Below are positions 1 through 64,000 of a DNA stretch of 64,000 nucleotides, piece by piece. Position 1 is the first letter of the stretch, and each line of letters starts with the position of its first letter. Source of the stretch: Laspinema palackyanum D2c (GTDB lineage: Bacteria > Cyanobacteriota > Cyanobacteriia > Cyanobacteriales > Laspinemataceae); contig NZ_JAMXFD010000001.1 in assembly GCF_025370875.1 (NCBI RefSeq), positions 360,937 through 424,936 on the forward strand, written 5' to 3'. The notes under the pieces were generated by a model. That model was given only the letters and a program-made list of their open reading frames with translations, searched no databases and was not told the origin of the DNA. A program made the translations under genes and the position numbers.

Positions 1-880
1 CGGTGGCCAAATCCCACAGTTTCAGGGTTTTATCCCTAGATGCGGAAACCGCTTGTTTCCCCCAAGGTGTGATGGCGACTGCATATACCCAGCTACTATG
101 CCCCGTGAGGGTGGCCAGTTCCGACCCGGTGGTCAAATCCCACAGTTTCAAGGTTTCATCCCAGGATGCGGAAACCGCTTGGTTACCCGAAGGTGTGATG
201 GCGACTGCATTTACCGGCCCACTATGGCCAGTGAGGGTGGCCAGTTCCGACCCGGTGGCCACATCCCACAGTTTGAGGGTGTCATCATTGGATGCAGAAA
301 CCGCTTGTTTGCCGTCTGGGGTAATGGCGACTGCGTTTACCGTGGAACGATGCCCGGTGAGGGTGGCCAGTTCCGACCCGGTGGCCAAATCCCACAGTTT
401 CAGGGTGTTATCATTGGATGCGGAAACTGCTTGTTTACCGTTGGGGGTGATTGCAACTGCCATTACCGAGTCACTATGCCCGGTGAGGGTGGCTAGTTCC
501 GACCCGGTGGCCAAATCCCACAGTTTCAGGGTGTTATCATTGGATGCGGAAACTGCTTGTTTGCCTGAAGGTGTGATGGCGACTGCATTTACCGACCCAC
601 TATGCCCAGTGAAGGTGGCCAGTTCCAACCCGGTGGCCAAATCCCACAGTTTCAGGGTGTAATCTCTGGATGCGGAAACCGCTTGTTTGCCCGAAGGTGT
701 GATGGCGACTGCATTTACATCGTTACTATGCCCTATGAGGGTCGCTAGTTCCGACCCGGTGGCCAAATCCCACAGTTTCAGGGTTTTATCATTGGATGCG
801 GAAACTGCTTGTTTACCGTCAGGTGTGATGGCCACTGCATTTACCCCGTCACTATGCCCGGAGAAGGTGCGAAGCAGGGG
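1..880. repeat. 126-bp tandem coding repeats (WD40 blades)
   Basis: Seven units of 126 bp begin with ACAGTTT-type blocks near 16, 142, 268, 394, 520, 646 and 772. They differ at only a few positions each. The regular period and near identity suggest recent expansion or gene conversion. The array continues beyond position 1. Confidence 0.85.
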
Positions 881-1309
881 TCCTCCTGGGGGAGTGAGAT
901 GAGCCGTCAGGGGTCGAAACCAGGGTTTTCCTCGCCATTGTTTCGCTTGTTGCAGGAGGGTTAGAATCTCTGGGTCAGAAAATGACAACAACCGCCCCAA
1001 CAACTGCCCTGCTAACTGGCTATTATCCTCTGCCAGCACATGAGCCGACAGCCGTAGCGCCCCTTGAATCCGTTTTAACCCCGGTTGCTCCTCTGCTGGC
1101 AGCAACGGCAAGAGTAAATCATAATCATCAATCAGGGCCGTGATTCCCACTGCGCCTAACTTCTGTTCCAAAAAGCCCCAATCCGTTAACCAGGCTTTCA
1201 TCCGCTGCACCTGTTTTCCCTTTGCCCATAGACGGATTTGGTTGCGTAGTATATACAGCCGTTTTTGAGAGGACTGTTGCTGAATCCAAGCTCCTAATTT
1301 TGTCGTCAT
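1..1309 (-). CDS. WD40-repeat protein, partial (C-terminus lies outside the window)
   Basis: The minus-strand frame opens with ATG at 1309 (M-T-T-K-L-G-A-W-I) and stays open to the window edge, about 436 codons. Residues 1-140 are a helical region. From there, units of 42 residues repeat with GHSD-VNAVAITPDGKQ-AVSAS and KLWDLATG signatures, typical WD40 blades. Seven units are visible, at an exact 126-bp period and nearly identical at DNA level. Its ATG overlaps the TGA of the upstream ATPase gene (ATGA), so the two are translationally coupled. Related cyanobacterial proteins carry ATPase and WD40 parts in one chain, so this is likely the sensor half of a split STAND protein. The plus-strand reading frames here are shadows. 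Confidence 0.85.
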   Translation of the reverse strand, partial: MTTKLGAWIQQQSSQKRLYILRNQIRLWAKGKQVQRMKAWLTDWGFLEQKLGAVGITALIDDYDLLLPLLPAEEQPGLKRIQGALRLSAHVLAEDNSQLAGQLLGRLLSFSDPEILTLLQQAKQWRGKPWFRPLTAHLTPPGGPLLRTFSGHSDGVNAVAITPDGKQAVSASNDKTLKLWDLATGSELATLIGHSNDVNAVAITPSGKQAVSASRDYTLKLWDLATGLELATFTGHSGSVNAVAITPSGKQAVSASNDNTLKLWDLATGSELATLTGHSDSVMAVAITPNGKQAVSASNDNTLKLWDLATGSELATLTGHRSTVNAVAITPDGKQAVSASNDDTLKLWDVATGSELATLTGHSGPVNAVAITPSGNQAVSASWDETLKLWDLTTGSELATLTGHSSWVYAVAITPWGKQAVSASRDKTLKLWDLAT

Positions 1310-3228
1310 AGGGGCGCACCATCGGCTAGATTGTCACCCATGCGCCGGTTAATATCTTCTAAATCAATCCCTGAATCTTCCGCTTGCTCATTGAGAAAGT
1401 CGCTGAACGACGCATGATAAACGCTGTAGCACTTTTCTCTCTCAATCGTTTGAAAGCGCAAAAACTGCTCCCATTCTTCCAAAACTGAACGCACGCGAGA
1501 TTTTGAGAGGCCCGCCAACTCCGCTAATAACGGGCGGGAAACAGGTTCTGGAGATTCTGAGAGAACATAAATGATGCGAATTTTATCAATCGGTAACGGG
1601 TCGGTATTCATCCCCATCAATCGCCAATGTTTTTGATAATACCGTTTCAACCCGAAGGGCAAACTGTCCAGGGTTTCACTCTCATACAGTCCCTTGTCAA
1701 TGTCATTCAAGACATAGCGCAAATACATAAAATTATTTTCACTTTTCGCCACCAGTTCCGTAAAAAACTGCTCTGGGGTGGAGTGGCGCGATGTCACCCA
1801 GTCCTGAATCTGGGGACTCTGCTGCCAGCGTTTCTCGGCGTAGTGACGGGCATCCCGCGCACTTTCTGCGGGATACTGCATTAAATCAAAGGTGGTTTCA
1901 TAGTCACACAGGGGCAGGGTTAGTTGTTTCGGGCGTTTGGAGAGGATAAAATAGACCTGATCCGGTAGGGTATCGGGTAAATAGAGGAGATTACTGCCCG
2001 GGGTTTGGCTGGAGGCATCCACCTCATCTAAGGCATCCACCACCACAATTAATTTTTGTCCTGGGGGTAAGGTTTTACTCGCTTCCCCCAACAATCGGGC
2101 TAACACATTGCCATCTTCTGTGGTCTTTTCTGGCAACTGAGGATAATCCAGGTGATAGCCCTCAATCAGTTGTCTGCAAATATTTTCTAGGAATTGTTGC
2201 GGCTTAATTATCCCTTGGGCTTGAATATTAAAATGAGTGAGACAGCGCCCTTGCCATACCTCGACTAATTTGGCGAGAATGGCACTTTTCCCTACTCCTG
2301 GGTCAGCTTCCAGGATAAAATAGCCCTTGGGGTTCTTGTGCAAAAAGTCCCGAATCGCGGCAAATACATATTTGCGCCCGACAAAATCTTGGATTTTCTC
2401 AGCAATCAGGGTTTCACATTCTTGAGGAATCGGTAAGCGGGGTTTGGTGAGGTCAAAATACTGCTGTAAAGTTCCCCGCAGTTGGCCCAGTTCGTCTCGG
2501 ATGCCGGTCTCTAAGTGGGTTAAAATCTGGATGATATCTTGTTGTTTGAGCGCCTGTTGGTGGGTTTGGGCGAGATTATCCCGGAGTAAATCCAACACCA
2601 TCCCACTAAACGCCGGTCCCCCTTCCCGGGCATCTTGTTTCAAGACTTCCCGCAGGTTATGGGAAAACCGTTGATGGAGATGTTGACTAATGGCATCGAT
2701 CGCATCTTGGTATTCGCTAACCTCTGCCGGTAAATGGGGTTGGTGTTGTTCCATCAACCAGGTAATCAGCTTTTGCCAACTCTCTAAATCCAGAGTGGCG
2801 ATCGCCGTTTCAGCAGCATTAGCGGCGAAAACATAGCGCAACTGGGGTTCTCGAATGGGGAGATAGTCCCCGGGACTCTGGCGATCGCGCTCAATTTGGA
2901 GCCAGTATTGTTCCGTTTCCTGGGCTAAACTCTTTAATACCGGGGCAATATCGCGATATTTGTCTTCTTGGGAGATATGGAGAATTCCCAAGGCGATCGC
3001 CCTTCCTGCCGCTTTGGGTAAATCTTCATTGGTTAAAACTTGGGAACTATCCCGCAGTTTTTTAGCCAAATCGAGTAATTTGGTAGCCGCCATGCTATTG
3101 AGTAGGGGTGAAGCAAACTCTGCTAACAGGGGGATTGCCGTTGCGCCACCGGCTACCACGGACCCGATGGAGAGGAAGGCGGTTACTCCTAAGAGTAGCT
3201 TATGTTCTTTAATAATCTGAAGCACCAT
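1306..3228 (-). CDS. NACHT/STAND-type NTPase with hydrophobic N-terminus
   Basis: 640 residues. Residues 10-45 are hydrophobic and glycine/alanine-rich, so membrane anchoring is likely. Residues 50-270 are helical with no family I recognise. A Walker A motif (EADPGVGKSA) lies at 307-316 and a Walker B (LIVVVDALDEVD) at about 393-404, followed by an ArsR-like winged-helix stretch near 560-620. This is the layout of NACHT/NB-ARC signalling ATPases. The stop overlaps the start of the WD40 gene by 4 nt. Normally ATPase and sensor are one chain, so either a -1 frame change split an ancestral gene or the two subunits assemble. The role (stress signalling or defence) is inference. Confidence 0.75.
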   Translation of the reverse strand: MVLQIIKEHKLLLGVTAFLSIGSVVAGGATAIPLLAEFASPLLNSMAATKLLDLAKKLRDSSQVLTNEDLPKAAGRAIALGILHISQEDKYRDIAPVLKSLAQETEQYWLQIERDRQSPGDYLPIREPQLRYVFAANAAETAIATLDLESWQKLITWLMEQHQPHLPAEVSEYQDAIDAISQHLHQRFSHNLREVLKQDAREGGPAFSGMVLDLLRDNLAQTHQQALKQQDIIQILTHLETGIRDELGQLRGTLQQYFDLTKPRLPIPQECETLIAEKIQDFVGRKYVFAAIRDFLHKNPKGYFILEADPGVGKSAILAKLVEVWQGRCLTHFNIQAQGIIKPQQFLENICRQLIEGYHLDYPQLPEKTTEDGNVLARLLGEASKTLPPGQKLIVVVDALDEVDASSQTPGSNLLYLPDTLPDQVYFILSKRPKQLTLPLCDYETTFDLMQYPAESARDARHYAEKRWQQSPQIQDWVTSRHSTPEQFFTELVAKSENNFMYLRYVLNDIDKGLYESETLDSLPFGLKRYYQKHWRLMGMNTDPLPIDKIRIIYVLSESPEPVSRPLLAELAGLSKSRVRSVLEEWEQFLRFQTIEREKCYSVYHASFSDFLNEQAEDSGIDLEDINRRMGDNLADGAPL

Positions 3229-3319
3229 AAGGAAGGCAAGGGGTATTAAGGGTGGGCAAAGTGGAAGTTGCGACTACAACAGGCTATCTGCTGTTTTATT
3301 GTACCCTTGGCAACCCACC

Positions 3320-3383
3320 CAGAAACCGGGTTTGGTGCATAACTTTTGCTACATCACCAAGATTGTCGAAAGAAACCCGGTTG
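3320..3383. repeat. Imperfect inverted repeat, AGAAACCGGGTTT family
   Basis: CCAGAAACCGGGTTTGGTG and AAGAAACCCGGTT face each other about 35 bp apart. The same pair recurs at 36576, 51439 and 51629, so this is an interspersed hairpin-forming family. Confidence 0.6.
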
Positions 3384-3413
3384 ATTGATGTCTTGGAATT
3401 AGGAAGAACTTTT

Positions 3414-3923
3414 TCAAGTCATCGGGACATCCGATCGCCGGTTAGTCCAGATTCCTCCAGGTTCCAGTGTCACCAGCCGATTATTAGGGGTAAATAACTC
3501 CCAATAGGACAAGTCAAAATCATCCTCTAAGTCGGGAAACACTTTCAACTGATAGCCATTAGTGAATCCCACAATCAGCACTAAATCAGGATAGTTCGTT
3601 TCAACATCCGTGATAGTCGTGCCTTCAATAACCTTCACTTTCTCCTTAAACACTTCTGCGGGTTCTGCTGTACTGGTAATGATACCACTAGCGGATTCCA
3701 GACTCCACTCAGAACCCCTTGTCCCTAATATCCATTCTCCTTTGTATTTACCCGCCATTACTTTCTGCTTATAAGGAATTTTCCCTCCGATATCCAGGGT
3801 TAGTTCATCCCCATAGCTTAAACGCGCTGCCCAACAGGTTTGACCAATAATGCTACGAATAATCGGTTTCAGTTCACTAAGGTCTGCATCTACCGTGATT
3901 TTTTGAATTGTATCTACTGTCAT
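3414..3923 (-). CDS. Conserved hypothetical protein, 169 aa
   Basis: A soluble, acidic, beta-rich sequence without signal peptide or membrane segment. Visible blocks are LSYGDELTLDIGG near residue 38, WILGTRGSEW near residue 65, and a C-terminal block with FTNGYQLKVFPD then YWELFTPNNR. I do not recognise a named family with certainty. The C-terminal pattern recalls small single-domain proteins, some of them immunity-like. It sits between the NACHT gene and a 65-residue gene on the same strand, with 185 and 343 bp gaps, so an operon is not demonstrated. Confidence 0.6.
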   Translation of the reverse strand: MTVDTIQKITVDADLSELKPIIRSIIGQTCWAARLSYGDELTLDIGGKIPYKQKVMAGKYKGEWILGTRGSEWSLESASGIITSTAEPAEVFKEKVKVIEGTTITDVETNYPDLVLIVGFTNGYQLKVFPDLEDDFDLSYWELFTPNNRLVTLEPGGIWTNRRSDVPMT

Positions 3924-4266
3924 ACTTTCCTCTTTCAGTCAATTTGATGAAATAACTTTGTATTTTGATAAAATAGTCTTACTCAACAACTTACTATTAT
4001 AATATTGTTGATGCTTCAAATGACGGAATACTGTTTTCATCTGTTTAAGAATGGGGTAATTTTTGAGATTTACCCCATCCGTACTATTTTGTGAAGGTAA
4101 AGGTTTTAACCTCAAGTAGAATTAAAAAAATACTTCATCAGCAATTTTCTCCTAATAATTTACGACACATAAGGTTTCTTATCAATAACAGTTTTTGGGT
4201 ATTTGTTTGAGATTTGAGGGATTTTTGGTTTAATTTTTCTTTTTTAATGATTAGGAGCTTATCAGG
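3924..4266. other. AT-rich intergenic region with one hairpin
   Basis: No ORF is credible here. The only clear structure is a 9-bp stem at 4051-4078 (ATGGGGTAA, 10-nt loop, TTACCCCAT). Base composition is much more AT-rich than in the flanking housekeeping genes, as often seen beside acquired genes. Confidence 0.5.
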
Positions 4267-4464
4267 CTAGCTGGGTTCCCCAAAGAACTCACGAGCTTTT
4301 TCTATCAATTCTTCCCAGGTAAAATCCCCGCGATCCTTGCTGCCTCCACATCCGGCCTTTTTTTCAGCCTCAATAAAGTCTCCAAAGTCTTTTCTCTCGT
4401 CTCTGTTCATCCTAAATTTCCTGCCAATATCGTCAATTTGCTTTTTGTCTCTTTTAGGGGCCAT
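4267..4464 (-). CDS. Small charged protein resembling a polymorphic-toxin C-terminal tail
   Basis: 65 residues from ATG at 4464; an in-frame GTG at 4479 would add five. It is rich in Lys, Asp and Glu, with the pattern RDERKDFGDFIEAEK, a CGG, then DRGDFTWEELIEKAREF. Similar 'refgdfIE...DRGDFTYEEL' strings occur at the C-terminal tips of some RHS or other polymorphic toxins; I recall this pattern only loosely. No toxin body lies upstream, where pdxA begins, so this may be an orphan tip or an unrelated small protein. Start and function are uncertain. Confidence 0.4.
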   Translation of the reverse strand: MAPKRDKKQIDDIGRKFRMNRDERKDFGDFIEAEKKAGCGGSKDRGDFTWEELIEKAREFFGEPS

Positions 4465-4562
4465 TATTTTTTCATCCACGTAAAGTTACTGACCAAGCTC
4501 TTTAGCTTGGTTGAAAGGGTGTTTAGTGCCATAAGAAATGTACATCACTCCTTCGATATAGT

Positions 4563-5609
4563 TTACAAGTGACGCGCAGCTCCTCGCTGACTTGCTAACT
4601 CAGCGGCTAACTGCAACGCCGATTCCATACTAGCGCAATCGGCGATGCCTTGTCCGGCGATATCGAAGGCGGTGCCGTGGTCGGGGGAGGTGCGGATGAA
4701 GGGGAGGCCGATGGTGGTGTTGACGGCTTTATCGAAGGCCATTAATTTGACGGGAATTAAGCCTTGATCGTGGTAGAGGGCGAGATATGCATCATGGGCA
4801 TTTGTAGCGGTTCCAAACCAAGCTTGGCCCGGTTTTACCCAGAGGGTATCTGGGGGAATTGGTCCATCAATTGTGGCTTGAGGATGGAGGGTTTGTTGTT
4901 GTTTAATCCAGGGAATTAACCAGTCTTTTTCTTCGGTTCCAAGTTGTCCGTTTTCTCCACTGTGAGGGTTGAGTCCGGAGATGGCGATGTGGGGGGTTTG
5001 GATGCCGAAATCTTGGCGCAGGCATTCGATTAAGAGGTCTAATTTCCAGGTGAGAAGTTCCGGGGTGAGGGCGTCGGGGACTTGGCGTAGGGGGATGTGG
5101 GTGGTGGCGAGGAGGGTGCGGAGGGTCCAGTGGCTGTGGGGGGATTTGGCGACGAATAGCATTCCGAAGCGTTTGATTTGGGCGCTTTCGGCGAGGAGTT
5201 CGGTTTGTCCGGGATAGGGATGTCCCGCAGCTTTCCAGCCGGTTTTGGCGATGGGTCCGGTGACGATCGCCTGGAAGTCTCCGGCAAGGGTTCGGGCGAT
5301 CGCCGCTTGCATATAAGCAAAACTGGCGGCACCACTGGCAGCATTGCCGGTCCCGAGGGCGATCGCCTCCTGGTTAAGGTCAATATCTAGGATGGGAAAC
5401 TGTTCAGGATCGGCGATCGCGGTTTGTGATTTGAGTTGTTGATAGCACTGTTGCAGCAGTTTCCGACTGCCGACGAGGGTGATTTGACAATTTTGGGCGA
5501 TTTCGGGGTCTGCTAGGGCTTTGAGGATGACTTCCGGACCAATTCCGGCAGGGTCTCCGAGGGTGACGGCGAGATGGGGACGGTTGAGGGTTGAGGGTTG
5601 GGTTTCCAT
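4563..5609 (-). CDS. pdxA: 4-hydroxythreonine-4-phosphate dehydrogenase
   Basis: 348 residues, normal for PdxA. It oxidises 4-phosphooxy-threonine in the DXP-dependent pyridoxal 5'-phosphate pathway, in the cytosol. The N-terminus reads [15 protein letters not shown], the family hallmark. [12 protein letters not shown], the metal-ligand region around [24 protein letters not shown] and the C-terminal [11 protein letters not shown] with a later [14 protein letters not shown] follow in order. The gene stands alone on this strand. A long MITE-like palindrome begins 45 bp upstream of its start. Confidence 0.95.
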
Positions 5610-5654
5610 GAGGGTGCGGGTAGGCGATCGCAGATCCAGGCATATCTTCGTTAC

Positions 5655-5820
5655 AACCCGCAGGCTAAAGCCTGGGGCTACACAGGCGAAGCCTGCCTTC
5701 GCAGGCTAATCCATAAAACCGACTGTTTACAACCAGATTTTGGTATTAAAAATCTATTGTACTCTTTAGCCTGCGAAGGCAGGCTTTGTTCGTGTAGCCC
5801 CAGGCTTTAGCCTGCGGGTT
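5655..5820. repeat. Long MITE-like palindrome
   Basis: Two 53-bp arms (5655-5707 and 5768-5820) are inverted copies matching at about 49 of 53 positions, separated by a 60-bp AT-rich centre. Each arm also contains small internal palindromes (GCAGGCTAAAGCCTG and AGCCTGCCTTCGCAGGCT). No ORF is credible inside. It looks like a non-autonomous mobile element or large REP. Confidence 0.75.
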
Positions 5821-6084
5821 TTGGGTTCCTGGCCCTGAGTGGGTACTAATGGGGAGTTGTTTTGGCACGCAGCCCAGTTGCTAATATTTCTCAACCTGTT
5901 TGGTCAGTCGGTTGATTTCTTAAAACTTAACAATTTGAATGAAGTCTGATGGGATGACCATGATAATATATTAGAGGACAAGTGTTTGTTGCTATTTTAA
6001 CGTTTTAGAGCGACGGCTCTTTATGATTATCGGTTAACAGCACGCAAACGATGCCTAAATAAAAGTTAACCCGGTTGGATCGCC

Positions 6085-6654
6085 ATGAACCAGACAAAAC
6101 CCAACGAGCATGAGTCAATTTATCAGTTAAAAGTCACCATCAAAGAAAGTGAACCTCTGATTTGGCGCGAAATTCAGGTTCGCAGTCACATTACCCTGTA
6201 TAAACTCCAGCGGATTTTGCAAGTGGTGATGGGATGGGGAAATACCCATTTGCATCAATTCACCATTGATGGAACTTGTTACGGTCAATCTCACCCGGAA
6301 TATGGCTTAGAAATGAAAACTGAGCGCAGGGCGAGACTAGATGAATTAGTGCCGGAAGAAAATGCCAGCTTTATCTATGAATATAACTTAGATGATAGTT
6401 GGTTGCATCACATTACTGTGGAAAAAATTCTGGAACCGACGCCTGGGGTACATTATCCCCGGTGTGTGGCAGGAGATCGCGCTTGTCCTCCTGAAGAATG
6501 TGGCGGCATTCGCGGGTATGCCGAGGTGTTAGAAATCCTCAAAAATCCTGAAGATCCAGACTATGCAGAAACCCGAGAATGGGTGAAGGAAGATTTTGAC
6601 CCCGAGGTATTCGATATTGAGGAAGTGAATCGACAGCTTAAAGCGATTCGATAA
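6085..6654 (+). CDS. Plasmid pRiA4b ORF-3 family protein
   Basis: 189 residues matching the pRiA4b ORF-3 family. The core runs YQLKVTIKESEPLIWREIQV, then LYKLQRILQVVMGW near residue 45, then a Trp-His block DDSWLHHITVEKI and the Cys-rich tail RCVAGDRACPPEECGG. Members are widespread in bacteria, sometimes beside mobile elements, and have no established biochemical role; the Cys/His residues suggest metal binding. The gene is followed by a 9-nt-loop hairpin at 6702-6732. Confidence 0.85.
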   Translation: MNQTKPNEHESIYQLKVTIKESEPLIWREIQVRSHITLYKLQRILQVVMGWGNTHLHQFTIDGTCYGQSHPEYGLEMKTERRARLDELVPEENASFIYEYNLDDSWLHHITVEKILEPTPGVHYPRCVAGDRACPPEECGGIRGYAEVLEILKNPEDPDYAETREWVKEDFDPEVFDIEEVNRQLKAIR

Positions 6655-6701
6655 ATCCGCTTAAGGTTGGGGAAATAGACTCGACAATCTCTCTCGCCGT
6701 C

Positions 6702-6732
6702 TTGTCAGGGTAAATTTAAGATACCCTGACAA
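6702..6732. terminator. Hairpin after the pRiA4b ORF-3 gene
   Basis: Perfect 11-bp stem TTGTCAGGGTA / TACCCTGACAA with a 9-nt loop, about 48 bp after the stop. No long T-run follows, so termination is possible but not certain. Confidence 0.45.
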
Positions 6733-6888
6733 TTGTGCTGTGGGAGAAGGGAGAAGGAGTCAGATGACCTCAGAGGAAAGGGAACAGAGATAAGTCCTCG
6801 GGGATTGGGCAAAATAGAGGGCGATCGCCTACAATTAACAAATCAGATTGAGGACCCTTGACCTTTTTATCAATCAGGACTTAGCATT

Positions 6889-7737
6889 ATGGGGCTAACT
6901 ATCAGTTATGATTTTGATTTAGGCTCAAACTCCATTGAACTGGCCCGGGAAAAAATCCACGCCTTGCACAAAGCGGCGATTAACTTACCCTTTGAAAAGG
7001 TGAGTGAAGTCGTGGAATTAGTCGCGGAACCCTGCCGAGATCAGCGAAATAAAATGGACGAACTGCATCGGTTTTTACAATTAGAGGCAGCCCGGGGGAT
7101 AGAATACGAAAACTCCTACTTTTTTGTAGATCCAGTACAGTTGATTGCCTTTACTGTATTACCGGGAAAGGGATGCGAATCTGCTAATTTTGGACTGGCA
7201 TTGTTTCCGGAAACGACGGAAATTAAACTCAGAAAACCTGAACCCGGTGCAGACCCGAATGAGATAAAACCCTGGGGTTGGGAGGATTTTAAAATAAAAC
7301 TTGAGGAAAAAAGAACTGGGAAAATAGATGAGACCAAAGTAGAAATTCGTACTATACCCACAAATTTAACCCATTGGTCTTGGTCGAATTTTTGCAAAAC
7401 CCAGTATGCCAGCAATCCGGAATATGGAGGAATGAAAAACTTTCTGAAATGTCACGGATTGGTTATTCAAATGTTAGATATTGCCCAGGACCTGGGAATT
7501 TTAGAATCAGTTTATGATGAAGGGGGATATTGGGACAGCCGCAACACCCAAAATCTCAGTCAGTCTGTGGGGAATTATAATGCGTTAGTTGCTGGAGTTG
7601 TGGGGGGATTGAAAACCCTATTGACCCAAGAGGGAATCAAGGCTCAAACCCAGGCCCCGATTACCGACTATCCCAATTATGAATATTTGGAGGCGGAAGG
7701 AGAACAGCAGATTAAGCGGCAGCAAGAGAGGGAATAA
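6889..7737 (+). CDS. Hypothetical protein, 282 aa
   Basis: No family recognised. The protein is soluble and acidic, with blocks LTISYDFDLGSNSIELAREK at the start, a mid-section ALFPETTEIKLRKPEP, and THWSWSNFCKTQYASNPEYGG near residue 165. The C-terminal third contains GNYNALVAGVVGGLKTLL and ends in a Gln/Arg/Glu tail. It has no membrane segment or signal peptide. The ATG at 6889 gives the longest consistent frame. It lies 234 bp after the pRiA4b ORF-3 gene and converges with the WD40 gene. Confidence 0.7.
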   Translation: MGLTISYDFDLGSNSIELAREKIHALHKAAINLPFEKVSEVVELVAEPCRDQRNKMDELHRFLQLEAARGIEYENSYFFVDPVQLIAFTVLPGKGCESANFGLALFPETTEIKLRKPEPGADPNEIKPWGWEDFKIKLEEKRTGKIDETKVEIRTIPTNLTHWSWSNFCKTQYASNPEYGGMKNFLKCHGLVIQMLDIAQDLGILESVYDEGGYWDSRNTQNLSQSVGNYNALVAGVVGGLKTLLTQEGIKAQTQAPITDYPNYEYLEAEGEQQIKRQQERE

Positions 7738-7756
7738 AGCCCCGATGAACTGAGGG

Positions 7757-8677
7757 TTAGGGTGGCGAGGAGGCGGGGTGAAGACGCCAGAGTTTAATGG
7801 TTTTATCATCACCGCCGGTGGCTAAAGTGCGTCCATCGGGGCTGAATGCGATCGCAAAGACATAGCTAGAATGGTCCCGCAAGGTTGCCAATTCTTCCCC
7901 AGTTTCTACCGCCCAAATCTTAATGGTTTTATCACTGCTGGCACTGCCTAAATAGCGACCATCGGGACTAAAAGCCAGGGAGCGAATTCCATCCGTATGT
8001 CCGGTTAAGGTATGAATTAATTCCCCAGTTTGGGTATGCCAAAGTTTCACCGTTGAATCGAGACTGCTGCTGGCTAACATTTCTCCATCGGGGCTAAATT
8101 TAACACATTCAATCGGATTAGAATGAGCCTGAATGGTGCGATAACTTTCCCCGATCGCCACGTTCCAGAGTTTGATTGTACGGTCCCAACTGCCACTGAC
8201 TAAAGCCCTGCCATCGGGACTAAATGCCACAGTAACCGTGGGTTTTTCATGACCTCTGAGCGTTTGCAACGCCTGACCCGTGTTCGCATCCCAGAGTTTA
8301 ATGGTGCGATCCCAACTGCCACTGGCTAAGGTTTGACCATCGGGGGAAATAGCGACAGATTCGATGGGTTTGCGATGACCTTCTAGGACCCGGGTGACCT
8401 CCCCAGTGCGAACCGACCAGATTCGCAGGGTTTGGTCGAGGGACCCACTGACGAGCACTTTACCATCACTGCGGAAGGCGATCGCGTTCACGAAGTCCGT
8501 ATGACCGAGGAGGGTCTGACCTTCATCGCCGGTGTGGGGGTTCCAGAGGACGATGGTGGTATCCAGAGAGGCACTGGCTAAGGTATGTCCATCGGGACTA
8601 AAAGCCAGGTCAAGGATGGCGGCAGAATGGGCGGTGAGGGTGTGGCTACAGGTCCAGGTGGGAGAGGGATTGATCAT
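7757..8677 (-). CDS. Seven-bladed WD40 repeat protein
   Basis: 306 residues that are almost entirely WD40 repeats: seven units of about 42 residues, each with a GH or AH, an LAFSPDG-like strand and a KLW or RIW end. One closed beta-propeller fits this length exactly. There is no kinase, ATPase or signal sequence attached, so it should be a cytosolic scaffold. Unlike the WD40 gene at the left edge, its repeats are well diverged at DNA level. It is divergent to the DUF5895 gene and shows no operon partner. Confidence 0.9.
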   Translation of the reverse strand: MINPSPTWTCSHTLTAHSAAILDLAFSPDGHTLASASLDTTIVLWNPHTGDEGQTLLGHTDFVNAIAFRSDGKVLVSGSLDQTLRIWSVRTGEVTRVLEGHRKPIESVAISPDGQTLASGSWDRTIKLWDANTGQALQTLRGHEKPTVTVAFSPDGRALVSGSWDRTIKLWNVAIGESYRTIQAHSNPIECVKFSPDGEMLASSSLDSTVKLWHTQTGELIHTLTGHTDGIRSLAFSPDGRYLGSASSDKTIKIWAVETGEELATLRDHSSYVFAIAFSPDGRTLATGGDDKTIKLWRLHPASSPP

Positions 8678-8891
8678 GAACGTTGGCGATCGCGAAAATC
8701 TTAAATTTTTCAGAGTATCGAGTTCAAGGGTGCAATCGATGAATGCTAGATCTGCTCAACGGATCGGTGCGATCCGGCTCAAGAACCCCAATTGACTCAT
8801 GCCGTATTCTACTATAGCGAGTTGACCCTAAGATAGACCTTAACCCTTTCACAATCACGAGACCCGGTAAACTGAATTAGAAGCAATTAAT

Positions 8892-9788
8892 ATGACAAGC
8901 ACCATGAACCCTTCTGCGACCTTTGATTTCGAGGATGAAAAATTTAAGGCACCCCCATCTAAATTATTGCCTTGGTGTCAGATGATTAACCCCAGATTAC
9001 ATCTGGATGGACTCAAGCCTTATGGATTAGCGATTAAACTCGATCAAGCCAAGGCATCGGGGTTTACACCGGATGAAAATTGGCAACCTGTGGAACATGA
9101 ATTTAGTACGGGGGCGATCGAAACCCTACTGATGACGACAACACCCAGAATGCTGATTGTGCGCCAGGGTCCAATTTGCTTAAAAGACCGGATGACTGGC
9201 GATATTGTCGGGCGGTTGTCGGATTTTTATGATGCATTTAAAGCCGCTCGCCCCAAATATAAAACCTTCACCCGCTATCTGATTTTCTTGGTGGGACAAG
9301 ACCAAAAATTACTCCATCAAACTCCTCTGCGTTTAACCTTGAGTGGCTCGTCTGGAGCCGGTTTTGGCATGGCCTATCGCTATGGACAAGCCGGAACAGT
9401 CACGGGATTTACGGCGGAGTTGGAACAGGCTTATGCAGATTTTCGCAGACAACCCTATACTCCAAAAGGCTCGCTGTTTCATGCTCATGGCATTTTTTGT
9501 CCGACCTTTGAGGCGGTAGAAAAAGGAATGGGTAGTAATACAGCATGGGTGGCTAGTACCAGTGATTATGAGCATCCAACCGCCAGCAATTTAGCGGATT
9601 ATATGATTCCGTCAAATTCGGAAGAATCCGCTTTAATTTGTGAGACTTTTGAGGAATATAAAGACTTTGGTCAAGATATTCCCAAAGTTGAGACACCGAA
9701 GGTGGAAACGGCAACTCCCACGAGTACGTTAGAGAGCAATGCTTATGCGTATGAGGATGAGTTTGAGTATCCGGAACCGCCTTATTAA
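8892..9788 (+). CDS. DUF5895 domain protein
   Basis: 298 residues. The blocks KLLPWCQMINPRL at about 22, GLKPYGLAIKLDQA at about 41, LMTTTPRMLIVRQGP at about 76 and RYLIFLVGQDQKLLHQTPLRL at about 125 match the DUF5895 proteins common in filamentous cyanobacteria. The last 45 residues are acidic, low-complexity linker. The role is unknown; homologues resemble DNA-binding proteins of mobile elements, but that is weak. An alternative ATG lies 12 bp downstream. Confidence 0.75.
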   Translation: MTSTMNPSATFDFEDEKFKAPPSKLLPWCQMINPRLHLDGLKPYGLAIKLDQAKASGFTPDENWQPVEHEFSTGAIETLLMTTTPRMLIVRQGPICLKDRMTGDIVGRLSDFYDAFKAARPKYKTFTRYLIFLVGQDQKLLHQTPLRLTLSGSSGAGFGMAYRYGQAGTVTGFTAELEQAYADFRRQPYTPKGSLFHAHGIFCPTFEAVEKGMGSNTAWVASTSDYEHPTASNLADYMIPSNSEESALICETFEEYKDFGQDIPKVETPKVETATPTSTLESNAYAYEDEFEYPEPPY

Positions 9789-9902
9789 GCGCATTAAGAA
9801 GGGTTCGGTCCCGGAAAATGCCCGGGAAAGATGCAAAAATGGGGCGTCTCTAGGGTGAAATTGGGGCGATCGCAGGGGGGATGATTTGCCGAGGCGATCG
9901 CC

Positions 9903-10382
9903 CTATTTTGACTCATCAACTGGGGGATTCTCCGTTTGCAGCCCGATCGCATATTTAACCTTGGTCCCGGTTAAATATGCGCCCCATAAATTTGCCCCGT
10001 CAAGGTTGGCAAAACTGAGGTCTGCTTCCGTTAAATCCGCCATTTTTAAATCCGCACCGCGTAAATCAGCGCGAGTAAAATTAGCCCCAAAAAGATTAGC
10101 ACCATCCAGGAGGGCCTTATTCAGATTCGCCCCTTCTAAATTCGCCCCATTCAGAGAAGCTTCCAACAGATGAGCACCTTCTAAATTTGCCCAACTCAAA
10201 TTTGCTTCAGCTAAAGAGACTTGCCTGAGATTTGCACCGCGCAGATCGCATCCACTTAAGTTGGCTCCATTCAAGTTACACTGACTCAGGTCAACTTGTT
10301 GTAAGTCAGCTTTGCTGAGGTCGATTTCGGAAAAAGTTCGGTCTCCTGCGGCATAGCGATCGATGAGTTCTTTAACGTCCAT
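9903..10382 (-). CDS. Pentapeptide-repeat protein
   Basis: 159 residues. After a short N-terminal helix (MDVKELIDRYAAGDRTF) come about 24 A(D/N)LXX pentapeptides, e.g. ANLSGCDLRGANL and ANLEGANLNKALL, which fold as a right-handed quadrilateral beta-helix. There is no signal peptide, so it is probably cytosolic. The N-terminal LIDRYAAGDR segment is shared by many cyanobacterial pentapeptide proteins. Specific function is unknown. Confidence 0.9.
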   Translation of the reverse strand: MDVKELIDRYAAGDRTFSEIDLSKADLQQVDLSQCNLNGANLSGCDLRGANLRQVSLAEANLSWANLEGAHLLEASLNGANLEGANLNKALLDGANLFGANFTRADLRGADLKMADLTEADLSFANLDGANLWGAYLTGTKVKYAIGLQTENPPVDESK

Positions 10383-10534
10383 GTTTTATCCCTGAAAAAG
10401 CCATCTGATTAACTCCCTAGTCTACAAGGAATTGACAGATTTTTAAGCTGTTTTCAATACATTTTAGGCCGATCGCGCGCAAGAACCCGATGGATCGGTC
10501 GGTTTCCTGACGCCTTGGCGATCGCAGTCCTGTC

Positions 10535-11026
10535 TTATTCTGATGACACCGACTTGCCTTCACTCCACTGAGAATAGGGATAAGTAGACAAATTAACATT
10601 AAAGTAGCGCGGGTCATCAGAGACTTCTTGACCAATCCACTCCGGCAATTCTACCCCTTGATTTTCATTGGTGAGTTCAACTTCGGCCACAATTAAGCCT
10701 TGATTCTCTCCAAAAAATTCATCCACTTCCCAGAGTAACTCGCCCAATTTGATTTTATAGCGGTGTTTTTCAATTAAAGGGGGAGTACAGAGATGCTCTA
10801 ACATAAATTGAGCATCTTCTAGGGGAATCGGATACTCAAACTCGGGCCGAGAATTGCCCTGGGATGGGCCTTTAATGGTGAGATAGCCTTGATTCCCCAC
10901 CTGGCGCACCCGTACTGTGCGACCCTGACTATTGGCAATATAACCTTGTCGATAAGGAGTTCCCACAGCCAGCGATCGCCATCCTTGAGTTTTGACTAAA
11001 AATTTCCGTTCAATTTCTATAGCCAT
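10535..11026 (-). CDS. CYTH-domain (triphosphate tunnel) protein
   Basis: 163 residues. The N-terminal EIERKFLV carries the ExExK signature of triphosphate tunnel metalloenzymes (CyaB/thiamine-triphosphatase family). The basic strand residues VRVRQVG and LTIKGP, the acidic FEYPIP strand, HRYKI and WEVDEFFGENQGLIVAEVEL follow in the usual order. Bacterial members of this size act as inorganic triphosphatases or adenylate cyclases; substrate cannot be read from sequence. It ends about 150 bp upstream of the pentapeptide gene on the same strand. Confidence 0.88.
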   Translation of the reverse strand: MAIEIERKFLVKTQGWRSLAVGTPYRQGYIANSQGRTVRVRQVGNQGYLTIKGPSQGNSRPEFEYPIPLEDAQFMLEHLCTPPLIEKHRYKIKLGELLWEVDEFFGENQGLIVAEVELTNENQGVELPEWIGQEVSDDPRYFNVNLSTYPYSQWSEGKSVSSE

Positions 11027-11065
11027 CTTTAAAGAAGATCTCCTCTAATTACCCTATTTTAAATT

Positions 11066-11083
11066 AGCCCGCAGATGCGGGCT
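11066..11083 (-). terminator. Probable terminator of the sugar kinase gene
   Basis: Perfect 8-bp stem AGCCCGCA-GA-TGCGGGCT, 41 bp after the PfkB stop. On the minus strand it is followed by the A/T-rich AATTTAAAATAG. Confidence 0.5.
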
Positions 11084-11123
11084 TTGTCTTGAAAGAAACA
11101 GCGTTAAGGCTGCCAGACTTGAT

Positions 11124-12095
11124 TTAATGACTCGCCAGAAAAGCCGTGACTTCCGTCGGAAGAGGTTGAGAGGCGATCGCACCGGGTCGGGTCGTCGTCA
11201 ATGCTCCCACTGCCATCGCATATCGGACCACCTCTTTTGCCTGATTCGGGTCTTCTAAATATTTGACCCCATGCATACAAACCTGATGAATAAACCCGGC
11301 AACAAAGGCATCTCCGGCCCCCGTTGTATCCACCACATCCACTGAAAAACTGGGGATTACCCCTTCATTTTCCCCGAGACAATAGGTACAGTCTTTGGCT
11401 CCAGCGGTGACTAATACCCCTTCTACATTACCAAGACGATACTTAATCGCACCGGCATCAATCGTATCAAACAACCATTGCGCTTCATCATCGGAAATTT
11501 TTAAAAAATCAACCCGTTTAATTAGGGATTCAATTATCTCTTTAGATTCGCTCGGGTCGGACCAGAACATATCGCGGCGATTGATATCAATGGCAATTTT
11601 AATATCATATTGTTCCGCCATATCTAAAGCGCGGAAAACGGCTTTTCTGGACTCAGGAAAGGCCAGTTCTAAACTGCCTACAACTAGAAAATCTGCCTGA
11701 AAAAACAATTCATGGGGTAACTGATCCGCTTGCAGGCGAGTATCGGCAAATTCCGTGGTGTCAATTTTCCCGAACCCGGCAAAACTGCGATCGCCATCCT
11801 CAGAACGGACCACATACACCTTGCGGGTGGGGGCCGTATCATGACGCTGCACCCCGCTACAATCCACGCCAATATCCTTAAGCAGATTCACCAGTTCGTC
11901 CCCGGCGTCATCTTGTCCCACACAGCCAATAAATCCGGCTGGAGTCCCCAATTTCACCAAACCAGAGGCCACATTTGCCGGTGCACCGCCCGGATAGGGA
12001 GTCCAAGACTCAACCTCCTCATAAGCTTGACCCGGGCGATCGGCTAAACAATCAAATAGAATTTCCCCCAAACACAAAACTTGCGGATGACTCAT
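11124..12095 (-). CDS. PfkB-family carbohydrate kinase (fructokinase-like)
   Basis: 323 residues. The N-terminus VLCLGEILFDCLAD, the glycine-rich GGAPANVASGLVKLG and the C-terminal anion hole/catalytic motif DTTGAGDAFVAGF are the ribokinase-family hallmarks; the aspartate of GAGD is the catalytic base. The sequence looks most like bacterial fructokinases, which make fructose 6-phosphate. I chose ATG 12095 because AGGAG lies 7 nt upstream and homologues begin here; the frame extends 11 codons further without an SD. No sugar transporter is adjacent. Confidence 0.9.
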   Translation of the reverse strand: MSHPQVLCLGEILFDCLADRPGQAYEEVESWTPYPGGAPANVASGLVKLGTPAGFIGCVGQDDAGDELVNLLKDIGVDCSGVQRHDTAPTRKVYVVRSEDGDRSFAGFGKIDTTEFADTRLQADQLPHELFFQADFLVVGSLELAFPESRKAVFRALDMAEQYDIKIAIDINRRDMFWSDPSESKEIIESLIKRVDFLKISDDEAQWLFDTIDAGAIKYRLGNVEGVLVTAGAKDCTYCLGENEGVIPSFSVDVVDTTGAGDAFVAGFIHQVCMHGVKYLEDPNQAKEVVRYAMAVGALTTTRPGAIASQPLPTEVTAFLASH

Positions 12096-12232
12096 CACTT
12101 TACTCCTAGATGGCAATATATGCTTCAATTTACAGCCTACAAGAAATCGAGCATCTCTCTCAAGTCAGGGATTGATGACCCTACAAGAAAATTAACCGGA
12201 GAGAATGGGGGTAACAACGAGTGGGTTGGGGT

Positions 12233-12718
12233 TTATTCTTGGTTTTTGGCTTCTTGAATTGCAGCAGCAATCCGTTCGCCAAATTCCGGGTCGATATTAG
12301 CCAGAGAAAGCATTTGTAAATACTCTTGTTTCGTCAATCCCGCTTGGGCGATCGCCTTGATTGAGGCGCTTTCAATTTCCCGTTCGATGCGTTGCGACTC
12401 TAGGGAAGTCGGTGCCGAGAGCAATTCTTGTTCTCGGCCCTCAATTTGACGCAAGACTTGTAAATAAGCCCGGACAAACTGAGAAACCTTCGCCGAGGGG
12501 ATCGTGTTGGTATCAAGGGTTGGGCGATTGGGAGTCGCCTCGGATGCGCGGTCCGGGACGGTTAAGGGATCGGGAGCAGTTTCCGAGGCGATCGCGCCTC
12601 CGATTCCCCCGAACCATAAGGTGATCACTATTCCTAAAAGAACTATGAATTGCGGGAATTTTTGGGATATGAATTGCGGGAATTGATGCTGGATGAAATT
12701 TTTGATTTTTGGAGTCAT
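12233..12718 (-). CDS. DUF4168 domain protein, membrane-anchored or exported
   Basis: 161 residues. After a short basic N-terminus, residues 20-45 are hydrophobic (FIVLLGIVITLWFGG) ending in AIASE, a likely signal sequence or anchor. The DUF4168 part (about 75-155) reads VSQFVRAYLQVLRQIE and then IAQAGLTKQEYLQMLSLAN, the family's closing block. DUF4168 proteins are small helical periplasmic proteins of unknown role. Upstream lies a repeat-rich spacer. Confidence 0.8.
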   Translation of the reverse strand: MTPKIKNFIQHQFPQFISQKFPQFIVLLGIVITLWFGGIGGAIASETAPDPLTVPDRASEATPNRPTLDTNTIPSAKVSQFVRAYLQVLRQIEGREQELLSAPTSLESQRIEREIESASIKAIAQAGLTKQEYLQMLSLANIDPEFGERIAAAIQEAKNQE

Positions 12719-12799
12719 GGTTTAGGTGATTTTAGGACAATTTTTGGGATAATTCATGGGTTGACAATCCCGGAGTCTAAATAGCTTCCCATACTTTAG

Positions 12800-12960
12800 G
12801 GATGGGGAGGATGGGGAGGTGGGGGAGGATGGGGATGATGGGGAGGATGGGGAGGATGGAGGGATAACGCCTGAAGGCGTTACTACGAACTGGGGATAAC
12901 GCCTGAAGTCGGGATGTTGAACATCTCCCCCATCTCCCCCACCTCCCCCACCTCCCACCT
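12800..12960. repeat. Composite G-tract / palindrome / C-tract repeat element
   Basis: GGGGAGGATG-type units run from 12800 to 12864. They are followed by two copies of the AACGCCTGAAG-CGTTACTACGAAC repeat, then the complementary CCCCCACCTCC tract at 12926-12960. The two tracts could pair into a long stem, and the G tract has quadruplex potential. A similarly built element lies at 49362-49665. Confidence 0.7.
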
Positions 12961-13063
12961 GCCTCCAGATGACTAAAAGACAAATTAAGCGTAAAATCCA
13001 TGAGATTTGAGACAGATTTCCGATAGAATCAGTACAATATAGGTAGATATACAGAGATAGGAA

Positions 13064-13399
13064 ATGCTTATGACTGGCGGGGACTCTCAGACCCATGTAA
13101 CCCTTTCGGAGCGAGAGCTACAGGTCATTGAACTGGTAGCATCTGGTTTGACCAATCAGGATATAGCAGAATCGCTAGAAATTAGCAAGAGGACGGTGGA
13201 TAACCATATCAGCAATATTCTGAACAAAACCAAAACCGCGAACCGCGTGGCATTAGTCAGATGGGCCTTACAGTCGGGTAAGGTGTGCATCGATGATGTG
13301 AATTGCTGTACCTTACCGCAATTAAGCGACGAAGAACCGGAACCACAACCTGTTTATGAACGTATTGAAGACAGTCCAGAGATTGAGGACCTAGGGTAA
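13064..13399 (+). CDS. Small LuxR-type HTH regulator
   Basis: 111 residues. Residues 15-75 are a complete GerE/LuxR helix-turn-helix: LSERELQVIELVASGLTNQ, IAESLEISKRTVDNHI, then NILNKTKTANRVALV. There is no receiver or ligand domain, only a 35-residue acidic tail with two cysteines (VNCC). Stand-alone LuxR proteins of this kind in cyanobacteria include PedR, which responds to photosynthetic electron flow; orthology is a guess. A GAGATAGGAA segment precedes the ATG; a second ATG lies 6 bp in. It heads a run with the next gene and hisS. Confidence 0.85.
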   Translation: MLMTGGDSQTHVTLSERELQVIELVASGLTNQDIAESLEISKRTVDNHISNILNKTKTANRVALVRWALQSGKVCIDDVNCCTLPQLSDEEPEPQPVYERIEDSPEIEDLG

Positions 13400-13412
13400 G
13401 CAGTCATTAAAG

Positions 13413-13691
13413 ATGGAAGAGTTAAAAACTCAGGGAACCGAAGACAATTCGGTGCAATATGAAATCCCAGGATTGCCATTAACGGTGTATCGAGAATTGG
13501 CAGCGCATCTGCGGCAGGTTCAAGGGGTAGAAGTTGAACTGATTCCCCAAACTGCCGCAGTGTTTAATTATTTTGACAGCCAAATCGCTGGACTATCAAT
13601 CCAGTATGGACCGGATGCGGAACCGATCGCACCTCAACGGGTGGAACAAATCCTAGGATATTACCGCGATCGCCATCGTCGGAATTCCTAG
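13413..13691 (+). CDS. Conserved small cyanobacterial protein, 92 aa
   Basis: 92 residues, soluble. Blocks include [21 protein letters not shown] and a C-terminal [20 protein letters not shown]. No named family recognised, though the sequence looks well conserved rather than spurious. It starts 13 bp after the LuxR stop and ends 73 bp before hisS, so co-transcription with both is likely. Confidence 0.7.
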
Positions 13692-13764
13692 GATATTTTG
13701 GGTCATAGAATCACCAACACGGGTTGATTTTATCTGGGAAATAGCAGCAATCGAAAACGAAGCA

Positions 13765-15063
13765 ATGGGCGCAATTCAAGCATTACGAGGAACCCGAGAC
13801 ATCCTGCCAGCAGAGGTAGGTTATTGGCAAAAAGTAGAAGCCGTTGTCCGAGAAATCCTCGGCAAAGCCAGCTATCGAGAAATTCGGACGCCAATCTTTG
13901 AACTGACATCCCTATTTGAACGGGGAATTGGGGAAGCGACGGATGTCGTGGGTAAGGAAATGTACAGTTTCCAGAGTCGGGGAAAAAAACCCTACTCCAT
14001 GACCCTGCGTCCCGAAGGCACTGCCGGAGTGGTTCGTGCCTATATTGAGCAGAAACTGCACGCCTCCGGGGGGGTGCAGCGGTTGTGGTACACCGGACCG
14101 ATGTTCCGCTATGAACGACCCCAGGCGGGACGGCAGCGCCAATTTCATCAAATCGGGGTGGAAGTTCTCGGCAGTGCGGACCCTCGTGCCGATGTGGAGG
14201 CGATCGCGATCGCCACGGATATCCTGCAAACCTTGGGACTGAAAAACCTGCACCTGGACCTCAATTCCGTTGGGAATAGCGAAGACAGACAACGCTATCG
14301 AGAGGCTTTAATTGCCTATCTCACCCCTTATCAAGCCGAATTAGACCCAGATTCCCAGGACCGACTCACCCGTAATCCCCTGCGAATTTTAGATAGTAAA
14401 GACAAACGGACTGGAGAAATTGTCCAAGATGCGCCGAAGCTGGGAGACTATCTCTGCGACGAATCAAAACGGCACTTTGAGCGCGTCCAGAACCTGTTAA
14501 CCCAATTAGGAATTCCCTATCAATTGAATCATCGCTTGGTAAGGGGATTAGATTATTATAGTCACACGGCTTTTGAAATCATTTCCGATGATTTAGGGGC
14601 ACAAGCAACCGTCTGTGGCGGGGGACGATATGATAATTTGGTCAGCCAATTGGGGGGACCGGAAACTCCGGCTGTGGGTTGGGCGATCGGCTTAGAACGG
14701 TTAATTATTCTACTGCAAGAACTGGATACCCTTCCCCAAAGTCCCTTAGATTTTTATGTGGTTTCCCGGGGGGAACAGGCGGAAGAGAATGCCTTAGTCT
14801 TAGCCCAAAAACTGCGTCATGCCGGATTTAGCGCCGAAGTGGATTTAAGCGGCAGTGCCTTTGGCAAACAGTTCAAACGAGGCGATCGGTCTGGTGCCGC
14901 TGCCTGCTTAATTTTAGGGGATGAAGAAGCCCAGAATCAAACTGTCCAAATCAAATGGTTAGCAACCGGAGAACAGAAAGCAATATCTCAATCCGACCTC
15001 TTAGCCAACCCCGACGAACTCCGCCAACAATTACAAACCACCCATCCCCAACAATTGCCATAA
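13765..15063 (+). CDS. hisS: Histidine-tRNA ligase
   Basis: 432 residues, usual bacterial length. Class II synthetase motifs are clear: RGTRDILP at the N-terminus, motif 1 region [17 protein letters not shown], motif 2 [21 protein letters not shown], the histidine-specific [14 protein letters not shown] and GGGRYDNL, and motif 3 [11 protein letters not shown]. The anticodon-binding domain fills the last 100 residues. The C-terminal codons (from about 14996) are duplicated 2.8 kb downstream at 17821, see separate entry. Confidence 0.97.
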
Positions 15064-15109
15064 GTTCGTAGTAACGACTTCAGTCGTTCTCTTCTATCTG
15101 TTAAAACTA

Positions 15110-15165
15110 ACAGATTACACAGATTACACAGAGATTTTATCTGTGTTAATCTGTGTAATCTGTGG
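15110..15165. repeat. ACAGATTACACAG palindromic repeat, copy 1
   Basis: ACAGATTACACAGATT faces AATCTGTGTAATCTGTGG around an AGATTTTATCT centre. Further copies lie at 17910-17968 and 56869-56926. As RNA it would form a long hairpin after hisS. Confidence 0.7.
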
Positions 15166-15293
15166 TTTATTAAGTGAATGGCATTCTGAATATGAAGGGA
15201 ATTCATTATGAAATCCTAAGATATCCAAAAATCAAGGATTGATTAATCCAAGATTATCTTATTTATAAAACCTGCTTCTCAGATTGGGAATAC

Positions 15294-15767
15294 CTAAATC
15301 TTAGGGTCAATTTCTGAGGCTTTATCGGTATTTTCCGAAATTGGGATTCGTAAATTTAAAACAATGACTAATTGATTACTTTGAATATTTATATTAGTGA
15401 TATTTACCATGCTTTTATCCGGCAGTAAGTTATCGACAGCGAAGGATTCTCCTGAGTTAGTTTTATAGCCTGCTTCTTCCAACCACTCTGTAATATTCCT
15501 CCAATTTTCGACTTTACCATTAGTTTTACTAACTAAACCTTTCACATACCGATACAAAGTAGCACAAAGGTCTGTTTCCACACCCTTGGCATTCTTTCCT
15601 AACCGTTGTGCTATTTCACCCGGACTACAACCACAGAGCAATCCTCTTAGATGTAGCTTTTCGACTGGAGTCAGTCGCTTCCCCTTCGCTGATGCCAAAT
15701 CAGTGTACAGCGCATCTAAGTCCCAGTGCTTTCCTGCCTCAATAAACTGTTCGTCAGTAGGTAACAT
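15294..15767 (-). CDS. HTH protein of the ATPase-associated type, stand-alone
   Basis: 157 residues. Residues 30-105 read LTPVEKLHLRGLLCGCSPGE, IAQRLGK, an LYRYVK strand and WRNITEWLEEAGYK. I recognise this as the helical HTH module often found at the N-terminus of cyanobacterial STAND ATPases or effector proteins; here it stands alone. A tail with NITNINIQSNQLVIVLNLRI follows. ATG 15767 has GGAG 7 nt upstream. Repeated ATTCCTGATG boxes (15783, 15811) precede it, and a truncated second copy of the gene with the same boxes lies just upstream. Confidence 0.65.
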   Translation of the reverse strand: MLPTDEQFIEAGKHWDLDALYTDLASAKGKRLTPVEKLHLRGLLCGCSPGEIAQRLGKNAKGVETDLCATLYRYVKGLVSKTNGKVENWRNITEWLEEAGYKTNSGESFAVDNLLPDKSMVNITNINIQSNQLVIVLNLRIPISENTDKASEIDPKI

Positions 15768-15781
15768 TTGGTGGCTCCTCT

Positions 15782-15832
15782 GAATTCCTGATGGAATCTT
15801 AGCATAATTCCTGATGTAACTCAGGAAAATGT
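15782..15832. promoter_or_regulatory. Repeated ATTCCTGATG boxes upstream of the HTH gene
   Basis: Two ATTCCTGATG boxes spaced about 28 bp apart lie immediately upstream of the 15767 start. The same pair precedes the truncated copy (16021-16070). Conservation in both copies suggests promoter or operator elements, possibly self-regulated. This is inference from sequence only. Confidence 0.4.
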
Positions 15833-15868
15833 AGCCTTCTTCGCCACCGGGCCCTTAAATATTGCTGC

Positions 15869-16006
15869 TTAACAGGAAACATCTCCGCACCGTTGTACTA
15901 TTTCTGGGGTAGGCCCCTTTCCCCTCGCTGATGCCAAATCGGTGTACAGCGCATCTAAGTCCCAGTGCGTTCCTGCATCCGGAAACTGTTCGTCAGCCGG
16001 TAACAT
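15869..16006 (-). pseudogene. Truncated duplicate of the HTH gene 5' end
   Basis: A 45-codon minus-strand frame (ATG 16006, TAA at 15869) starts MLPADEQFPDAGTHWDLDA and runs LYTDLASARGKG, nearly the same as the start of the adjacent 157-residue protein (MLPTDEQFIEAGKHWDLDA). After the shared 30 residues about 50 bp are missing relative to the intact gene, then similarity to the later PGEIAQRLG coding stretch resumes briefly and out of order. The upstream boxes are duplicated too. It is a tandem duplicate decayed by internal deletion; a short expressed peptide cannot be excluded. Confidence 0.7.
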
Positions 16007-16125
16007 TGGGTGGCCCATCTGAATTCCTGATGTAACACTAGCAAAATTCCTGATGTAAACCAGGAAAGCATTAATTAAAAACCGCTTATTCTAGAGTAGA
16101 GGAAAACCTCTAAAAGAGGGTAACA

Positions 16126-16206
16126 ATGAGAGTCAATACAGACAATAGACACCAGATTAAGACCCGGGAAAGTAATCTTGATCTGCCTATAACCAAGCCA
16201 GACTAA
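16126..16206 (+). CDS. Possible 26-residue peptide
   Basis: ATG 16126 follows AGAGGG at SD-like spacing and opens 26 codons, MRVNTDNRHQIKT onward, ending at TAA 16204. The peptide is hydrophilic and unrecognised. It lies between the duplicated HTH segment and the SHOCT gene. The rest of 16007-16386 shows no further gene. Confidence 0.2.
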   Translation: MRVNTDNRHQIKTRESNLDLPITKPD

Positions 16207-16386
16207 CTTCTTGAAATTTCATTCGGAAGTAAAGCCAATTACCCGACCTCAACAAGGTGAGTTGAAGGCTATACCTACTTCAAGATTTATCAATTTTCCC
16301 TGACTTTCTTTAGATTTTGTGTGCTTATGTCAATTCGTATTGACAAAAAATTAAACCCCGTGGTGAATCAATGAGGATCTTAAGTT

Positions 16387-17250
16387 ATGACTAAGAAGAC
16401 GTATCGAGATAAAAACTGCGATCTAGATGTCTTAAATAAACAGATCGAATCCTGGTTCTCAGACCAAGGATATGAAGTTCAAGGGAATAAAACTGCAGGG
16501 TCTTGGTATCTACAGGCTCAGAAAACAGAAGGCTGGAGAAAAGCAGTCGGAGCATCTAGAGCTTTTACAATTTTGATTGAGGGGCAGCCCAACGACTTCT
16601 CTGTTGAACTCGGAACCGGAGAATGGGCAAGCAACTTAGTGGCGGGTGGAGTAGCTGCGGTACTCACTGGAGGTGTAAGTATTATTGGGAGCGGTTTGGC
16701 AACTGGATGGGCTAAAAAGATAGAAGGGGATATTTGGAAGTTTATAGACGAACAGATTATTTTTAAAGCCAAAGTGAAATCCGAGCGAGAACTTACTCTA
16801 TTAAAAGAGCAAGAATCTATGCAAGACAAGCTCAAGCAGCTACAGGATGCTTTCGACCAGGGTTTTATTGATGAAGTAGCTTATCAAGCCAAAAAACAGG
16901 AAATTGAACATAAAGCTCAGGATAATCTCAAAAATACTGAGTTAAATGAGAAACTGATAAAGCTTAAAAATGCTTTGGATTCGGGAATTTTAAGTTCCGA
17001 GGAATATGAAAATAAAAAAGCGGAATTAATTTCTCAATCTTCTCATGCAGAATTAGACAATAAGCTGTCTCAAATTCGAGCGGCTTTAGCCTCTGGAATT
17101 TTAAATCAAGAGGAGTTCGATATCAAAGCATCGCAAATTCAAAAAGAGATTGCTTTTGCTGAAAAACTTAAGCAATTAGAGAATGCTAAAAATGCTGGAG
17201 TTATCACAGTAGAAGAATTTGAGAAAAAGAAAGCCGCGTTACTTTCTTAA
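16387..17250 (+). CDS. Protein with four tandem SHOCT-like repeats
   Basis: 287 residues. Residues 1-80 form a mixed alpha/beta region. Residues 82-108 are a glycine/alanine-rich hydrophobic stretch (NLVAGGVAAVLTGG), a possible membrane hairpin. From 147 to the end, four SHOCT-like helical hairpins repeat at about 147, 189, 226 and 260: KLKQLQDAFDQGFID, KLIKLKNALDSGILS, KLSQIRAALASGILN and KLKQLENAKNAGVIT, each followed by EEF/EEY and K-rich residues. SHOCT domains usually occur once at a C-terminus and are thought to mediate oligomerisation; four in a row is unusual. Function unknown. Confidence 0.75.
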   Translation: MTKKTYRDKNCDLDVLNKQIESWFSDQGYEVQGNKTAGSWYLQAQKTEGWRKAVGASRAFTILIEGQPNDFSVELGTGEWASNLVAGGVAAVLTGGVSIIGSGLATGWAKKIEGDIWKFIDEQIIFKAKVKSERELTLLKEQESMQDKLKQLQDAFDQGFIDEVAYQAKKQEIEHKAQDNLKNTELNEKLIKLKNALDSGILSSEEYENKKAELISQSSHAELDNKLSQIRAALASGILNQEEFDIKASQIQKEIAFAEKLKQLENAKNAGVITVEEFEKKKAALLS

Positions 17251-17365
17251 AAAGTGCAGATTCCATCTCGGAAATTAAGATAAGGGGGTAAAGCTATGTC
17301 ATGCAATCTCTCCAGCTTTACCCCGCATCATCAATAAAATGAGCCAAAATGAATAGATTAAGGCA

Positions 17366-17668
17366 ATGCTATTATTTCATCACTTAGAACTACTTCCCGT
17401 TATCATAGGACAACTTTCAACCTGTACCAGTCCTGACCCCACACAAATGGCTGCTATAGTCGCTTTAATAGGAGGAGTTTTCCTTTTTGGTGGTGCTGGT
17501 ATTATAGCTATGTCGGCTGTTGCCACTATAATGGTACAACAAATCCTTGCGGGGGCTTCACTGATGGCGATCGCTGCTGCGATCGCCACAGATATGCAGA
17601 CCACAGGGATGTCTTTAACTATTCTTTCCGGAATAGTCACAGAAATTAAAATGATATTGGGCTGCTAA
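17366..17668 (+). CDS. Small hydrophobic membrane or bacteriocin-like protein
   Basis: 100 residues. After a 28-residue leader-like segment comes a long glycine/alanine-rich hydrophobic stretch with two or three potential membrane helices (MAAIVALIGGVFLFGGAG, then ILAGASLMAIAAAIATD), and a C-terminal cysteine. An internal ATG at 17446 would give a 73-residue hydrophobic core. The composition recalls small membrane proteins and circular-bacteriocin cores, but no processing genes are adjacent. It starts 115 bp after the SHOCT gene. Whether it is translated is uncertain. Confidence 0.45.
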   Translation: MLLFHHLELLPVIIGQLSTCTSPDPTQMAAIVALIGGVFLFGGAGIIAMSAVATIMVQQILAGASLMAIAAAIATDMQTTGMSLTILSGIVTEIKMILGC

Positions 17669-17820
17669 GTTATGTGATAATTTTAAGCAAAAATTTCAAC
17701 CAGACGGACAGCAAAAATGCTACATCCTCACGCAATTTATGTCGAGAGTTGTAACAACTTAGGCTTTTAAAAAATAGGACATATTGTCGGGATTTGGTAA
17801 ATTAGGTAGCCTTGTCTAGG

Positions 17821-17907
17821 ACCTCGTAGCCAACCCTGGCGAACTGCGCCAACAATTACCACCCACCACTCCCCAACAATTACTTGATGTTCAACCGAGG
17901 TAAAAAA
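17821..17907 (+). pseudogene. Second, diverged copy of the hisS 3' end
   Basis: 17821-17881 matches hisS 14996-15056 at about 53 of 61 positions. The frame is preserved: it encodes ANPGELRQQLP, TTPQQLLDVQPR and then a stop, against [19 protein letters not shown] in HisS. Similarity ends sharply at the ACCTC on the left. An ACAGATTACACAG palindrome follows both copies. The 2.8-kb accessory segment therefore sits between direct repeats of the hisS 3' end. Confidence 0.75.
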
Positions 17908-17909
17908 AC

Positions 17910-17968
17910 CACAGATTACACCGATTTTCCCAGAGATTTTATCTGTGTTAATCCGTGTAATCTGTGGT
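17910..17968. repeat. ACAGATTACACAG palindromic repeat, copy 2
   Basis: CCACAGATTACACCGATT faces AATCCGTGTAATCTGTGG with the same AGATTTTATCT centre as copy 1. It lies just downstream of the nitric oxide reductase stop (minus strand) and may serve as its terminator. Confidence 0.65.
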
Positions 17969-17982
17969 TCTTCCTCTAAAAA

Positions 17983-20289
17983 TTATTTCTCAATCGGTTG
18001 AAATTCTTTATGGGGATAGGTTTTAACTGGGAACTGGAAGATGGCAAAAATGGCCTTCATGGTAAAGATAAACATGGATACGGTTCCCAAGGCGAACACA
18101 ATATCCCCGGGTATCCTTAGCCAGACGGTCCATCGCATCCAGGGGGAACCGATGACTTCGGCACTTCGGGCGTACCAGGTTCCGTATTCTACGGATTGGG
18201 CGAGTTGATAGAATCCGTTGGGTATTAAGCCAAAGATTAGCATCATGACTAATCCGATATTAATGGCCCAAAATGCGAATTTAATCCAGCGATCGTCCCA
18301 AGCGTCATCCGGGACGAACTCGCGTAAGGCAAACAGCATCAGGGCGATCGCCAAGCAGCCATAGACCCCAAATAAGGCGGCGTGAGCATGAATCGGGGTG
18401 GTATTGATTCCTTGGGAATAATACAGGACAATCGGTGGATTAATCAAGAATCCAAACACCCCTGCACCGATTAGGTTCCAGATACAAGTGGCGATGAAAA
18501 ATCGCAAGGGCCAGCGATAAAATCCTTCGGCTTCTTTGGACAATTTTAAGGTTTTTAAAATTTCAAAGCCTATCAGGGTTAGGGGTACGACTTCTAAGGC
18601 GGAAAAGACGGACCCGATCGCCGCAATAAAAGAGGGAGTTCCAGAAAAGTAAAGGTGATGCAAGGTTCCAATCACACCACTGCCTAAATAAAGCAGGGTG
18701 GTCAAATAGGTGGCACGCAGGGCCGATGACCGCCGTAAAAAGCCTAATTCACTACATAAATAGGCAATCACCACCGTGGCAAACACCTCGAAAAATCCTT
18801 CAACCCAAAGATGAATTACCCACCATCGCCAATATTCGGCAATACTCAAGGGCGTGTGATTAGTGTACATCAATCCCACGGAATAAAACAGGGGAATGGT
18901 GATGGCGCTATACAGGAAAAAGTGACTCAATCCAGTCGGGCTTTTTTCCTTTTGTAAAGCGGGTTTAAATCCGCGATACAGTAACCACAGCCAGAATATC
19001 ATCGCGACAATCAGCAGGATTTGCCAGACTCGCCCGAGTTCAATATATTCATAGCCTTGATGTCCCCACAAGAAGCTATTTTTGACACTGAATAGCCCTT
19101 GCACTGCTGACCAAGACCCGATGAGGGAACCGACAACGACGACGGTTAATGCCCCCAATAAGATGCTATTGCCGAGGGCTTGTCCTTTCGGTTCATAGCC
19201 ACTAAATCGCGGTGCAAAATAGAGTCCAGCGGCTAACCAACAGGTGGCAATCCAGAAAATTGCCAGTTGTAAATGCCAGGTTCGGGTGGCGGCATAAGGG
19301 AGATAGAGGTTGAGAGGAATGCCATAAAATCCTTCCCCTTCTACGGCATAATGGGCAGTAAACATTCCCATCATGATTTGTACGAGAAACAGTGCCATTG
19401 CTACGCCAAAAAATAGCGAGGTAACTTTTTGGCTGGGGGTGGGAATTCGCACGGCGGGACGGGCGGGTACGGGCAATACTTCGTCGTCATCTTCTTTTAA
19501 ATAGATGAATAGAAAAATTCCCATTCCGGCAATTAAAATGATGACGGAAACGATGGACCATATCAGAAATTGGGCCGGGGGTTGGTTGCCAATTAAATCA
19601 TCATGCGGCCAATTTGCGGTATAGGAAAAGGGTGCATTCGGACGATTGGCGGATGCTGCCCAAGAGGTCCAGGCAAAGAACGCGGTGACGTCGTGAATTT
19701 GACTATCATCTTTAAACCAACCGGAGGGGATGGAGTGAATTGCTGACCCTTTGGCTAGGAGTTCATGATAGTCTTTAAAAACCTCTTTAAGTCCTTGACT
19801 TTGAGCGTCAGTTAAGAGGAGTTCTTGGGTTTCGGGACTATACCGATTGGTTTTAAATTGTTCACTGACTCGCGCTTGCAAACTGGCGCGTTCGGGGGCG
19901 GGTAATGCTTCTAAATCCTTTTGAGAAAAGCTAGGATTGTTGTTGTATAATATGCCAGCGGTGGCTAATCCCCAGCGATGTAAGACATCAGCGGTCCAGT
20001 CCGGGGCGAGGTAGCTACCATGTCCCCAGATGCTGCCGATATCTTGTCCTCCGCGAGAGAGGTAGATTTCCTGTCCGGATTGGATGTTAGCTTGGGTGAC
20101 GAGGATTTCTTGATTGGGCGATCGCACGATGTCGGGAACGGGTGGGGCATTTTTGGAAATGACCGCCCCCGCCCACAGTAATACACTAAAGGCAATGATA
20201 CAAATCAGGGCTAACCAGGCGGGTAAGGTGAGTTGTCGCCTGACCGGACTGATTGCACCTTTGGCATCTAATAGGGTTGAATCTGCCAT
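17983..20289 (-). CDS. norB: Quinol-dependent nitric oxide reductase
   Basis: 768 residues, the length of qNOR/NorZ, which reduces 2 NO to N2O with electrons from quinol in the membrane. An N-terminal helix (about 20-45) is followed by the soluble cytochrome-c-like extension typical of qNOR but without a CXXCH haem site. The 12-helix NorB core starts near 225. Visible features are HLWVEGFFEVF (haem and FeB ligands), then HHLYFSGTP and HAHAALFGVYG. Cyanobacteria use this enzyme for NO detoxification rather than denitrification. No nor regulator is adjacent. Upstream are hairpins and a 31-bp tandem repeat. Confidence 0.93.
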   Translation of the reverse strand: MADSTLLDAKGAISPVRRQLTLPAWLALICIIAFSVLLWAGAVISKNAPPVPDIVRSPNQEILVTQANIQSGQEIYLSRGGQDIGSIWGHGSYLAPDWTADVLHRWGLATAGILYNNNPSFSQKDLEALPAPERASLQARVSEQFKTNRYSPETQELLLTDAQSQGLKEVFKDYHELLAKGSAIHSIPSGWFKDDSQIHDVTAFFAWTSWAASANRPNAPFSYTANWPHDDLIGNQPPAQFLIWSIVSVIILIAGMGIFLFIYLKEDDDEVLPVPARPAVRIPTPSQKVTSLFFGVAMALFLVQIMMGMFTAHYAVEGEGFYGIPLNLYLPYAATRTWHLQLAIFWIATCWLAAGLYFAPRFSGYEPKGQALGNSILLGALTVVVVGSLIGSWSAVQGLFSVKNSFLWGHQGYEYIELGRVWQILLIVAMIFWLWLLYRGFKPALQKEKSPTGLSHFFLYSAITIPLFYSVGLMYTNHTPLSIAEYWRWWVIHLWVEGFFEVFATVVIAYLCSELGFLRRSSALRATYLTTLLYLGSGVIGTLHHLYFSGTPSFIAAIGSVFSALEVVPLTLIGFEILKTLKLSKEAEGFYRWPLRFFIATCIWNLIGAGVFGFLINPPIVLYYSQGINTTPIHAHAALFGVYGCLAIALMLFALREFVPDDAWDDRWIKFAFWAINIGLVMMLIFGLIPNGFYQLAQSVEYGTWYARSAEVIGSPWMRWTVWLRIPGDIVFALGTVSMFIFTMKAIFAIFQFPVKTYPHKEFQPIEK

Positions 20290-20578
20290 TGCAATATTTC
20301 CCCCAATTTATCGATGGATTATTTTCAACTAGCTCGATGGTAGCGAATTTAACTGGAAATTGACAGGTTTATAAAAGTTTATATTTTGATTAGGTACTTT
20401 GGGGCTAGAATTTGATGATTTCTACCCATTTGGTGTTGACAAGTTGCAGAAAACTGTCAATAAATGTAAGAATTTATGGGCGGAGGGAGAAAATCAATTC
20501 ATACTTTATTTGGGTTGGGTATGAAGTGCAGAAGAGATGCAGGCCGATGATTGTATAGTTTAGGGGGTGGGATATAAT

Positions 20579-20603
20579 CCCCCGTTGCTTGGTGCAACGG
20601 GGG
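20579..20603. terminator. GC-rich hairpin
   Basis: Perfect 10-bp stem CCCCCGTTGC / GCAACGGGGG with a 5-nt loop, between hisB and the nitric oxide reductase gene. Read on the minus strand it is followed by ATTATAT, so it may terminate hisB transcription. Confidence 0.45.
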
Positions 20604-20607
20604 ATAA

Positions 20608-20785
20608 CGACTGAAGTCGTTACTACGAACTGAAGAAACGACTGAAGTCGTTACTACGAACTGAAGAAACGACTGAAGTCGTTACTACGAACTGAAGAAA
20701 CGACAGAAGGCGTTACTACGAACTGAAGAAACGACTGAAGTCGTTACTACGAACTGAAGAAACGACTGAAGGCGTTACTACGAAC
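20608..20785. repeat. 31-bp tandem repeat, six units
   Basis: The unit CGACTGAAGTCGTTACTACG plus 11 more bases recurs at 20608, 20639, 20670, 20701, 20732 and 20763 with few changes. Each unit contains the hairpin ACGACT-GA-AGTCGT. Single or paired copies of the same motif lie at 12866, 15064, 36498, 36780, 49410 and 49557. The unit does not alternate with unique spacers. Confidence 0.85.
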
Positions 20786-20793
20786 ATTCAAGG

Positions 20794-21459
20794 TTAGAGA
20801 ACGCCTTTAGAACTGGGGATGGTGGTGGCGCGACGGGGGTCGATTTCGGTTGCCATGCGGAGACTGCGGGCGAAGGCTTTGAAGGTGGCTTCGATGATGT
20901 GATGGGAATTAATGCCGTCGAGTTGGCGGATGTGTAGGGTCATTTGGGCGTGATTGACGATCGCCACGAAGAATTCCCGGACTAATTGGGTGTCATACGT
21001 TCCCACTCGTTGGGTGGGAATGTCTAAGCCATAGCTTAAGTGAGGGCGACCGGAAAAGTCTAAGGCAACTTGAATCAAGGCTTCATCCAGGGGGGCGACA
21101 AAGTGACCAAACCGGATGATGCCTTTGCGATCGCCCAGGGCTTTACCCAAGGCTTGACCTAATGTAATCCCCACATCTTCATTGGTATGATGGTCGTCAA
21201 TTTCTATATCCCCGGTAGCTTTTACCTCCAGATCAATCAAGCCGTGAGAGGCGATTTGATGTAACATATGGTCAAGAAACGGTACACCTGTAGCAGCAGT
21301 ACAGTGTCCTTGACCATCGAGATTAATCGTCACATGAACATCGGTTTCCCCGGTGGTGCGTCGGACGGTGGACATCCGGGGGAGTTGGCCTAAATTTTGT
21401 TCGGAGTCAGCTTTTGGGGTAGTTTCGGAAGAGGAAGTTGGGCTAATACTTGTCTGCAT
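20794..21459 (-). CDS. hisB: Imidazoleglycerol-phosphate dehydratase
   Basis: 221 residues, single-function HisB of histidine biosynthesis, which dehydrates imidazoleglycerol phosphate. The manganese-binding repeats are clear: [17 protein letters not shown], then [15 protein letters not shown], and later [17 protein letters not shown]. The PL(D)[14 protein letters not shown] block is also present. I chose ATG 21459; the upstream extension would need TTG. The first 30 residues are a low-complexity lead absent from shorter homologues, so translation may start later at MSTVRR. Confidence 0.95.
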
Positions 21460-21653
21460 AATTGGCTTGGGTGGCGATCGCAAAAATAGTCTTAATCTTG
21501 ATCTTATCTTGTCGGTGGGGAAACCTTGAAAAATTAAAATTATAGATGGCTTGAATCATGGAGAAGAGATCTCCCCAAACCCCCCCTTAAAAAGAGGGGC
21601 TTTTGGGAATTGAAGCCAGAGTTTTAATCCGTAAATTCTCTATTTTTCAGGGA

Positions 21654-22430
21654 TTACATTCCCATGATGCAGTAGCCGGAATCGACGTAGATGATTTGAC
21701 CCGTGATGCCGCTGGATAAGTCGCTACAGAGGAATGCAGCGGTATTGCCGACTTCAGTTTGGGTGACGGTCCGGCGCAGAGGGGCCATTTCTTCTACATG
21801 GTGGATCATGTCTAGGATGCCACCGACGGCAGAAGAGGCGAGGGTGCGGATGGGACCGGCAGAGATGCCGTTGACGCGGACATTTTGGGGTCCCATTTCA
21901 GCAGCAAGATAGCGGACATTCATTTCTAAGGCAGCTTTGGCAATCCCCATGACGTTGTAATTGGGGATAACGCGGACGCCACCGAGGTAGGTGAGGGTGA
22001 CGATGCTGCCGCCTTGGGTCATTAGGGGTTTGGCGGCAGCAGCGAGGGAAACCAGGGAGTAGGAACTAATATCCAAGGCGCGGGTAAAGCCTTCGCGGGA
22101 GGTGTTGCTAAAGTCTCCGGAGAGTTCATCTTTACCGGCAAAGGCGAGGCAGTGGATCAGGATGTCGATTTTGTCCCAAGTTTCGCGGATGGTGTCGAAG
22201 GTGGCTTGAATTTGGGCGTCATCCTGGACATTGCAGGGGACGAACAAACTGGGGTTGAGGGGTTCGACTAATTCTTTGACTTTTTTTTCTTGACGGCCCT
22301 TTTCATCCGGGAGATAGGTGATGCCGAGATTGGCCCCAGCTTTGTGGAGTTGTTGGGCGATACCCCAAGCGATGGAACGGTTGTTAGCAATTCCGGTGAC
22401 TAAGGCGTTTTTTCCTGTTAAATCTAGCAT
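21654..22430 (-). CDS. fabI: Enoyl-[acyl-carrier-protein] reductase (NADH)
   Basis: 258 residues, FabI length. It performs the last reduction of each fatty-acid elongation cycle. The dinucleotide region reads LVTGIANNRSIAWGIAQ. The substrate/catalytic segment has Tyr-(X6)-Lys in YNVMGIAKAALE, and the loop ISAGPIRTLAS precedes the C-terminal GHIIYVDSGY-like end (GQIIYVDSGYCIMGM). The gene is divergent to ntcA with a 476-bp spacer and is followed 194 bp later by hisB on the same strand. Confidence 0.96.
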   Translation of the reverse strand: MLDLTGKNALVTGIANNRSIAWGIAQQLHKAGANLGITYLPDEKGRQEKKVKELVEPLNPSLFVPCNVQDDAQIQATFDTIRETWDKIDILIHCLAFAGKDELSGDFSNTSREGFTRALDISSYSLVSLAAAAKPLMTQGGSIVTLTYLGGVRVIPNYNVMGIAKAALEMNVRYLAAEMGPQNVRVNGISAGPIRTLASSAVGGILDMIHHVEEMAPLRRTVTQTEVGNTAAFLCSDLSSGITGQIIYVDSGYCIMGM

Positions 22431-22906
22431 GGAGGGTTTATTCTAGTAAAAATTACTCAGGAGCACGGGTTGGGCTCCAGGGTGAGGCTGGGGGGATCTC
22501 AGAGTCCTCTCCACAGGAGGAGTCGCCCCTGATGGCAGTTGACCGGCTACGGTTGCAGCCTGGAAATGAGGCCAGAGGATGGACTCGTTCGAGTCTACCG
22601 TCCTGGGTCTGTTCCCTAATTTGATTGAATCACAACAGGGGACTCTGAAACGCGGGGATTCGCCGATCGCAATTCTGAGGAGGTGACCCCTCTTTGGAAA
22701 TCGCAGATGAGAAGATTTTTATCCAGGGATTAGCCAACTGGGGGCAATTCTGTATCCCCAAGCACAAAAAAACCGCGAATCGTCCGTTTAAGTAATGTAA
22801 AGTACAAAAGTCAGAGAACTCTAACAAGAGCGGGTCGGTAATGACAATAAACCGTTAGCAAGTTATCAAAAAAGAAGATACGACATGACAACTAGAAGGA
22901 ACGGAT
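22431..22906. other. Divergent fabI/ntcA regulatory spacer
   Basis: No credible ORF. Nearest fabI it holds GC-rich sequence with small stems, e.g. GACTCG-TT-CGAGTC near 22588, compatible with a structured fabI leader. Nearest ntcA it holds an NtcA box (separate entry). Confidence 0.5.
22792..22805 (+). promoter_or_regulatory. NtcA box upstream of ntcA
   Basis: GTA-ATGTAAAG-TAC fits the GTA-N8-TAC consensus for NtcA exactly. It lies about 100 bp before the ntcA start, as expected for the known autoregulation of ntcA. The downstream -10 is not obvious: TAACAA at 22822 is nearer than the usual 22-bp spacing. Confidence 0.75.
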
Positions 22907-23578
22907 ATGGTAATGACCCAAGATAGACCGCTAGCCGCAGTATTCCGTCAGATGGGAAGTGGATCGTTTCCCCCAGTGGTGGAGAATTACGAGCGAGGAA
23001 AGACCATCTTTTTCCCTGGGGATCCCGCTGAACGGGTTTATTTTTTACTCAAAGGTGCCGTTAAGCTGTCCCGAGTCTATGAAGCGGGAGAAGAAATTAC
23101 CGTGGCCCTGCTGCGGGAAAATAGTGTATTTGGGGTACTCTCCCTGATTACGGGCCATCGTTCGGACCGCTTTTATCATGCCGTTGCCTTTACCCCAGTC
23201 GAGTTGCTTTCGGTCCCGATCGACCAGGTGGAAAAGGCTCTCAAGGAAGATCCTGAGTTGTCAATGTTGATGTTGCGCGGCCTATCTTCCCGGATTTTAC
23301 AAACGGAAATGATGATTGAAACCTTGGCCCACCGGGATATGGGATCGCGGTTGGTGAGTTTTCTGCTGATTCTGTGTCGGGATTTTGGGGTGCCGACTGC
23401 GGAGGGGATTACGATTGATTTAAAGTTGTCCCATCAGGCGATCGCCGAAGCCATTGGCTCAACTCGCGTCACAGTCACCCGTTTACTCGGGGATCTGCGC
23501 TGTGAACAGATGATCTCGATTCATAAAAAGAAAATCACCGTTCATAACCCGGTGGCGTTGAGTCAGCAATTTACTTGA
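22907..23578 (+). CDS. ntcA: Global nitrogen regulator NtcA
   Basis: 223 residues, CRP/FNR family. NtcA senses 2-oxoglutarate and activates nitrogen-assimilation genes. The effector domain (about 20-130) includes [20 protein letters not shown] and [20 protein letters not shown]. The dimer helix follows, then the HTH at 173-195, [20 protein letters not shown], which is the NtcA recognition sequence. The Met-Val-Met start leaves two options 6 bp apart; homologues use MIVTQDKPL-like starts. Confidence 0.97.
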
Positions 23579-23985
23579 TTTGAACAAAACAAAGGTCAAC
23601 CTTAACAGCATAGGGTTCAGAAAATCAGGGGATCGGGGATCGGGGTGAGAATGAGTTCAGTCTTCCGTTGATTTTCTGCCCTGGGGGGATGGTCACTGGA
23701 TACCCTTGGCTTGAAGTTGTTTGTCCCAAAACCGAGGTAATCAGGGGACGGGTAAGGAAAGAAAGGGCGATCGCCTCGGGATCGGGAACCGATGATCTGG
23801 GCATCGGGTGTGAGAGGTTGAGTCCATGCAGGCATTCAGCGAAAAAAGGGGAGAATACTGCTATCAGGATCGGCATTTGGATCTGTTATAGTGCAAAAGA
23901 GCGGAGCTTTGCCGGAGGTCCTAGCAGAGTGTTTTAGCTCCGAAAGTTTTTGTCTTGGCTAGATCTGGACGGAGTTGAATAAGTA
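23579..23985. other. Spacer between ntcA and the DUF3084 gene
   Basis: No gene seen. It contains GGGGATCGGGGATCGGGG-like direct repeats just after ntcA, and a stem CGGAGCT (23902) / AGCTCCG (23936) that would lie in the leader of the next gene. A TATAGT at 23887 may be its -10. Confidence 0.4.
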
Positions 23986-25746
23986 GTGATGACGAGCGCA
24001 TACGTCCTGATACTGGCTGTCTTAGTCTTGGGGGGGTTGCTCGCCACCCTGGGCGATCGCCTCGGCACTAAAGTCGGTAAGGCCCGGTTGAGTCTGTTTG
24101 GTTTGCGCCCACGACAAACCGCTACGGTGGTCACCATTGTAACCGGATTAATGATTGCTGCCTCCACCTTGAGTATCCTATTTGCCACGAGTAAATCGTT
24201 GCGAATCGGTGTGTTTCAACTGGATGAAAAACTCAAAGAATTGCGAGAAGCTCAGAAGGAACTCGTGGCAGTGGTGACGCAGAAACAGCAGGTGGAAGCT
24301 GAACTCAACCAAGCCCGAGAACAGCAGGAGGTGGCGCAACAACAATTAAATGAGATTGATCGCTCATTGCAAGGGGCGCTCCAAAAACAAGCGCTGACTG
24401 AGGCTCAACTGAATCAGACTCAGGGCGAACTGACTCAAACTCAGACCCAACTCAGCGGCATTCAAACCGATTTTCAGAAAGCTAGAACCGAGCTGAGTGT
24501 GATTGAAGGGAAATTCGATGGCGCTCAAACTCAGCTTGAGGAAGTCTCCCAACAGGCGCAGAAGTTGCGGGATGATATTGCCACCCTGCAATTGGAACGC
24601 AAGGAGTTGATTGAACAGGGGGAGCGCGTTAGAGCGACGATTGTCCAACGGGATCGGGAACTGGCTCTCAAACAGGCTGAGATTGAGGAGCAAAGGCAGG
24701 AAGCAGCACAGCAACGGCAGTTGCTCACGGAACAGAAAAGCCAACTGGATGAGCAAATTCGCCAACTGGCGCAACAGCAGCAGCAAATCGCTGTTCAAGA
24801 AGGGGACATAGCCGAGCAACAGGCGCAAATGGCGGCACAGGCGGCAGAAATTGCCGAGCAAAAGCAGGCGATCGCAACTCAGGAACAGGAGTTACGGGAA
24901 CAGGAGGAGGAAATCGCCAGCCAGGAGATGGAGATTGCCCAACAACAGCAGGCGATCGCCCTACAGGAGGAGGAAATCGCCCAGCGCGATCGCCAGATTT
25001 CTGAGCAGGAAATGGCAATCTCGGAACAGCGCACTTTGTTGAAACAGTTAGGCACTCAACAAGCATTTCTCCAAGGGGAAGTTCAAAGTCTGGAACGGGA
25101 TTTTCAACTGTTGCGGGAAGGAACAGTTGCCATTCGCCGGAATCAGGTGTTAGCTTCCGGGGTCCTGCGGGTCCTGCGCCCAGAAACTGCTCCCGAAGCG
25201 ACGAAGCAATTGTTAACGGAAGCAAATTTGGCGGCGATCGCCTTGATTCGTCCGGGAACAACTCAACGGAATGAATGGGCGATCGCGATTACAGAGACGG
25301 AACTGGAGCAACTGATTGGTCAGATTGATGATGGTCAAGATTATGTGGTCAGAATTCTCTCCGCTGCCAATTATTTGTTAGGGGAACGGCAGGTAAATGT
25401 GTTTGCCGATGCAGTACCTAATCAGGTGGTTTTCAACGAAGGTGAACTGGTGGCAACGACTTCGGTTCGCCCCGATGAAATGAGTGAAGATGAGATTAAA
25501 GAACAATTGAATTTATTGTTAGCAGCAGCGAACTTTAGAGCAAGGCGATCGGGGATTTTAACCGATGCGATTCAAGTGGGAGATGGTCGTCTGGCGGCTT
25601 TGATGGAATTTATAAAGCAGCTTCCCGACAATAATGAACCGGGCATCATTCAAGCAATTTCTGCTGGTCCAACCTATACCTCGGGTCCACTGACTTTAGA
25701 ATTTACGGTGGTTCACCAGGGAAAAGTTGTGTTTCGCACAGATTAG
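23986..25746 (+). CDS. DUF3084 coiled-coil membrane protein
   Basis: 586 residues, GTG start at 23986 with ATG the next codon. The N-terminus has two membrane helices (about 3-22 and 47-68) flanking LGTKVGKARLSLFGLRPRQT, the DUF3084 signature. Residues 75-385 are a long Glu/Gln-rich coiled coil with repeats such as EIAEQKQAIATQEQELREQ. Residues 390-586 form the globular C-terminal domain, e.g. LIRPGTTQRNEWAIAI. Present in nearly all cyanobacteria; the architecture resembles chromosome-segregation or envelope-spanning proteins but no role is proven. Confidence 0.88.
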   Translation: MMTSAYVLILAVLVLGGLLATLGDRLGTKVGKARLSLFGLRPRQTATVVTIVTGLMIAASTLSILFATSKSLRIGVFQLDEKLKELREAQKELVAVVTQKQQVEAELNQAREQQEVAQQQLNEIDRSLQGALQKQALTEAQLNQTQGELTQTQTQLSGIQTDFQKARTELSVIEGKFDGAQTQLEEVSQQAQKLRDDIATLQLERKELIEQGERVRATIVQRDRELALKQAEIEEQRQEAAQQRQLLTEQKSQLDEQIRQLAQQQQQIAVQEGDIAEQQAQMAAQAAEIAEQKQAIATQEQELREQEEEIASQEMEIAQQQQAIALQEEEIAQRDRQISEQEMAISEQRTLLKQLGTQQAFLQGEVQSLERDFQLLREGTVAIRRNQVLASGVLRVLRPETAPEATKQLLTEANLAAIALIRPGTTQRNEWAIAITETELEQLIGQIDDGQDYVVRILSAANYLLGERQVNVFADAVPNQVVFNEGELVATTSVRPDEMSEDEIKEQLNLLLAAANFRARRSGILTDAIQVGDGRLAALMEFIKQLPDNNEPGIIQAISAGPTYTSGPLTLEFTVVHQGKVVFRTD

Positions 25747-25871
25747 GGGAATCGGGTTAGCTTTTGCCGGTTTGGTTCAGGGTTAATCTGAATTAAGGCC
25801 AAGGAATAATAGCTGGAGTCATTGCCAGATTAGTTTCCAGTGATAGGGATAATTTAAAAGGAAAAGAAGCA

Positions 25872-26297
25872 ATGGGTAACCCTCAAACAGACCGAGTAAT
25901 TTTGGGCTTCGATCCGGGCCGGTTAAAGTGTGGAATTGCCGTGATGAATAGCCGGGGCAAACTGTTGGTCCATGAAGTGGTTCCGGCAGAAGAGGCGATC
26001 GCGGTGATTGAATCTTTTTTTCAACAATTTGGGGTTGACCTGCTGGTGATTGGCGATCGCACCACCTCGAAAAAGTGGCAAGAACATATTACCGAATCCC
26101 TGTCTATCCCGTTACCCATTGTGCAAGTGGATGAGCGCTACAGCACCTTAGAGGCGCGCGATCGCTATTGGGAAATGTATCCGCCTCGGGGATTGACAAG
26201 ACTAATTCCCCAAGGAATGCGCCAACCTCCCAGGGCGATCGATGATATCGTGGCCATTCTCTTAATTGAGCGATATTTAGCTACCTTACCCGGTTGA
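25872..26297 (+). CDS. RuvX/YqgF-like RNase H-fold nuclease
   Basis: 141 residues. The opening VILGFDPGRLKCGIAVM carries the D-x-G of the RuvX/YqgF fold, followed by VDLLVIGDRTTSK, IVQVDERYSTLEARDRYW with the DER(Y/H)S(T)xxA motif, and a C-terminal IDDIVAILLIERYL aspartate. The family processes pre-16S rRNA ends or resolves junctions. It is more divergent than canonical YqgF (lacks the KP-rich centre), as typical of this cyanobacterial branch. AAGGA precedes the ATG at good distance. Convergent with DUF3146. Confidence 0.8.
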   Translation: MGNPQTDRVILGFDPGRLKCGIAVMNSRGKLLVHEVVPAEEAIAVIESFFQQFGVDLLVIGDRTTSKKWQEHITESLSIPLPIVQVDERYSTLEARDRYWEMYPPRGLTRLIPQGMRQPPRAIDDIVAILLIERYLATLPG

Positions 26298-26327
26298 AAA
26301 TTCATCCCTCAACCCAAGGCAACACCG

Positions 26328-26591
26328 CTACAACTGCGCTCGAATGGTGAAAGAATAGTCTCCCCCGGGTTCGAGTTGATAATCGCATTTTTCTAAAAAC
26401 CGTCCCAAGGGTTCTTGAATTAAAGCGCGTCCTTGGGAGGGTTCGATCGCCAATTTACCCACACGAAAACACCAGCGGAAACTCCAACTAAAATCTCCGG
26501 CACTGACTTCCCCTTCTAGGGTGCCCCGTTGCCAAGACTGATTCAGCACTCGAACATGGGCAGTCGTTCTAGGGACTCGCTTCCTACTCAC
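26328..26591 (-). CDS. DUF3146 family protein
   Basis: 87 residues. The sequence HVRVLNQSWQRGTLEGEVSA, WSFRWCFRVGKLAIEPSQGR and the closing LEPGGDYSFTIRAQL match the cyanobacterial DUF3146 family, of unknown function. Its ATG overlaps the pth stop (ATGA), so the two genes are translationally coupled. Confidence 0.85.
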   Translation of the reverse strand: MSRKRVPRTTAHVRVLNQSWQRGTLEGEVSAGDFSWSFRWCFRVGKLAIEPSQGRALIQEPLGRFLEKCDYQLEPGGDYSFTIRAQL

Positions 26592-27223
26592 GGCTTTGTT
26601 CCGACCACACTGCGACTATTGTAAAGACTCATGGCTTTTTCGCAGCCTTCCTTGAGACTGAGTTCGATCGCATCCCGAACCAAGTACATCACCTCCGATA
26701 CCACAGGTTTCTCATCCGGGGTAAACTTCCCCAACACATGAGAAATCGTATCGGTTTCCGCTTTCCCATCCCCGGGTTTGCCGATCCCCACCCGTAACCG
26801 GGGGAAGTCCTGGGTACTTAAATGGGCGATCGTGGATTTGATGCCATTGTGACCCCCAGCGGAACCAGAAAGGCGCATCCGCAACCGTCCCACCGGCAAA
26901 TCCATATCATCATAAATCGTCAGAACCGATTGGGGGGGCAGTTTATACCAATCCGTCACAGCGCGAATCGCTTGTCCGGACCGATTCATATAGGTAAGGG
27001 GCTTGAGTAGATAAATTTTATTGCCTTTTGGCCCTCGACCCTCGCCAAATAGCCCCTGAAAACGGCGGTTTTCTGCGAGGGAAATTTGCCAGGACCGGGC
27101 GAGCATATCGACGGCAGCGAACCCGATATTATGGCGGGTTTCATGGTATTTGGCTTCTGGATTTCCCAATCCAACAATCAGTTGAGGAATCACCAGAGGA
27201 ACAGATGTCTCGCTTGCTGTCAT
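26588..27223 (-). CDS. pth: Peptidyl-tRNA hydrolase
   Basis: 211 residues, bacterial Pth length. It releases peptides from prematurely dissociated peptidyl-tRNA. Motifs: IVGLGNPEAKYHETRHNIGF with the catalytic His in RHN, KPLTYMNRSGQAI, VLTIYDDMDLPVGRLRMR and SGSAGGHNGIKSTIAHL. It heads a two-gene unit with DUF3146. The short N-terminal extension (MTASETSVP) is cyanobacterium-typical. Confidence 0.96.
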   Translation of the reverse strand: MTASETSVPLVIPQLIVGLGNPEAKYHETRHNIGFAAVDMLARSWQISLAENRRFQGLFGEGRGPKGNKIYLLKPLTYMNRSGQAIRAVTDWYKLPPQSVLTIYDDMDLPVGRLRMRLSGSAGGHNGIKSTIAHLSTQDFPRLRVGIGKPGDGKAETDTISHVLGKFTPDEKPVVSEVMYLVRDAIELSLKEGCEKAMSLYNSRSVVGTKP

Positions 27224-27527
27224 GGCAGTTTTGAAGTCAGGTGTTAAGGTTTTGGGTTGAGATTGTCGGGGTGGTTGCTGATTTGTTCATGCCGCCTCAC
27301 CTAGACTGGGATGGCACCCTGCGGGAGATAGGGGGAGGCATGAAACGAGGAATCCCGCCAAGGTAGGGGCTTGGGCTGGATTCGCCCCCTTCCTTCGTGG
27401 GATAATTTTAAGATTGGCAATGGAGCATGACAAGGGACAAGAAGCTGAGTTTCTACCATCGGGGTAGCTTTTTGGGTCCAGATTAGGTCAAGAAACTCAG
27501 TCGTCTAATCGTTACTGTACCGACACT
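27224..27527. other. Spacer between tatA and pth
   Basis: No ORF is convincing. The interval has G/C-rich stretches at 27300-27400 with short self-complementary pieces, and AAGAAGCTGAGTTTCTA near 27448. I see no recognisable RNA family. Confidence 0.35.
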
Positions 27528-27797
27528 CTAGCCTTGTTCAGAGGACGGAATGGCTTCTTCGCGGGAGACGGAACTAGCGACTTTCTGAGATTCAGCGGGT
27601 TTAGCCGGTTGAGATGCCTCAATTTGTTGTGCCTCGCGCTTGATTTCGCTTTCAAATTCCCGACTGGCATCCTGGAATCCGCGAATCGCTTTTCCCAGAC
27701 TGCGACCGATTTCCGGCAACTTTTTGGGTCCAAAAATGAGAAGGGCGATCGTCAGAATCACCATGATTTCGGGCAAACCCATGCCAAAGATATTCAC
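27528..27797 (-). CDS. tatA: Sec-independent protein translocase TatA/E
   Basis: 89 residues from GTG at 27797. GGAGG lies 5 nt upstream of this GTG and the resulting start VNIFGMGLPEIMVILT matches cyanobacterial TatA. The open frame extends 18 codons further to 27851, but those residues include unlikely sequence without an SD. One N-terminal membrane helix (about 6-22) is followed by the hinge FGPKKLPEIGRSLGKAIRGF and an amphipathic, charged tail. TatA forms the pore that exports folded twin-arginine proteins to thylakoid lumen and periplasm. Confidence 0.92.
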   Translation of the reverse strand: MNIFGMGLPEIMVILTIALLIFGPKKLPEIGRSLGKAIRGFQDASREFESEIKREAQQIEASQPAKPAESQKVASSVSREEAIPSSEQG

Positions 27798-27832
27798 GCA
27801 GACCTCCAACAGAGCACTGGTTATTAGTATAG

Positions 27833-27858
27833 AAAAAAAAATCCCGGTCAAACCGGGA
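27833..27858 (-). terminator. Rho-independent terminator of psbH
   Basis: On the minus strand a perfect stem TCCCGGT-TTG-ACCGGGA is followed directly by eight or more T residues. A second stem (AGCAGGGAT...ATCCCTGCT, 27861-27885) precedes it. It lies 46 bp after the psbH stop and just before the tatA start. Confidence 0.85.
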
Positions 27859-27904
27859 AAGCAGGGATACGGAGGATCCCTGCTCTAGGGGCGATCGCCG
27901 TAAG

Positions 27905-28108
27905 TTAGCGCCCGAGGGTGGTCCAATCCACATCGACTCCATTGAGGAGCAACGAAGAGTTATAGATTTGCAGGATAATCACTAAGAACAGGAAAAATAG
28001 CAGCATGAACACGCCCATCAGAGGGGTGGTGCCCCAACCCGGGGAGACTTTACCATATTCTGCGTTTAACGGTCTGAGTAGATTTCCCAATTTTGTTTGC
28101 TGTGCCAT
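27905..28108 (-). CDS. psbH: Photosystem II protein H
   Basis: 67 residues, exact PsbH length. The basic N-terminus [20 protein letters not shown] is followed by [20 protein letters not shown], one thylakoid membrane helix (about 30-50), and a short lumenal tail ending DVDWTTLGR. The protein sits at the PSII periphery and affects QA-QB electron transfer and photoinhibition repair. It is divergent to psbN, the standard cyanobacterial arrangement. Confidence 0.97.
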
Positions 28109-28190
28109 GCGTCACCTCGTTATTCTGGACGGCGAAAATTAATGTTTTGTAATATTCTATAGGAATCGGTCTCATAATTTTACTCAAAAT

Positions 28191-28331
28191 ATGGAAAATC
28201 TCGAACCGGCAACCGTTCTTAGCATCGGGATTGGCGCGATCCTCGTAGCGATCGCGGCTTTTTCTATCTACACCTCCTTTGGCCCCCCCTCTAAGGAATT
28301 GGCTGATCCCTTCGACGATCACGACGATTAA
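28191..28331 (+). CDS. psbN: PsbN, photosystem II assembly factor
   Basis: 46 residues, ATG 28191 to TAA 28331. The sequence starts MENLEPATVLSIGIGAILVA, contains one membrane helix to about residue 30 and the conserved FGPPSKELADPFDDH end. PsbN is an assembly/repair factor and not a stable PSII subunit. It is read away from psbH with an 82-bp promoter spacer, so the two face opposite directions. Confidence 0.95.
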   Translation: MENLEPATVLSIGIGAILVAIAAFSIYTSFGPPSKELADPFDDHDD

Positions 28332-28339
28332 CCCCTGGA

Positions 28340-28361
28340 TCCAGCGTCTCCGGGCGCTGGA
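28340..28361 (+). terminator. Hairpin after psbN
   Basis: TCCAGCG / CGCTGGA stem with a TCTCCGGG loop, 9 bp after the psbN stop. There is no T-run, so the terminator call is tentative. The rest of 28362-28614 shows no gene. Confidence 0.5.
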
Positions 28362-28614
28362 CCGGGCTTAATTCAGCCCCTTGGTTTTCTTATCGATGAA
28401 TCAACCCAGGAGGTTCGCCTGAGATAGACTACCCACGGTCAAATAAACCGAGGCGATCGCTTCCTTTCATTTCAACCCCTCAACCTAAACCGATATAGGT
28501 CTGTTTCCATCATTTAGACAATAAAGTTAATCGGTTAGAGTATTGAGCAATTTGCCCCTACATTTAGACGGGCTAACAAGAAAGAGTCAATGCCCAGTCT
28601 GGCGCTATTATTCT

Positions 28615-31338
28615 TCACATCTGAATCTGAGAAGTGGGAACACAGGGCTGTTTTGCTAAACCCCTTGAATTTTGTACCCTACCCCGAGAATTTCTTGCCA
28701 CCAGTTCCATTCGTCCTTGAGAATTCATAATCCATCCTTCTGCTTCTACCAATTGCTCCATCGAGGTTGATTCAATTGAGGTGGATGCAACAGACTCAGA
28801 GGGAATTCGGCTATTTTTTCGAGGTAATTCTTCTAGGCTTTGCGGTCCTAAGTCTATCAAAAGAGCTTCATCACTAATCGCTTCCATCGGATTAGGAGGA
28901 AGACCACCCCTCCCTGTTATAATAAATTCACTTTGTTGCTGACCTGAACGACAACTAGAATCAATTTGTTGCGCGGGGTCGGCTAAATTAACCGCTAACT
29001 CAACTAATCCGGAGGTGGGGTCAACTTCCGGGGTATTAATTCTAACGGTTCCAATCAGGGAAGAATTGGCACCAGTTGCCGTAATATCACTCGTTAAATC
29101 ATTGGTTTGGACTCTAAATTCGGTTCCAAAAATCCCTTCGGCTTGAATCGTGACAATACCTCCCTGGGATTGCTCAGAATTAGCGCTGATGTCACTATTT
29201 TCAAAAGCCCCCAGAATAGCGGTATCCAATATAATATTCCCACCTGTGGCGCTCCCGGTGGCGTTCGTGGTAATCTGGCTATGACGGCGCAGGAGAGTTG
29301 AATTTGCGGCGATCGTGATGTTACCTTGGCTACCGGATTCCGTTTCACCCAGTAAACTTGCTTGGTTGTCTAGCAAAATTTCACCAGCCCTCACCGTCAG
29401 CATCCCTGGAGAAAAAGCACCTTTAGCGCTAACTCGGATTTGAGATCCATCAAAAAGAGAGACTTGCTCCGCAGTAATAGTCACATCTCCTGCATTTCCA
29501 TTTCCAATGGTTTCAGAAGAAATACTCGCGCCATTTAAAAGTAATAACTGCTCAGTTTCTACAGTAATACTTCCGGCATTACCCGTGACCCCGGAATTAA
29601 CAAATGTCTCTAATTTGCTCCGGTTTCCCCAACTATCGGAACCCCTCAAGGTTACCGATTCACTAGCGCGCACTGTCAGAGTACCGGCATTACCTCGGGC
29701 ATCTGTAGAAGAAGAAATGACGGCTCCATCTGATACGGTTAACTGAGTTGTATTAATCGTGATGGCACCCGAATCAGCCAAAATTTCCGGATTGGGAGTA
29801 ACTTCAGTCTGAATGTCCAGGGAATTTTGAACTTCCATCGCAGAGGAAACAGAGGGTTCGGTTTCTACCTCAAGAGAACCCGAACCCGTCTGGATATAGC
29901 CGCCAAATCCTTCCCCATCTACCCCACTCATACTCACTGACTCCCTAGCCCAAATATTCAGAATTCCTGCATAACCTTCGCCAAAGGTTGTAGCTGAGAT
30001 AATTGCTCCATCTAACAGGGTTAATTGACCCGTTTCTATCGTCACAATTCCCGCATTGCCAGTTGCATTGGAACGAACTTCAGCAAATAACCCACCGAAT
30101 CCCCCGGAGGTATCTAACCCACTAAATTTAATTGCTTCAGTTGCCAGAATCGTTAAATTTCCTCCGTTCCCTTGACCCCGAGTAGAAGCAGAAATTAAGG
30201 CTCCATCAAAGGTTAAAACTTGGTCGGCTTCTACTCTTAAACTACCCCCATTTCCTGTAGCACCTGGAAAGACTTCTGCGATCGCCACACTGGGAAGCCC
30301 CAAGGAATTAGCACCGCTGAATTCCACTTGATCAGAAGCCAATAACCGAATATCTTGCCCGGGTTGATTTCCCAAGGTTAACGAAAGCAGGGCTGACCCT
30401 TCCTGGACAAAAAGCGATCGCCCTTGCAATGCGATCGGACCCCCCCCTTCACCGCTGGTATCTAACGAGGCAGCAGTTAATTTAATATCTCCAAAATTTC
30501 CCGCCTCTGAATATCCAAATTCCCAGAAAGGGTTTAAAAGGTTCAATCTAACGTAGCTATTAGCCCCCACACTTCCTAGTTCAATCTGTCCTCCAATGGC
30601 GGTTAAATTTCCTCCAATCAGCTCAATTTCACCCCCAATTAACGCTAAGGTATTATTCTGAACTTGTAAGCCGGTTGGTCTATTTTCCCTCAGAAGAGAC
30701 CCCCGAACTGGCTCAGTTAAGGTCAGATTATTTCCCGGTCCCTGTACCATAATTTTCCCGGGATTTGGACCCATTTGTAAACCCACAGGTAGGCTCACTG
30801 TTAGTAAGGGTATAGTCTCAGTGGGTAAGGTACTGAAAGAGGTTCCGTCGGCAAAATTAAGGCGATCGGCGGTAGAAGCAAGAAAAGAACCCCCTATATT
30901 TAATTGGGCATGGGGTCCAAATACAATCCCATTGGGATTTAGGAAAAATAAATTTGCACTCCCATTTACCCGAATTAACCCATCTATATGAGAAATAGAA
31001 GAACCTGTAACCCGACTAAAGATATTTTCAATATCCAAAGGGTTGTCAAAAATTACTTGATTATTAGTAGGCAAAGAAAACTCTTGAAAACTATGAAATA
31101 TATTGCCTTCAATTTGAGTTCCCCCGTTAATAATATTCGTGGTTCCTTGATGGATTACGGTAGTATTCACAGGTAGGGTAGCATCGGGGATAATTTGAGC
31201 TTGTACTGGGGAAGCACAACTCCAAAAAATCCACCCCAACAATTTACATGAATATATAATTACAGAACTTTTACAGCTAGGATAATTGTTTTTATTTTTG
31301 GACCTATTACTTCTGTTGAATTCGGGATAATTATTCAT
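28615..31338 (-). CDS. Filamentous haemagglutinin N-terminal domain exoprotein
   Basis: 907 residues. After a basic lead, a hydrophobic signal segment ends at SPVQAQ near residue 48. Residues 50-190 are the haemagglutination-activity/TPS domain: GGTQIEGNIFHSFQEFSL, then SRVTGSSISHIDGLIRV and ANLFFLNPNGIVFGPHAQL. The rest is a beta-helix of short repeats (e.g. SGTVTI/NAG-x-(L/I)TI patterns such as GNAGTLTVRASESVTL). A C-terminal SSCRSGQQQSEFIITGRGGL block is typical of cyanobacterial members. It should be secreted by a TpsB/Omp85 partner, not present here. Likely an adhesin or sheath protein. Confidence 0.9.
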   Translation of the reverse strand: MNNYPEFNRSNRSKNKNNYPSCKSSVIIYSCKLLGWIFWSCASPVQAQIIPDATLPVNTTVIHQGTTNIINGGTQIEGNIFHSFQEFSLPTNNQVIFDNPLDIENIFSRVTGSSISHIDGLIRVNGSANLFFLNPNGIVFGPHAQLNIGGSFLASTADRLNFADGTSFSTLPTETIPLLTVSLPVGLQMGPNPGKIMVQGPGNNLTLTEPVRGSLLRENRPTGLQVQNNTLALIGGEIELIGGNLTAIGGQIELGSVGANSYVRLNLLNPFWEFGYSEAGNFGDIKLTAASLDTSGEGGGPIALQGRSLFVQEGSALLSLTLGNQPGQDIRLLASDQVEFSGANSLGLPSVAIAEVFPGATGNGGSLRVEADQVLTFDGALISASTRGQGNGGNLTILATEAIKFSGLDTSGGFGGLFAEVRSNATGNAGIVTIETGQLTLLDGAIISATTFGEGYAGILNIWARESVSMSGVDGEGFGGYIQTGSGSLEVETEPSVSSAMEVQNSLDIQTEVTPNPEILADSGAITINTTQLTVSDGAVISSSTDARGNAGTLTVRASESVTLRGSDSWGNRSKLETFVNSGVTGNAGSITVETEQLLLLNGASISSETIGNGNAGDVTITAEQVSLFDGSQIRVSAKGAFSPGMLTVRAGEILLDNQASLLGETESGSQGNITIAANSTLLRRHSQITTNATGSATGGNIILDTAILGAFENSDISANSEQSQGGIVTIQAEGIFGTEFRVQTNDLTSDITATGANSSLIGTVRINTPEVDPTSGLVELAVNLADPAQQIDSSCRSGQQQSEFIITGRGGLPPNPMEAISDEALLIDLGPQSLEELPRKNSRIPSESVASTSIESTSMEQLVEAEGWIMNSQGRMELVARNSRGRVQNSRGLAKQPCVPTSQIQM

Positions 31339-31450
31339 TCATCTTTCTCCCTAATGTTTCCCTATTGAGTTATTTTACTGATTGAACCCTTTTTAAAAGT
31401 AGAGGGGTCCTTATTAGATTCTGGTTTAACTCCAGAAACTATAACAAATT

Positions 31451-32170
31451 TTAGCATTTATTATAAAGCAGTTTATGCTTATTTCTTAAATAATGAATTA
31501 ATTTAGCTTGGTTTTCTGGAATTAGGCACCGAGTGACCATTGAGTTGGCACGGACGCGGTAATCAAATAAGACTTCGGGGATATGATAAAACTCCCACCC
31601 TTGTTCTAGGGCACTTAGCCACAAATCCCAGTCTTCAAAACCTAATTTATGGGGAATATTGGGGTCATATCCGCCGCAGTCTTGCCAGAGGGTTTTTCTA
31701 AAGATGGCACAGGCATCGATATAGTTGCCTTGCAATAATCGAGTGGGGTCAAAGTCGGGGACTTGCCAAATTCCGGTGCGATCGCCCATAAATTCCACAT
31801 CCCCATAAACCACTCCCACCCGAGGAAATGGGTCTAAAATATCAAGGCCCTTGATAATATAATCGGGTCTAATTTTATTATCAGCGTCTAAGGGTAAAAT
31901 ATACTTCCCTTGGGCTAGTTCTATGCCGACATTCCGGGCAATCGCCAACCCTTGATTTGATTGATGGATGAGTTTGTATTGTTGTTTTTGTAAATAATCC
32001 AGCACTTCCAAGGTTAAGGGTTCCGTTGACCCATCATTGATGATAATCAATTCAATGATAGCCTCAAAACAGTCCTCAACGCTGGCGATCGCATCTAAAA
32101 GATATTCCCCTTGATTGTAACAAGGAATGATAACAGAGAGCGCAATTTCATCCGGTTTTCTTGTACTCAT
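31451..32170 (-). CDS. Family 2 glycosyltransferase
   Basis: 239 residues. GT-A fold: SVIIPCYNQGEYLLDAI at the start, then IIINDGSTE (nucleotide loop), QGLAIARNVGIELAQGKYI, the DxD-type PLDADNKI, and GFEDWDLWLSALEQGW carrying the catalytic acid. This matches GT2 enzymes that build exopolysaccharide or glycoprotein glycans from nucleotide sugars. I used ATG 32170; a GTG nine codons upstream is possible. It is divergent to the SDR gene. Confidence 0.88.
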   Translation of the reverse strand: MSTRKPDEIALSVIIPCYNQGEYLLDAIASVEDCFEAIIELIIINDGSTEPLTLEVLDYLQKQQYKLIHQSNQGLAIARNVGIELAQGKYILPLDADNKIRPDYIIKGLDILDPFPRVGVVYGDVEFMGDRTGIWQVPDFDPTRLLQGNYIDACAIFRKTLWQDCGGYDPNIPHKLGFEDWDLWLSALEQGWEFYHIPEVLFDYRVRANSMVTRCLIPENQAKLIHYLRNKHKLLYNKC

Positions 32171-32255
32171 GGTTGTTGCTTTGATAGGGATTGTCACAGG
32201 TTACCCAATTTTGCTACAATGCCGCAAGTAATCAAGAGCATAACCTGTATCTAAA

Positions 32256-33122
32256 ATGGATATCAAAGTGTCGGATCATCCTAAACCCTTAAGGGGTAAA
32301 GTAGCAGTGGTGACGGGGGCGAGTCGTGGTGCAGGGCGAGGAATTGCCTTGGTTTTAGGGGAAGCGGGGGCGACTGTCTATGTGACGGGACGAAGTGTGC
32401 GAGGTTCGGCAACGACGGATCATCTGCCGGGGACGATTGAGGAGACGGCAGAAGCGGTGACGGCGCGAGGAGGCGTGGGAATCCCAGTGCGTTGTGATGC
32501 GACGCAGGATGAGCAGGTGGAGGCATTATTTAACCGGATACAAAGTGATGGACAGTTAGATATTTTGGTGAATAATGCCTGGGGGGGTTATGAAGGCTAT
32601 GATGGGAAAAATTGGGCGGATGGGACGGAGTTTTTTGCGCCGTTTTGGGAGCAATCTTTGCAGCGTTGGGAGGGGATGTTTAACGCAGGGGTGCGATCGC
32701 ATTTAGTGGCGAGTCGTTGTGCGGTGCCCTTGATGTTGTCCCAGCAGCAAGGGTTGATTGTGAACACGATCGCCTGGGACCGGGACAAGTATTTGGGGAA
32801 TCTGTTTTACGATATGGCAAAACACGCGATCGCCCGGATGACGTTGGCGATGGCACGAGATTTGGAAGCGTATAAAATCGCCACAGTGGCAGTGGCACCA
32901 GGTTTTATGCGAACGGAACGAGTCTTAGATGCGCCGGATGTTGACTTAGCACAAACCGAGTCTACGGAGTATATCGGACGGGCGATCGCCGCCCTCGCCA
33001 CAGACCCCAATGTGCTGGAACTTTCAGGAACTGTGCTGACAGTGGGGGATTTAGCGGTGGAATATGGGTTTACAGATATTGATGGCAGGCAAATCGCAGC
33101 ATTTCGTCTGGAGGATATGTGA
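32256..33122 (+). CDS. SDR-family oxidoreductase
   Basis: 288 residues. The NAD(P)-binding motif is VAVVTGASRGAGRGIALVLG, then DILVNNAWGG. The catalytic Tyr-X3-Lys is in YDMAKHAIARM, but the usual upstream Ser region reads NTIAWDRD, less typical. A second dinucleotide loop APGFMRTERV follows. Substrate is unknown. Its TGA overlaps the GTG start of the next gene (GTGA), so expression is coupled to the glycosyltransferase. Confidence 0.9.
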   Translation: MDIKVSDHPKPLRGKVAVVTGASRGAGRGIALVLGEAGATVYVTGRSVRGSATTDHLPGTIEETAEAVTARGGVGIPVRCDATQDEQVEALFNRIQSDGQLDILVNNAWGGYEGYDGKNWADGTEFFAPFWEQSLQRWEGMFNAGVRSHLVASRCAVPLMLSQQQGLIVNTIAWDRDKYLGNLFYDMAKHAIARMTLAMARDLEAYKIATVAVAPGFMRTERVLDAPDVDLAQTESTEYIGRAIAALATDPNVLELSGTVLTVGDLAVEYGFTDIDGRQIAAFRLEDM

Positions 33123-35389
33123 GTTCTCAACTGGATATCCTGTTAGCAGATGGGTTTACCTTGTATGAGTCGGGTTCTTTGACCCTTGCCGAACAAAAGT
33201 TTTGCCAAGTCTTAGGGATTGATGCAAGTCACCCCCAGGCATTGTGCGGGATGGGAATGCTGTATTATCAGCAAGGACGATATGAAGATGCCCTGGATTA
33301 CCTAGAACAGTCTCTAAAGTTCGATGCAAATCAGGCAATTTGCCATTATACTCGGGGGTTAGTATTGGCAAAATTGGGTTATCTGGCAGAAGCGAAAACT
33401 GCCTATTATCAGGCGGTTATAGTTGATCCCAGTTATCTAAATGCCTATTCTGAGTTAGGAAATGTCTGTATAGAAATCGGAGAATTGACCCAAGCGGAAT
33501 CTGCCTATCGAGAAAGAATTGCTCTAAGTCCAGATTGGCATAGTTATGTGAGTTTAGGGCATTTATTCATCGCCCAGCAGCGGGTTGATGAGGCAATATC
33601 CGCCTATCAAACCGCCTTAGAGCTCCAACCCCGTCATCCCGAGATTCTCTCGTCCCTTGGGATTGCTTTTGCTGCCAAAAATCATCCCAATTCTAGTCTG
33701 TATTTAGGGTTTGCTGCCTATCGCAAACAGGAGTATGAAACCGCCATTGCCCATTATCAACAGTTTCAAAACACTGACGAGGGAGAGATAGAGTTTTATC
33801 TCGCTCTTGCTGACTGTTATCAACAGTTGAATCAGTGGGAAGAAGCAATTTCCACTTATCGTCAAGGGATTGCCCTCCATCGGGAAGCAGTCGAACTTTA
33901 TTTATCTTTTATTTTAGCTTTACAGAATTGGGGTAAAATTGAAGAAGCGCGGCAAATTGCCGATGAAGGCTTAGTATTTCGGCCCTATTGCTTATCCCTA
34001 AAATTAGAAAAAATTCGTCTGTTTCCAGTTCTATATGAAAACTTAGAGCAATTAGAGTTTTATCGAAACCGATTTATTACAGAATTGGATGATTTGATTC
34101 AAAATTGCGCTTTAAATACAGAATTCGCTCAAGCACAGGCATTAAATGCTATAGCAGTCAATACTAATTTTTATCTCCAGTATCAAGGTAAAAATGATTT
34201 GGAGTTGCAGCAAAAATATGGACAATTCGTGCATCAGGTGATGGCAGCAAATTATCCCCAGTGGGTCAAACCGTTACCGATGCCAACCCTGAAGTCTGGG
34301 AAACGAATTAGAATCGGCTATATTTCTGCTTGTTTGCAGTGGCATACCGTGGGAATGGTGTTTTCCGGGTGGTTGGAACATCGGAACCGGGAGGAGTTTG
34401 AGGTGTATTGTTATAATGTGGGACAACAACGCGATCGCCTCACGGACTGGTTCCGCATCAACAGTGACTCCTTTTATTCTATTCCCGATGATATTCCAGC
34501 AGTTTGTCAGCAAATCCAACAGGATAGTTTGCATATTCTAGTCTTTTTGGATATTGGAATGTATGCACCCATGACTCAACTGGCGAGTTTACGTTTGGCC
34601 CCGGTTCAATGTGTTGCTTGGGGACATCCAATTACCTCGGGTTTACCCACTCAGGATTATTTTATTTCCAGTGATTTGATGGAACCGGAGAATGCTCAGA
34701 CTCATTATTCAGAACAACTGATTCGGTTACCCAATTTAGGAATTTATTTCCCCAAACCCCAGATTCCTGAAATTAATAAAAATCGGGCGGATTATGGGAT
34801 TTCCGATGATGCCGTGATGTATTTATCCTGCCAATCTTTGTTTAAATATTTGCCGCAATATGATATAATATTTCCGGCGATTTGCCAAGCGGTGGCAAAA
34901 GCAAAACTGGTGTTTATCGGTCACAAAAATCACCTGATTACCGCGCAATTTTGCCAGCGTTTGGATGCTGCCTTTGCTGAAGTGGGATTAGATTATCAGG
35001 AGTTTTGTATAATTTTGCCCAGACAGAGCAAGCGGGACTATTGGAACCTGCTTTCAATGGCGGATATTGGGTTAGATACCTTTGAGTTTACGGGATTTTT
35101 AACAACCTTAGAAGCAGTTGCGGTAAATTTGCCCCTCGTCACTCATTTAGGCCCCTTTATGCGGGGTCGTCAGTCAGCGGGAATTTTGAGAAGAGTGGGG
35201 GTGACGGAGACGATCGCCCAAACCCAGGAAGATTATATTAAAATAGCCATTACATTGGGATTAAACCGGGAGTGGAGAGAGGCGATCGCCACCAAAATCA
35301 ACGAGGGCCATCAATGGTTATACCCGGATAACACCGGACTAAAAGCATTAGAAGACTTTTATCGGGCGATCGTCCAGGAAAAAGGATAA
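33119..35389 (+). CDS. TPR / GT41 (SPINDLY, O-GlcNAc transferase-like) protein
   Basis: 756 residues, GTG start inside the previous stop. Residues 5-290 are TPR repeats, e.g. PQALCGMGMLYYQQGRYEDA, CHYTRGLVLAKLGYLAEA and LNAYSELGNVCIEIGEL. The C-terminal half is the GT41 catalytic region: RIRIGYISACLQWHTVGMV, VYCYNVGQQRDRLTDWFR, LDIGMYAPMTQLASLRLAPVQ, AWGHPITSGLPTQDYFI and DIGLDTFEFTGFLTTLEA. Such proteins glycosylate proteins or surface glycans in cyanobacteria. The pairing with an SDR gene suggests a shared pathway, which is inference. Confidence 0.88.
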   Translation: MSSQLDILLADGFTLYESGSLTLAEQKFCQVLGIDASHPQALCGMGMLYYQQGRYEDALDYLEQSLKFDANQAICHYTRGLVLAKLGYLAEAKTAYYQAVIVDPSYLNAYSELGNVCIEIGELTQAESAYRERIALSPDWHSYVSLGHLFIAQQRVDEAISAYQTALELQPRHPEILSSLGIAFAAKNHPNSSLYLGFAAYRKQEYETAIAHYQQFQNTDEGEIEFYLALADCYQQLNQWEEAISTYRQGIALHREAVELYLSFILALQNWGKIEEARQIADEGLVFRPYCLSLKLEKIRLFPVLYENLEQLEFYRNRFITELDDLIQNCALNTEFAQAQALNAIAVNTNFYLQYQGKNDLELQQKYGQFVHQVMAANYPQWVKPLPMPTLKSGKRIRIGYISACLQWHTVGMVFSGWLEHRNREEFEVYCYNVGQQRDRLTDWFRINSDSFYSIPDDIPAVCQQIQQDSLHILVFLDIGMYAPMTQLASLRLAPVQCVAWGHPITSGLPTQDYFISSDLMEPENAQTHYSEQLIRLPNLGIYFPKPQIPEINKNRADYGISDDAVMYLSCQSLFKYLPQYDIIFPAICQAVAKAKLVFIGHKNHLITAQFCQRLDAAFAEVGLDYQEFCIILPRQSKRDYWNLLSMADIGLDTFEFTGFLTTLEAVAVNLPLVTHLGPFMRGRQSAGILRRVGVTETIAQTQEDYIKIAITLGLNREWREAIATKINEGHQWLYPDNTGLKALEDFYRAIVQEKG

Positions 35390-35442
35390 ACAGGGAAACA
35401 TGGGCACTTATATCTACCTCCACCCCCTCCACCCAGGACAAA

Positions 35443-35469
35443 TGACAAATGACAAATGACAAATCCCTG
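35443..35469. repeat. TGACAAA short tandem repeat
   Basis: Four consecutive ACAAATG units (AAATGACAAATGACAAATGA pattern) lie between the GT41 gene and the HEAT gene, likely slippage sequence. Confidence 0.6.
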
Positions 35470-35550
35470 AAACCGAACCCCCCTCCCTCCCGTCCCATAG
35501 TCAAATAATTCGGTGCATCCCAAATTATTTCACCTCTTGAGAGAAACCAA

Positions 35551-36447
35551 ATGTTCGCACCCAAACTCGCATTATTGACCCTTTCAGCGATCGTCCTGTC
35601 GATCGCCCAAGTTCAAGCGCATCAAACCGGAGATCTGGAAATCGGATCCTACCTCGAACAATTCAAAACTGAAAAAGGAGCCAACCGTCGGGAAGCAGTG
35701 AAAGGATTGCGGCAGATTGGGACTCCCGCAGTTCCCCTCCTGATCACCGCATTGCAAGATGCCGATGTAGGAGTCCGAGGAGGTGCCGCATTTGCCTTGG
35801 GTTCAATGGGTTCGGATGCAGAATCCGCCATTGCGTCCCTGATCGCTGCCTTAAATGACTCACAAGAGTCAGTGCGTCTGGATGCTGCCGTGGCACTTAG
35901 ACGAATTGGCACTCCGGCAGTGGAGGAACTCGCCATTGCCTTGCAACACCCGGAGATAGAAGTGCGTCGGGGTGCTGCCTTTGCCTTAGCGGGAATTGGT
36001 GCCACTGCCAAACCGGCGATCGCCCCCTTAGTCACCGCCTTACAGGATCCAGATGAGCGCCTTGCCTGGAATGCTGCCATTGCCTTGCGCGCAGTCGGGT
36101 CCCCGGCAGTCCCCGCCCTCAACCAGGCCCTGATGCATGAAAATCCCCGAGTCCGGAATGCCGCTGCCTTCGCCTTGGGAAATCCCACTTCCCCCACTAC
36201 TGGAACGAGATCTCCGGTGGCACAATCGGAGGATGAAGAAGTCCCGGAAATTTGCCGAATGTTGCCGAATCCCTTGTCCCCAGATTTGAGTATCTGTGAA
36301 GCAATGCCGGTTCGGGAACGTCCCCAGGAGTTGCGCGAGAATCTGGATCAAGTCAATCCCAATCCCTGTGATTTTTCACCGAATCCCTGCGAAAACATTC
36401 CGAGTCAGATTGACTCCTCTGCCACCCCATCTCGCCGCTTAATGTAA
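35551..36447 (+). CDS. Exported HEAT-repeat protein
   Basis: 298 residues. A signal-like N-terminus (LALLTLSAIVLSIAQVQAHQ) suggests periplasmic export. Residues 40-215 contain five or six HEAT/PBS-lyase-type repeats of about 31 residues with the ALxDxxxxVRxxAAxALGxxG pattern, e.g. DADVGVRGGAAFALGSMG and HPEIEVRRGAAFALAGIG. The last 80 residues are Pro/Cys-rich with four cysteines (CRMLPNPLS, CEAMP, PNPCDFSPNPCEN), perhaps disulfide-linked. Function unknown; a protein-binding scaffold is likely. Confidence 0.85.
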   Translation: MFAPKLALLTLSAIVLSIAQVQAHQTGDLEIGSYLEQFKTEKGANRREAVKGLRQIGTPAVPLLITALQDADVGVRGGAAFALGSMGSDAESAIASLIAALNDSQESVRLDAAVALRRIGTPAVEELAIALQHPEIEVRRGAAFALAGIGATAKPAIAPLVTALQDPDERLAWNAAIALRAVGSPAVPALNQALMHENPRVRNAAAFALGNPTSPTTGTRSPVAQSEDEEVPEICRMLPNPLSPDLSICEAMPVRERPQELRENLDQVNPNPCDFSPNPCENIPSQIDSSATPSRRLM

Positions 36448-36497
36448 TTCCATTGAGGAATTCCCCCCCGTTCAACGTCACGCCTTCAGGCGTTTCT

Positions 36498-36568
36498 TTG
36501 TTCGTAGTAACGACTTCAGTCGTTATCCCCAGTTTGTAGTAACGACTTCAGTCGTTATCCCCCGTTCG
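36498..36568. repeat. Two copies of the TTCGTAGTAACGACTTCAGTCGTT repeat
   Basis: Inverted orientation relative to the 20608 array. Two adjacent copies about 40 bp apart follow the HEAT gene. Two further copies in the other orientation lie at 36780-36840. Confidence 0.7.
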
Positions 36569-36575
36569 TAGATAG

Positions 36576-36647
36576 GACAAGAAACCGGGTTTCTTCCCCT
36601 AATTTTGTGCTAATTACCAGAGATTAAGTCAAGAAACCCGGTTTCTA
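36576..36647. repeat. AGAAACCGGGTTTCT inverted pair
   Basis: GACAAGAAACCGGGTTTCTT and AAGAAACCCGGTTTCT are inverted copies spaced about 35 bp apart, the clearest copy of this family in the window. The rest of 36448-36932 contains no gene. Confidence 0.7.
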
Positions 36648-36932
36648 ACCTAACGGCCCTAGCTTCTTTCTGTTCATTGCCTTCTCAGAAATCCTGGGGT
36701 TCTCAAGGCGATCGCCCCCTTCAGGATTGAGTTGAGGGTTGTTTTGGGGGTAGAGTAGCTAGATTTTGTCTTAAATCCGGGGATAACGCCTTCAGGCGTT
36801 ACTACGAACCAAGAGAACGACTGAAGGCGTTACTACGAACTGGGGAACTCCCGCTTACTGCTTTATTTTTGATGGGTTATCCTTGCTCTAGAAATTCGCT
36901 ATACTCGAAGAGAGTTGAGAGCGAAGGGCCCG

Positions 36933-37535
36933 ATGGGAAATAATCGAAATCAACCTCAACCTGATGATGCCGTTTTGGGGGGACAACACCCGACCCCCAT
37001 AGGCGCTATGGTTCTGGGGGGGTTAGATGGAGTGAAGATGCGTTTGGCTTCTCCGGTGGTAGAATATCGTATTACTGCCCTATCCGAAGCGCTGCGGTAT
37101 GGAATCGATGGGTTAGATTTAGTAATTGAGGCATTGGGCGATCGCTCTTGTAAGGTGCGTCATTCCGCCTATTTACTGTTGGAAAACCGCACGGAAACTC
37201 GGGTGCAACACGCTGTAAGGTTCTACAATTCTCATCATAGTTTGGTCAATCGTGTTGTCGAAACTGAACCTCCTCTCCATGTTGAGCATATTGATACGAT
37301 GATGCAAAATTTGGAACAGGTGGAGGGAAGTAAAATGGGTAAATTGGTTGACCAATCTCTTAGTTTAGTCCAAACTTCCGAAGGACAAGAGCGCATCAAG
37401 CATTACTTATTTAATGGGACGGCCAAACAAAAAGATTATGCCGCTCGTTATTTTAAGGAAAAGGGCCGAAAAGATGTTTTAGTTTCCGCCTATCAACAGC
37501 ATTATTTGAAGTCAGAAAAATCTGTATCCGGTTGA
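36933..37535 (+). CDS. HEAT-like repeat protein, 200 aa
   Basis: 200 residues from ATG 36933, which has GAAGGG at SD distance; the longer frame uses TTG. The middle (about 30-95) holds HEAT-like helices, PVVEYRITALSEALRYGIDG and LVIEALGDRSCKVRHSAYLL, then ENRTETRVQHAVR. The C-terminus, GTAKQKDYAARYFKEKGR, resembles a PBS-lyase-type repeat end. There is no membrane segment. Function is unknown. It converges with argH across a MITE-like palindrome. Confidence 0.7.
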   Translation: MGNNRNQPQPDDAVLGGQHPTPIGAMVLGGLDGVKMRLASPVVEYRITALSEALRYGIDGLDLVIEALGDRSCKVRHSAYLLLENRTETRVQHAVRFYNSHHSLVNRVVETEPPLHVEHIDTMMQNLEQVEGSKMGKLVDQSLSLVQTSEGQERIKHYLFNGTAKQKDYAARYFKEKGRKDVLVSAYQQHYLKSEKSVSG

Positions 37536-37613
37536 TTATTTTTTATTTCATCTACAGCAAAACCTGGCGGGGGATTTATCCCCCGCCTAACAAATCAAGC
37601 ACCATTCTCAACA

Positions 37614-37751
37614 CCGGCGGGGGATAAATCGATTGGCGGCCTCATAGCTTAAGTCGGTTAAAAACCGACTGCAAGTCTGATACAGTGGTGTTTTCAGTCG
37701 GTTTCAACCGACTTGAGCTGTTAGGCCGCCAATCGTTTAAACCCCCGCCGG
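37614..37751. repeat. Long nested palindrome between convergent genes
   Basis: Arms 37614-37671 and 37695-37751 are inverted copies at roughly 85 percent identity, both beginning CCGGCGGGGG and ending at AACCGACTG. Each arm has an inner stem AAGTCGGTTAAAAACCGACT. A smaller hairpin GGCGGGGGAT-TTATC-CCCCGCC lies at 37566-37587. It may terminate both flanking genes and looks mobile. Confidence 0.7.
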
Positions 37752-37777
37752 GTGTCGCCACTGCTGCAAGATGTCAG

Positions 37778-39166
37778 TTACACTTGTTTAAACCGCATCT
37801 TCGCCTCAGTTAGAGCTTGTCTCACTTGTTCAAATCCGGTGCCCCCGTAGCTATTGCGGGCGGAGACGACTTGTTTGGGGGCGATCGCTGCATAAATATC
37901 CGTCTCAAAGGCGGGATGCAATGCTTTCCACTCTTCTAGGGTTAAATCTTTTAACAATTTCCCCGCTGATAGAGAGGTTTTCACGACTTTTCCGACCAAA
38001 TTATAAGCTTCTCGAAAGGGGACACCTTTGGCAGCTAAATAGTCCGCCACATCGGTGGCATTGCTGAAGTCTTCGGCAACAGCTTCAGCAAGGCGTTCTT
38101 CGCGAAATTGGATGCCTTCACTCATTAAAATTGTCATCGCTTCTAGGCAAGCTTTAACAGTTTTTACGGCATCAAAGAGGCATTCTTTATCTTCTTGCAG
38201 GTCTTTATTGTAGGCTAAAGGTAAGCCTTTCATTAACACTAACATTCCTTGCAAATGCCCGAAAACGCGGCCTGTTTTGCCCCGAACTAATTCAGGAACA
38301 TCGGGATTTTTCTTCTGCGGCATGATGCTGGAACCCGTGGCACAGCTATCAGTGAGGGTGATAAAGCTAAATTCTTGCGATGCCCAGAGAATGACTTCTT
38401 CAGATAAGCGACTCAGATGGACGAGAATCAGGCTAGAAGCACAGAGAAACTCGATCGCAAAATCGCGATCGCTCACCGCATCTAAACTGTTATTATAGGG
38501 TCGGCTAAACCCCAATTCTTGGGCGGTGAAGTGGCGATCAATGGGAAACGTTGTTCCCGCTAACGCACCGGCCCCTAATGGGCAAATATCCACACGCTGA
38601 TAAATCTCTCCCAAACGGTCCCAGTCGCGCTGTGCCATTTCAAAATAGGCCAAGAGGTGATGGGCTAAACTAATGGGTTGGGCGCGTTGCAGGTGGGTGT
38701 AACCGGGGATTAAGGTTTCTACATGGCGATCGGCTAGTTCAAGCAAAACACCTTGAAAGTCGCGAATGTGTTGGCGAATTTGCTGGATTTGGTCCCGGAG
38801 ATAAAGTCGAGTATCGGTCCCAACTTGATCATTACGCGATCGCGCCGTATGAAGTTTTTTCCCCACATCTCCCACCAATTCCGTCAAGCGACGTTCCACG
38901 GCAAAATGGACATCTTCAGCATCGGTTCCGGGTTTAAATAACCCTTGGCGATATTCTTGGCGAATTTGTTCGAGTCCCTTGATCAGCTTGTCTGCTTCAT
39001 CCAGGGAGATAATGCCCGTTTTGCCTAGCATTTTCGCATGGGCCATCGATCCGGTCAAGTCGTACTCAATCAGTTGAATATCAAACCCGATACTCGCATT
39101 GAAGCGGGCGATCGCCGGATGTAATGCACCTTCAAATCGTTGACTCCAGGTTTTTTGTTCTGTCAT
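37778..39166 (-). CDS. argH: Argininosuccinate lyase
   Basis: 462 residues, normal ArgH. It cleaves argininosuccinate to arginine and fumarate, the final step of arginine synthesis. The fumarase/aspartase superfamily signature [20 protein letters not shown] is intact, with the catalytic Ser at its start. [20 protein letters not shown] and [13 protein letters not shown]-like ([20 protein letters not shown]) blocks precede it. ATG 39166 is preferred over the TTG two codons upstream. Confidence 0.97.
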
Positions 39167-39273
39167 GCTCAATTAACCGCCTTCTTAACTCGCTCACAAA
39201 AACATTGTTGCTCTTTTCGAGCCTGAAGTTGTTTCTTGTTTGAAACCGTACCCAGGATAAATGACCCGTGACT

Positions 39274-39528
39274 TTAACTACCTCGGAATCCCCGAAATAG
39301 ATAACCCAGAACCATACCAATGATTAAGGCCCAAATTTGTCCAGTTTCAACAAAGTTATCCCAGGCGTTTTTAATTTGACCCATAATATCCGGATCGCTG
39401 ACTTGTTGAGCCAGGACGATCCCCTGGCGCAAAGAGTCCCCCATCAACCCAAAGAGGACTTCACTGCTGTTGGGAGGGATAGCGAATTGAGCAATTAATT
39501 CCTGAATACTAGAAAACAATATTGTCAT
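39274..39528 (-). CDS. Small membrane-anchored cyanobacterial protein
   Basis: 84 residues. The N-terminal half is soluble (IQELIAQFAIPPNSSEVLFG, RQGIVLAQQVSDPDIMG). One C-terminal membrane helix (IWALIIGMVLGYLF) ends in a basic RGFRGS tail. I do not know a named family; the sequence looks conserved and is well placed between argH and the PP2C gene on the same strand. Confidence 0.65.
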   Translation of the reverse strand: MTILFSSIQELIAQFAIPPNSSEVLFGLMGDSLRQGIVLAQQVSDPDIMGQIKNAWDNFVETGQIWALIIGMVLGYLFRGFRGS

Positions 39529-39648
39529 GATTTTTTAACACCCGTGAGAGGGGATGAAGAGGGCTTTTTGCAGTATGCCGGATGAAGTTCCCCCTGTAAA
39601 CGACCCGATCGCAATTCTTCCATGAAGTGGCAACACCGGGCGGGGGGT

Positions 39649-41100
39649 TTAACCCCCATCCCCCTCCTCAGACCCGGTTTTTGCTAGGTCCTCCTCCCCC
39701 TTGACTTGCAGGACAATCAGGGTCATATCATCAGTATTTTGCGTATCCGGGCCGATAAAATGACCCACCCGCTCGAACAGGTGTTCTAAAATAGCTTGGG
39801 GCTTTTGATAATGTTGACAAGCCCATTCCAAGGCCGCTGTCAAGTTTTCCTCATCAAAGCGATCGCCCACTTGGTTACTGGCATCCGTAAACCCGTCCGT
39901 GTAATAAATCAGCGTATCTCCAGGCTGTAGCTGAATCTGTGCTTCTTGATACTGAGTATCCGGATCTAACCCAATCAACATCCCCAAGGTATCTAACCGC
40001 TGAATCGTCCTTGTAGATGCCTGCCATAATAACGGCGGATTATGTGCCGCATTGCTATAGGACAAAATCCGAGTTTCCGGGTCATACTCCGAATAAAACA
40101 GCGTCACAAACCGATGAGAATTCTCCAAATCCGCATACATCACCCGATTCAAATGCTGAAGAATTCGCGAGGGAGAATGGCCGTTGAGGACCTCCGCCCT
40201 TAACATTCCTCGGGTCATGGTCATAATCAACCCCGCAGGTACCCCTTTCCCCATCACATCGCCAATGACGATGCTCCAGCGTCCGTTCGGTTTTCCGCCT
40301 TGATTTTTAGATTGGGCAAAGTCGTGGGTTGTGGGAATAAAATCGTAGTAGTCTCCCCCCACCCGATTGGCGGTTTCACAACAGGCAGCCAGTTCAATCC
40401 CGTTAATCGTCGGACATTGACGCGGCAGGAGTCGCAGTTGGATTTCTGCCCCAATTTCTAATTCTCGGTCCAGTCGTTCCTTCTTCCGTAGTTCTACGGT
40501 GAGCTCGTCATTTTCGATCGCCACCGCAGTTTGATCCGCCACTAACCGGACCAACTTCTGGCGCGTCGGAGTCCAAGTATAGTCCGGGTCCCGACTGAAC
40601 ACATACAGACGACCGCGTTCGGTATTTTTAACCAAAATGGCAGTCCCAAATAACTGCACATCTGACCCCAAATAGGGGCTCACTTGATAATCCAACGCCG
40701 AGGGAGGCAGACTTGAGGTGGCCAGGTTAGAATCATCCATGATTTGACGAGTCAGGTTTTCTAATGCCTGCCGAATATCATGACATTCGTGACCATCCTG
40801 GCAGTGAAGTTGCTGTAACCTCACTTGACCATTGGGTTTAAACAGGATCAATGCTCCCCCATCTGCATCGGTGACCCGACTCGCCACCAGGGGAATCAAC
40901 TCCAAGAACTGATTCAAATTGTTGAAGCTGCGCAGAGCAAATCCCAAGGATGACAGCAAATCTTGGACTTTCTTTTGTTCCCGATGCAAACGCGCCACCA
41001 GTTCTTTGAGGGCAAAGACGGGGGTGACGTCTGCGGATGCGCTGCCGTTGTCGGGTATATCTGGCTGAAATGGCTGTCGAGGGAGAGGCAAAGAAGTCAT
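39649..41100 (-). CDS. GAF/PP2C serine phosphatase (RsbU/SpoIIE type)
   Basis: 483 residues. A helix (LVARLHREQKKVQDLLSSLG) leads into a GAF domain (about 60-200) ending VRLVADQTAVAIENDELT, then a linker coiled coil LRKKERLDRELEIGAEIQLR and the PP2C/SpoIIE domain. Metal-binding motifs are RVGGDYYDF, VIGDVMGKGVPAGLIMT, IYYTDGFTDASN and NTDDMTLIVL. It should dephosphorylate an anti-sigma-antagonist-type partner. It follows ftsY after a 660-bp gap on the same strand. Confidence 0.92.
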   Translation of the reverse strand: MTSLPLPRQPFQPDIPDNGSASADVTPVFALKELVARLHREQKKVQDLLSSLGFALRSFNNLNQFLELIPLVASRVTDADGGALILFKPNGQVRLQQLHCQDGHECHDIRQALENLTRQIMDDSNLATSSLPPSALDYQVSPYLGSDVQLFGTAILVKNTERGRLYVFSRDPDYTWTPTRQKLVRLVADQTAVAIENDELTVELRKKERLDRELEIGAEIQLRLLPRQCPTINGIELAACCETANRVGGDYYDFIPTTHDFAQSKNQGGKPNGRWSIVIGDVMGKGVPAGLIMTMTRGMLRAEVLNGHSPSRILQHLNRVMYADLENSHRFVTLFYSEYDPETRILSYSNAAHNPPLLWQASTRTIQRLDTLGMLIGLDPDTQYQEAQIQLQPGDTLIYYTDGFTDASNQVGDRFDEENLTAALEWACQHYQKPQAILEHLFERVGHFIGPDTQNTDDMTLIVLQVKGEEDLAKTGSEEGDGG

Positions 41101-41759
41101 TGAGTCAAGCTCGCTCCAGCGGGAGGGATTATATCTTTTGTTTGGGGGTAGAAATTACCCCACACCACAGAGTCTGGTGTTAAAGAATAGCTGCCAATTG
41201 GGTTTGGCGATCGCCCTTATGGATTATTTAAGGGCTGATGATGTTAAAGCAGTTCTAAATTAACCCTTATGCAACCGATTTAAACTCCGTTGCAAGATAA
41301 TATTCGCGTCAAAAGGTAGGAATTCGAGTGTTTGGCATCCGGGGGAGTCTCCCCAGTGTCTTGAGTGGGTTGTAACAAAACTCACACGATCGATTTCCGA
41401 TGCGGATCGCGGGGGTGGACTGATTTTCTATCCAGCAGGCGGCTTCAGCGTGATGATTCCTCAACCCTGAGCCGACTGCATGAAGCCTCAATCCAGATTT
41501 CTACAGACATCGCATTAAAGTGGATTCATGATAGCGCTATTTATAAGCTCTGCCAATCCACTAATGGGGGGGTTTTCCCACCTCGATTCCTCAAAGAAGC
41601 GATCGCTGATTTGTTCGATTTCTTGTCACCCATTCCTCAATGCCAGACTCTACCCGGCGGGCGAATGACCTGCCGGGACAGACTGCTTGCAAACCTTCAG
41701 TCTGATGACTTGAGCCCATTGAGTCTGAAGGTTTAACGTCTCTATTCTCGCTCTAGATC
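41101..41759. other. Spacer between ftsY and the PP2C gene
   Basis: A 123-codon plus-strand frame fills part of this, but its composition looks random. The sequence has a stem near 41650-41678 (CCCGGCGGG facing CCTGCCGGG-like) and a stem AACCTTCAG / CTGAAGGTT (41693-41734) just after ftsY, which may terminate ftsY. No other feature is seen. Confidence 0.4.
41693..41734 (-). terminator. Possible ftsY terminator
   Basis: 9-bp stem AACCTTCAG / CTGAAGGTT with a 24-nt loop, ending 26 bp from the ftsY stop. No T-run, so weak evidence. Confidence 0.35.
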
Positions 41760-43415
41760 TTAGCCACCAATCAAGGCTTCAACAAACTCGTAGCTGGAAA
41801 AGGGGCGCAGGTCTTCGATTCCTTCCCCGGCACCGATAAAGCGGATGGGTAATCCCATCTGCTGCACGATCGCCAAGGCTATGCCACCTTTAGCAGTTCC
41901 ATCCAATTTTGTCAAGATTACCCCACTCAAATTAATCGCTTCCGAAAATACTTGAGCTTGACGGAGGCCGTTTTGTCCCAGAGTTGCATCCAAAACCAGG
42001 AGTGATTCTACCACTGCATCCGGTGCTTTTCTATCCACGATTCTACGGATTTTTGCCAATTCGTCCATCAGATTCTTTTTATTCTGCAAACGTCCGGCAG
42101 TATCCACCAGCAGCAGTTCGGTCCCTCGGGCTTGCGCGGCTGAAATCCCATCAAACACCACCGCTGCGGGGTCAGAATTTTTCACCGGGTTGGCAATCAC
42201 TTCCACATCGGCGCGACTTCCCCAAACCTTGACTTGCTCCACTGCAGCGGCGCGGAAGGTATCGGCTGCCGCAATCAGGGTCTTATAACCGGATTGTTTG
42301 GACAAATGGGCAATTTTACCGATGGTGGTAGTTTTACCGGCCCCATTGACTCCGGCAATCACCCAAATGTTCAGAGTTTCTTTCTCCGGGACAAAGTTAG
42401 CCTTGTACTTTTCCTGAAAGGGGCGATCGAGCATTTCCCGGAGGATTTTTTTCAGGTAGGCGATCGCCTCTGCCGGGGGAAGTGCCTCTTCTTTTAACTT
42501 CTGCTGAAGGGCCTCAATAATCAAATCTGTTGCCTCTACCCCGACATCCGCCTGCAACAGGGCCGTTTCAATTTCCATCACCGCTGCTTTATTCAGCGGC
42601 CCCTGTCCCACGATCGCCCGCAGTTGGTTAATTAAACTCCGACGGGTTCTATCCAACCCCTGGCGTAACTTCTGTAACCAGGTAATTTCTTCAATGGAAA
42701 CCTGATCAGGACGGCGTCCCTGCGCCGCCAGCACTTCCGCTGACCACAAAAAGCCCTCATCAAACGCCAGTCCGGGAATTTCTGTCCCTTCAATCTCCGG
42801 TTGTCCCGGGGTCGTGGGCCGTCTGAAGTCCTCCTCTACCGGGGCCTCCACAGCAGTTTCCTCTAACCGCTGCATTCTCGCCTGTCGTTCCGCCTCCGCT
42901 CGTGCCAGGAATGACACCGGAGCCGGTGCTGGAGCAGCCGGTTCCAAGGTTTCCGTCTGTTCTGAGGTTTCCATAGCCAGAGCCGCTGCCGGTTCTATAA
43001 CCTCCTCTGGGACTGCCTCGGGTTCTGTAGCTTCCTCCGAGGCAACTAAAGGCTGTTCGGCGATCGGTTCAAGGGCCGGGTCCTCCGTTTCAGCTTCCGG
43101 TTCTACCCGTTCTCCCTCAGATTCGAGTTCTTCCGGTTCTCCCTCAGCTTCCGGTTCTCCCCCCGCTTCCAGTTCTCCCCCCGCTTCCAGTTCTTCCGGT
43201 TCTCCCCCCGCTTCCAGTTCTTCAGAAGAAGAAACCTGTTGCTTTTGAATATTTTGATAAGCAGCTTTAGCCCAGTTCAGATAATCTTCGGCAACTTCTG
43301 GGGTCGTTTCTTCAGCCTCAGATTCCGGCTGCTTTGCAGTCGGTTCTATTGCCTGTTCTTGTTCTTGTTTTTGTTCTTTATCGTTGAACTGACGGCGGAA
43401 CCAATTAAACACCAT
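41760..43415 (-). CDS. ftsY: Signal recognition particle receptor FtsY
   Basis: 551 residues from ATG 43415 (MVFNWFRRQF, a membrane-targeting N-terminus); the open frame extends 5 codons further via TTG. Residues 15-200 are a long acidic Glu/Gly/Pro-rich region with repeated EELEAGGEPEELEAGGE blocks, longer than usual. The NG domain follows: N-domain four-helix bundle, then P-loop GVNGAGKTTTIGKIAHL, DTFRAAAVEQ, DTAGRLQNKKNLMDEL and the specificity motif TKLDGTAKGG. It docks SRP-ribosome complexes at the membrane. Conserved order with nusB and DUF502. Confidence 0.96.
   Translation of the reverse strand: MVFNWFRRQFNDKEQKQEQEQAIEPTAKQPESEAEETTPEVAEDYLNWAKAAYQNIQKQQVSSSEELEAGGEPEELEAGGELEAGGEPEAEGEPEELESEGERVEPEAETEDPALEPIAEQPLVASEEATEPEAVPEEVIEPAAALAMETSEQTETLEPAAPAPAPVSFLARAEAERQARMQRLEETAVEAPVEEDFRRPTTPGQPEIEGTEIPGLAFDEGFLWSAEVLAAQGRRPDQVSIEEITWLQKLRQGLDRTRRSLINQLRAIVGQGPLNKAAVMEIETALLQADVGVEATDLIIEALQQKLKEEALPPAEAIAYLKKILREMLDRPFQEKYKANFVPEKETLNIWVIAGVNGAGKTTTIGKIAHLSKQSGYKTLIAAADTFRAAAVEQVKVWGSRADVEVIANPVKNSDPAAVVFDGISAAQARGTELLLVDTAGRLQNKKNLMDELAKIRRIVDRKAPDAVVESLLVLDATLGQNGLRQAQVFSEAINLSGVILTKLDGTAKGGIALAIVQQMGLPIRFIGAGEGIEDLRPFSSYEFVEALIGG
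43099..43224. repeat. In-frame imperfect tandem repeats in ftsY
   Basis: Short units (TTCCGGTTCTCC, CGCTTCCAGTTC) alternate over about 120 bp and encode the Glu-Ala-Gly-Gly and Glu-Pro-Glu runs of the acid domain. This is likely length-variable between strains. Confidence 0.6.
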
Positions 43416-43546
43416 AGCACTTACCAGCAAGAGAGCTTTGCCGACTATTTTAAAGGGTCGGGGAGAGATTTTTGAAGAGAAATAGCCCGGGTCCTATCCC
43501 CCGGACAGGATTGAGATAGTTGCGATCAGAAGCAACGGGGGAGAGA

Positions 43547-44176
43547 TTATTCTTGCGGCACTGTCTCATGAAACTGTTCCGTGACCCGACGCAAGACGCC
43601 ATTGACAAAGCGATAGCCATCTTCACCGCTATAGCGTTTGGCTAATTCTACTGCTTCATTGATGGCGATGCGTTCTTGGAGACCGAGATAGCGCATTTCA
43701 GCCACGGCAATTCGCAGGATATCGCGATCGATGCGAGCAATCCGATTTAGCTGCCAATTGACGATCGCCTGTTGGAGGATGGCATCAATTTCTTCGCGAT
43801 GGGCGTTAACTAGAGTTAGGGTTTCTAGGGTGTATGCCTTAACTTCTTTTTGGTTCGTCAGTTGCAGAAACTCAGGCAATTCCATTGCCATTGCCAGTCG
43901 GTTAATGGCGGTTTGGGTGAGTTCTACGGCTTCGTAGACCATTGTCCGAGAACTTTGCACCGTGGTGGCTTGAATTTCGCTGCCTAACAGGCGATCGTTG
44001 CTGCGTTTGAGTTCAGCCGCAGCGGTTTCTAGGATATCGTGGACTTCAGTCGTCAGGGCGCGAACCGCAGCGAGGACTAGATCGGAGAGTTGTTGAGCGC
44101 TGAGTTTTTCCAGATTGGAACTCAGCTGACTCATACTCAGCAGGGCGAGTTCACGAGCGACTCTTTGAGCTTTCAT
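43547..44176 (-). CDS. nusB: Transcription antitermination factor NusB
   Basis: 209 residues; longer than E. coli NusB (139), as in other cyanobacteria. The N-terminal RVARELALLSMSQLS is typical. The C-terminal core INRIARIDRDILRIAVAEMR, then YLGLQERIAINEAVELAKRY and GYRFVNGVLRRV is diagnostic. The middle insertion (about 35-120) is helical. With NusE/S10 it binds boxA of rRNA operons. It lies 27 bp after DUF502 and 132 bp before ftsY. Confidence 0.95.
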   Translation of the reverse strand: MKAQRVARELALLSMSQLSSNLEKLSAQQLSDLVLAAVRALTTEVHDILETAAAELKRSNDRLLGSEIQATTVQSSRTMVYEAVELTQTAINRLAMAMELPEFLQLTNQKEVKAYTLETLTLVNAHREEIDAILQQAIVNWQLNRIARIDRDILRIAVAEMRYLGLQERIAINEAVELAKRYSGEDGYRFVNGVLRRVTEQFHETVPQE

Positions 44177-44202
44177 AATGCCAGGAGTTAACTTGGGTGG
44201 GT

Positions 44203-44937
44203 TTAGATATATTCTTTTTGTTCTTCAGAAACGAGGGTCTGCCGTTTGACCTCAGGTCTGAGTTCCTGTAGCTTGCGATCGCTCGATGGAGGTAGGGGCA
44301 AGGGTCCAGTCATGGGCGGGCTAACAATGCCACCGGAGACGATGACTTTAAAGGCATCTTCTACAGACATGGAGAGGTTGACCACTTCTTCTTCAGAAAC
44401 GACAGCATACCACCCACTGGTCGGGTTAGGCGTGGTGGGAATAAAAATACTGACCATTCCCCCGGATAATTGGGATTGGATTTCTGCGGCGACACCCCCA
44501 GTGACGAAGGCGATCGCCCAGATTCCTTTGCGCGGATACTCGACTAAAATCACCCGTCGAAATTTCCCATTGGAATCTTTCAGGACGGTTTCTAAAATTT
44601 GCTTGAGGGTTTTATAAACCGAACCCGCCAGGGGAATGGCTTGCAGCACTCGTTCCCCCAAGTCGAGCAACCATCGTCCGGCGATGTTGCGTGCCATCAA
44701 CCCAATCAGCAGAATACTCAGGAGGGGAACGGCTAATCCCACTCCTAGGTTAATCAGGTTGACTAAAATGGGGTGGAGGTTGTCAAAGGGATTAAGCTGC
44801 TTGGGAATACTGGTCAGGAAATCGATCACCCATCGAGCAATAGTAATGGTCAGCCATATCGTGGTTGCCAGGGGGATGATCACCAGCAGTCCAGCAATCA
44901 GGTCATTTTTTAAGTCTTGTTTAAGGCGTTGGATCAC
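44203..44937 (-). CDS. DUF502 family membrane protein
   Basis: 244 residues, GTG start. Two membrane helices (about 12-35 and 55-80) in DLIAGLLVIIPLATTIWLT and LINLGVGLAVPLLSILLIGL, then a soluble domain with PLAGSVYKTLKQILETV, FRRVILVEYPRKGIWAIAFV and the conserved IFIPTTPNPTSGWYAVV loop. DUF502 proteins are found in bacteria and plants (LCV/COV-like); function is unclear. It begins the DUF502-nusB-ftsY unit. Its GTG is preceded by GGAGAG at about 12 nt. Confidence 0.9.
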   Translation of the reverse strand: MIQRLKQDLKNDLIAGLLVIIPLATTIWLTITIARWVIDFLTSIPKQLNPFDNLHPILVNLINLGVGLAVPLLSILLIGLMARNIAGRWLLDLGERVLQAIPLAGSVYKTLKQILETVLKDSNGKFRRVILVEYPRKGIWAIAFVTGGVAAEIQSQLSGGMVSIFIPTTPNPTSGWYAVVSEEEVVNLSMSVEDAFKVIVSGGIVSPPMTGPLPLPPSSDRKLQELRPEVKRQTLVSEEQKEYI

Positions 44938-45523
44938 AGCTTACCCACTCTCCTTTTGTTCGGAAACATTACGCGATCGCCACTTTTAACTGCTTCATTC
45001 TCAACAAACGGTATCATTTTCGGTCTCCCAAAAACCGTCTGAGTCGGCCTCAGAATTCTTTCGGTTCGCCCCCTCCCTCGGGAGATCAGCACCGGCGAGG
45101 GAGGATCCCGCGAATCAATCGCCACAAAACCCTGATTCGGTGAGTGAGCACTTTTGCGGGCTATTTAGCCCATCAGTTCCCTTGCAAAAGTCCAGACTGA
45201 ATCGGTTTCGGTTTCTTTGCAGAAACGGAAACGGGATTTCGTATCTTCTGATACTATACCCTGGGTTCTGAGTAAAGACAGTATCCTGTTCCACAAGGGC
45301 GCTTCTCTTCTCAATTGTAAAGAATTATTGCCCAGTCATGAGGCGCGAGAGGGAAAAAATGGTCCGGCTGACTTGAAACGGAATCCGGGACCCGGTTCGC
45401 CGGGTAAAGCTGGAAGAGCAACCCGCAGATCTGGAAGAGATTCTTCAATCCCTCCCATTCCAGATCTGGGGGTTGAGCGGTCAATCGGGCTAGGGATGGA
45501 AGGCGGGGGTGATCCGGCAAGAA
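44938..45523. other. Spacer with stem-loop cluster
   Basis: No credible protein. It holds three successive stem-loops at 45133-45254 (separate entry) and the presumed upstream region of DUF502. The remainder, 45260-45523, is without clear structure. Confidence 0.5.
45133..45254. ncRNA. Candidate structured RNA: three tandem stem-loops
   Basis: Stem 1 is nested: GATTCGGT (45133) pairs with ACTGAATC (45196, one G-U), ACTTTTGC (45150) with GCAAAAGT (45184), and GGGCTA-TT-TAGCCC closes the top. Stem 2 is GTTTCGGTTTCT-TTGC-AGAAACGGAAAC at 45205-45232 (one mismatch). Stem 3 is GTATC-TTCT-GATAC at 45241-45254. Strand is unknown. It matches no family I recognise. Confidence 0.4.
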
Positions 45524-46396
45524 TTAAGACGGGTTGGATGGGGTGGCATTGCTGGTAGGTTGCGGGTCTAACTGAGGCGTGGGCATATTTTGGAGTTCCC
45601 ACACTTTGAGCAAGATCAGATATTCATAAAATGCCTGTAAGGTACACCAAGCAAACCCGGCACGTCCATCGAGGATGCCCCCGAGCATAAAGTACATATA
45701 AATAAAGCGCAACAGGGGACGAAAGGGGAGGCGTAGGGAGAGATCTTTGAGTGCTCGGCGTTTTTCCACTTCCGATCGCCCAAAGAAGAGATTATTCCAG
45801 GAAACTTCTCCTTTTTGCAGTTGGCGCAGGGTTTCTTGAGCTTCATCACTGGAGTAGCGGTTATGTTTGTCCAACCAGCGACTCAATCCTTTGCTACTGG
45901 TGTAGTGGGGATAGGTTTCTTTGAGAAATCCCGTGGGACCATCACAGACTTCCCGTTCCGTATGTCCGTAATCCGTGAACCATACCTTGTCCTTGCGGAA
46001 TAAACGGAGTTGATAGCGGGGGTACTGGGTGCTGTACCGAATCCATTGGTTCATAAACATGACGCGCTCGGCGACATAGTAGGCGATGATCTCGCCTGGG
46101 TTGGCGATCGCATCGAGACATTCCTGAAATAATTCAGGAGTCATGCGTTCATCCGCTTCTAGGATGTACACCCATTCATGCTGGGTGGGAATCTCTTGCA
46201 GCATCCAAGTCCGTTGTTTGCCGTGACTTTCAAAGGGATGCTGAACCACCTGTACGGGATATTGACGGGCAATCTCCACGGTGCGATCGCTTGACATCGA
46301 GTCCACCACGATAATCTCATCACTCAGCAGGGCGGACTCGATGCAAGCAGCAATATCAATTTGCTCGTTATGGGTCAGGATATAAATCGAGAACAT
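45524..46396 (-). CDS. Family 2 glycosyltransferase
   Basis: 290 residues, using ATG 46396 (the further upstream start would be TTG). GT-A features: FSIYILTHNEQIDIAACIES, IIVVDSMSSDRT, then VYILEADERMTPE with DxD-like EADE. The C-terminal part has LRFIYMYFMLGGILDGRAGF, an amphipathic or membrane-near stretch shared with sugar transferases of the WaaE/KdtX type (lipopolysaccharide or surface glycan). Substrate unknown. It is alone on this strand. Confidence 0.88.
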   Translation of the reverse strand: MFSIYILTHNEQIDIAACIESALLSDEIIVVDSMSSDRTVEIARQYPVQVVQHPFESHGKQRTWMLQEIPTQHEWVYILEADERMTPELFQECLDAIANPGEIIAYYVAERVMFMNQWIRYSTQYPRYQLRLFRKDKVWFTDYGHTEREVCDGPTGFLKETYPHYTSSKGLSRWLDKHNRYSSDEAQETLRQLQKGEVSWNNLFFGRSEVEKRRALKDLSLRLPFRPLLRFIYMYFMLGGILDGRAGFAWCTLQAFYEYLILLKVWELQNMPTPQLDPQPTSNATPSNPS

Positions 46397-46405
46397 GGGG
46401 GGCAA

Positions 46406-46702
46406 TTGCCAATAATCGGCTGAATTGTGAATAGTTGTTGCGATCGGCGATCAAAACTTCTCGGCGACGCCGGTACCGGCGAGGGAGTTGAACCTCACCA
46501 CCCTACATGGCAGAAGGGTTGCACTGGGTGAGCGCCCTTACGCACCCATTTCGCCCTAATCGTAACTCAACCGAGACGATTGGAACGAGGGCAACCTCGG
46601 CAAATTAAAAGACTCAGACTTGAATAGAATTGCGCGCAAGCTAACTTCCCGACTTGACTGGGTATCCCTGAGTGATGCCTGAGGGGCGATCGCCGATTTC
46701 TT
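46406..46702. other. Short spacer without genes
   Basis: No ORF and no clear terminator apart from the palindrome GCCGGTACCGGC at about 46470-46481. No other structure seen. Confidence 0.35.
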
Positions 46703-47521
46703 CTAACGACCCATCGTTTTACGTCGTCCTCCCCCAACAGTCCCCATACTTTTTAAGCCCGTCCAGCCAATAATGCTATAAGCCACGGATAACAACAAAC
46801 TAGAAATCCCGGTTTGCACGGCTAACTTGGTCAATCGAGTTTTGGTCTGACTTTCCAGTTCTTGCTGACGAGAGCGAATCTGGGTGATTTGTTGAGTCCG
46901 AAGATTATCCGCACTGAATTGTTGGTTGAGAAACTGATCCAAAGCTTGGGGATTTTGCTGAAATTGTTCCAGTAATTCCTTCTCTTGTTGCGGCACATCA
47001 GGACTTTGTAGCGCTTCATTCAGTCGGTCTGGATTCGAGAGTAATTCCCGAATTTGTCCCCCAATTGCACTTCGGCGTTGCTGAATTTCTGTCTCTACAT
47101 TTTCGTTTTCAAGTTGGCTTACGATTTGACCTTCCGTCTGGCTGGCCTGTTCTCGAATCTGCTGCAATGCCTCAGAACGTTGCAGGCGCACGTTATTCAA
47201 ATGCAGGGGAAATACGACTAAAAATACCACCCCAAGAATTGTGGATAATACAAAAGACCAAAATCTCAAATCTTGGAACGGGTTGCGTTTAGCGGCTCCA
47301 CCCCCTTCAGCACGATCCATCCAAGATCCGGTCACTAAAAAAGCTATGCCTACTAAAGGAATAATTCCTCGTTCTACAAGTTGAGCGGCATAGGCAATTT
47401 GCCATTCTCTCGACCCGGGCTGAAAGGGAATGGCTAACAGTACATAATCTACCAGTGATGATACAATTAAAATCACCCCGATTACTTTTAGGGACATTGA
47501 AGCTACAGACTCTTGATTCAT
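46703..47521 (-). CDS. HpsJ-like membrane protein
   Basis: 272 residues from ATG 47521, which has AGGAG 4 nt upstream; the frame extends further upstream but without support. Membrane helices at about 9-28, 42-62 and 82-105, then a long Gln/Glu coiled region (110-230) and a last helix near 240-258 (ISSLLLSVAYSIIGWTG). The N-terminal SLKVIGVILIVSSLVDYVLL matches HpsJ-type proteins linked to hormogonium polysaccharide in filamentous cyanobacteria. No other hps genes are adjacent. A role in polysaccharide export or motility is inference. Confidence 0.75.
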   Translation of the reverse strand: MNQESVASMSLKVIGVILIVSSLVDYVLLAIPFQPGSREWQIAYAAQLVERGIIPLVGIAFLVTGSWMDRAEGGGAAKRNPFQDLRFWSFVLSTILGVVFLVVFPLHLNNVRLQRSEALQQIREQASQTEGQIVSQLENENVETEIQQRRSAIGGQIRELLSNPDRLNEALQSPDVPQQEKELLEQFQQNPQALDQFLNQQFSADNLRTQQITQIRSRQQELESQTKTRLTKLAVQTGISSLLLSVAYSIIGWTGLKSMGTVGGGRRKTMGR

Positions 47522-48030
47522 GATTCTCCTATAATTTTCCCGATATATTCCCCAAACCCGGGGAAGTTTTTCTCTCCGATTTCCACTCGGTGGCCGATGT
47601 ATTTTTACCCCGATGAGGTTGACTGAATTTCGAGTGTGGGGACAAGGGTACCTCGGTAGAGCGCTTCCCCTGAAACCAGTGGAATGCATATTGGGATTCA
47701 GTCTTACCCCTTGAACTCCTCCGGTTAATCGACTCGCCCTGATTGCCTTATGGTAGTATTAATAGGCCAGGTTTTGCGATCCATCAAATGAGTTTTTCGG
47801 GAGGCTACACCGTTGAAGGGTGATTGATTGAATCCTCCGATTTAAGTTTAAACTTAAATCCCAGAAATTTTAACCTTAATTGGGTCAACTTTACCCAAAA
47901 TTTATTGTCGTTTTTGGCGGGGGGTAAAAGCCACCCCAAGAGATTGAGGTTCGGTTAAACCCTGCCGGTACAGGAGGATGGATTGGGGGAGTTGACCCAG
48001 GACAGACCACCGGCTCAACCTCATGTTTCC
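47522..48030. other. Spacer between HpsJ-like and glycosyltransferase genes
   Basis: No credible ORF in this spacer. It contains a perfect 22-bp palindrome at 47839-47860 (separate entry). Confidence 0.4.
47839..47860. promoter_or_regulatory. Perfect 22-bp palindrome, possible operator
   Basis: GATTTAAGTTTAAACTTAAATC is exactly self-complementary with no loop, more typical of a dimeric regulator site than of a terminator. It lies in the region upstream of the HpsJ-like gene (320 bp). Confidence 0.35.
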
Positions 48031-49362
48031 CTATTTTACTGCTGTGGTGCGATACCAATGCGCTAAACGGGTCGGTGAAATCCCCAAATAATATCCCAGA
48101 ATCATCAATTGATTGATCCCAGTCGTTCGGAGAATGCCTAATTTCTGCCATCGTCTGGCACTGGTGAAGGCAGGGGTCGGGGCGATCGCCACTCTTCCAC
48201 GCCGTTTCAAGCGGCCCACAAATTCAAAGTCTTCCATGATCCCCATCTCGGCAAATCCCCCGAGTTCCCAAAAGGTGGCGGCGCGAACAAAAATTCCCTG
48301 ATCCCCATAAGGCATCTGCCCCAGGCGCGATCGCAACTTCACTCCCCATTCAATCACCCGCAGCAAGGGTTCTGGCCCCTCAATCTTCAATTCAAAGGCT
48401 CCCCCCACGACCTCCGGTGACTCCAGGATCCGCCGGATCTCTGTCTCAAATCCCGGCCCCAACCGCGTATCCCCATGTAAAAATAGCAGGATTTCCCCGG
48501 TTGCCTGAGCAGCCCCCAGATTCATTTGTCTCCCTCTCCCGGGTTCGCTACGGACAACAGTAACCCCATAAGATTCGGCAATCTCCCGGGTGCGATCGCT
48601 CGAACCGCCATCGACAACAATAATTTCCACCTCCGAGACACCACAAACTGCCGCTAAGGTAGACCCAATCCCTGCCTCTTCATTCAAAACCGGCACAATC
48701 ATTGAGATTTGGCCCCGGTTGGGTGTCCCGGAAAATCGGGACCCTAAAAAAGCTAAATCTTCCGGGCGATCAATATCCCTGAGTTCCGGTAACTGCGCCA
48801 CAGTCAGAGACTCAGAACTCGCCACTGCCAGGGTTTGGGCCAAAACTTCCCCAGTCCCCCAAGCTATCCCCTGGAAGACTTCCGGAATGAACCGAGATAG
48901 TCCAATCAGATAATATCCCCCATCCATTGCCGGTCCTAACACCAAGTCATGAGAGTGCAGGGACTCAAACGCTTCCATGAGGATCCGGGCATCTAAATCC
49001 GGGCAATCGGTGCCAATGATCACCACGCGAGAGCATCCTGCCTCAAATGCCTCCTGACAAGCTGCTTGGAGGCGATCGCCCAAATCTCCCTCGGACTGGG
49101 GTCGATACAGGCAATCTTCCCCCAACCACCCTTGCATCTGTTCCAAGGTTCCCCCAGTAAATCGGATTTCCACCGCGATCGGTTTCGGCAACTTTTGCTG
49201 CAACCCCTCTCGAACGGTAGCGAGGGTATGCGTCCCCAGTTGCCGATGCAAGAGGGCCGCCCCCCTTGCCCCCAATGCCGGAATCAGCCTGGTTTTAGTC
49301 ATTCCAGGATAGGGAAGGCGGGTAAAAATAATCAGGCGATCGGGATTGGGGTGAGAAAGCAT
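48031..49362 (-). CDS. Fused TIGR04282/TIGR04283-type glycosyltransferase
   Basis: 443 residues from ATG 49362. Residues 1-205 match the DUF2064/TIGR04282 sugar-nucleotide transferase-like domain: RLIIFTRLPYPGMTKTRLIP and IGTDCPDLDARILMEAF, then GPAMDGGYYLIGL. Residues about 215-440 are a GT2 domain of the TIGR04283 family, found in arsenosugar gene clusters: SMIVPVLNEEAGIGSTLAAV, IIVVDGGSSDRTREIAESYG, ILLFLHGDTRLGPGFE, then GDQGIFVRAATFWELGGF. The open frame upstream (to 49485) is translated G-rich repeat DNA, so I reject it. No arsM or arsS is adjacent. Confidence 0.88.
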   Translation of the reverse strand: MLSHPNPDRLIIFTRLPYPGMTKTRLIPALGARGAALLHRQLGTHTLATVREGLQQKLPKPIAVEIRFTGGTLEQMQGWLGEDCLYRPQSEGDLGDRLQAACQEAFEAGCSRVVIIGTDCPDLDARILMEAFESLHSHDLVLGPAMDGGYYLIGLSRFIPEVFQGIAWGTGEVLAQTLAVASSESLTVAQLPELRDIDRPEDLAFLGSRFSGTPNRGQISMIVPVLNEEAGIGSTLAAVCGVSEVEIIVVDGGSSDRTREIAESYGVTVVRSEPGRGRQMNLGAAQATGEILLFLHGDTRLGPGFETEIRRILESPEVVGGAFELKIEGPEPLLRVIEWGVKLRSRLGQMPYGDQGIFVRAATFWELGGFAEMGIMEDFEFVGRLKRRGRVAIAPTPAFTSARRWQKLGILRTTGINQLMILGYYLGISPTRLAHWYRTTAVK

Positions 49363-49665
49363 GGGGAGGATGGGAGAGATGGGGAGGATGGGGAGGATGG
49401 GGGAGATGTTCGTAGTAACGACTTCAGTCGTTGCCAAGAGTGTTATGGCGGATGTCATAACACGAGCAATCTGAGGGTCTACCACCTGCTGGGTTGGGAA
49501 CTGGAGTTTAAGCCTGATATCGGGGCGTTACTTGGCAGATGCCAAGTAACGCGGCAACGACTGAAGTCGTTACTACAAACAAAAGAGGATAACACCTGAA
49601 GTCGAAATGTTGAAAATCCTCCCCAACTCCCCCAACTCCCCCAACTCCCCCATCCCCTCTTGACC
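49362..49665. repeat. Composite G-tract / palindrome / C-tract repeat element, copy 2
   Basis: GGGGAGGATG-type units run at 49362-49408, then TTCGTAGTAACGACTTCAGTCGTT at 49410, another ACGACTGAAGTCGTTACTAC at 49557, and the CCCCCAACTCC tract at 49618-49662. The order is the same as at 12800-12960. The region carries no gene and separates two divergent genes. Confidence 0.7.
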
Positions 49666-49711
49666 AGATTGCCTAAAATAGGGTGGAAAACCCTCATTTT
49701 AATCCAACCGG

Positions 49712-50434
49712 ATGAATCATCACGTCGAAGTCTTAGCGGATAAAACTGCCCTAGTTAAGCGATCTCTGGAACTGGTGCGGGCCAAAATTGACGAAGCGAT
49801 TCAACAGAGCGATCGCTGTACCATCGTTCTGGCGGGTGGCAGCACCCCCAAACCTTTGTATGAATCCCTCGCAACTGAGAACCTTCCCTGGGAAAAAATT
49901 CACATCTTTTGGGGGGATGAACGCTATGTCCCCCCAACGGATCCTGACAGCAATCAGCTCATGGCACGTCAAGCATGGCTCGATCGCGTTAACTTTCCCC
50001 CCGCTAACATTCACCCGATTCCCACCCAGGGAGAAGATCCGGCTAGTGATGCCCAGCACCATGAGGCCCATTTGCAACAATTCTTTGCCATTTCTCCAGG
50101 AGAGTTCCCCAATTTTGATATCATTTTGCTGGGAATCGGCGATGACGCTCATACGGCCTCCCTGTTTCCCCATACCGAAGCCTTACAAGTGCGCGATCGC
50201 CTCGTCACCGTAGGCAATAAAGACGGACAGCCCCGCATCACCTTTACCGTTCCCCTAATTAACCACGCCCACAATGTCTTTTTTCTGGTGGCTGGTTCCT
50301 CCAAACAACAGGCCCTCGAACAAATTTTCGCCGCCGAAGCTGACCCTCTAACCTACCCGGCGCGGCTGATTCAGCCTTTAGGCGAGTTATCGTGGCTATT
50401 AGATGAACCGGCAGGACGGGAGTTAGCCGTCTAA
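49712..50434 (+). CDS. pgl: 6-phosphogluconolactonase
   Basis: 240 residues, normal size. It hydrolyses 6-phosphogluconolactone in the oxidative pentose phosphate path. Motifs: CTIVLAGGSTPKPLYESLA, HIFWGDERYVPPTDPDSNQ, FDIILLGIGDDAHTASLFPH and RITFTVPLINHAHNVFFLVAG, all diagnostic. No zwf or opcA is adjacent. Confidence 0.95.
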   Translation: MNHHVEVLADKTALVKRSLELVRAKIDEAIQQSDRCTIVLAGGSTPKPLYESLATENLPWEKIHIFWGDERYVPPTDPDSNQLMARQAWLDRVNFPPANIHPIPTQGEDPASDAQHHEAHLQQFFAISPGEFPNFDIILLGIGDDAHTASLFPHTEALQVRDRLVTVGNKDGQPRITFTVPLINHAHNVFFLVAGSSKQQALEQIFAAEADPLTYPARLIQPLGELSWLLDEPAGRELAV

Positions 50435-50600
50435 ACGGTCTCTCCCTTATGGCACGGCGGCCTGATTAGGCCAGAGGTCCGATGGACTTTTGCTTTCAAC
50501 CGCTCGTTGCTATTCTCTCCTGAAGCGATTGAACCGCCGCCATAGCAGCAGTTTAAACCCGTCTTTTCTCCGATCGTATCGCAGCGAGAACTTAACGAAG

Positions 50601-51404
50601 ATGATAGTTTGTCCGAATTGCAACCACCAAAATCCCGATGGAGCCATCCAATGTGAGGCTTGTTTGACTCCTTTGCCTGCCACCATGAACTGTCCCTCCT
50701 GTGGCGCAACTGTCCAAACTGATGCCGCCTTCTGTGGTCAATGTGGTTATAATCTCCAGGTCAATACTGCTGAGGAAAGCTCCTCCGTAGAATTCCCAGA
50801 AGCGGTGCCGACGGTAGTTTCTGCTGCCTCGGGTTCCTCTACGGGGTCAATGCCGGACTTGGACCCCCCGGAACCCCTGGTGTCTCCAGACCCCCTAGCC
50901 GGATTTTCCACCTCGGAACCGGAAGCGCAGACTCCTCCCCCGGTTGCACCTACTCCCCTACCAACTCCCGACCCCACTCCGGCACCGCCTCCGGTTGCTA
51001 CTCCCGATCCCACTCCGGCACCGCCTCCAGTTGCCACCCCGGTTGCGAGAAGTTCGGCAACTCAACTTCAGGCAATGCCACAGGCGCGACTGTTCCATGT
51101 ACAAACGAATACCCCGATAGAATTACCCTCGACTCTCTCCGTGGTTCACATTGGCAAACCCAATGATCTGGTTCCCCCGGATGTGGATGTGTCGGGATTT
51201 CCCCATTCTGAGGTGGTCTCTCGGATTCATGCGGATATCCGTGTGGAGGGAACTAATTTCTTTCTGGAGGATGTGGGAAGTTCTAATGGGACTTATGTCA
51301 ACAATCTGCCGTTGCCGAAAGGAAATCGCCAGCTTTTGCGTGCGGGCGATCGCATTGCTTTGGGTAAGGGGGATATGGTCACCTTTATTTTCCAACTGTC
51401 CTAG
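50601..51404 (+). CDS. Zinc-ribbon FHA domain protein
   Basis: 267 residues from ATG 50601; homologues begin MIVCPNCN, so the longer 50490 start is rejected. Two zinc ribbons at the N-terminus: CPNCNHQNPDGAIQCEAC and CPSCGATVQTDAAFCGQC. A low-complexity Pro/Thr linker (about 110-175, with PDPTPAPPPVATPDPTP repeats) follows. The FHA domain fills the last 90 residues, with VSRIHADIRVEGTNFFLEDV and SSNGTYVNN, the phosphothreonine-binding signature. It likely reads a serine/threonine kinase output. Confidence 0.9.
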   Translation: MIVCPNCNHQNPDGAIQCEACLTPLPATMNCPSCGATVQTDAAFCGQCGYNLQVNTAEESSSVEFPEAVPTVVSAASGSSTGSMPDLDPPEPLVSPDPLAGFSTSEPEAQTPPPVAPTPLPTPDPTPAPPPVATPDPTPAPPPVATPVARSSATQLQAMPQARLFHVQTNTPIELPSTLSVVHIGKPNDLVPPDVDVSGFPHSEVVSRIHADIRVEGTNFFLEDVGSSNGTYVNNLPLPKGNRQLLRAGDRIALGKGDMVTFIFQLS

Positions 51405-51438
51405 GGTTTAGAAAATCGGTACAGTTGGAAATCTCCAG

Positions 51439-51510
51439 GACAAGCAACCGGGTTTTTGCCTAAATCTGTTACGAATTGTTAACGATTTGGTGCGGAAACC
51501 GGGTTTCCAA
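51439..51510. repeat. AGAAACCGGGTTT inverted pair, copy
   Basis: GCAACCGGGTTTTTGCC and GGAAACCGGGTTTCC lie about 45 bp apart, in the FHA-gene spacer. Another copy is at 51629-51700. Confidence 0.55.
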
Positions 51511-51628
51511 CCCATCGGGTGCCGATGCGCTCGGGAATGGATTTCCCTTCCTGTTAAAAAGAACCTTCTGGGTTTCTGTGCAAGGGAGAATCTTTTGCTA
51601 GAGTCTCGGTTCAGGATTAGATAAATAG

Positions 51629-51700
51629 GACAGTTACCGGGTTTCTGGCCCTCAATGGGTACAAATTGCCACAGATTTGAGCCAGAAACCCGGTTGTCTT
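51629..51700. repeat. AGAAACCGGGTTT inverted pair, copy
   Basis: CAGTTACCGGGTTTCTGGC faces GCCAGAAACCCGGTTGTCTT. The two copies at 51439 and 51629 fill much of the spacer between the two FHA genes, which otherwise has no gene. Confidence 0.6.
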
Positions 51701-51979
51701 AACGCTACTGTACGGACAGCCCTAGGGCTAAAATAGTATCTCAAAAGTATCTCAAAAGAGGCGATCGCTTTGTTATGGGATTCTCAGAATTGGAAAGTGG
51801 GTCTCACTCCATATCGCAGGGAAACCGTCTGAGAGATAATGAGAAGTAAGAAAAGGTCGGGTGACCGGGCTATCTTTAAAAGAGGTCCTTTTTTCAAACC
51901 GGGAATTTTAACTGCCCTGTTGCGACTGTACCTTCAGCCCTTGTCATCAAAGGTAGATCTACTGAATAGGGATGCTCCT

Positions 51980-52441
51980 GTGATTACATTAACTTTATTG
52001 CATCCGATTAAGTCTACGCCGATTCAGAGTTGGAAATTTGACAACGAATCTGTAATTCGGATTGGGCGTGCTACGGATAACAATGTCGTACTCTATAGTG
52101 CTGTTGTCTCTCGACATCATGTAGAGTTGCGACGGGCCGGGCTCCAGTGGAAAATTATTAATCTCGGCACGAATGGGACTTATATGAAGGGGTCTCCCAT
52201 TACTCAAGTGACCGCTGAAGATGGGGTGATTTTTTCTCTGGCGCGTTCGGGTCCGCAAATCCAAATTCATCTGGCAAAATATCAGTCTAAAATTTCATCC
52301 GACTTGCAAAAATTGGAGTCTGAAATGCGTCTGCCAGACCGGGATGGGGACACGGTGACTGCTGAGGATGTCACAAAACCCATCCCCCTTCCCCAAACTT
52401 CTTTGGAACCCGAATTGGCGAAAAAGGGCTATCCATCCTGA
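51980..52441 (+). CDS. FHA domain protein
   Basis: 153 residues if GTG 51980 is used (VITLTLLHPIKSTPIQSW), which matches how related short FHA proteins start and is preceded by AGGGATG. The longer frame from ATG 51839 adds 47 residues of poor composition. FHA core: ESVIRIGRATDNNVVLYS, AVVSRHHVELRRAGLQWKI and LGTNGTYMKGSPITQ. The last 45 residues are an acidic tail. It lies about 575 bp after the first FHA gene, both on the plus strand. Confidence 0.85.
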   Translation: MITLTLLHPIKSTPIQSWKFDNESVIRIGRATDNNVVLYSAVVSRHHVELRRAGLQWKIINLGTNGTYMKGSPITQVTAEDGVIFSLARSGPQIQIHLAKYQSKISSDLQKLESEMRLPDRDGDTVTAEDVTKPIPLPQTSLEPELAKKGYPS

Positions 52442-52734
52442 GTAAGGAGCGGCTCCCTCTACGATTTTGTTAGGATCGGTTCATGAAGTATCAGACAGAC
52501 TAGAAGGAACGAGCCATTCAACGGAGCGATCGCATTGAGCTACTTTACTCCCTTATCTCCTACTTACCCCTCGGGGTAAATCTCATGACTCTTAGGTATT
52601 GCTCCGGCTTCCAGACTATCAAAACCCCAGGGTTTGTTAGCAAGGCCTCCTAATACTTTTAGCCGGTTGCACTCAGGCGTCTGACCTCAACCATCCTCAT
52701 CAGGGATGAGTTTATAATTTATAGGAGCTTTAAC
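52442..52734. other. Spacer upstream of the PRC-barrel gene
   Basis: No gene. It includes the presumed PRC-barrel promoter and a good SD (AGGAG 8 nt before ATG 52735). Confidence 0.4.
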
Positions 52735-53664
52735 ATGGCAATCGAACAACAGGTGATCCAGTATTCTCAGTTGATTAATCGTCGAGTTATTGATCGCGGT
52801 ACAGCAGAAGAAGTAGGCCGCATTGATGAGCTCTGGCTTAATTCAAAATCTCATCACATTGTCGGATTTTCCTCCAAATCAGGCGGCGTTCTAGGATTGG
52901 GAGTGAAAAGACATTCTTTTACTTGGGAGCAAATTTATAGTATAGGGGCGGATAGTATTGTAGTCAACATTAATGCCGAGGTTGAAGACCCGGAAAAGTC
53001 TCCGGAAATTAGTCATCCGATTATTGGTCATGAAGTCTTGACTGAGAGCGGAAATACCGCAGGGGAATTGCGCGATTATATCATTGCCACTCAGACTGGG
53101 GCGGTGGTCGGTTATCTTTATAAATCCAGCGGTTGGCGGGGTGCAGTAGAAGGCACTTATCTGCTCTCGCCGGAGGATATTTCTAGTATCGGGAGTAAGC
53201 GAATTCTGGTCATTGATACAGCCATCCAAGACGCTCAACCCTACACCGATGGCATGAATCAAAAACTGAATAAAGTGGGCGAGTTGCTCAAAGATGATTA
53301 TACGAAAACAATGGGAGATTTGCGCGGCTTAATGAAGGGAGCGCAAAATATCTCGGAACAAGCGAAAAGTAAAGTGCAAGAAGTTGCGGGACAAGCGCGA
53401 GAAGGTACGATGTCCTTGGCTGAACAAGCGCGAGAAGGGACTGTATCTTTTGCCGAACAAGCCCGAGAAAAAGCCAATGAAGTCGCGAATCAAACCCGCG
53501 ATCGCGTTGCCGAAATGAGAGGAGAATCCACCGCTACTCCAGTCCTGCCGGAATCGCAAGTGGTGGCAGAACCGGATGTTATAGTTGAAGCTCCAGTTGT
53601 CATTGAATATGAGGTGATTTCCGAGGCCCCACCTAAAACGGAAAAATCTGAAAATCAGGCATAA
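52735..53664 (+). CDS. PRC-barrel domain protein
   Basis: 309 residues. Two PRC-barrel domains: about 8-80 (SQLINRRVIDRGTAEEVGRI, then LGVKRHSFTWEQIYSIGADS) and about 93-165 (GHEVLTESGNTAGELRDYII, SPEDISSIGSKRILVID). Then come amphipathic Ala/Glu-rich repeats, VQEVAGQAREGTMSLAEQA and FAEQAREKANEVANQTRDRV, resembling apolipoprotein/LEA helices, and an acidic tail. Family members attach to membranes or photosynthetic complexes; a stress function is possible. Confidence 0.85.
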   Translation: MAIEQQVIQYSQLINRRVIDRGTAEEVGRIDELWLNSKSHHIVGFSSKSGGVLGLGVKRHSFTWEQIYSIGADSIVVNINAEVEDPEKSPEISHPIIGHEVLTESGNTAGELRDYIIATQTGAVVGYLYKSSGWRGAVEGTYLLSPEDISSIGSKRILVIDTAIQDAQPYTDGMNQKLNKVGELLKDDYTKTMGDLRGLMKGAQNISEQAKSKVQEVAGQAREGTMSLAEQAREGTVSFAEQAREKANEVANQTRDRVAEMRGESTATPVLPESQVVAEPDVIVEAPVVIEYEVISEAPPKTEKSENQA

Positions 53665-53766
53665 CCTGTTGAGTTAAAATTCGGTTTTCCAGTTTTGAAG
53701 CTAGGGACACGGCACTGCCGTGTCCTCAACAGCATGAATAGCGAGATGGGACATAGATTTCCCTGT

Positions 53767-54801
53767 TTATTCAACTGATGTTTTCACCGAAGTCAACAAA
53801 ACTTGGAATTCGGCGAGGGAGGCGATGGCGATCGCCTGCCGGAATAGCGGATTGAGGATATCCATCTCTTCAACTCCATTAACCGCCTCTAGGACGGACG
53901 GTGGTAATTCCCCAAACCGGATTTGCAAAATTTGCAGGATATTCTCTCGCAGCTTTTCCACCATTCCCTCTTGACGTCCCTCTTGACGTCCCTCTTGACG
54001 TCCCTCTTGACGTCCCTGCTCACGCGCTTCTTCTTGGATCAGTTCTTCCATTGGACTAAGAAACGGCATTTGTCTTTCCTCCTGATAGCGAATCACTTCA
54101 GTTCTTAATTGCTGTTCTAGTTCCTTCGGTAGGCTCATCATCCGGTCCACAAACCGAAATAGATTTACCATCTCGTCTCTAGTATAACCCTTCTCAAACA
54201 GCGAGCGAATCAGTATCCACTTCCACTGTTGTCGTTCCGTCATCTTCCCGTTAGTGGCTTGGGTTTTTAAATGAGCCCTCACCATCAGCGCAAACGGGTT
54301 TGCTTCCAATTCTAACTCGTCCCACCGACTCTCATAGTCCAACAGCTTAACCGTAGGAAATTCCATCCGGAGTCGATACCCATCCAAGCTATAGGAATAT
54401 TCCCGGGGACGCCAGGATGGACTATCATCCCCTAAAATAGCGACGCTAACAACGGGTTGGTTGTATTTATCAAAAGCGCGATAGTTGTACCGATAGACCC
54501 GTTGATTAAACGCCGGATCCGTTTGACTCTGCACTTCAACATGAATCAGAATCCATACGGTCTGTTGGTTGAGGAGTTTCACTTCAAACAATTTATCGGC
54601 AAATTGAGTCCCAACATCGGAATCCCCCACCAGTTCCATCAGTTCTTTTTCCAGAGAACGATAGGGCACAGTCCAGTCTATTTGACTATGAATTTCCGGG
54701 AAAAAGAACGATAAAAACTGTTCAAAGTAGAGGGAAAGTGCTTCTTTCCAGGGCTTATCATAATCGGCGGGAACTGAGATGTAAATTTTTGGTTCACTCA
54801 A
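53767..54801 (-). CDS. Rpn-family/PD-(D/E)XK nuclease-like protein
   Basis: 344 residues with a TTG start at 54801, supported by GGAGG 10 nt upstream. Residues 10-150 have the Rpn/DUF4351-type nuclease core: ADKLFEVKLLNQQTVWILIH followed by VEVQSQTDPAFNQRVYRY, with the D...EVK and HVEVQ active-site pattern. Later come a helical part (QQWKWILIRSLFEKGYTRDE) and a C-terminal low-complexity REQGRQEGRQEG block, then a DUF4351-like tail ILQIRFGELP. Widespread in cyanobacteria; thought related to recombination-promoting nucleases, but activity here is not shown. Confidence 0.82.
   Translation of the reverse strand: MSEPKIYISVPADYDKPWKEALSLYFEQFLSFFFPEIHSQIDWTVPYRSLEKELMELVGDSDVGTQFADKLFEVKLLNQQTVWILIHVEVQSQTDPAFNQRVYRYNYRAFDKYNQPVVSVAILGDDSPSWRPREYSYSLDGYRLRMEFPTVKLLDYESRWDELELEANPFALMVRAHLKTQATNGKMTERQQWKWILIRSLFEKGYTRDEMVNLFRFVDRMMSLPKELEQQLRTEVIRYQEERQMPFLSPMEELIQEEAREQGRQEGRQEGRQEGRQEGMVEKLRENILQILQIRFGELPPSVLEAVNGVEEMDILNPLFRQAIAIASLAEFQVLLTSVKTSVE
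53975..54024. repeat. 12-bp in-frame tandem repeats
   Basis: The unit GTCCCTCTTGAC repeats four times and encodes the Arg-Gln-Glu-Gly run of the Rpn-like protein. Copy number probably varies. Confidence 0.75.
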
Positions 54802-54863
54802 ATTTGTTTTTCCTCCAATTTATCTAACGATTCTTGCAGTTACAGTTATGAGGTAAATTTAGG

Positions 54864-54918
54864 GGAGTGCGAGCATTTTGCTTGCTATTTTTAATAGCAA
54901 GCAAGATGCTCGCACTCC
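54864..54918. repeat. GTGCGAGCATCTTGC hairpin
   Basis: GGAGTGCGAGCATTTTGCTTGCTATT (54864) and its inverted copy AATAGCAAGCAAGATGCTCGCACTCC (54893) leave a 3-nt loop, an almost perfect 26-bp stem. A half copy (GGAGTGCGAGCATCTTGCTCGC) lies at 60953. Confidence 0.7.
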
Positions 54919-55088
54919 TCTAAATGTTTGCAGTTCTCCATAAGTTAGAGACACTACAGCCTGTTTAAAATTAAGTGAACTATGTCTCAATATCGGGAGA
55001 GATGGTCTGGCGATCGCCTCTTGTCCTATTAGGCGATCGCCCCCTTCTAATTGGGGTCAGGTAGATCACTCCCACCCAACCCTCAACT

Positions 55089-56615
55089 CTACGCGCCTAC
55101 CGATTCTTTCGCCGCATACATCACTTCCAAAGAAATCTGGCTGAACCCGCGTTCCCGGGCAAATTTCTCCGTGTTCCGCTTCACTTTACCGCGCACAAAA
55201 CCGGGAACCTTGTTCAATTCTCCTTGTGCTTCCTTGGTCCAGTTTAAATCAGAATCCGCAGAAATTGTTTTCTGAATCACCTCTTTCGTATCATGTCCAC
55301 CAAAGATTTCCAGCAGGTGGTCTTCCATCCCCAAAGTAAACGAATTATAAACCAAATCCGTGACTTGATTTGTCCCTTCATACCCGAGGAATGGTTTATA
55401 TCCAATGGGGAAGTTTTGGATATGAATCGGGGCGGCAATCACGCCACAGGGAATATTTAAACGCTTGCCCACATGACGTTCCATCTGCGTACCAAAGATT
55501 GCCGAGGGTTCAATGCGGGCGATCGCATCTCCAATTTCCCCATTATCTTCACTAATCAGCACTTCATCACAATATTCACTCACCTGTTCCCGGAACCAGT
55601 CTGCATCATATTTGCAGTAAGTCCCGGCCAAAACCACATGAATTCCCATTTCCCGCGCCAGCACCTTTGTCATCGCTGCGGCATGGGTATTATCCCCAAA
55701 CACCACCGCTTTTTTACCCGTCAAATTCTGACAGTCAATGGAGCGAGAAAACCAGGCGGCTTGGGAAACAAACATGGTTTGATGATTGATATACTCTTCA
55801 TAATCCACATTCGCCCCTTGCTCATTAATCACCTGCTGAATCTTGCGAATACAGCGGGCTGTTTCAACCACTCCCATCGGGGTAATATCCACATAAGGCA
55901 TTCCAAATTCTTCCGCCAGATACTGGGCGCTCATCAACCCAATTTCCCGATAAGGGACCAGATTAAACCAAGCGCGAGGCAGGTTTTTCAACTCAGTAAC
56001 AGAGGCACCTTCCGGGATAACGGCATTAATTTCGATGCCCAAATCTGCCATCAACTTCTTCAGTTCGATGCAATCATGCTGATTGTGGAAACCCAAAGTC
56101 GTCATGCCGATGATATTCACCGAAGGTTTTTCGGTTTTGCCTTCCGCAATTTCCCCTTTTTTGCGACCTTTGGCAATATAAAATTGCAGAATTTGTAGCA
56201 GGGTTTTGTCTGCTGCTTGGAGTTCATTAACCCGATAATGGTTCACATCCGCCAGCATGACATCGCCTTTGGACTCCATCTGCGCCCGATCTACAAAGTT
56301 TTGTAAATCTTCTTGAAGAATACTAGAGGTGCAGGTGGGGGTGAGCACAATCAAGTCTGGGGTTTCTTCTTGGTCCTTGCGAACGATATTATCGATGACT
56401 TTTTCTTGAGAACCCCGGGCGAGAACATTGCGATCGACGATGCTAGTCGTTACTGGGGTATAATTCCGCTCCCGCTCTAGCATAGACCGCATCACGTTAA
56501 AATAGTCATCCCCAAGGGGCGCGTGCATGATGGCATGGACATTTTTGAAAGAACTCGCGATGCGGAGGGTGCCAATGTGGGCGGGACCTGCATACATCCA
56601 GTAAGCCAATTTCAT
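55089..56615 (-). CDS. chlB: Light-independent protochlorophyllide reductase subunit B
   Basis: 508 residues, ChlB length. With ChlN it forms the nitrogenase-like DPOR catalytic component, which reduces protochlorophyllide in the dark using electrons from ChlL; it is oxygen-sensitive. The N-terminus [20 protein letters not shown] is diagnostic, and the cluster ligand Asp36 lies in [10 protein letters not shown]. Further blocks: [69 protein letters not shown]. chlL and chlN are not in this window, so the genes are split in this genome. Confidence 0.97.
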
Positions 56616-56979
56616 TTGAGTGTTCTCCCTTGTTCGGTTTAAATACAGCGTTTTGAGCGCCTGCGATAAGCTGTTGTTGATTATCTCAAAATTCCAGGGG
56701 TTCTGAGACGTGACTTTTTCAGGTATAAATTCCTAGGGAGCGTCGAAAGACCCTAGGCGACTGCGATCCAGATTAAAACTAAAACAATATTTTTGTTGCT
56801 TTTGTAAAAAATATTAATATTTTGATAACTTCCGTAATGGAGATTTTGAGGAGGGAGGAGAAGAAGAACCACAGATTACACAGATTTTCACAGAATTGAA
56901 TCCGTGTAAATCTGTGTAATCTGTGGTTCATATTCCAGGCTGTGAAAATTGGTGTAATCTGTATTAGCGCAATATTTTA
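56616..56979. other. Upstream region of chlB with a repeat
   Basis: AT-rich chlB promoter region, then the third copy of the ACAGATTACACAG repeat. No gene. Confidence 0.45.
56869..56926. repeat. ACAGATTACACAG palindromic repeat, copy 3
   Basis: CCACAGATTACACAGATTTT faces AATCTGTGTAATCTGTGG with a different centre (CACAGAATTGAATCCG). It follows the RHH antitoxin-like gene on the minus strand. Confidence 0.65.
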
Positions 56980-57231
56980 TCAATCTACTCGCCAATTGTA
57001 TTTACGACGTTGTTCATCCGCAAACTCATCAAATGAACGAAAGCGTCCGGCTTCAAAATCATCCAATCCCCTCTGAATACCTGCGATCGCTTCTGCGGTG
57101 TCTTCTGCCTCCCACTCTAAAACGTTAGCAAGGAGTTCAGCCGCAACTAAGGCCACATCACGCCCTTGCTGTGCCGCTCTTTCGCGAAGTCGAGCTTCTA
57201 CATCTGGGGCCAAATTAACAACAATTGACAT
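56980..57231 (-). CDS. Antitoxin-like small protein (RHH type)
   Basis: 83 residues. The start IVVNLAPDVEARLRERAAQQ is the strand-helix pattern of ribbon-helix-helix antitoxins. The rest, EWEAEDTAEAIAGIQRGLDD and FRSFDEFADEQRRKYNWRVD, is the usual toxin-binding tail. No toxin gene follows on the same strand, so it is an orphan or its partner is elsewhere. Confidence 0.65.
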   Translation of the reverse strand: MSIVVNLAPDVEARLRERAAQQGRDVALVAAELLANVLEWEAEDTAEAIAGIQRGLDDFEAGRFRSFDEFADEQRRKYNWRVD

Positions 57232-57358
57232 CGATTGGGTTTCCCATTAATCAAGCCTGTGCCTGTTATTCTAGCATGGAAATCAGAACTGATTTAAACG
57301 GATGTGAACCGCTGCTGATTTAACGGTTTATAATAGTAGCATTGCGAGGAATAGAGCC

Positions 57359-57604
57359 ATGAGTATTGTTATCCCTAATGAACTGCTGACAGCAACCCGC
57401 ATGACGGAAGCAGAAATGAAACAAGAAATCGCCGTCATGCTTTTTCAGAAAGAGAAACTCACCCTAGGAAAAGCAAGTCGATTTGCAGCCATGAATCGTA
57501 TCGCCTTTCAACATCTACTCGCCAGTCGTCAAATCCCCGTTCATTATGATGTGGAGGATTTTGAGGAAGATATTAAAAATCTGCGGGAGAGGGGTAGACT
57601 GTGA
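57359..57604 (+). CDS. UPF0175 family antitoxin
   Basis: 81 residues. The UPF0175 pattern is clear: MTEAEMKQEIAVMLFQKEKL, then TLGKASRFAAMNRIAFQHLL and ARQIPVHYDVEDFEEDI (here ASRQIPVHYDVEDF). UPF0175 is usually paired with a DUF3368 PIN-domain toxin. Its TGA overlaps the GTG of a PIN remnant (GTGA), exactly the arrangement expected for such a pair. Confidence 0.85.
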   Translation: MSIVIPNELLTATRMTEAEMKQEIAVMLFQKEKLTLGKASRFAAMNRIAFQHLLASRQIPVHYDVEDFEEDIKNLRERGRL

Positions 57605-57726
57605 TTATTGTCAGCGATACCTCTTTTTTCAATAACTTGGCGGCAATTTACCAACTCAATGATATTTTCTACAGCCTTTTTAATAGAGCATCATACTCGG
57701 CATGGGAACCAATCCAAAACCAGTAG
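57601..57726 (+). pseudogene. Truncated DUF3368 PIN toxin
   Basis: GTG 57601 opens IIVSDTSFFNNLAAIYQLN, the start of DUF3368/PIN proteins with the first catalytic Asp (SDTS). After about 22 residues the similarity stops near 57665 and only 41 codons remain. The truncation coincides with the 3' end of a convergent toxin gene, so an insertion or deletion destroyed the toxin while sparing its antitoxin. Confidence 0.75.
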
Positions 57727-57938
57727 ATTTCGTCTTCTTCTAACAATCCTAATGCACGATAGTTTAGACCAACACGCACTGAGTAAATAGGTGGCTGTTG
57801 ATTCACTCGCTTAAACTGAAGGCTATTATGGTAGGCATCTGAACGCCAGAGTATGTAGGCGTTCCTCGCCTGTTCTCGAATTGACTTAGGAAGTTGATTT
57901 AAGTGTTTGCGAAAACCCTTCGTAATCCTCGACTTCAT
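57669..57938 (-). CDS. RelE/ParE-superfamily toxin
   Basis: 89 residues. The pattern RITKGFRKHLNQLPKSIREQ, then ARNAYILWRSDAYHNSLQFK and YSVRVGLNYRALGLLEEDEI is typical of RelE/HigB-like toxins, mRNA interferases. The final WIGSHAEYDALLKRL has the conserved His-x-x-Tyr/Asp end (GSHAEYD). Its start overlaps the antitoxin stop (ATGA), giving an antitoxin-first operon. Confidence 0.82.
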   Translation of the reverse strand: MKSRITKGFRKHLNQLPKSIREQARNAYILWRSDAYHNSLQFKRVNQQPPIYSVRVGLNYRALGLLEEDEIYWFWIGSHAEYDALLKRL

Positions 57939-58165
57939 TGTTCGGATGAAAAAACATCATCGATTGAGTCAATATTACCCGCAGCAATATCTTGACGTGC
58001 CATTTCAGCTAAAGCATTCCACTGCCGCTGAGTCGTGGCTTCAAAGCGCGATTTCCACTCCCGCTCATCTTCAAGTTCAGCCAGGAGACGAGAGGCGATC
58101 GCATTCTGCTCTTCTTCTGTCAGCTTCTCTATCTCTGCAACAACATACCGAAGTAATTCAGTCAT
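57935..58165 (-). CDS. Antitoxin partner of the RelE-like toxin
   Basis: 76 residues from ATG 58165 (TTG is 9 bp upstream). The block MTELLRYVVAEIEKLTEEEQ, then NAIASRLLAELEDEREWKSR and a C-terminal Asp-rich tail (AAGNIDSIDDVFSSEQ) is a common cyanobacterial antitoxin layout. It is directly coupled to the RelE-like gene by a 4-nt overlap. A DNA-binding domain is not obvious. Confidence 0.78.
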   Translation of the reverse strand: MTELLRYVVAEIEKLTEEEQNAIASRLLAELEDEREWKSRFEATTQRQWNALAEMARQDIAAGNIDSIDDVFSSEQ

Positions 58166-58327
58166 CTGGAGCAACCTAAATTTTAAGAAATGTTGGGGTA
58201 GTTTATTATTTTAGCATAGCTGGCGATCGCAATCTTTCCCTAAGCCTCCCCTGTCGTTCTATCGTCAGACAAGGAATCGATTCCCTGTTTATCTCAACTC
58301 ACTCAAAAATTATTTTAACAACAAGCT

Positions 58328-58612
58328 ATGACCCAACCGGAATTGAATCAAAAACAAATTGAGGAACTGGCAGAAATGCTGGAACTCGCCAAAACTACTG
58401 AACGGCAAGCTAGAGAACTAAATGAAATGGCGATCGCCTTTGAAGAAAAGTGGAAACACCGTCTTGAAAGTAGATCCGCAGGACAACCGGAACCTACTCA
58501 ACCTTTGTTTTTTGGTGTTAACAGGTATAGAAATGAAAAACCAGAAGAACAGGGATTGTTCTTCTGGTTTTTCATTTCTACATCAATGTTTATTTTGATT
58601 GTAAAGAATTAA
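58328..58612 (+). CDS. Small hypothetical protein
   Basis: 94 residues. The first 60 (IEELAEMLELAKTTERQARE, LNEMAIAFEEKWKHRLES) are a plausible coiled coil. The last 35 residues are read through a terminator-type palindrome (separate entry), and end in a short hydrophobic string. The tail may be a read-through artefact. Function unknown. Confidence 0.5.
   Translation: MTQPELNQKQIEELAEMLELAKTTERQARELNEMAIAFEEKWKHRLESRSAGQPEPTQPLFFGVNRYRNEKPEEQGLFFWFFISTSMFILIVKN
58533..58577 (-). terminator. Terminator hairpin for the secreted small protein
   Basis: GAAAAACCAGAAGAACA / TGTTCTTCTGGTTTTTC form a 17-bp stem with a 5-nt loop at 58533-58572. It lies just after the minus-strand stop (58609). It falls inside the plus-strand ORF of the previous entry, so the two genes share this region. 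Confidence 0.55.
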
Positions 58613-59004
58613 TGAGCTAAAGCTTGCACCCCTTGGCGAGCCAAAGATACTCCGGCACTTCCTGCTGCGCCCGCAGTATTACACAATGGTGCAAGTAATG
58701 CAGCAGGAGGGATCACGACTGTAATTCCTGCATCTATCGCATAGCAAGTTCCAGTTACTGTTGCCAACGTAGCTACTGTAGAAACTAACCCCTGGAGGTT
58801 GTCGCAAATAAGTTTTTCTGCCGCATTAGCTGGATTAAGGTTCCAGCAACGGAATAGTAGATTTGAACCCTCAGAGCCATTATCATATTGACTCTCGCTC
58901 GTTGCACTCTCGTTATTGTACTGAGTAGCGGCGTAACTGGGTTGGATACATCCGAAGAATGTAACAGTCAATACTAACAATGCGGCAATGAACCGTTTTA
59001 TCAT
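58609..59004 (-). CDS. Secreted small protein of unknown function
   Basis: 131 residues with AGGAGG 7 nt before ATG 59004. Residues 1-25 are a clear signal peptide (FIAALLVLTVTFFGCIQPSYA). The mature part has four cysteines (CWNLNP, ICDNLQ, GTCYAI, PLCNTAG) and a glycine/alanine-rich C-terminal segment that may cross or insert in a membrane. No family recognised. It reads away from the ATPase gene at 59256, with the 10-bp repeats between. Confidence 0.65.
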   Translation of the reverse strand: MIKRFIAALLVLTVTFFGCIQPSYAATQYNNESATSESQYDNGSEGSNLLFRCWNLNPANAAEKLICDNLQGLVSTVATLATVTGTCYAIDAGITVVIPPAALLAPLCNTAGAAGSAGVSLARQGVQALAH

Positions 59005-59104
59005 GCTTAGACCTCCTATAGCGTGATGTTTGTATGACTAACTTTAAGTTAAGGATAGATACCTATCGATATAACTATTATCTCCGAGAAAATGGGTAGT
59101 TGTC

Positions 59105-59221
59105 GAGTCGGAAAAAGTCGGTTAAAGTCAGGGTTTTAATAACTTTTGTAAGTAGTTGACTTAGGAAATAGTCGGATAAAGTCTGCAAAGTCGGTTAAAG
59201 TCGGATAAAGTCGGATAAAAT
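59105..59221 (+). promoter_or_regulatory. 10-bp direct repeats upstream of the ATPase gene
   Basis: AGTCGG(A/T)TAA units recur at strictly 10-bp intervals near 59187-59220 (three units in a row), with further single units at 59105-59130 and 59169-59190. The period equals one helical turn. The repeats lie between the divergent secreted-protein and ATPase genes, ending about 35 bp before the ATPase ATG. They look like an array of regulator sites. Confidence 0.55.
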
Positions 59222-59255
59222 AGGCACAGTTGCTACCCCTACTCGTACCTGACCT

Positions 59256-60626
59256 ATGGACGTTCAACAAGTGCTAAAATTTGCGGATGAGCTCGTTTTT
59301 ACCAAGACGGGAAAACATCTTGACAATCTGCAAGAGTCTATTTTGCGTGGTGCTTGGCAAGGTCAGAGATACTCACAAATTGCAGAAAATACTAACTGTA
59401 GTGAGGGTCATGTTAAGGATGCGGGGTCAGAATTATGGAAAATTCTCTCAGAGGTATTAGGGGAAGATATCAGAAAATCGAATGTTAGAGCAACTTTCAA
59501 GCGGTTGCAATATTCTAACTTTTTAAATGTGGCTAAAGATTCTGTACAAATTAATAATGTCAACATCTGTGGGAATACTCCACACCCACCAACAATTCCC
59601 CAGACACAACCACCGAGTGACGAAAATCCTACTCCATCTCAACGGCGTCGAGATTTACGGGAAGTGCCGGATTTGTTGCCTTTTTATGGACGGGAGGAGG
59701 AATTGGCGACGCTTGAACGTTGGATGGTGACCGATCGCCCTCGTCTGGTGGTGTTGCATGGGTTCTCGGGTATCGGTAAAACAGCGTTGGCGGTACAATT
59801 ATTGCAGCAAATTCAGGATGATTTTGATTCGGTGGTGTGGCGTAGTCTGCGGTATTCCCCATCGGTGGAAATGTTGGAAACTAATCTGCTGGAATTCCTC
59901 TCTCATCCCCCGCAGACAGATTTACCCGTGACTGCAAGCGATCGCCGTGCTATTTTATTCGACTATTTACGCCAAAATCGTTGTCTGATTGTCCTCGATG
60001 ATGTTCAGTCTATTCTCAGCAACCAACAACTCGCCGGTAACTATCAACCGGGATATGAAGGCTATAGTTTATTCTTTAAACAAATTGCGGAGTTGTCTCA
60101 TCAAAGTTGTGTCTTGCTGATTACTTGGGAACCGCCTCATGAACTGTCTGCACTCAATGGCGATCGCACTCCGGTTCGTTCGTTCCACCTTCGAGGGTTG
60201 GGTCCGGAAGCAGAGCAAATTTTCCGAGATAAAGGATTGATTGATGAGGACTGTTTCTCAACGGCGATCGGCTATTTTGGAGGCAATCCCTTATGGCTTA
60301 AAATCGGGGCTGGAATGATTTACGAGTTGTTTAATGGTAAAATATCAGAATGGTTTAAATACGAACCGCTTTTTTTGGGTGAAGATTTGAGTTTGGTGTT
60401 GCAGCAGCAGTGCGATCGCCTATCAGATGTGGAAAAAATTGCACTCTCTGTTTTAGCTAATCAAGCAGGTCCTGTGTCAGTGTCTGACTTATTAGCAGCG
60501 GCAACCTTATCCCCAGAGGATTTGTTGAATGCCTTGCACTCTTTGAAACGGCGTTCTTTTATCCAACAAGAACAGTCGCTTTTTTCCCTTCCCTCAGTCC
60601 TGCGGCAATATGGGAAAACTCTATGA
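59256..60626 (+). CDS. STAND ATPase with N-terminal HTH-like domain
   Basis: 456 residues. Residues 1-85 (KHLDNLQESILRGAWQGQRY, SQIAENTNCSEGHVKDAGSE) match the N-terminal helical module of the cyanobacterial vWA-MoxR-associated/NB-ARC proteins. After a Pro-rich linker come FYGREEELATLERW, Walker A VVLHGFSGIGKTALAVQLL (about 165-183), Walker B NRCLIVLDDV (about 241-250) and GGNPLWLKIGAGM, which mirrors the plant/bacterial NB-ARC GLPLAL motif. A winged helix follows (SDVEKIALSVLA) and the protein then ends without any WD40 or TPR sensor. It may lack a sensor or use a separate one. Confidence 0.85.
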   Translation: MDVQQVLKFADELVFTKTGKHLDNLQESILRGAWQGQRYSQIAENTNCSEGHVKDAGSELWKILSEVLGEDIRKSNVRATFKRLQYSNFLNVAKDSVQINNVNICGNTPHPPTIPQTQPPSDENPTPSQRRRDLREVPDLLPFYGREEELATLERWMVTDRPRLVVLHGFSGIGKTALAVQLLQQIQDDFDSVVWRSLRYSPSVEMLETNLLEFLSHPPQTDLPVTASDRRAILFDYLRQNRCLIVLDDVQSILSNQQLAGNYQPGYEGYSLFFKQIAELSHQSCVLLITWEPPHELSALNGDRTPVRSFHLRGLGPEAEQIFRDKGLIDEDCFSTAIGYFGGNPLWLKIGAGMIYELFNGKISEWFKYEPLFLGEDLSLVLQQQCDRLSDVEKIALSVLANQAGPVSVSDLLAAATLSPEDLLNALHSLKRRSFIQQEQSLFSLPSVLRQYGKTL

Positions 60627-60663
60627 TGCTGACAATTTAAACCGAGGGAGCATTAAACCTCAT

Positions 60664-60864
60664 TTACTCTCGTAAACGTTCAGCAATTTGAATCAACAAC
60701 CGCAAGGCTTCATTCACGGATTCCTGGGTTGGGAAAGCGCGAGCTACATCTGGATCTAGCCGGACCAAATTCGTTCCTTTTCGATAGCGATCGGCATATT
60801 TGCCTCGAACCCCTCCACTTAATTGAGAAAAGTCATATTCATCAGACAATTCATCGTTAGGCAT
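60664..60864 (-). CDS. Small conserved protein, possibly antitoxin-like
   Basis: 66 residues from ATG 60864 (a TTG lies upstream). The sequence DELSDEYDFSQLSGGVRGKY, then DRYRKGTNLVRLDPDVARAF and PTQESVNEALRLLIQIAERL is recurrent in cyanobacteria. The layout resembles CopG/BrnA-like antitoxins (SDEYDFS... DVAxAFP...). No toxin partner is adjacent. Confidence 0.6.
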   Translation of the reverse strand: MPNDELSDEYDFSQLSGGVRGKYADRYRKGTNLVRLDPDVARAFPTQESVNEALRLLIQIAERLRE

Positions 60865-60952
60865 AGGATAAATCAATCAGTTTATAGTTAAGGATATAGC
60901 GGTCCTAAATCATTTTGATAATGGCTCCAAGTCCGAACACTTTGGAGTGCGA

Positions 60953-60976
60953 GCATCTTGCTCGCTATCTCTATAG
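60953..60976. repeat. Half copy of the GTGCGAGCATCTTGC repeat
   Basis: GGAGTGCGAGCATCTTGCTCGC matches one arm of the hairpin at 54864-54918. The other arm is absent. Confidence 0.55.
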
Positions 60977-61006
60977 AAAACTGATTTAGACTGGCTATAG
61001 ATAATT

Positions 61007-61738
61007 TTAGCCGTTGTTCCCCCCATAAATCGCCTCTTTTTGCGCCGCTACTAACTCCTGAATTCCGGATTCTGCCATATCTAAAATGCGATTGAGTTCG
61101 GTGCGATTAAAACTGCCTGCCTCGGCGGTTCCTTGTAATTCAATAATATCCAATCCATCGCTCATGACCACATTAAAATCAATATCCGCTGCTACATCTT
61201 CCGGGTAGTTGAGGTCCAGATAGGGTTCCCCCTCAAATAACCCCACGGAAACAGCGGCGACTTGGCGACAAATGGGCGATTGTTCTAACTCTCCCGATTG
61301 CACCAGTTTCTCGATCGCCAAGGCTAGGGCTACGAATCCCCCGGTAATCGAGGTGGTACGGGTTCCGGCATCGGCTTGGAGGACATCGGCATCAATGAGA
61401 ATTGTCCGTTCTCCCAGGGCTTTTAAATCCAGTGCAGCGCGTAAACTGCGCCCGATGAGGCGTTGAATCTCTTGGGTGCGTCCCGACAGTTTCATGAATT
61501 CTCGGGATTGCCGTTGGGGGGTGGCACCGGGAAGCATTCGATATTCGGCGGTTAACCAGCCACTGCCTTGATTGGCGAGGAAGCGGGGGACTCCCGGTTC
61601 GATGGTGACGGTACAGAGGACCTGGGTATCGCCACAACGAGTCAGGACGGAACTGTTCGCAAAGCGGGTAAAGTCTTTTTCAAACCGAATCGGACGCATT
61701 TGAGCCGGTTCTCGGCCATCAGGACGCTGCCAAATCAT
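61007..61738 (-). CDS. rph: Ribonuclease PH
   Basis: 243 residues. It trims tRNA 3' ends by phosphorolysis. Motifs: [19 protein letters not shown], then [20 protein letters not shown], the [20 protein letters not shown] block, [20 protein letters not shown] and [20 protein letters not shown]. The start is 2 nt after the adk stop, so the two are co-transcribed. Confidence 0.96.
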
Positions 61739-61740
61739 GA

Positions 61741-62328
61741 TTAGGATTGCGTTTTGTTAGGGTTGACCGTTTTCCAGATTTCTTCATGGATTTCTGCCGA
61801 GGGCCGATCGCCATCTATGGTGAGGAGGCGATCGCCATAGTTGTAGTAGTCCAAGATGGGAGTCGTGCGTTCTTGGAACAACTGGATCCGACGGCGCAGA
61901 AATTCCGGTTCGTCATCGGGACGCCCTCTTTCCGGTTTCGCCTGCGATCGCTCTAGGGACCGGCGCATTAACTCCGCGTCGGATACGTTCAGCCAAATCG
62001 CCCAATCTAGGTTCTGCTGCAAGGATTCCAGTAAAAAATCCAGTTCTTCCGCTTGGAATGAGGTGCGGGGATAACCATCGAGTAACCACCCGTTTTGCGT
62101 ATAGGGTTGGGTTAACTGTTCGCGAACAAATTCAATCATGATGGGGTCCGGGACCAGTTCCCCGCGTTCTGCATAAGGTTGCGCCTGCCTGCCTAATTCA
62201 GTTTGGGCGGCGATCGCCTTGAACAGGATTTCCCCGGTTGAAATGCAAGGAATATTCAGGCGACTGCATAGCTGACTCGCCTGGGTCCCCTTTCCTGCTC
62301 CTGGCCCTCCCAGAATTACCAATCTCAC
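61741..62328 (-). CDS. adk: Adenylate kinase family protein
   Basis: 195 residues from GTG 62328 ([20 protein letters not shown]), with AGGAG 9 nt upstream; the 62370 ATG adds 14 residues that homologues lack. The P-loop [20 protein letters not shown], the AMP site [28 protein letters not shown] and [13 protein letters not shown] are all present. The lid is short and has no zinc cysteines. A second adk may exist elsewhere. It is directly upstream of rph. Confidence 0.9.
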
Positions 62329-62370
62329 GACAAAAAACTCCTCATGTTGGCCCAAAATAGACTCTACCAC

Positions 62371-62593
62371 TGTTCCCCTTCCTAGGGAATAAATCTTAAT
62401 TTCTCCCTAACTTTGCCCAAAGTTCGCACGCCTCGGTCATTTCGCAGGATTTTGTACATTTAGTGTCTTTTCGTGGCATAATCTGGTTACACTACACTAC
62501 ATATTGACTCGACTGGATGGCCCGAATTCACTTCCTGGCCCTTGAGTCGGTCTACCCTTTACGGTTTCTTAACCCATCGGAAATATTGTCACA
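62371..62593. other. Divergent promoter spacer
   Basis: Spacer between the adk/rph pair and the CobO-like gene. It contains ACACTACACTACA short repeats near 62488. No gene is seen. Confidence 0.4.
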
Positions 62594-63130
62594 ATGATTG
62601 CACAGCTTGAAAGTCCCACTCTCGATAACCCTTGTCGTCTACCCTACGCCGTGGAGGGGTTGCTACAAGTTTTTACCAGCAGCCACCGCAACTTTTTTAC
62701 CAGTGTGATGGCCCAGGCCCTAAGAATTTCCGGCCAGGGGACCCCGGTCCTGGTGGTCCAGTTTCTTAAGGGAGGAATTGGTCAAGGTCCCGAGGCCCCG
62801 GTTCAACTGGGAGAACATTTAGATTGGGTTCGTTGTGACCTCCCCCGTTGTATTGATACGCCGGAGTTAGATGAAATTGAGGCGGGTTCTCTGCGGAAAT
62901 TATGGGACTACACCCAACAGGTGGTGAGTGAAGGAAAATATTCGCTTGTGGTTCTGGATGAGTTGAGTTTAGCCATTAGTTTTGGCTTGATTCCAGAAGC
63001 GGAGGTGTTGGAATTTTTAGCAAAACGCCCGAGTCACGTTGATATTATTTTAACGGGACCGAATATGCCTGAACCGATTTTAGAGTTGGCGGACCAAATC
63101 ACTGAAATTCGCCGCAGTCATCGTCCCTAG
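62594..63130 (+). CDS. CobO/BtuR-like P-loop protein with degenerate Walker A
   Basis: 178 residues. The strand order resembles corrinoid adenosyltransferase CobO: VLVVQFLKGGIGQGPEAPVQ, then LWDYTQQVVSEGKYSLVVLD with ELSLAISFGLIPEAEVLEFL and PSHVDIILTGPNMPEPILEL, ADQITEIR. In true CobO the Walker A reads GKGKTTAA; here the equivalent TSSHRNFFTSVMAQALR has no GK(S/T). ATP binding in the usual way is therefore doubtful. It may be a non-catalytic paralogue or a regulator. Confidence 0.7.
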   Translation: MIAQLESPTLDNPCRLPYAVEGLLQVFTSSHRNFFTSVMAQALRISGQGTPVLVVQFLKGGIGQGPEAPVQLGEHLDWVRCDLPRCIDTPELDEIEAGSLRKLWDYTQQVVSEGKYSLVVLDELSLAISFGLIPEAEVLEFLAKRPSHVDIILTGPNMPEPILELADQITEIRRSHRP

Positions 63131-63183
63131 ACCCGGTAAGAATTAAGAATTAATGGGGGGTTAACTCTTAATTCTTAATTCTT

Positions 63184-63726
63184 TTAGATCAGGGATGGGG
63201 TGGCTACGGAGGTTGGGTTCATCAGAAAGGTCGCGGCTTTTTGGGCGATCGCCTCGGAAATATGAATTTGTTTGAGGGTAACTAACCCATCCTGAATAAA
63301 GGAATCTCGCACTAACAGGCTGTTTCCACTGTTAAATCCGGTCTCGAAAAACACTTCATGAATTCCGGCGGAAATAATTAATTTTAAGCAAGATAAACAA
63401 GGTTCCAGGGTGACATAAATGCTGGACCCTTCGGTAGAAATTCCATGTTTAGCCGCTTGGGCGATCGCATTCGCTTCCGCATGAACCGCCCGAGAAGGCA
63501 AAGACTTACTTTCTGCACAGCTACTCAATCCCGGATAACAGTAACCCTGGGCCGTACAATGGGCCGTACCCGATGGGGAACCATTGTAACCTGTTGCCAC
63601 AACTTGCTTGTTTTTCACAATCACTGCACCCACGGGAAAAGCAAGGCAAGTTGAGCGCATCGCCGCCAATTTTGCCAACATGATAAAATATTCATCCCAG
63701 GTGGGTCTAAGTTCTTCCAATTCCAT
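63184..63726 (-). CDS. dCMP deaminase family protein
   Basis: 180 residues from ATG 63726 (a TTG further upstream is possible). Zinc site: AVHAEANAIAQAA (His-Ala-Glu with the catalytic Glu) and LEPCLSCLKLII (Pro-Cys-x-x-Cys). CAFPVGAVIVKNKQVVATGY-like (FPVGAVIVKNKQVVATGYNG) and CTAQGYCYPGLSSC, a second Cys-rich loop, precede. This is deoxycytidylate or ComEB-type deaminase, providing dUMP for dTMP synthesis. It converges with the CobO-like gene. Confidence 0.88.
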   Translation of the reverse strand: MELEELRPTWDEYFIMLAKLAAMRSTCLAFPVGAVIVKNKQVVATGYNGSPSGTAHCTAQGYCYPGLSSCAESKSLPSRAVHAEANAIAQAAKHGISTEGSSIYVTLEPCLSCLKLIISAGIHEVFFETGFNSGNSLLVRDSFIQDGLVTLKQIHISEAIAQKAATFLMNPTSVATPSLI

Positions 63727-63810
63727 TAATTTTGAGCTACCCAATCGTTCCTATTCATGGTAACAGTTTGTGGAAGAAAAGACTAATAAATTAGGGTCAG
63801 AATCATCGGT

Positions 63811-64000
63811 TTAGAGGGCTTTAGATGCTGCTGAAGATGAAGCAATAAACGGGTTATCATCAGGATGAGCTTGAAACCATAAGGCATCAGCACAAAAGTC
63901 CAGTTCTCCCGGCCATGCAATGGATCGACCGTCTTCTGAGCGTTTGACTTGTGAAAAGAAGGCTGGATCGGATAATCGGGAAAAGACTCCCCCTTGCTCA
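63811..64000 (-). CDS. DUF2442 domain protein, C-terminal part (gene leaves the window)
   Basis: 63 codons end in TAA at 63811. The translation contains GVFSRLSDPAFFSQVKRSED and IAWPGELDFCADALWFQAHP, the DUF2442 C-terminal pattern. DUF2442 proteins often accompany toxin or DUF4160 genes, so a type II toxin-antitoxin partner outside the window is possible. Confidence 0.75.
   Translation of the reverse strand, partial: EQGGVFSRLSDPAFFSQVKRSEDGRSIAWPGELDFCADALWFQAHPDDNPFIASSSAASKAL

Follow-up and report, generated by a model that had tools for sequence, protein, structure and literature searches.

Integrative elements that insert at the 3' ends of genes leave the host gene with an intact, replaced end, and the displaced end forms the far boundary of the element. 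Insertion with long target duplication is said to have been reported by Nobusato et al. 2000 (Gene 259:99). Three further papers describe such insertions for restriction-modification genes (PMC3874152, PMC3031569, PMC4978471). For homology-facilitated illegitimate recombination (HFIR) and single-crossover integration, another account states that one homologous end suffices for adding foreign DNA and that HFIR proper involves a deletion of similar size, usually with 3-10 bp of micro-homology (PMC3240628). A literature search found no paper on ‘long target duplication’ in cyanobacteria.

In Laspinema palackyanum D2c, a 2,650-bp insert lies between hisS and norB, and the end of hisS is duplicated on both flanks. 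The hisS gene for histidyl-tRNA synthetase (13765..15063, + strand; Pfam tRNA-synt_His and anticodon-binding domain) is intact, with a 3' end that has possibly been replaced, and its product shows 96-97% amino acid identity to those of six congeners. The right neighbour, a norB-like nitric oxide reductase gene (17983..20289, - strand; Pfam COX1 and NorB cytochrome c-like domain), is convergent with hisS and has 93-95% nucleotide identity in the six congeners. The insert itself (15170..17819, no strand assigned) has a GC content of 39.7%, compared to 47.7% for the window (the whole 64,000-nucleotide stretch of DNA analysed). Its genes are one for an HTH-like protein, accompanied by a partial decayed copy, one for a protein with four SHOCT repeats, and one for a small hydrophobic protein.

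The 157-aa HTH-like protein (15294..15767, - strand) has a weak match to Sigma70_r4_2 (E 0.081, below cut-off) and belongs to a family that is widespread in the order, with a match in 92 of 194 genomes, its own included; the decayed copy (15869..16067, - strand) corresponds to the 5' part of the gene plus upstream DNA, with 85% identity over 164 bp. The 287-aa protein with four SHOCT repeats (16387..17250, + strand; Pfam SHOCT, E 2.2e-22, four stretches) has an 86% relative in one other genome (G085), located away from hisS within the stretch read, and no match in viral contigs, plasmids or phages. The 100-aa hydrophobic protein (17366..17668, + strand) reached the cut-off for no family in Pfam and another profile search, and two more searches gave it no family of any score; distant relatives were found in 9 further genomes of the 194, and no match in plasmids. 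None of the three cargo proteins matched a restriction-modification or defence family above chance. Their genes are probably accessory genes of an ordinary kind, one resembling an HTH regulator, one for a SHOCT protein and one for a membrane peptide. No recombinase was detected among the listed open reading frames of the window, so that the absence of an integrase observed in an earlier, sequence-only reading of this DNA holds for these frames, and no integrase or transposase family scored above cut-off for the cargo proteins. A PHROG integrase match of the cargo was at chance level (E 0.78). Additionally, no inverted pair of at least 12 nt joins the ends of the insert, no tRNA was found in the window, and no match to an RNA family reached its gathering score.

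The sequence-only reading had placed an insertion at the hisS 3' end and had suggested looking for empty sites in close relatives, and this proposal is borne out: all six testable congeners carry hisS, one palindrome and norB directly after it (a seventh, G001, was left out of the count because its contig breaks off within hisS). None of these six sites retains a remnant of the insert, and the window site lacks no part of the stretch from hisS to norB seen in the congeners. When congener genomes were compared by DNA, with scoring limited to 20 first-look candidates per genome out of as many as 41, the sole insert matches elsewhere among the candidates scored were HTH-family paralogues in four of the seven congeners, and the SHOCT and hydrophobic part went unmatched in all seven. 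At the protein level, the SHOCT and hydrophobic proteins had no match in all five congeners listed.

Each flank of the insert carries a copy of the target. Copy 1 (14995..15169, + strand, 175 bp) comprises the hisS tail, a spacer and a palindrome, and is followed by norB in congeners and by the insert here; copy 2 (17820..17969, + strand, 150 bp), delimited by repeat alignment and folding, comprises a second hisS tail, a spacer and the palindrome ter2. The two hisS tails (14995-15056 and 17820-17881) match at 54 of 62 positions in an ungapped alignment, far beyond chance, as the best match to the intervening 2.9 kb, shuffled 60 times, was 31/62. Repeat finding gave 82% over 73 nt for the tail copies and 93% over 44 nt for the palindrome copies. 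The 61-bp repeat with about eight mismatches that had been noted earlier is thus real but starts one base upstream, at 14995, and the palindrome noted after both tails is present as described. The frame ending in LLDVQPR in copy 2, in contrast, is preceded by an in-frame stop, so that copy 2 does not constitute a separate gene; it also shows no visible coding constraint. Before the repeat, a single base (G), which might represent micro-homology at the joint, is shared with five of six congeners.

The chief difference between the copies is a spacer stretch of approximately 25 bp that occurs in copy 1 only and includes a small dispersed repeat, GTAGTAACGACTTCAGTCGTTCT (15068..15090, no strand assigned). 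This repeat is present in the spacers of four of six congeners (G004-G007), as in copy 1, and missing from the other two; its motif also has several further occurrences elsewhere in G005. The copy 2 spacer lacks it and has GATGTTCAA in common with G003 and eight letters of this sequence in common with G002. The first palindrome, ter1 (15103..15172, no strand assigned), has folding energies of -36.8 and -33.1 kcal/mol for its two strands, and a fold was likewise computed for ter2 (17903-17969); both form strong hairpins whichever strand is folded (z -8.5 to -10.3), and ter1 probably serves as a bidirectional terminator between the convergent hisS and HTH genes. The palindrome is dispersed, with 18 half-site matches at no more than one mismatch in the same genome. 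Another such palindrome lies at 56871-56924 of the window.

The explanation that we favour, with a probability of roughly 0.6, is that a 2.65-kb accessory segment from another lineage was added between hisS and norB with a target duplication of 150-175 bp. Its observed part consists of the duplication, the empty sites, the low GC content, and the lack of an open reading frame for a recombinase and of inverted repeats at the ends. The incoming DNA would have come from a related lineage and carried its own version of the hisS end together with the cargo, and host recombination in one arm, either one-sided or as a single crossover of a circle, would have joined it to the chromosome. The incoming hisS end would thereby have been placed beside the resident end rather than replacing it. 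Since an equivalent end arrived with the new DNA, hisS would have remained whole, and doubling of the palindrome would have given hisS, the insert and norB one terminator each.

Import from another lineage is suggested by the differing spacer types and by the unusual divergence of the hisS end. Over the last 150 alignment columns of hisS (to 15056), mean identity to congeners is 87.4%, compared to 92.5% among the congeners themselves, while the preceding 150 columns show 96.3% to congeners and 94.9% among them. This jump in divergence is limited to the hisS end and supports, short of proof, the replacement of the hisS end that had been read from the sequence. On the other side, no mosaic or imported tract was found beyond it in the hisS body or in norB, which speaks against our explanation. 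Either copy could be the native one, since copy 2 (47-53 matches over 62 nt) exceeds copy 1 (51-55 matches) in similarity to none of the congeners, another point against.

Alternatively, the cell's own 150-175 bp may have been doubled in place at widely staggered nicks, in a repair-type insertion, and the copies may have diverged later, which we consider unlikely. The freedom of copy 2 from visible coding constraint favours this, and the small repeat may be missing from copy 2 through deletion or decay of an unconstrained copy; the difference in spacer type between the copies speaks against it. Partial gene-end duplications around other cargo also occur at unrelated genes, three of them with one-copy sites in relatives, and these divide on the question. 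At a kinase gene (L098) with a duplicated end, the in-gene copy is 89.2% and the second copy 93.4% identical to the one-copy site in L099. At a prolyl oligopeptidase gene in G005, which has one match in each of the five other Laspinema genomes searched, the second copy carries the other allele at 3/3 diagnostic sites that were chosen post hoc, and overall the copies are hardly separated (61-68/75 matches to five genomes for the second, 62-68/75 for the in-gene copy). As the copies in these two cases resemble different alleles, the latter weakly, we count them as parallels for allele import and against duplication in place. Conversely, a methyltransferase/ligase gene in G005 has two 189-bp copies that are 97% alike, share letters private to G005 and are each 89-90% identical to one-copy alleles, a pattern that suits a cell doubling its own target and that argues against import. 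Behind a Fic/Doc gene there is a variable slot in four Laspinema genomes, in which 2.4 to 8.1 kb separate two tail copies and the cargo differs. A preference for 3' over 5' ends is not supported, as scans of 920 and 192 open reading frames list many 5'-end rows too, and many rows of both kinds resemble paralogues or multi-copy repeats by eye. One candidate parallel (G000 C1:286186-288342) was set aside, as the DNA there is rich in repeats.

The sequence-only reading had suggested a decayed or non-autonomous site-specific element. A relic or satellite of this kind, with the hisS 3' end as attachment site and a recombinase lost or acting in trans, is improbable, and less likely than the host recombination that we infer: such elements classically leave a gene whose 3' end has been replaced at the insertion site, but unrelated genes show the same anatomy with other cargo, to which general recombination is the better fit, and no integrase was found. 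The 23-bp longest exact match between the copies would suit an attachment site, yet it sits inside the dispersed palindrome. Among 149 hisS loci testable for end duplication, two in other genera have hisS-end duplications, around Uma2 (G008) and HicA-HicB (Microseira), but cargo and duplication length differ in each of the three hisS cases. The sequence-only reading had also proposed searching for the same genes behind hisS elsewhere; across 172 fetched hisS loci (10 of them repeats) neither the SHOCT nor the hydrophobic protein had a relative, and a lone HTH relative (41%) occurs in G008. A donor carrying this cargo behind hisS was thus not found, which counts against the import that we favour. 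At these loci norB lies beside hisS in Laspinema only, which confines the empty-site comparison to this genus. We do not claim hisS as a hotspot. Enrichment (2/149 hisS loci versus 5/1045 other genes, p 0.21; versus 1/1045, p 0.043, when the clear case L098 alone is counted) is uncertain because p depends on the control rows counted. Of 11 control rows, six were dropped (three in L078, a tandem repeat; L083, L186 and L233, with gaps <300 bp) and five kept (L096, L098, L137, L181, L204); two of these, L181 and L098, extend to the edge of the query, and the former resembles a paralogue.

An ancestral insertion lost from six congeners by recombination between the direct copies, which could be clean and would accommodate both spacer types among the empty sites, is very improbable, as it takes several losses instead of one gain, the congeners all lie at nearly the same distance from the window species (93.6-95.1% over the hisS side), and no insert remnant is left at their sites.

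Addition of a segment from another lineage, as favoured here, looks like an ordinary but little-described gene gain without a dedicated enzyme. Searches for horizontally gained genes usually proceed via integrases, transposases and tRNA sites, and insertions like that at hisS would escape them. Duplication of a gene end leaves a simple scar that can be searched for and that records the place and, roughly, the manner of arrival, and its two copies can tell whether a segment stems from another lineage. A speculative and rather doubtful extension is that a general enzyme-free route supplies filamentous cyanobacteria with toxin-antitoxin, defence and surface genes. If so, another lineage's gene end and cargo would be added beside the resident end, creating a bracketed cassette slot that host recombination could empty, refill and exchange, with the hisS, kinase, methyltransferase and prolyl oligopeptidase cases and the Fic/Doc slot as stages. 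Such a general pattern would help to explain how cyanobacterial defence and toxin-antitoxin genes spread without mobile elements.

Compared to known systems, the locus resembles 3'-end integrative elements in its intact, possibly replaced hisS end and the second end at the far boundary, and differs from them in having no integrase or excision functions and a duplication that runs past the stop codon through the palindrome. As in HFIR or in single-crossover integration, one homologous end could have added foreign DNA; unlike the recipient deletion given there for HFIR, the locus shows a duplication, with nothing of the congener stretch missing. Like insertion with long target duplication, it has a one-copy site in 6/6 testable relatives, flanking direct copies on the order of 100 bp (175 and 150 bp), and neither recombinase nor terminal inverted repeats. 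It departs from the restriction-modification cargo of those insertions, which we take as typical of published cases and not as defining, in carrying HTH, SHOCT and hydrophobic genes, and its copies resemble different alleles in their spacer types, with decay of copy 2 as a possible cause. Taken together, the hisS insertion fits a case of insertion with long target duplication, with different cargo.

The sequence-only reading had claimed that the end of hisS recurs downstream, and this recurrence proved real: in the 7.03-Mb genome that contains the window, the hisS tail at 14995-15056 matches 17820-17881 at 54 of 62 positions, versus at most 31 in 60 shuffles of the intervening DNA. The repeat continues past the tail, with the spacer and palindrome also duplicated (copy 1, 14995-15169; copy 2, 17820-17969, beside the convergent nitric oxide reductase-like gene norB). 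On both strands, both palindromes fold far more strongly than shuffled sequence, consistent with their being putative bidirectional terminators. The palindrome is not unique, as an own-genome search returned several; a further copy lies at 56871-56924, and several more half-sites are dispersed in the genome.

Seven congener genomes (G001-G007) were identified, and G001, whose contig ends inside hisS, was left out of the site test. In all six testable congeners the hisS tail is followed by a single palindrome and then norB, the empty site that the insertion reading had called for. That reading therefore survives its own test, and the locus carries an insertion with a long target duplication at hisS.

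The insert (15170-17819; 2,650 bp; 39.7% GC versus 47.7% for the window) encodes three proteins: one of 157 aa, HTH-like with a weak Sigma70_r4_2 match, one of 287 aa that has four SHOCT repeats, and a hydrophobic one of 100 aa. It also holds a decayed 5' copy of the HTH gene. This partial duplication, in direct orientation, comprises the 5' end and upstream DNA (15665-15828 versus 15904-16067, 85% over 164 bp) and adds a second gene-end scar within the insert. Elsewhere in the window, tandem direct repeats span 1-860 at a period of ~126 bp, running through an ORF at 3-662. When the insert was used as a DNA query against 15 genomes, the seven congeners included, congener matches among the 20 or fewer best candidates per genome fell in the HTH part alone and were paralogues, at 70-76% in four congeners. 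Protein searches found no match to the SHOCT and hydrophobic proteins in the five congeners listed (G002-G005 and G007).

The SHOCT repeat region also exceeds the Pfam cut-offs for GvpG, DUF1707 and DMAP_binding, and the protein has one PHROG match, to a family of unknown function (E 8.3e-11); none of these matches fixes a function. Among 194 genomes of the order, the HTH protein has a match in 92, the SHOCT protein in 31 and the hydrophobic protein in 10, each count including the window's own genome. The closest SHOCT relatives (86% in G085, 72% over residues 121-287 in G106 and 56% in G096) lack hisS, HTH and hydrophobic relatives within the 16-20 kb read at each. The sequence-only reading had proposed looking for the same genes behind hisS in other genomes. 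The 172 hisS loci retrieved, a set with 10 repeats, contain no SHOCT or hydrophobic relative and one HTH relative, at 41%, in G008.

Duplication of the hisS end itself does recur. With the 10 repeats and the window itself set aside, our survey covered 162 non-redundant loci, and two of the 149 hisS genes with at least 1.5 kb downstream show a direct 3'-end duplication. In G008, a segment reaching 108 bp upstream and 180 bp downstream of the hisS end has a second copy of 307 bp ~1 kb further downstream, bracketing a Uma2 gene broken by an in-frame stop (locus L037, 3420-4034), while in Microseira wollei a 149-bp duplication brackets a HicA-HicB pair. A hotspot at hisS was considered and is not shown (p = 0.21 or 0.043, by rows counted), because the 1045 other genes in these loci also gave one clear gene-end duplication and four weaker ones. 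In the clear case, a histidine-kinase-like gene (by eye; L098), a 230-bp duplication surrounds a ParA-like ATPase and a HEPN protein; relative to a one-copy site in Planktothrix (L099), identity is 89.2% for the in-gene copy and 93.4% for the second copy.

Gene-end scans of 1.26 Mb in four genomes (920 ORFs, window included) and of 0.3 Mb of G005 (192 ORFs) gave more cases, amid many paralogue-like or repeat rows, and 5'-end rows as well. The tail of a prolyl-oligopeptidase-like gene in G005 recurs after ~650 bp and has one match in each of the five other Laspinema genomes searched (among the 40 best candidates); at all three diagnostic sites the second copy has the other allele, although overall identity barely separates the copies. 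Another partial gene-end duplication is found at G005 C1:1008715-1009585, where the tail of a small gene, BrnA-like by eye, has a second copy upstream of the two-gene pair to which it belongs. At a Fic/Doc locus (L266, L331, L332, L334, also L333), G000 (the window's own genome), G004, G005 and G007 each have a further copy of the gene's tail, 2.4-8.1 kb downstream of it. Their cargo differs; G004 has a type I restriction R protein there (Pfam), and G000 has HicA/HicB-like ORFs (by eye). This slot holds varied defence and toxin-antitoxin-like genes in the four genomes. The G002 Doc gene lacks its tail, the sole copy lying 1.1 kb downstream, and G003 and G006 carry the second copy on a separate contig; no empty site was seen among the Fic/Doc loci of G000 and G002-G007.

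The two hisS-end copies seem to have separate histories. The copy 1 spacer has a small repeat common to four of the six congeners; copy 2 lacks it, like the remaining two, and shares GATGTTCAA with G003. The flanks (hisS side and norB) are about equally distant from every congener. The final 150 columns of the hisS alignment (to 15056) are an outlier, averaging 87.4% to congeners (86.7-88.0) versus 92.5% among congeners (minimum 90.3), whereas the preceding 150 columns are not (96.3% versus 94.9%); this jump would fit a replaced hisS end in copy 1, as the sequence-only reading had suggested. Against such replacement, the 62-bp tail alone gives a smaller contrast (87.4 versus 90.2), and copy 2, at 47-53 of 62, comes no nearer to any congener than copy 1, at 51-55. 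Within the genus the hisS stop codon varies, the window and G004 extending to ...QQLP and the other five congeners ending 3-4 codons sooner (L031-L036).

We infer that the insert may have come from another lineage, joined through one-sided host recombination; the allele evidence on the two copies is suggestive. Alternatively, the resident target could have been duplicated in place. The clearest recent example of target duplication (G005 C1:3311817-3317714) speaks for this alternative: a 3.4-kb insert, which encodes an MBOAT acyltransferase and has one more ORF that matches no Pfam family, lies between convergent methyltransferase and ligase-like genes (names by eye), flanked by 189-bp copies 97% alike. 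G000 and G004, the two genomes in which the locus has a close counterpart, have a single target copy and lack the insert. Under either import or in-place duplication, a dedicated recombinase is unnecessary.

Insertion with long target duplication was reportedly described by Nobusato et al. in 2000. The anatomy at hisS is that of such an insertion, as far as excerpts of citing papers portray it (PMC4978471, PMC3031569, PMC3874152). In an excerpt on conjugation of a non-replicative plasmid, the majority of Lac-minus recombinants had a duplicated part of the target gene (PMC3240628). The hisS insertion is best filed under this already known kind, with an unusual cargo.
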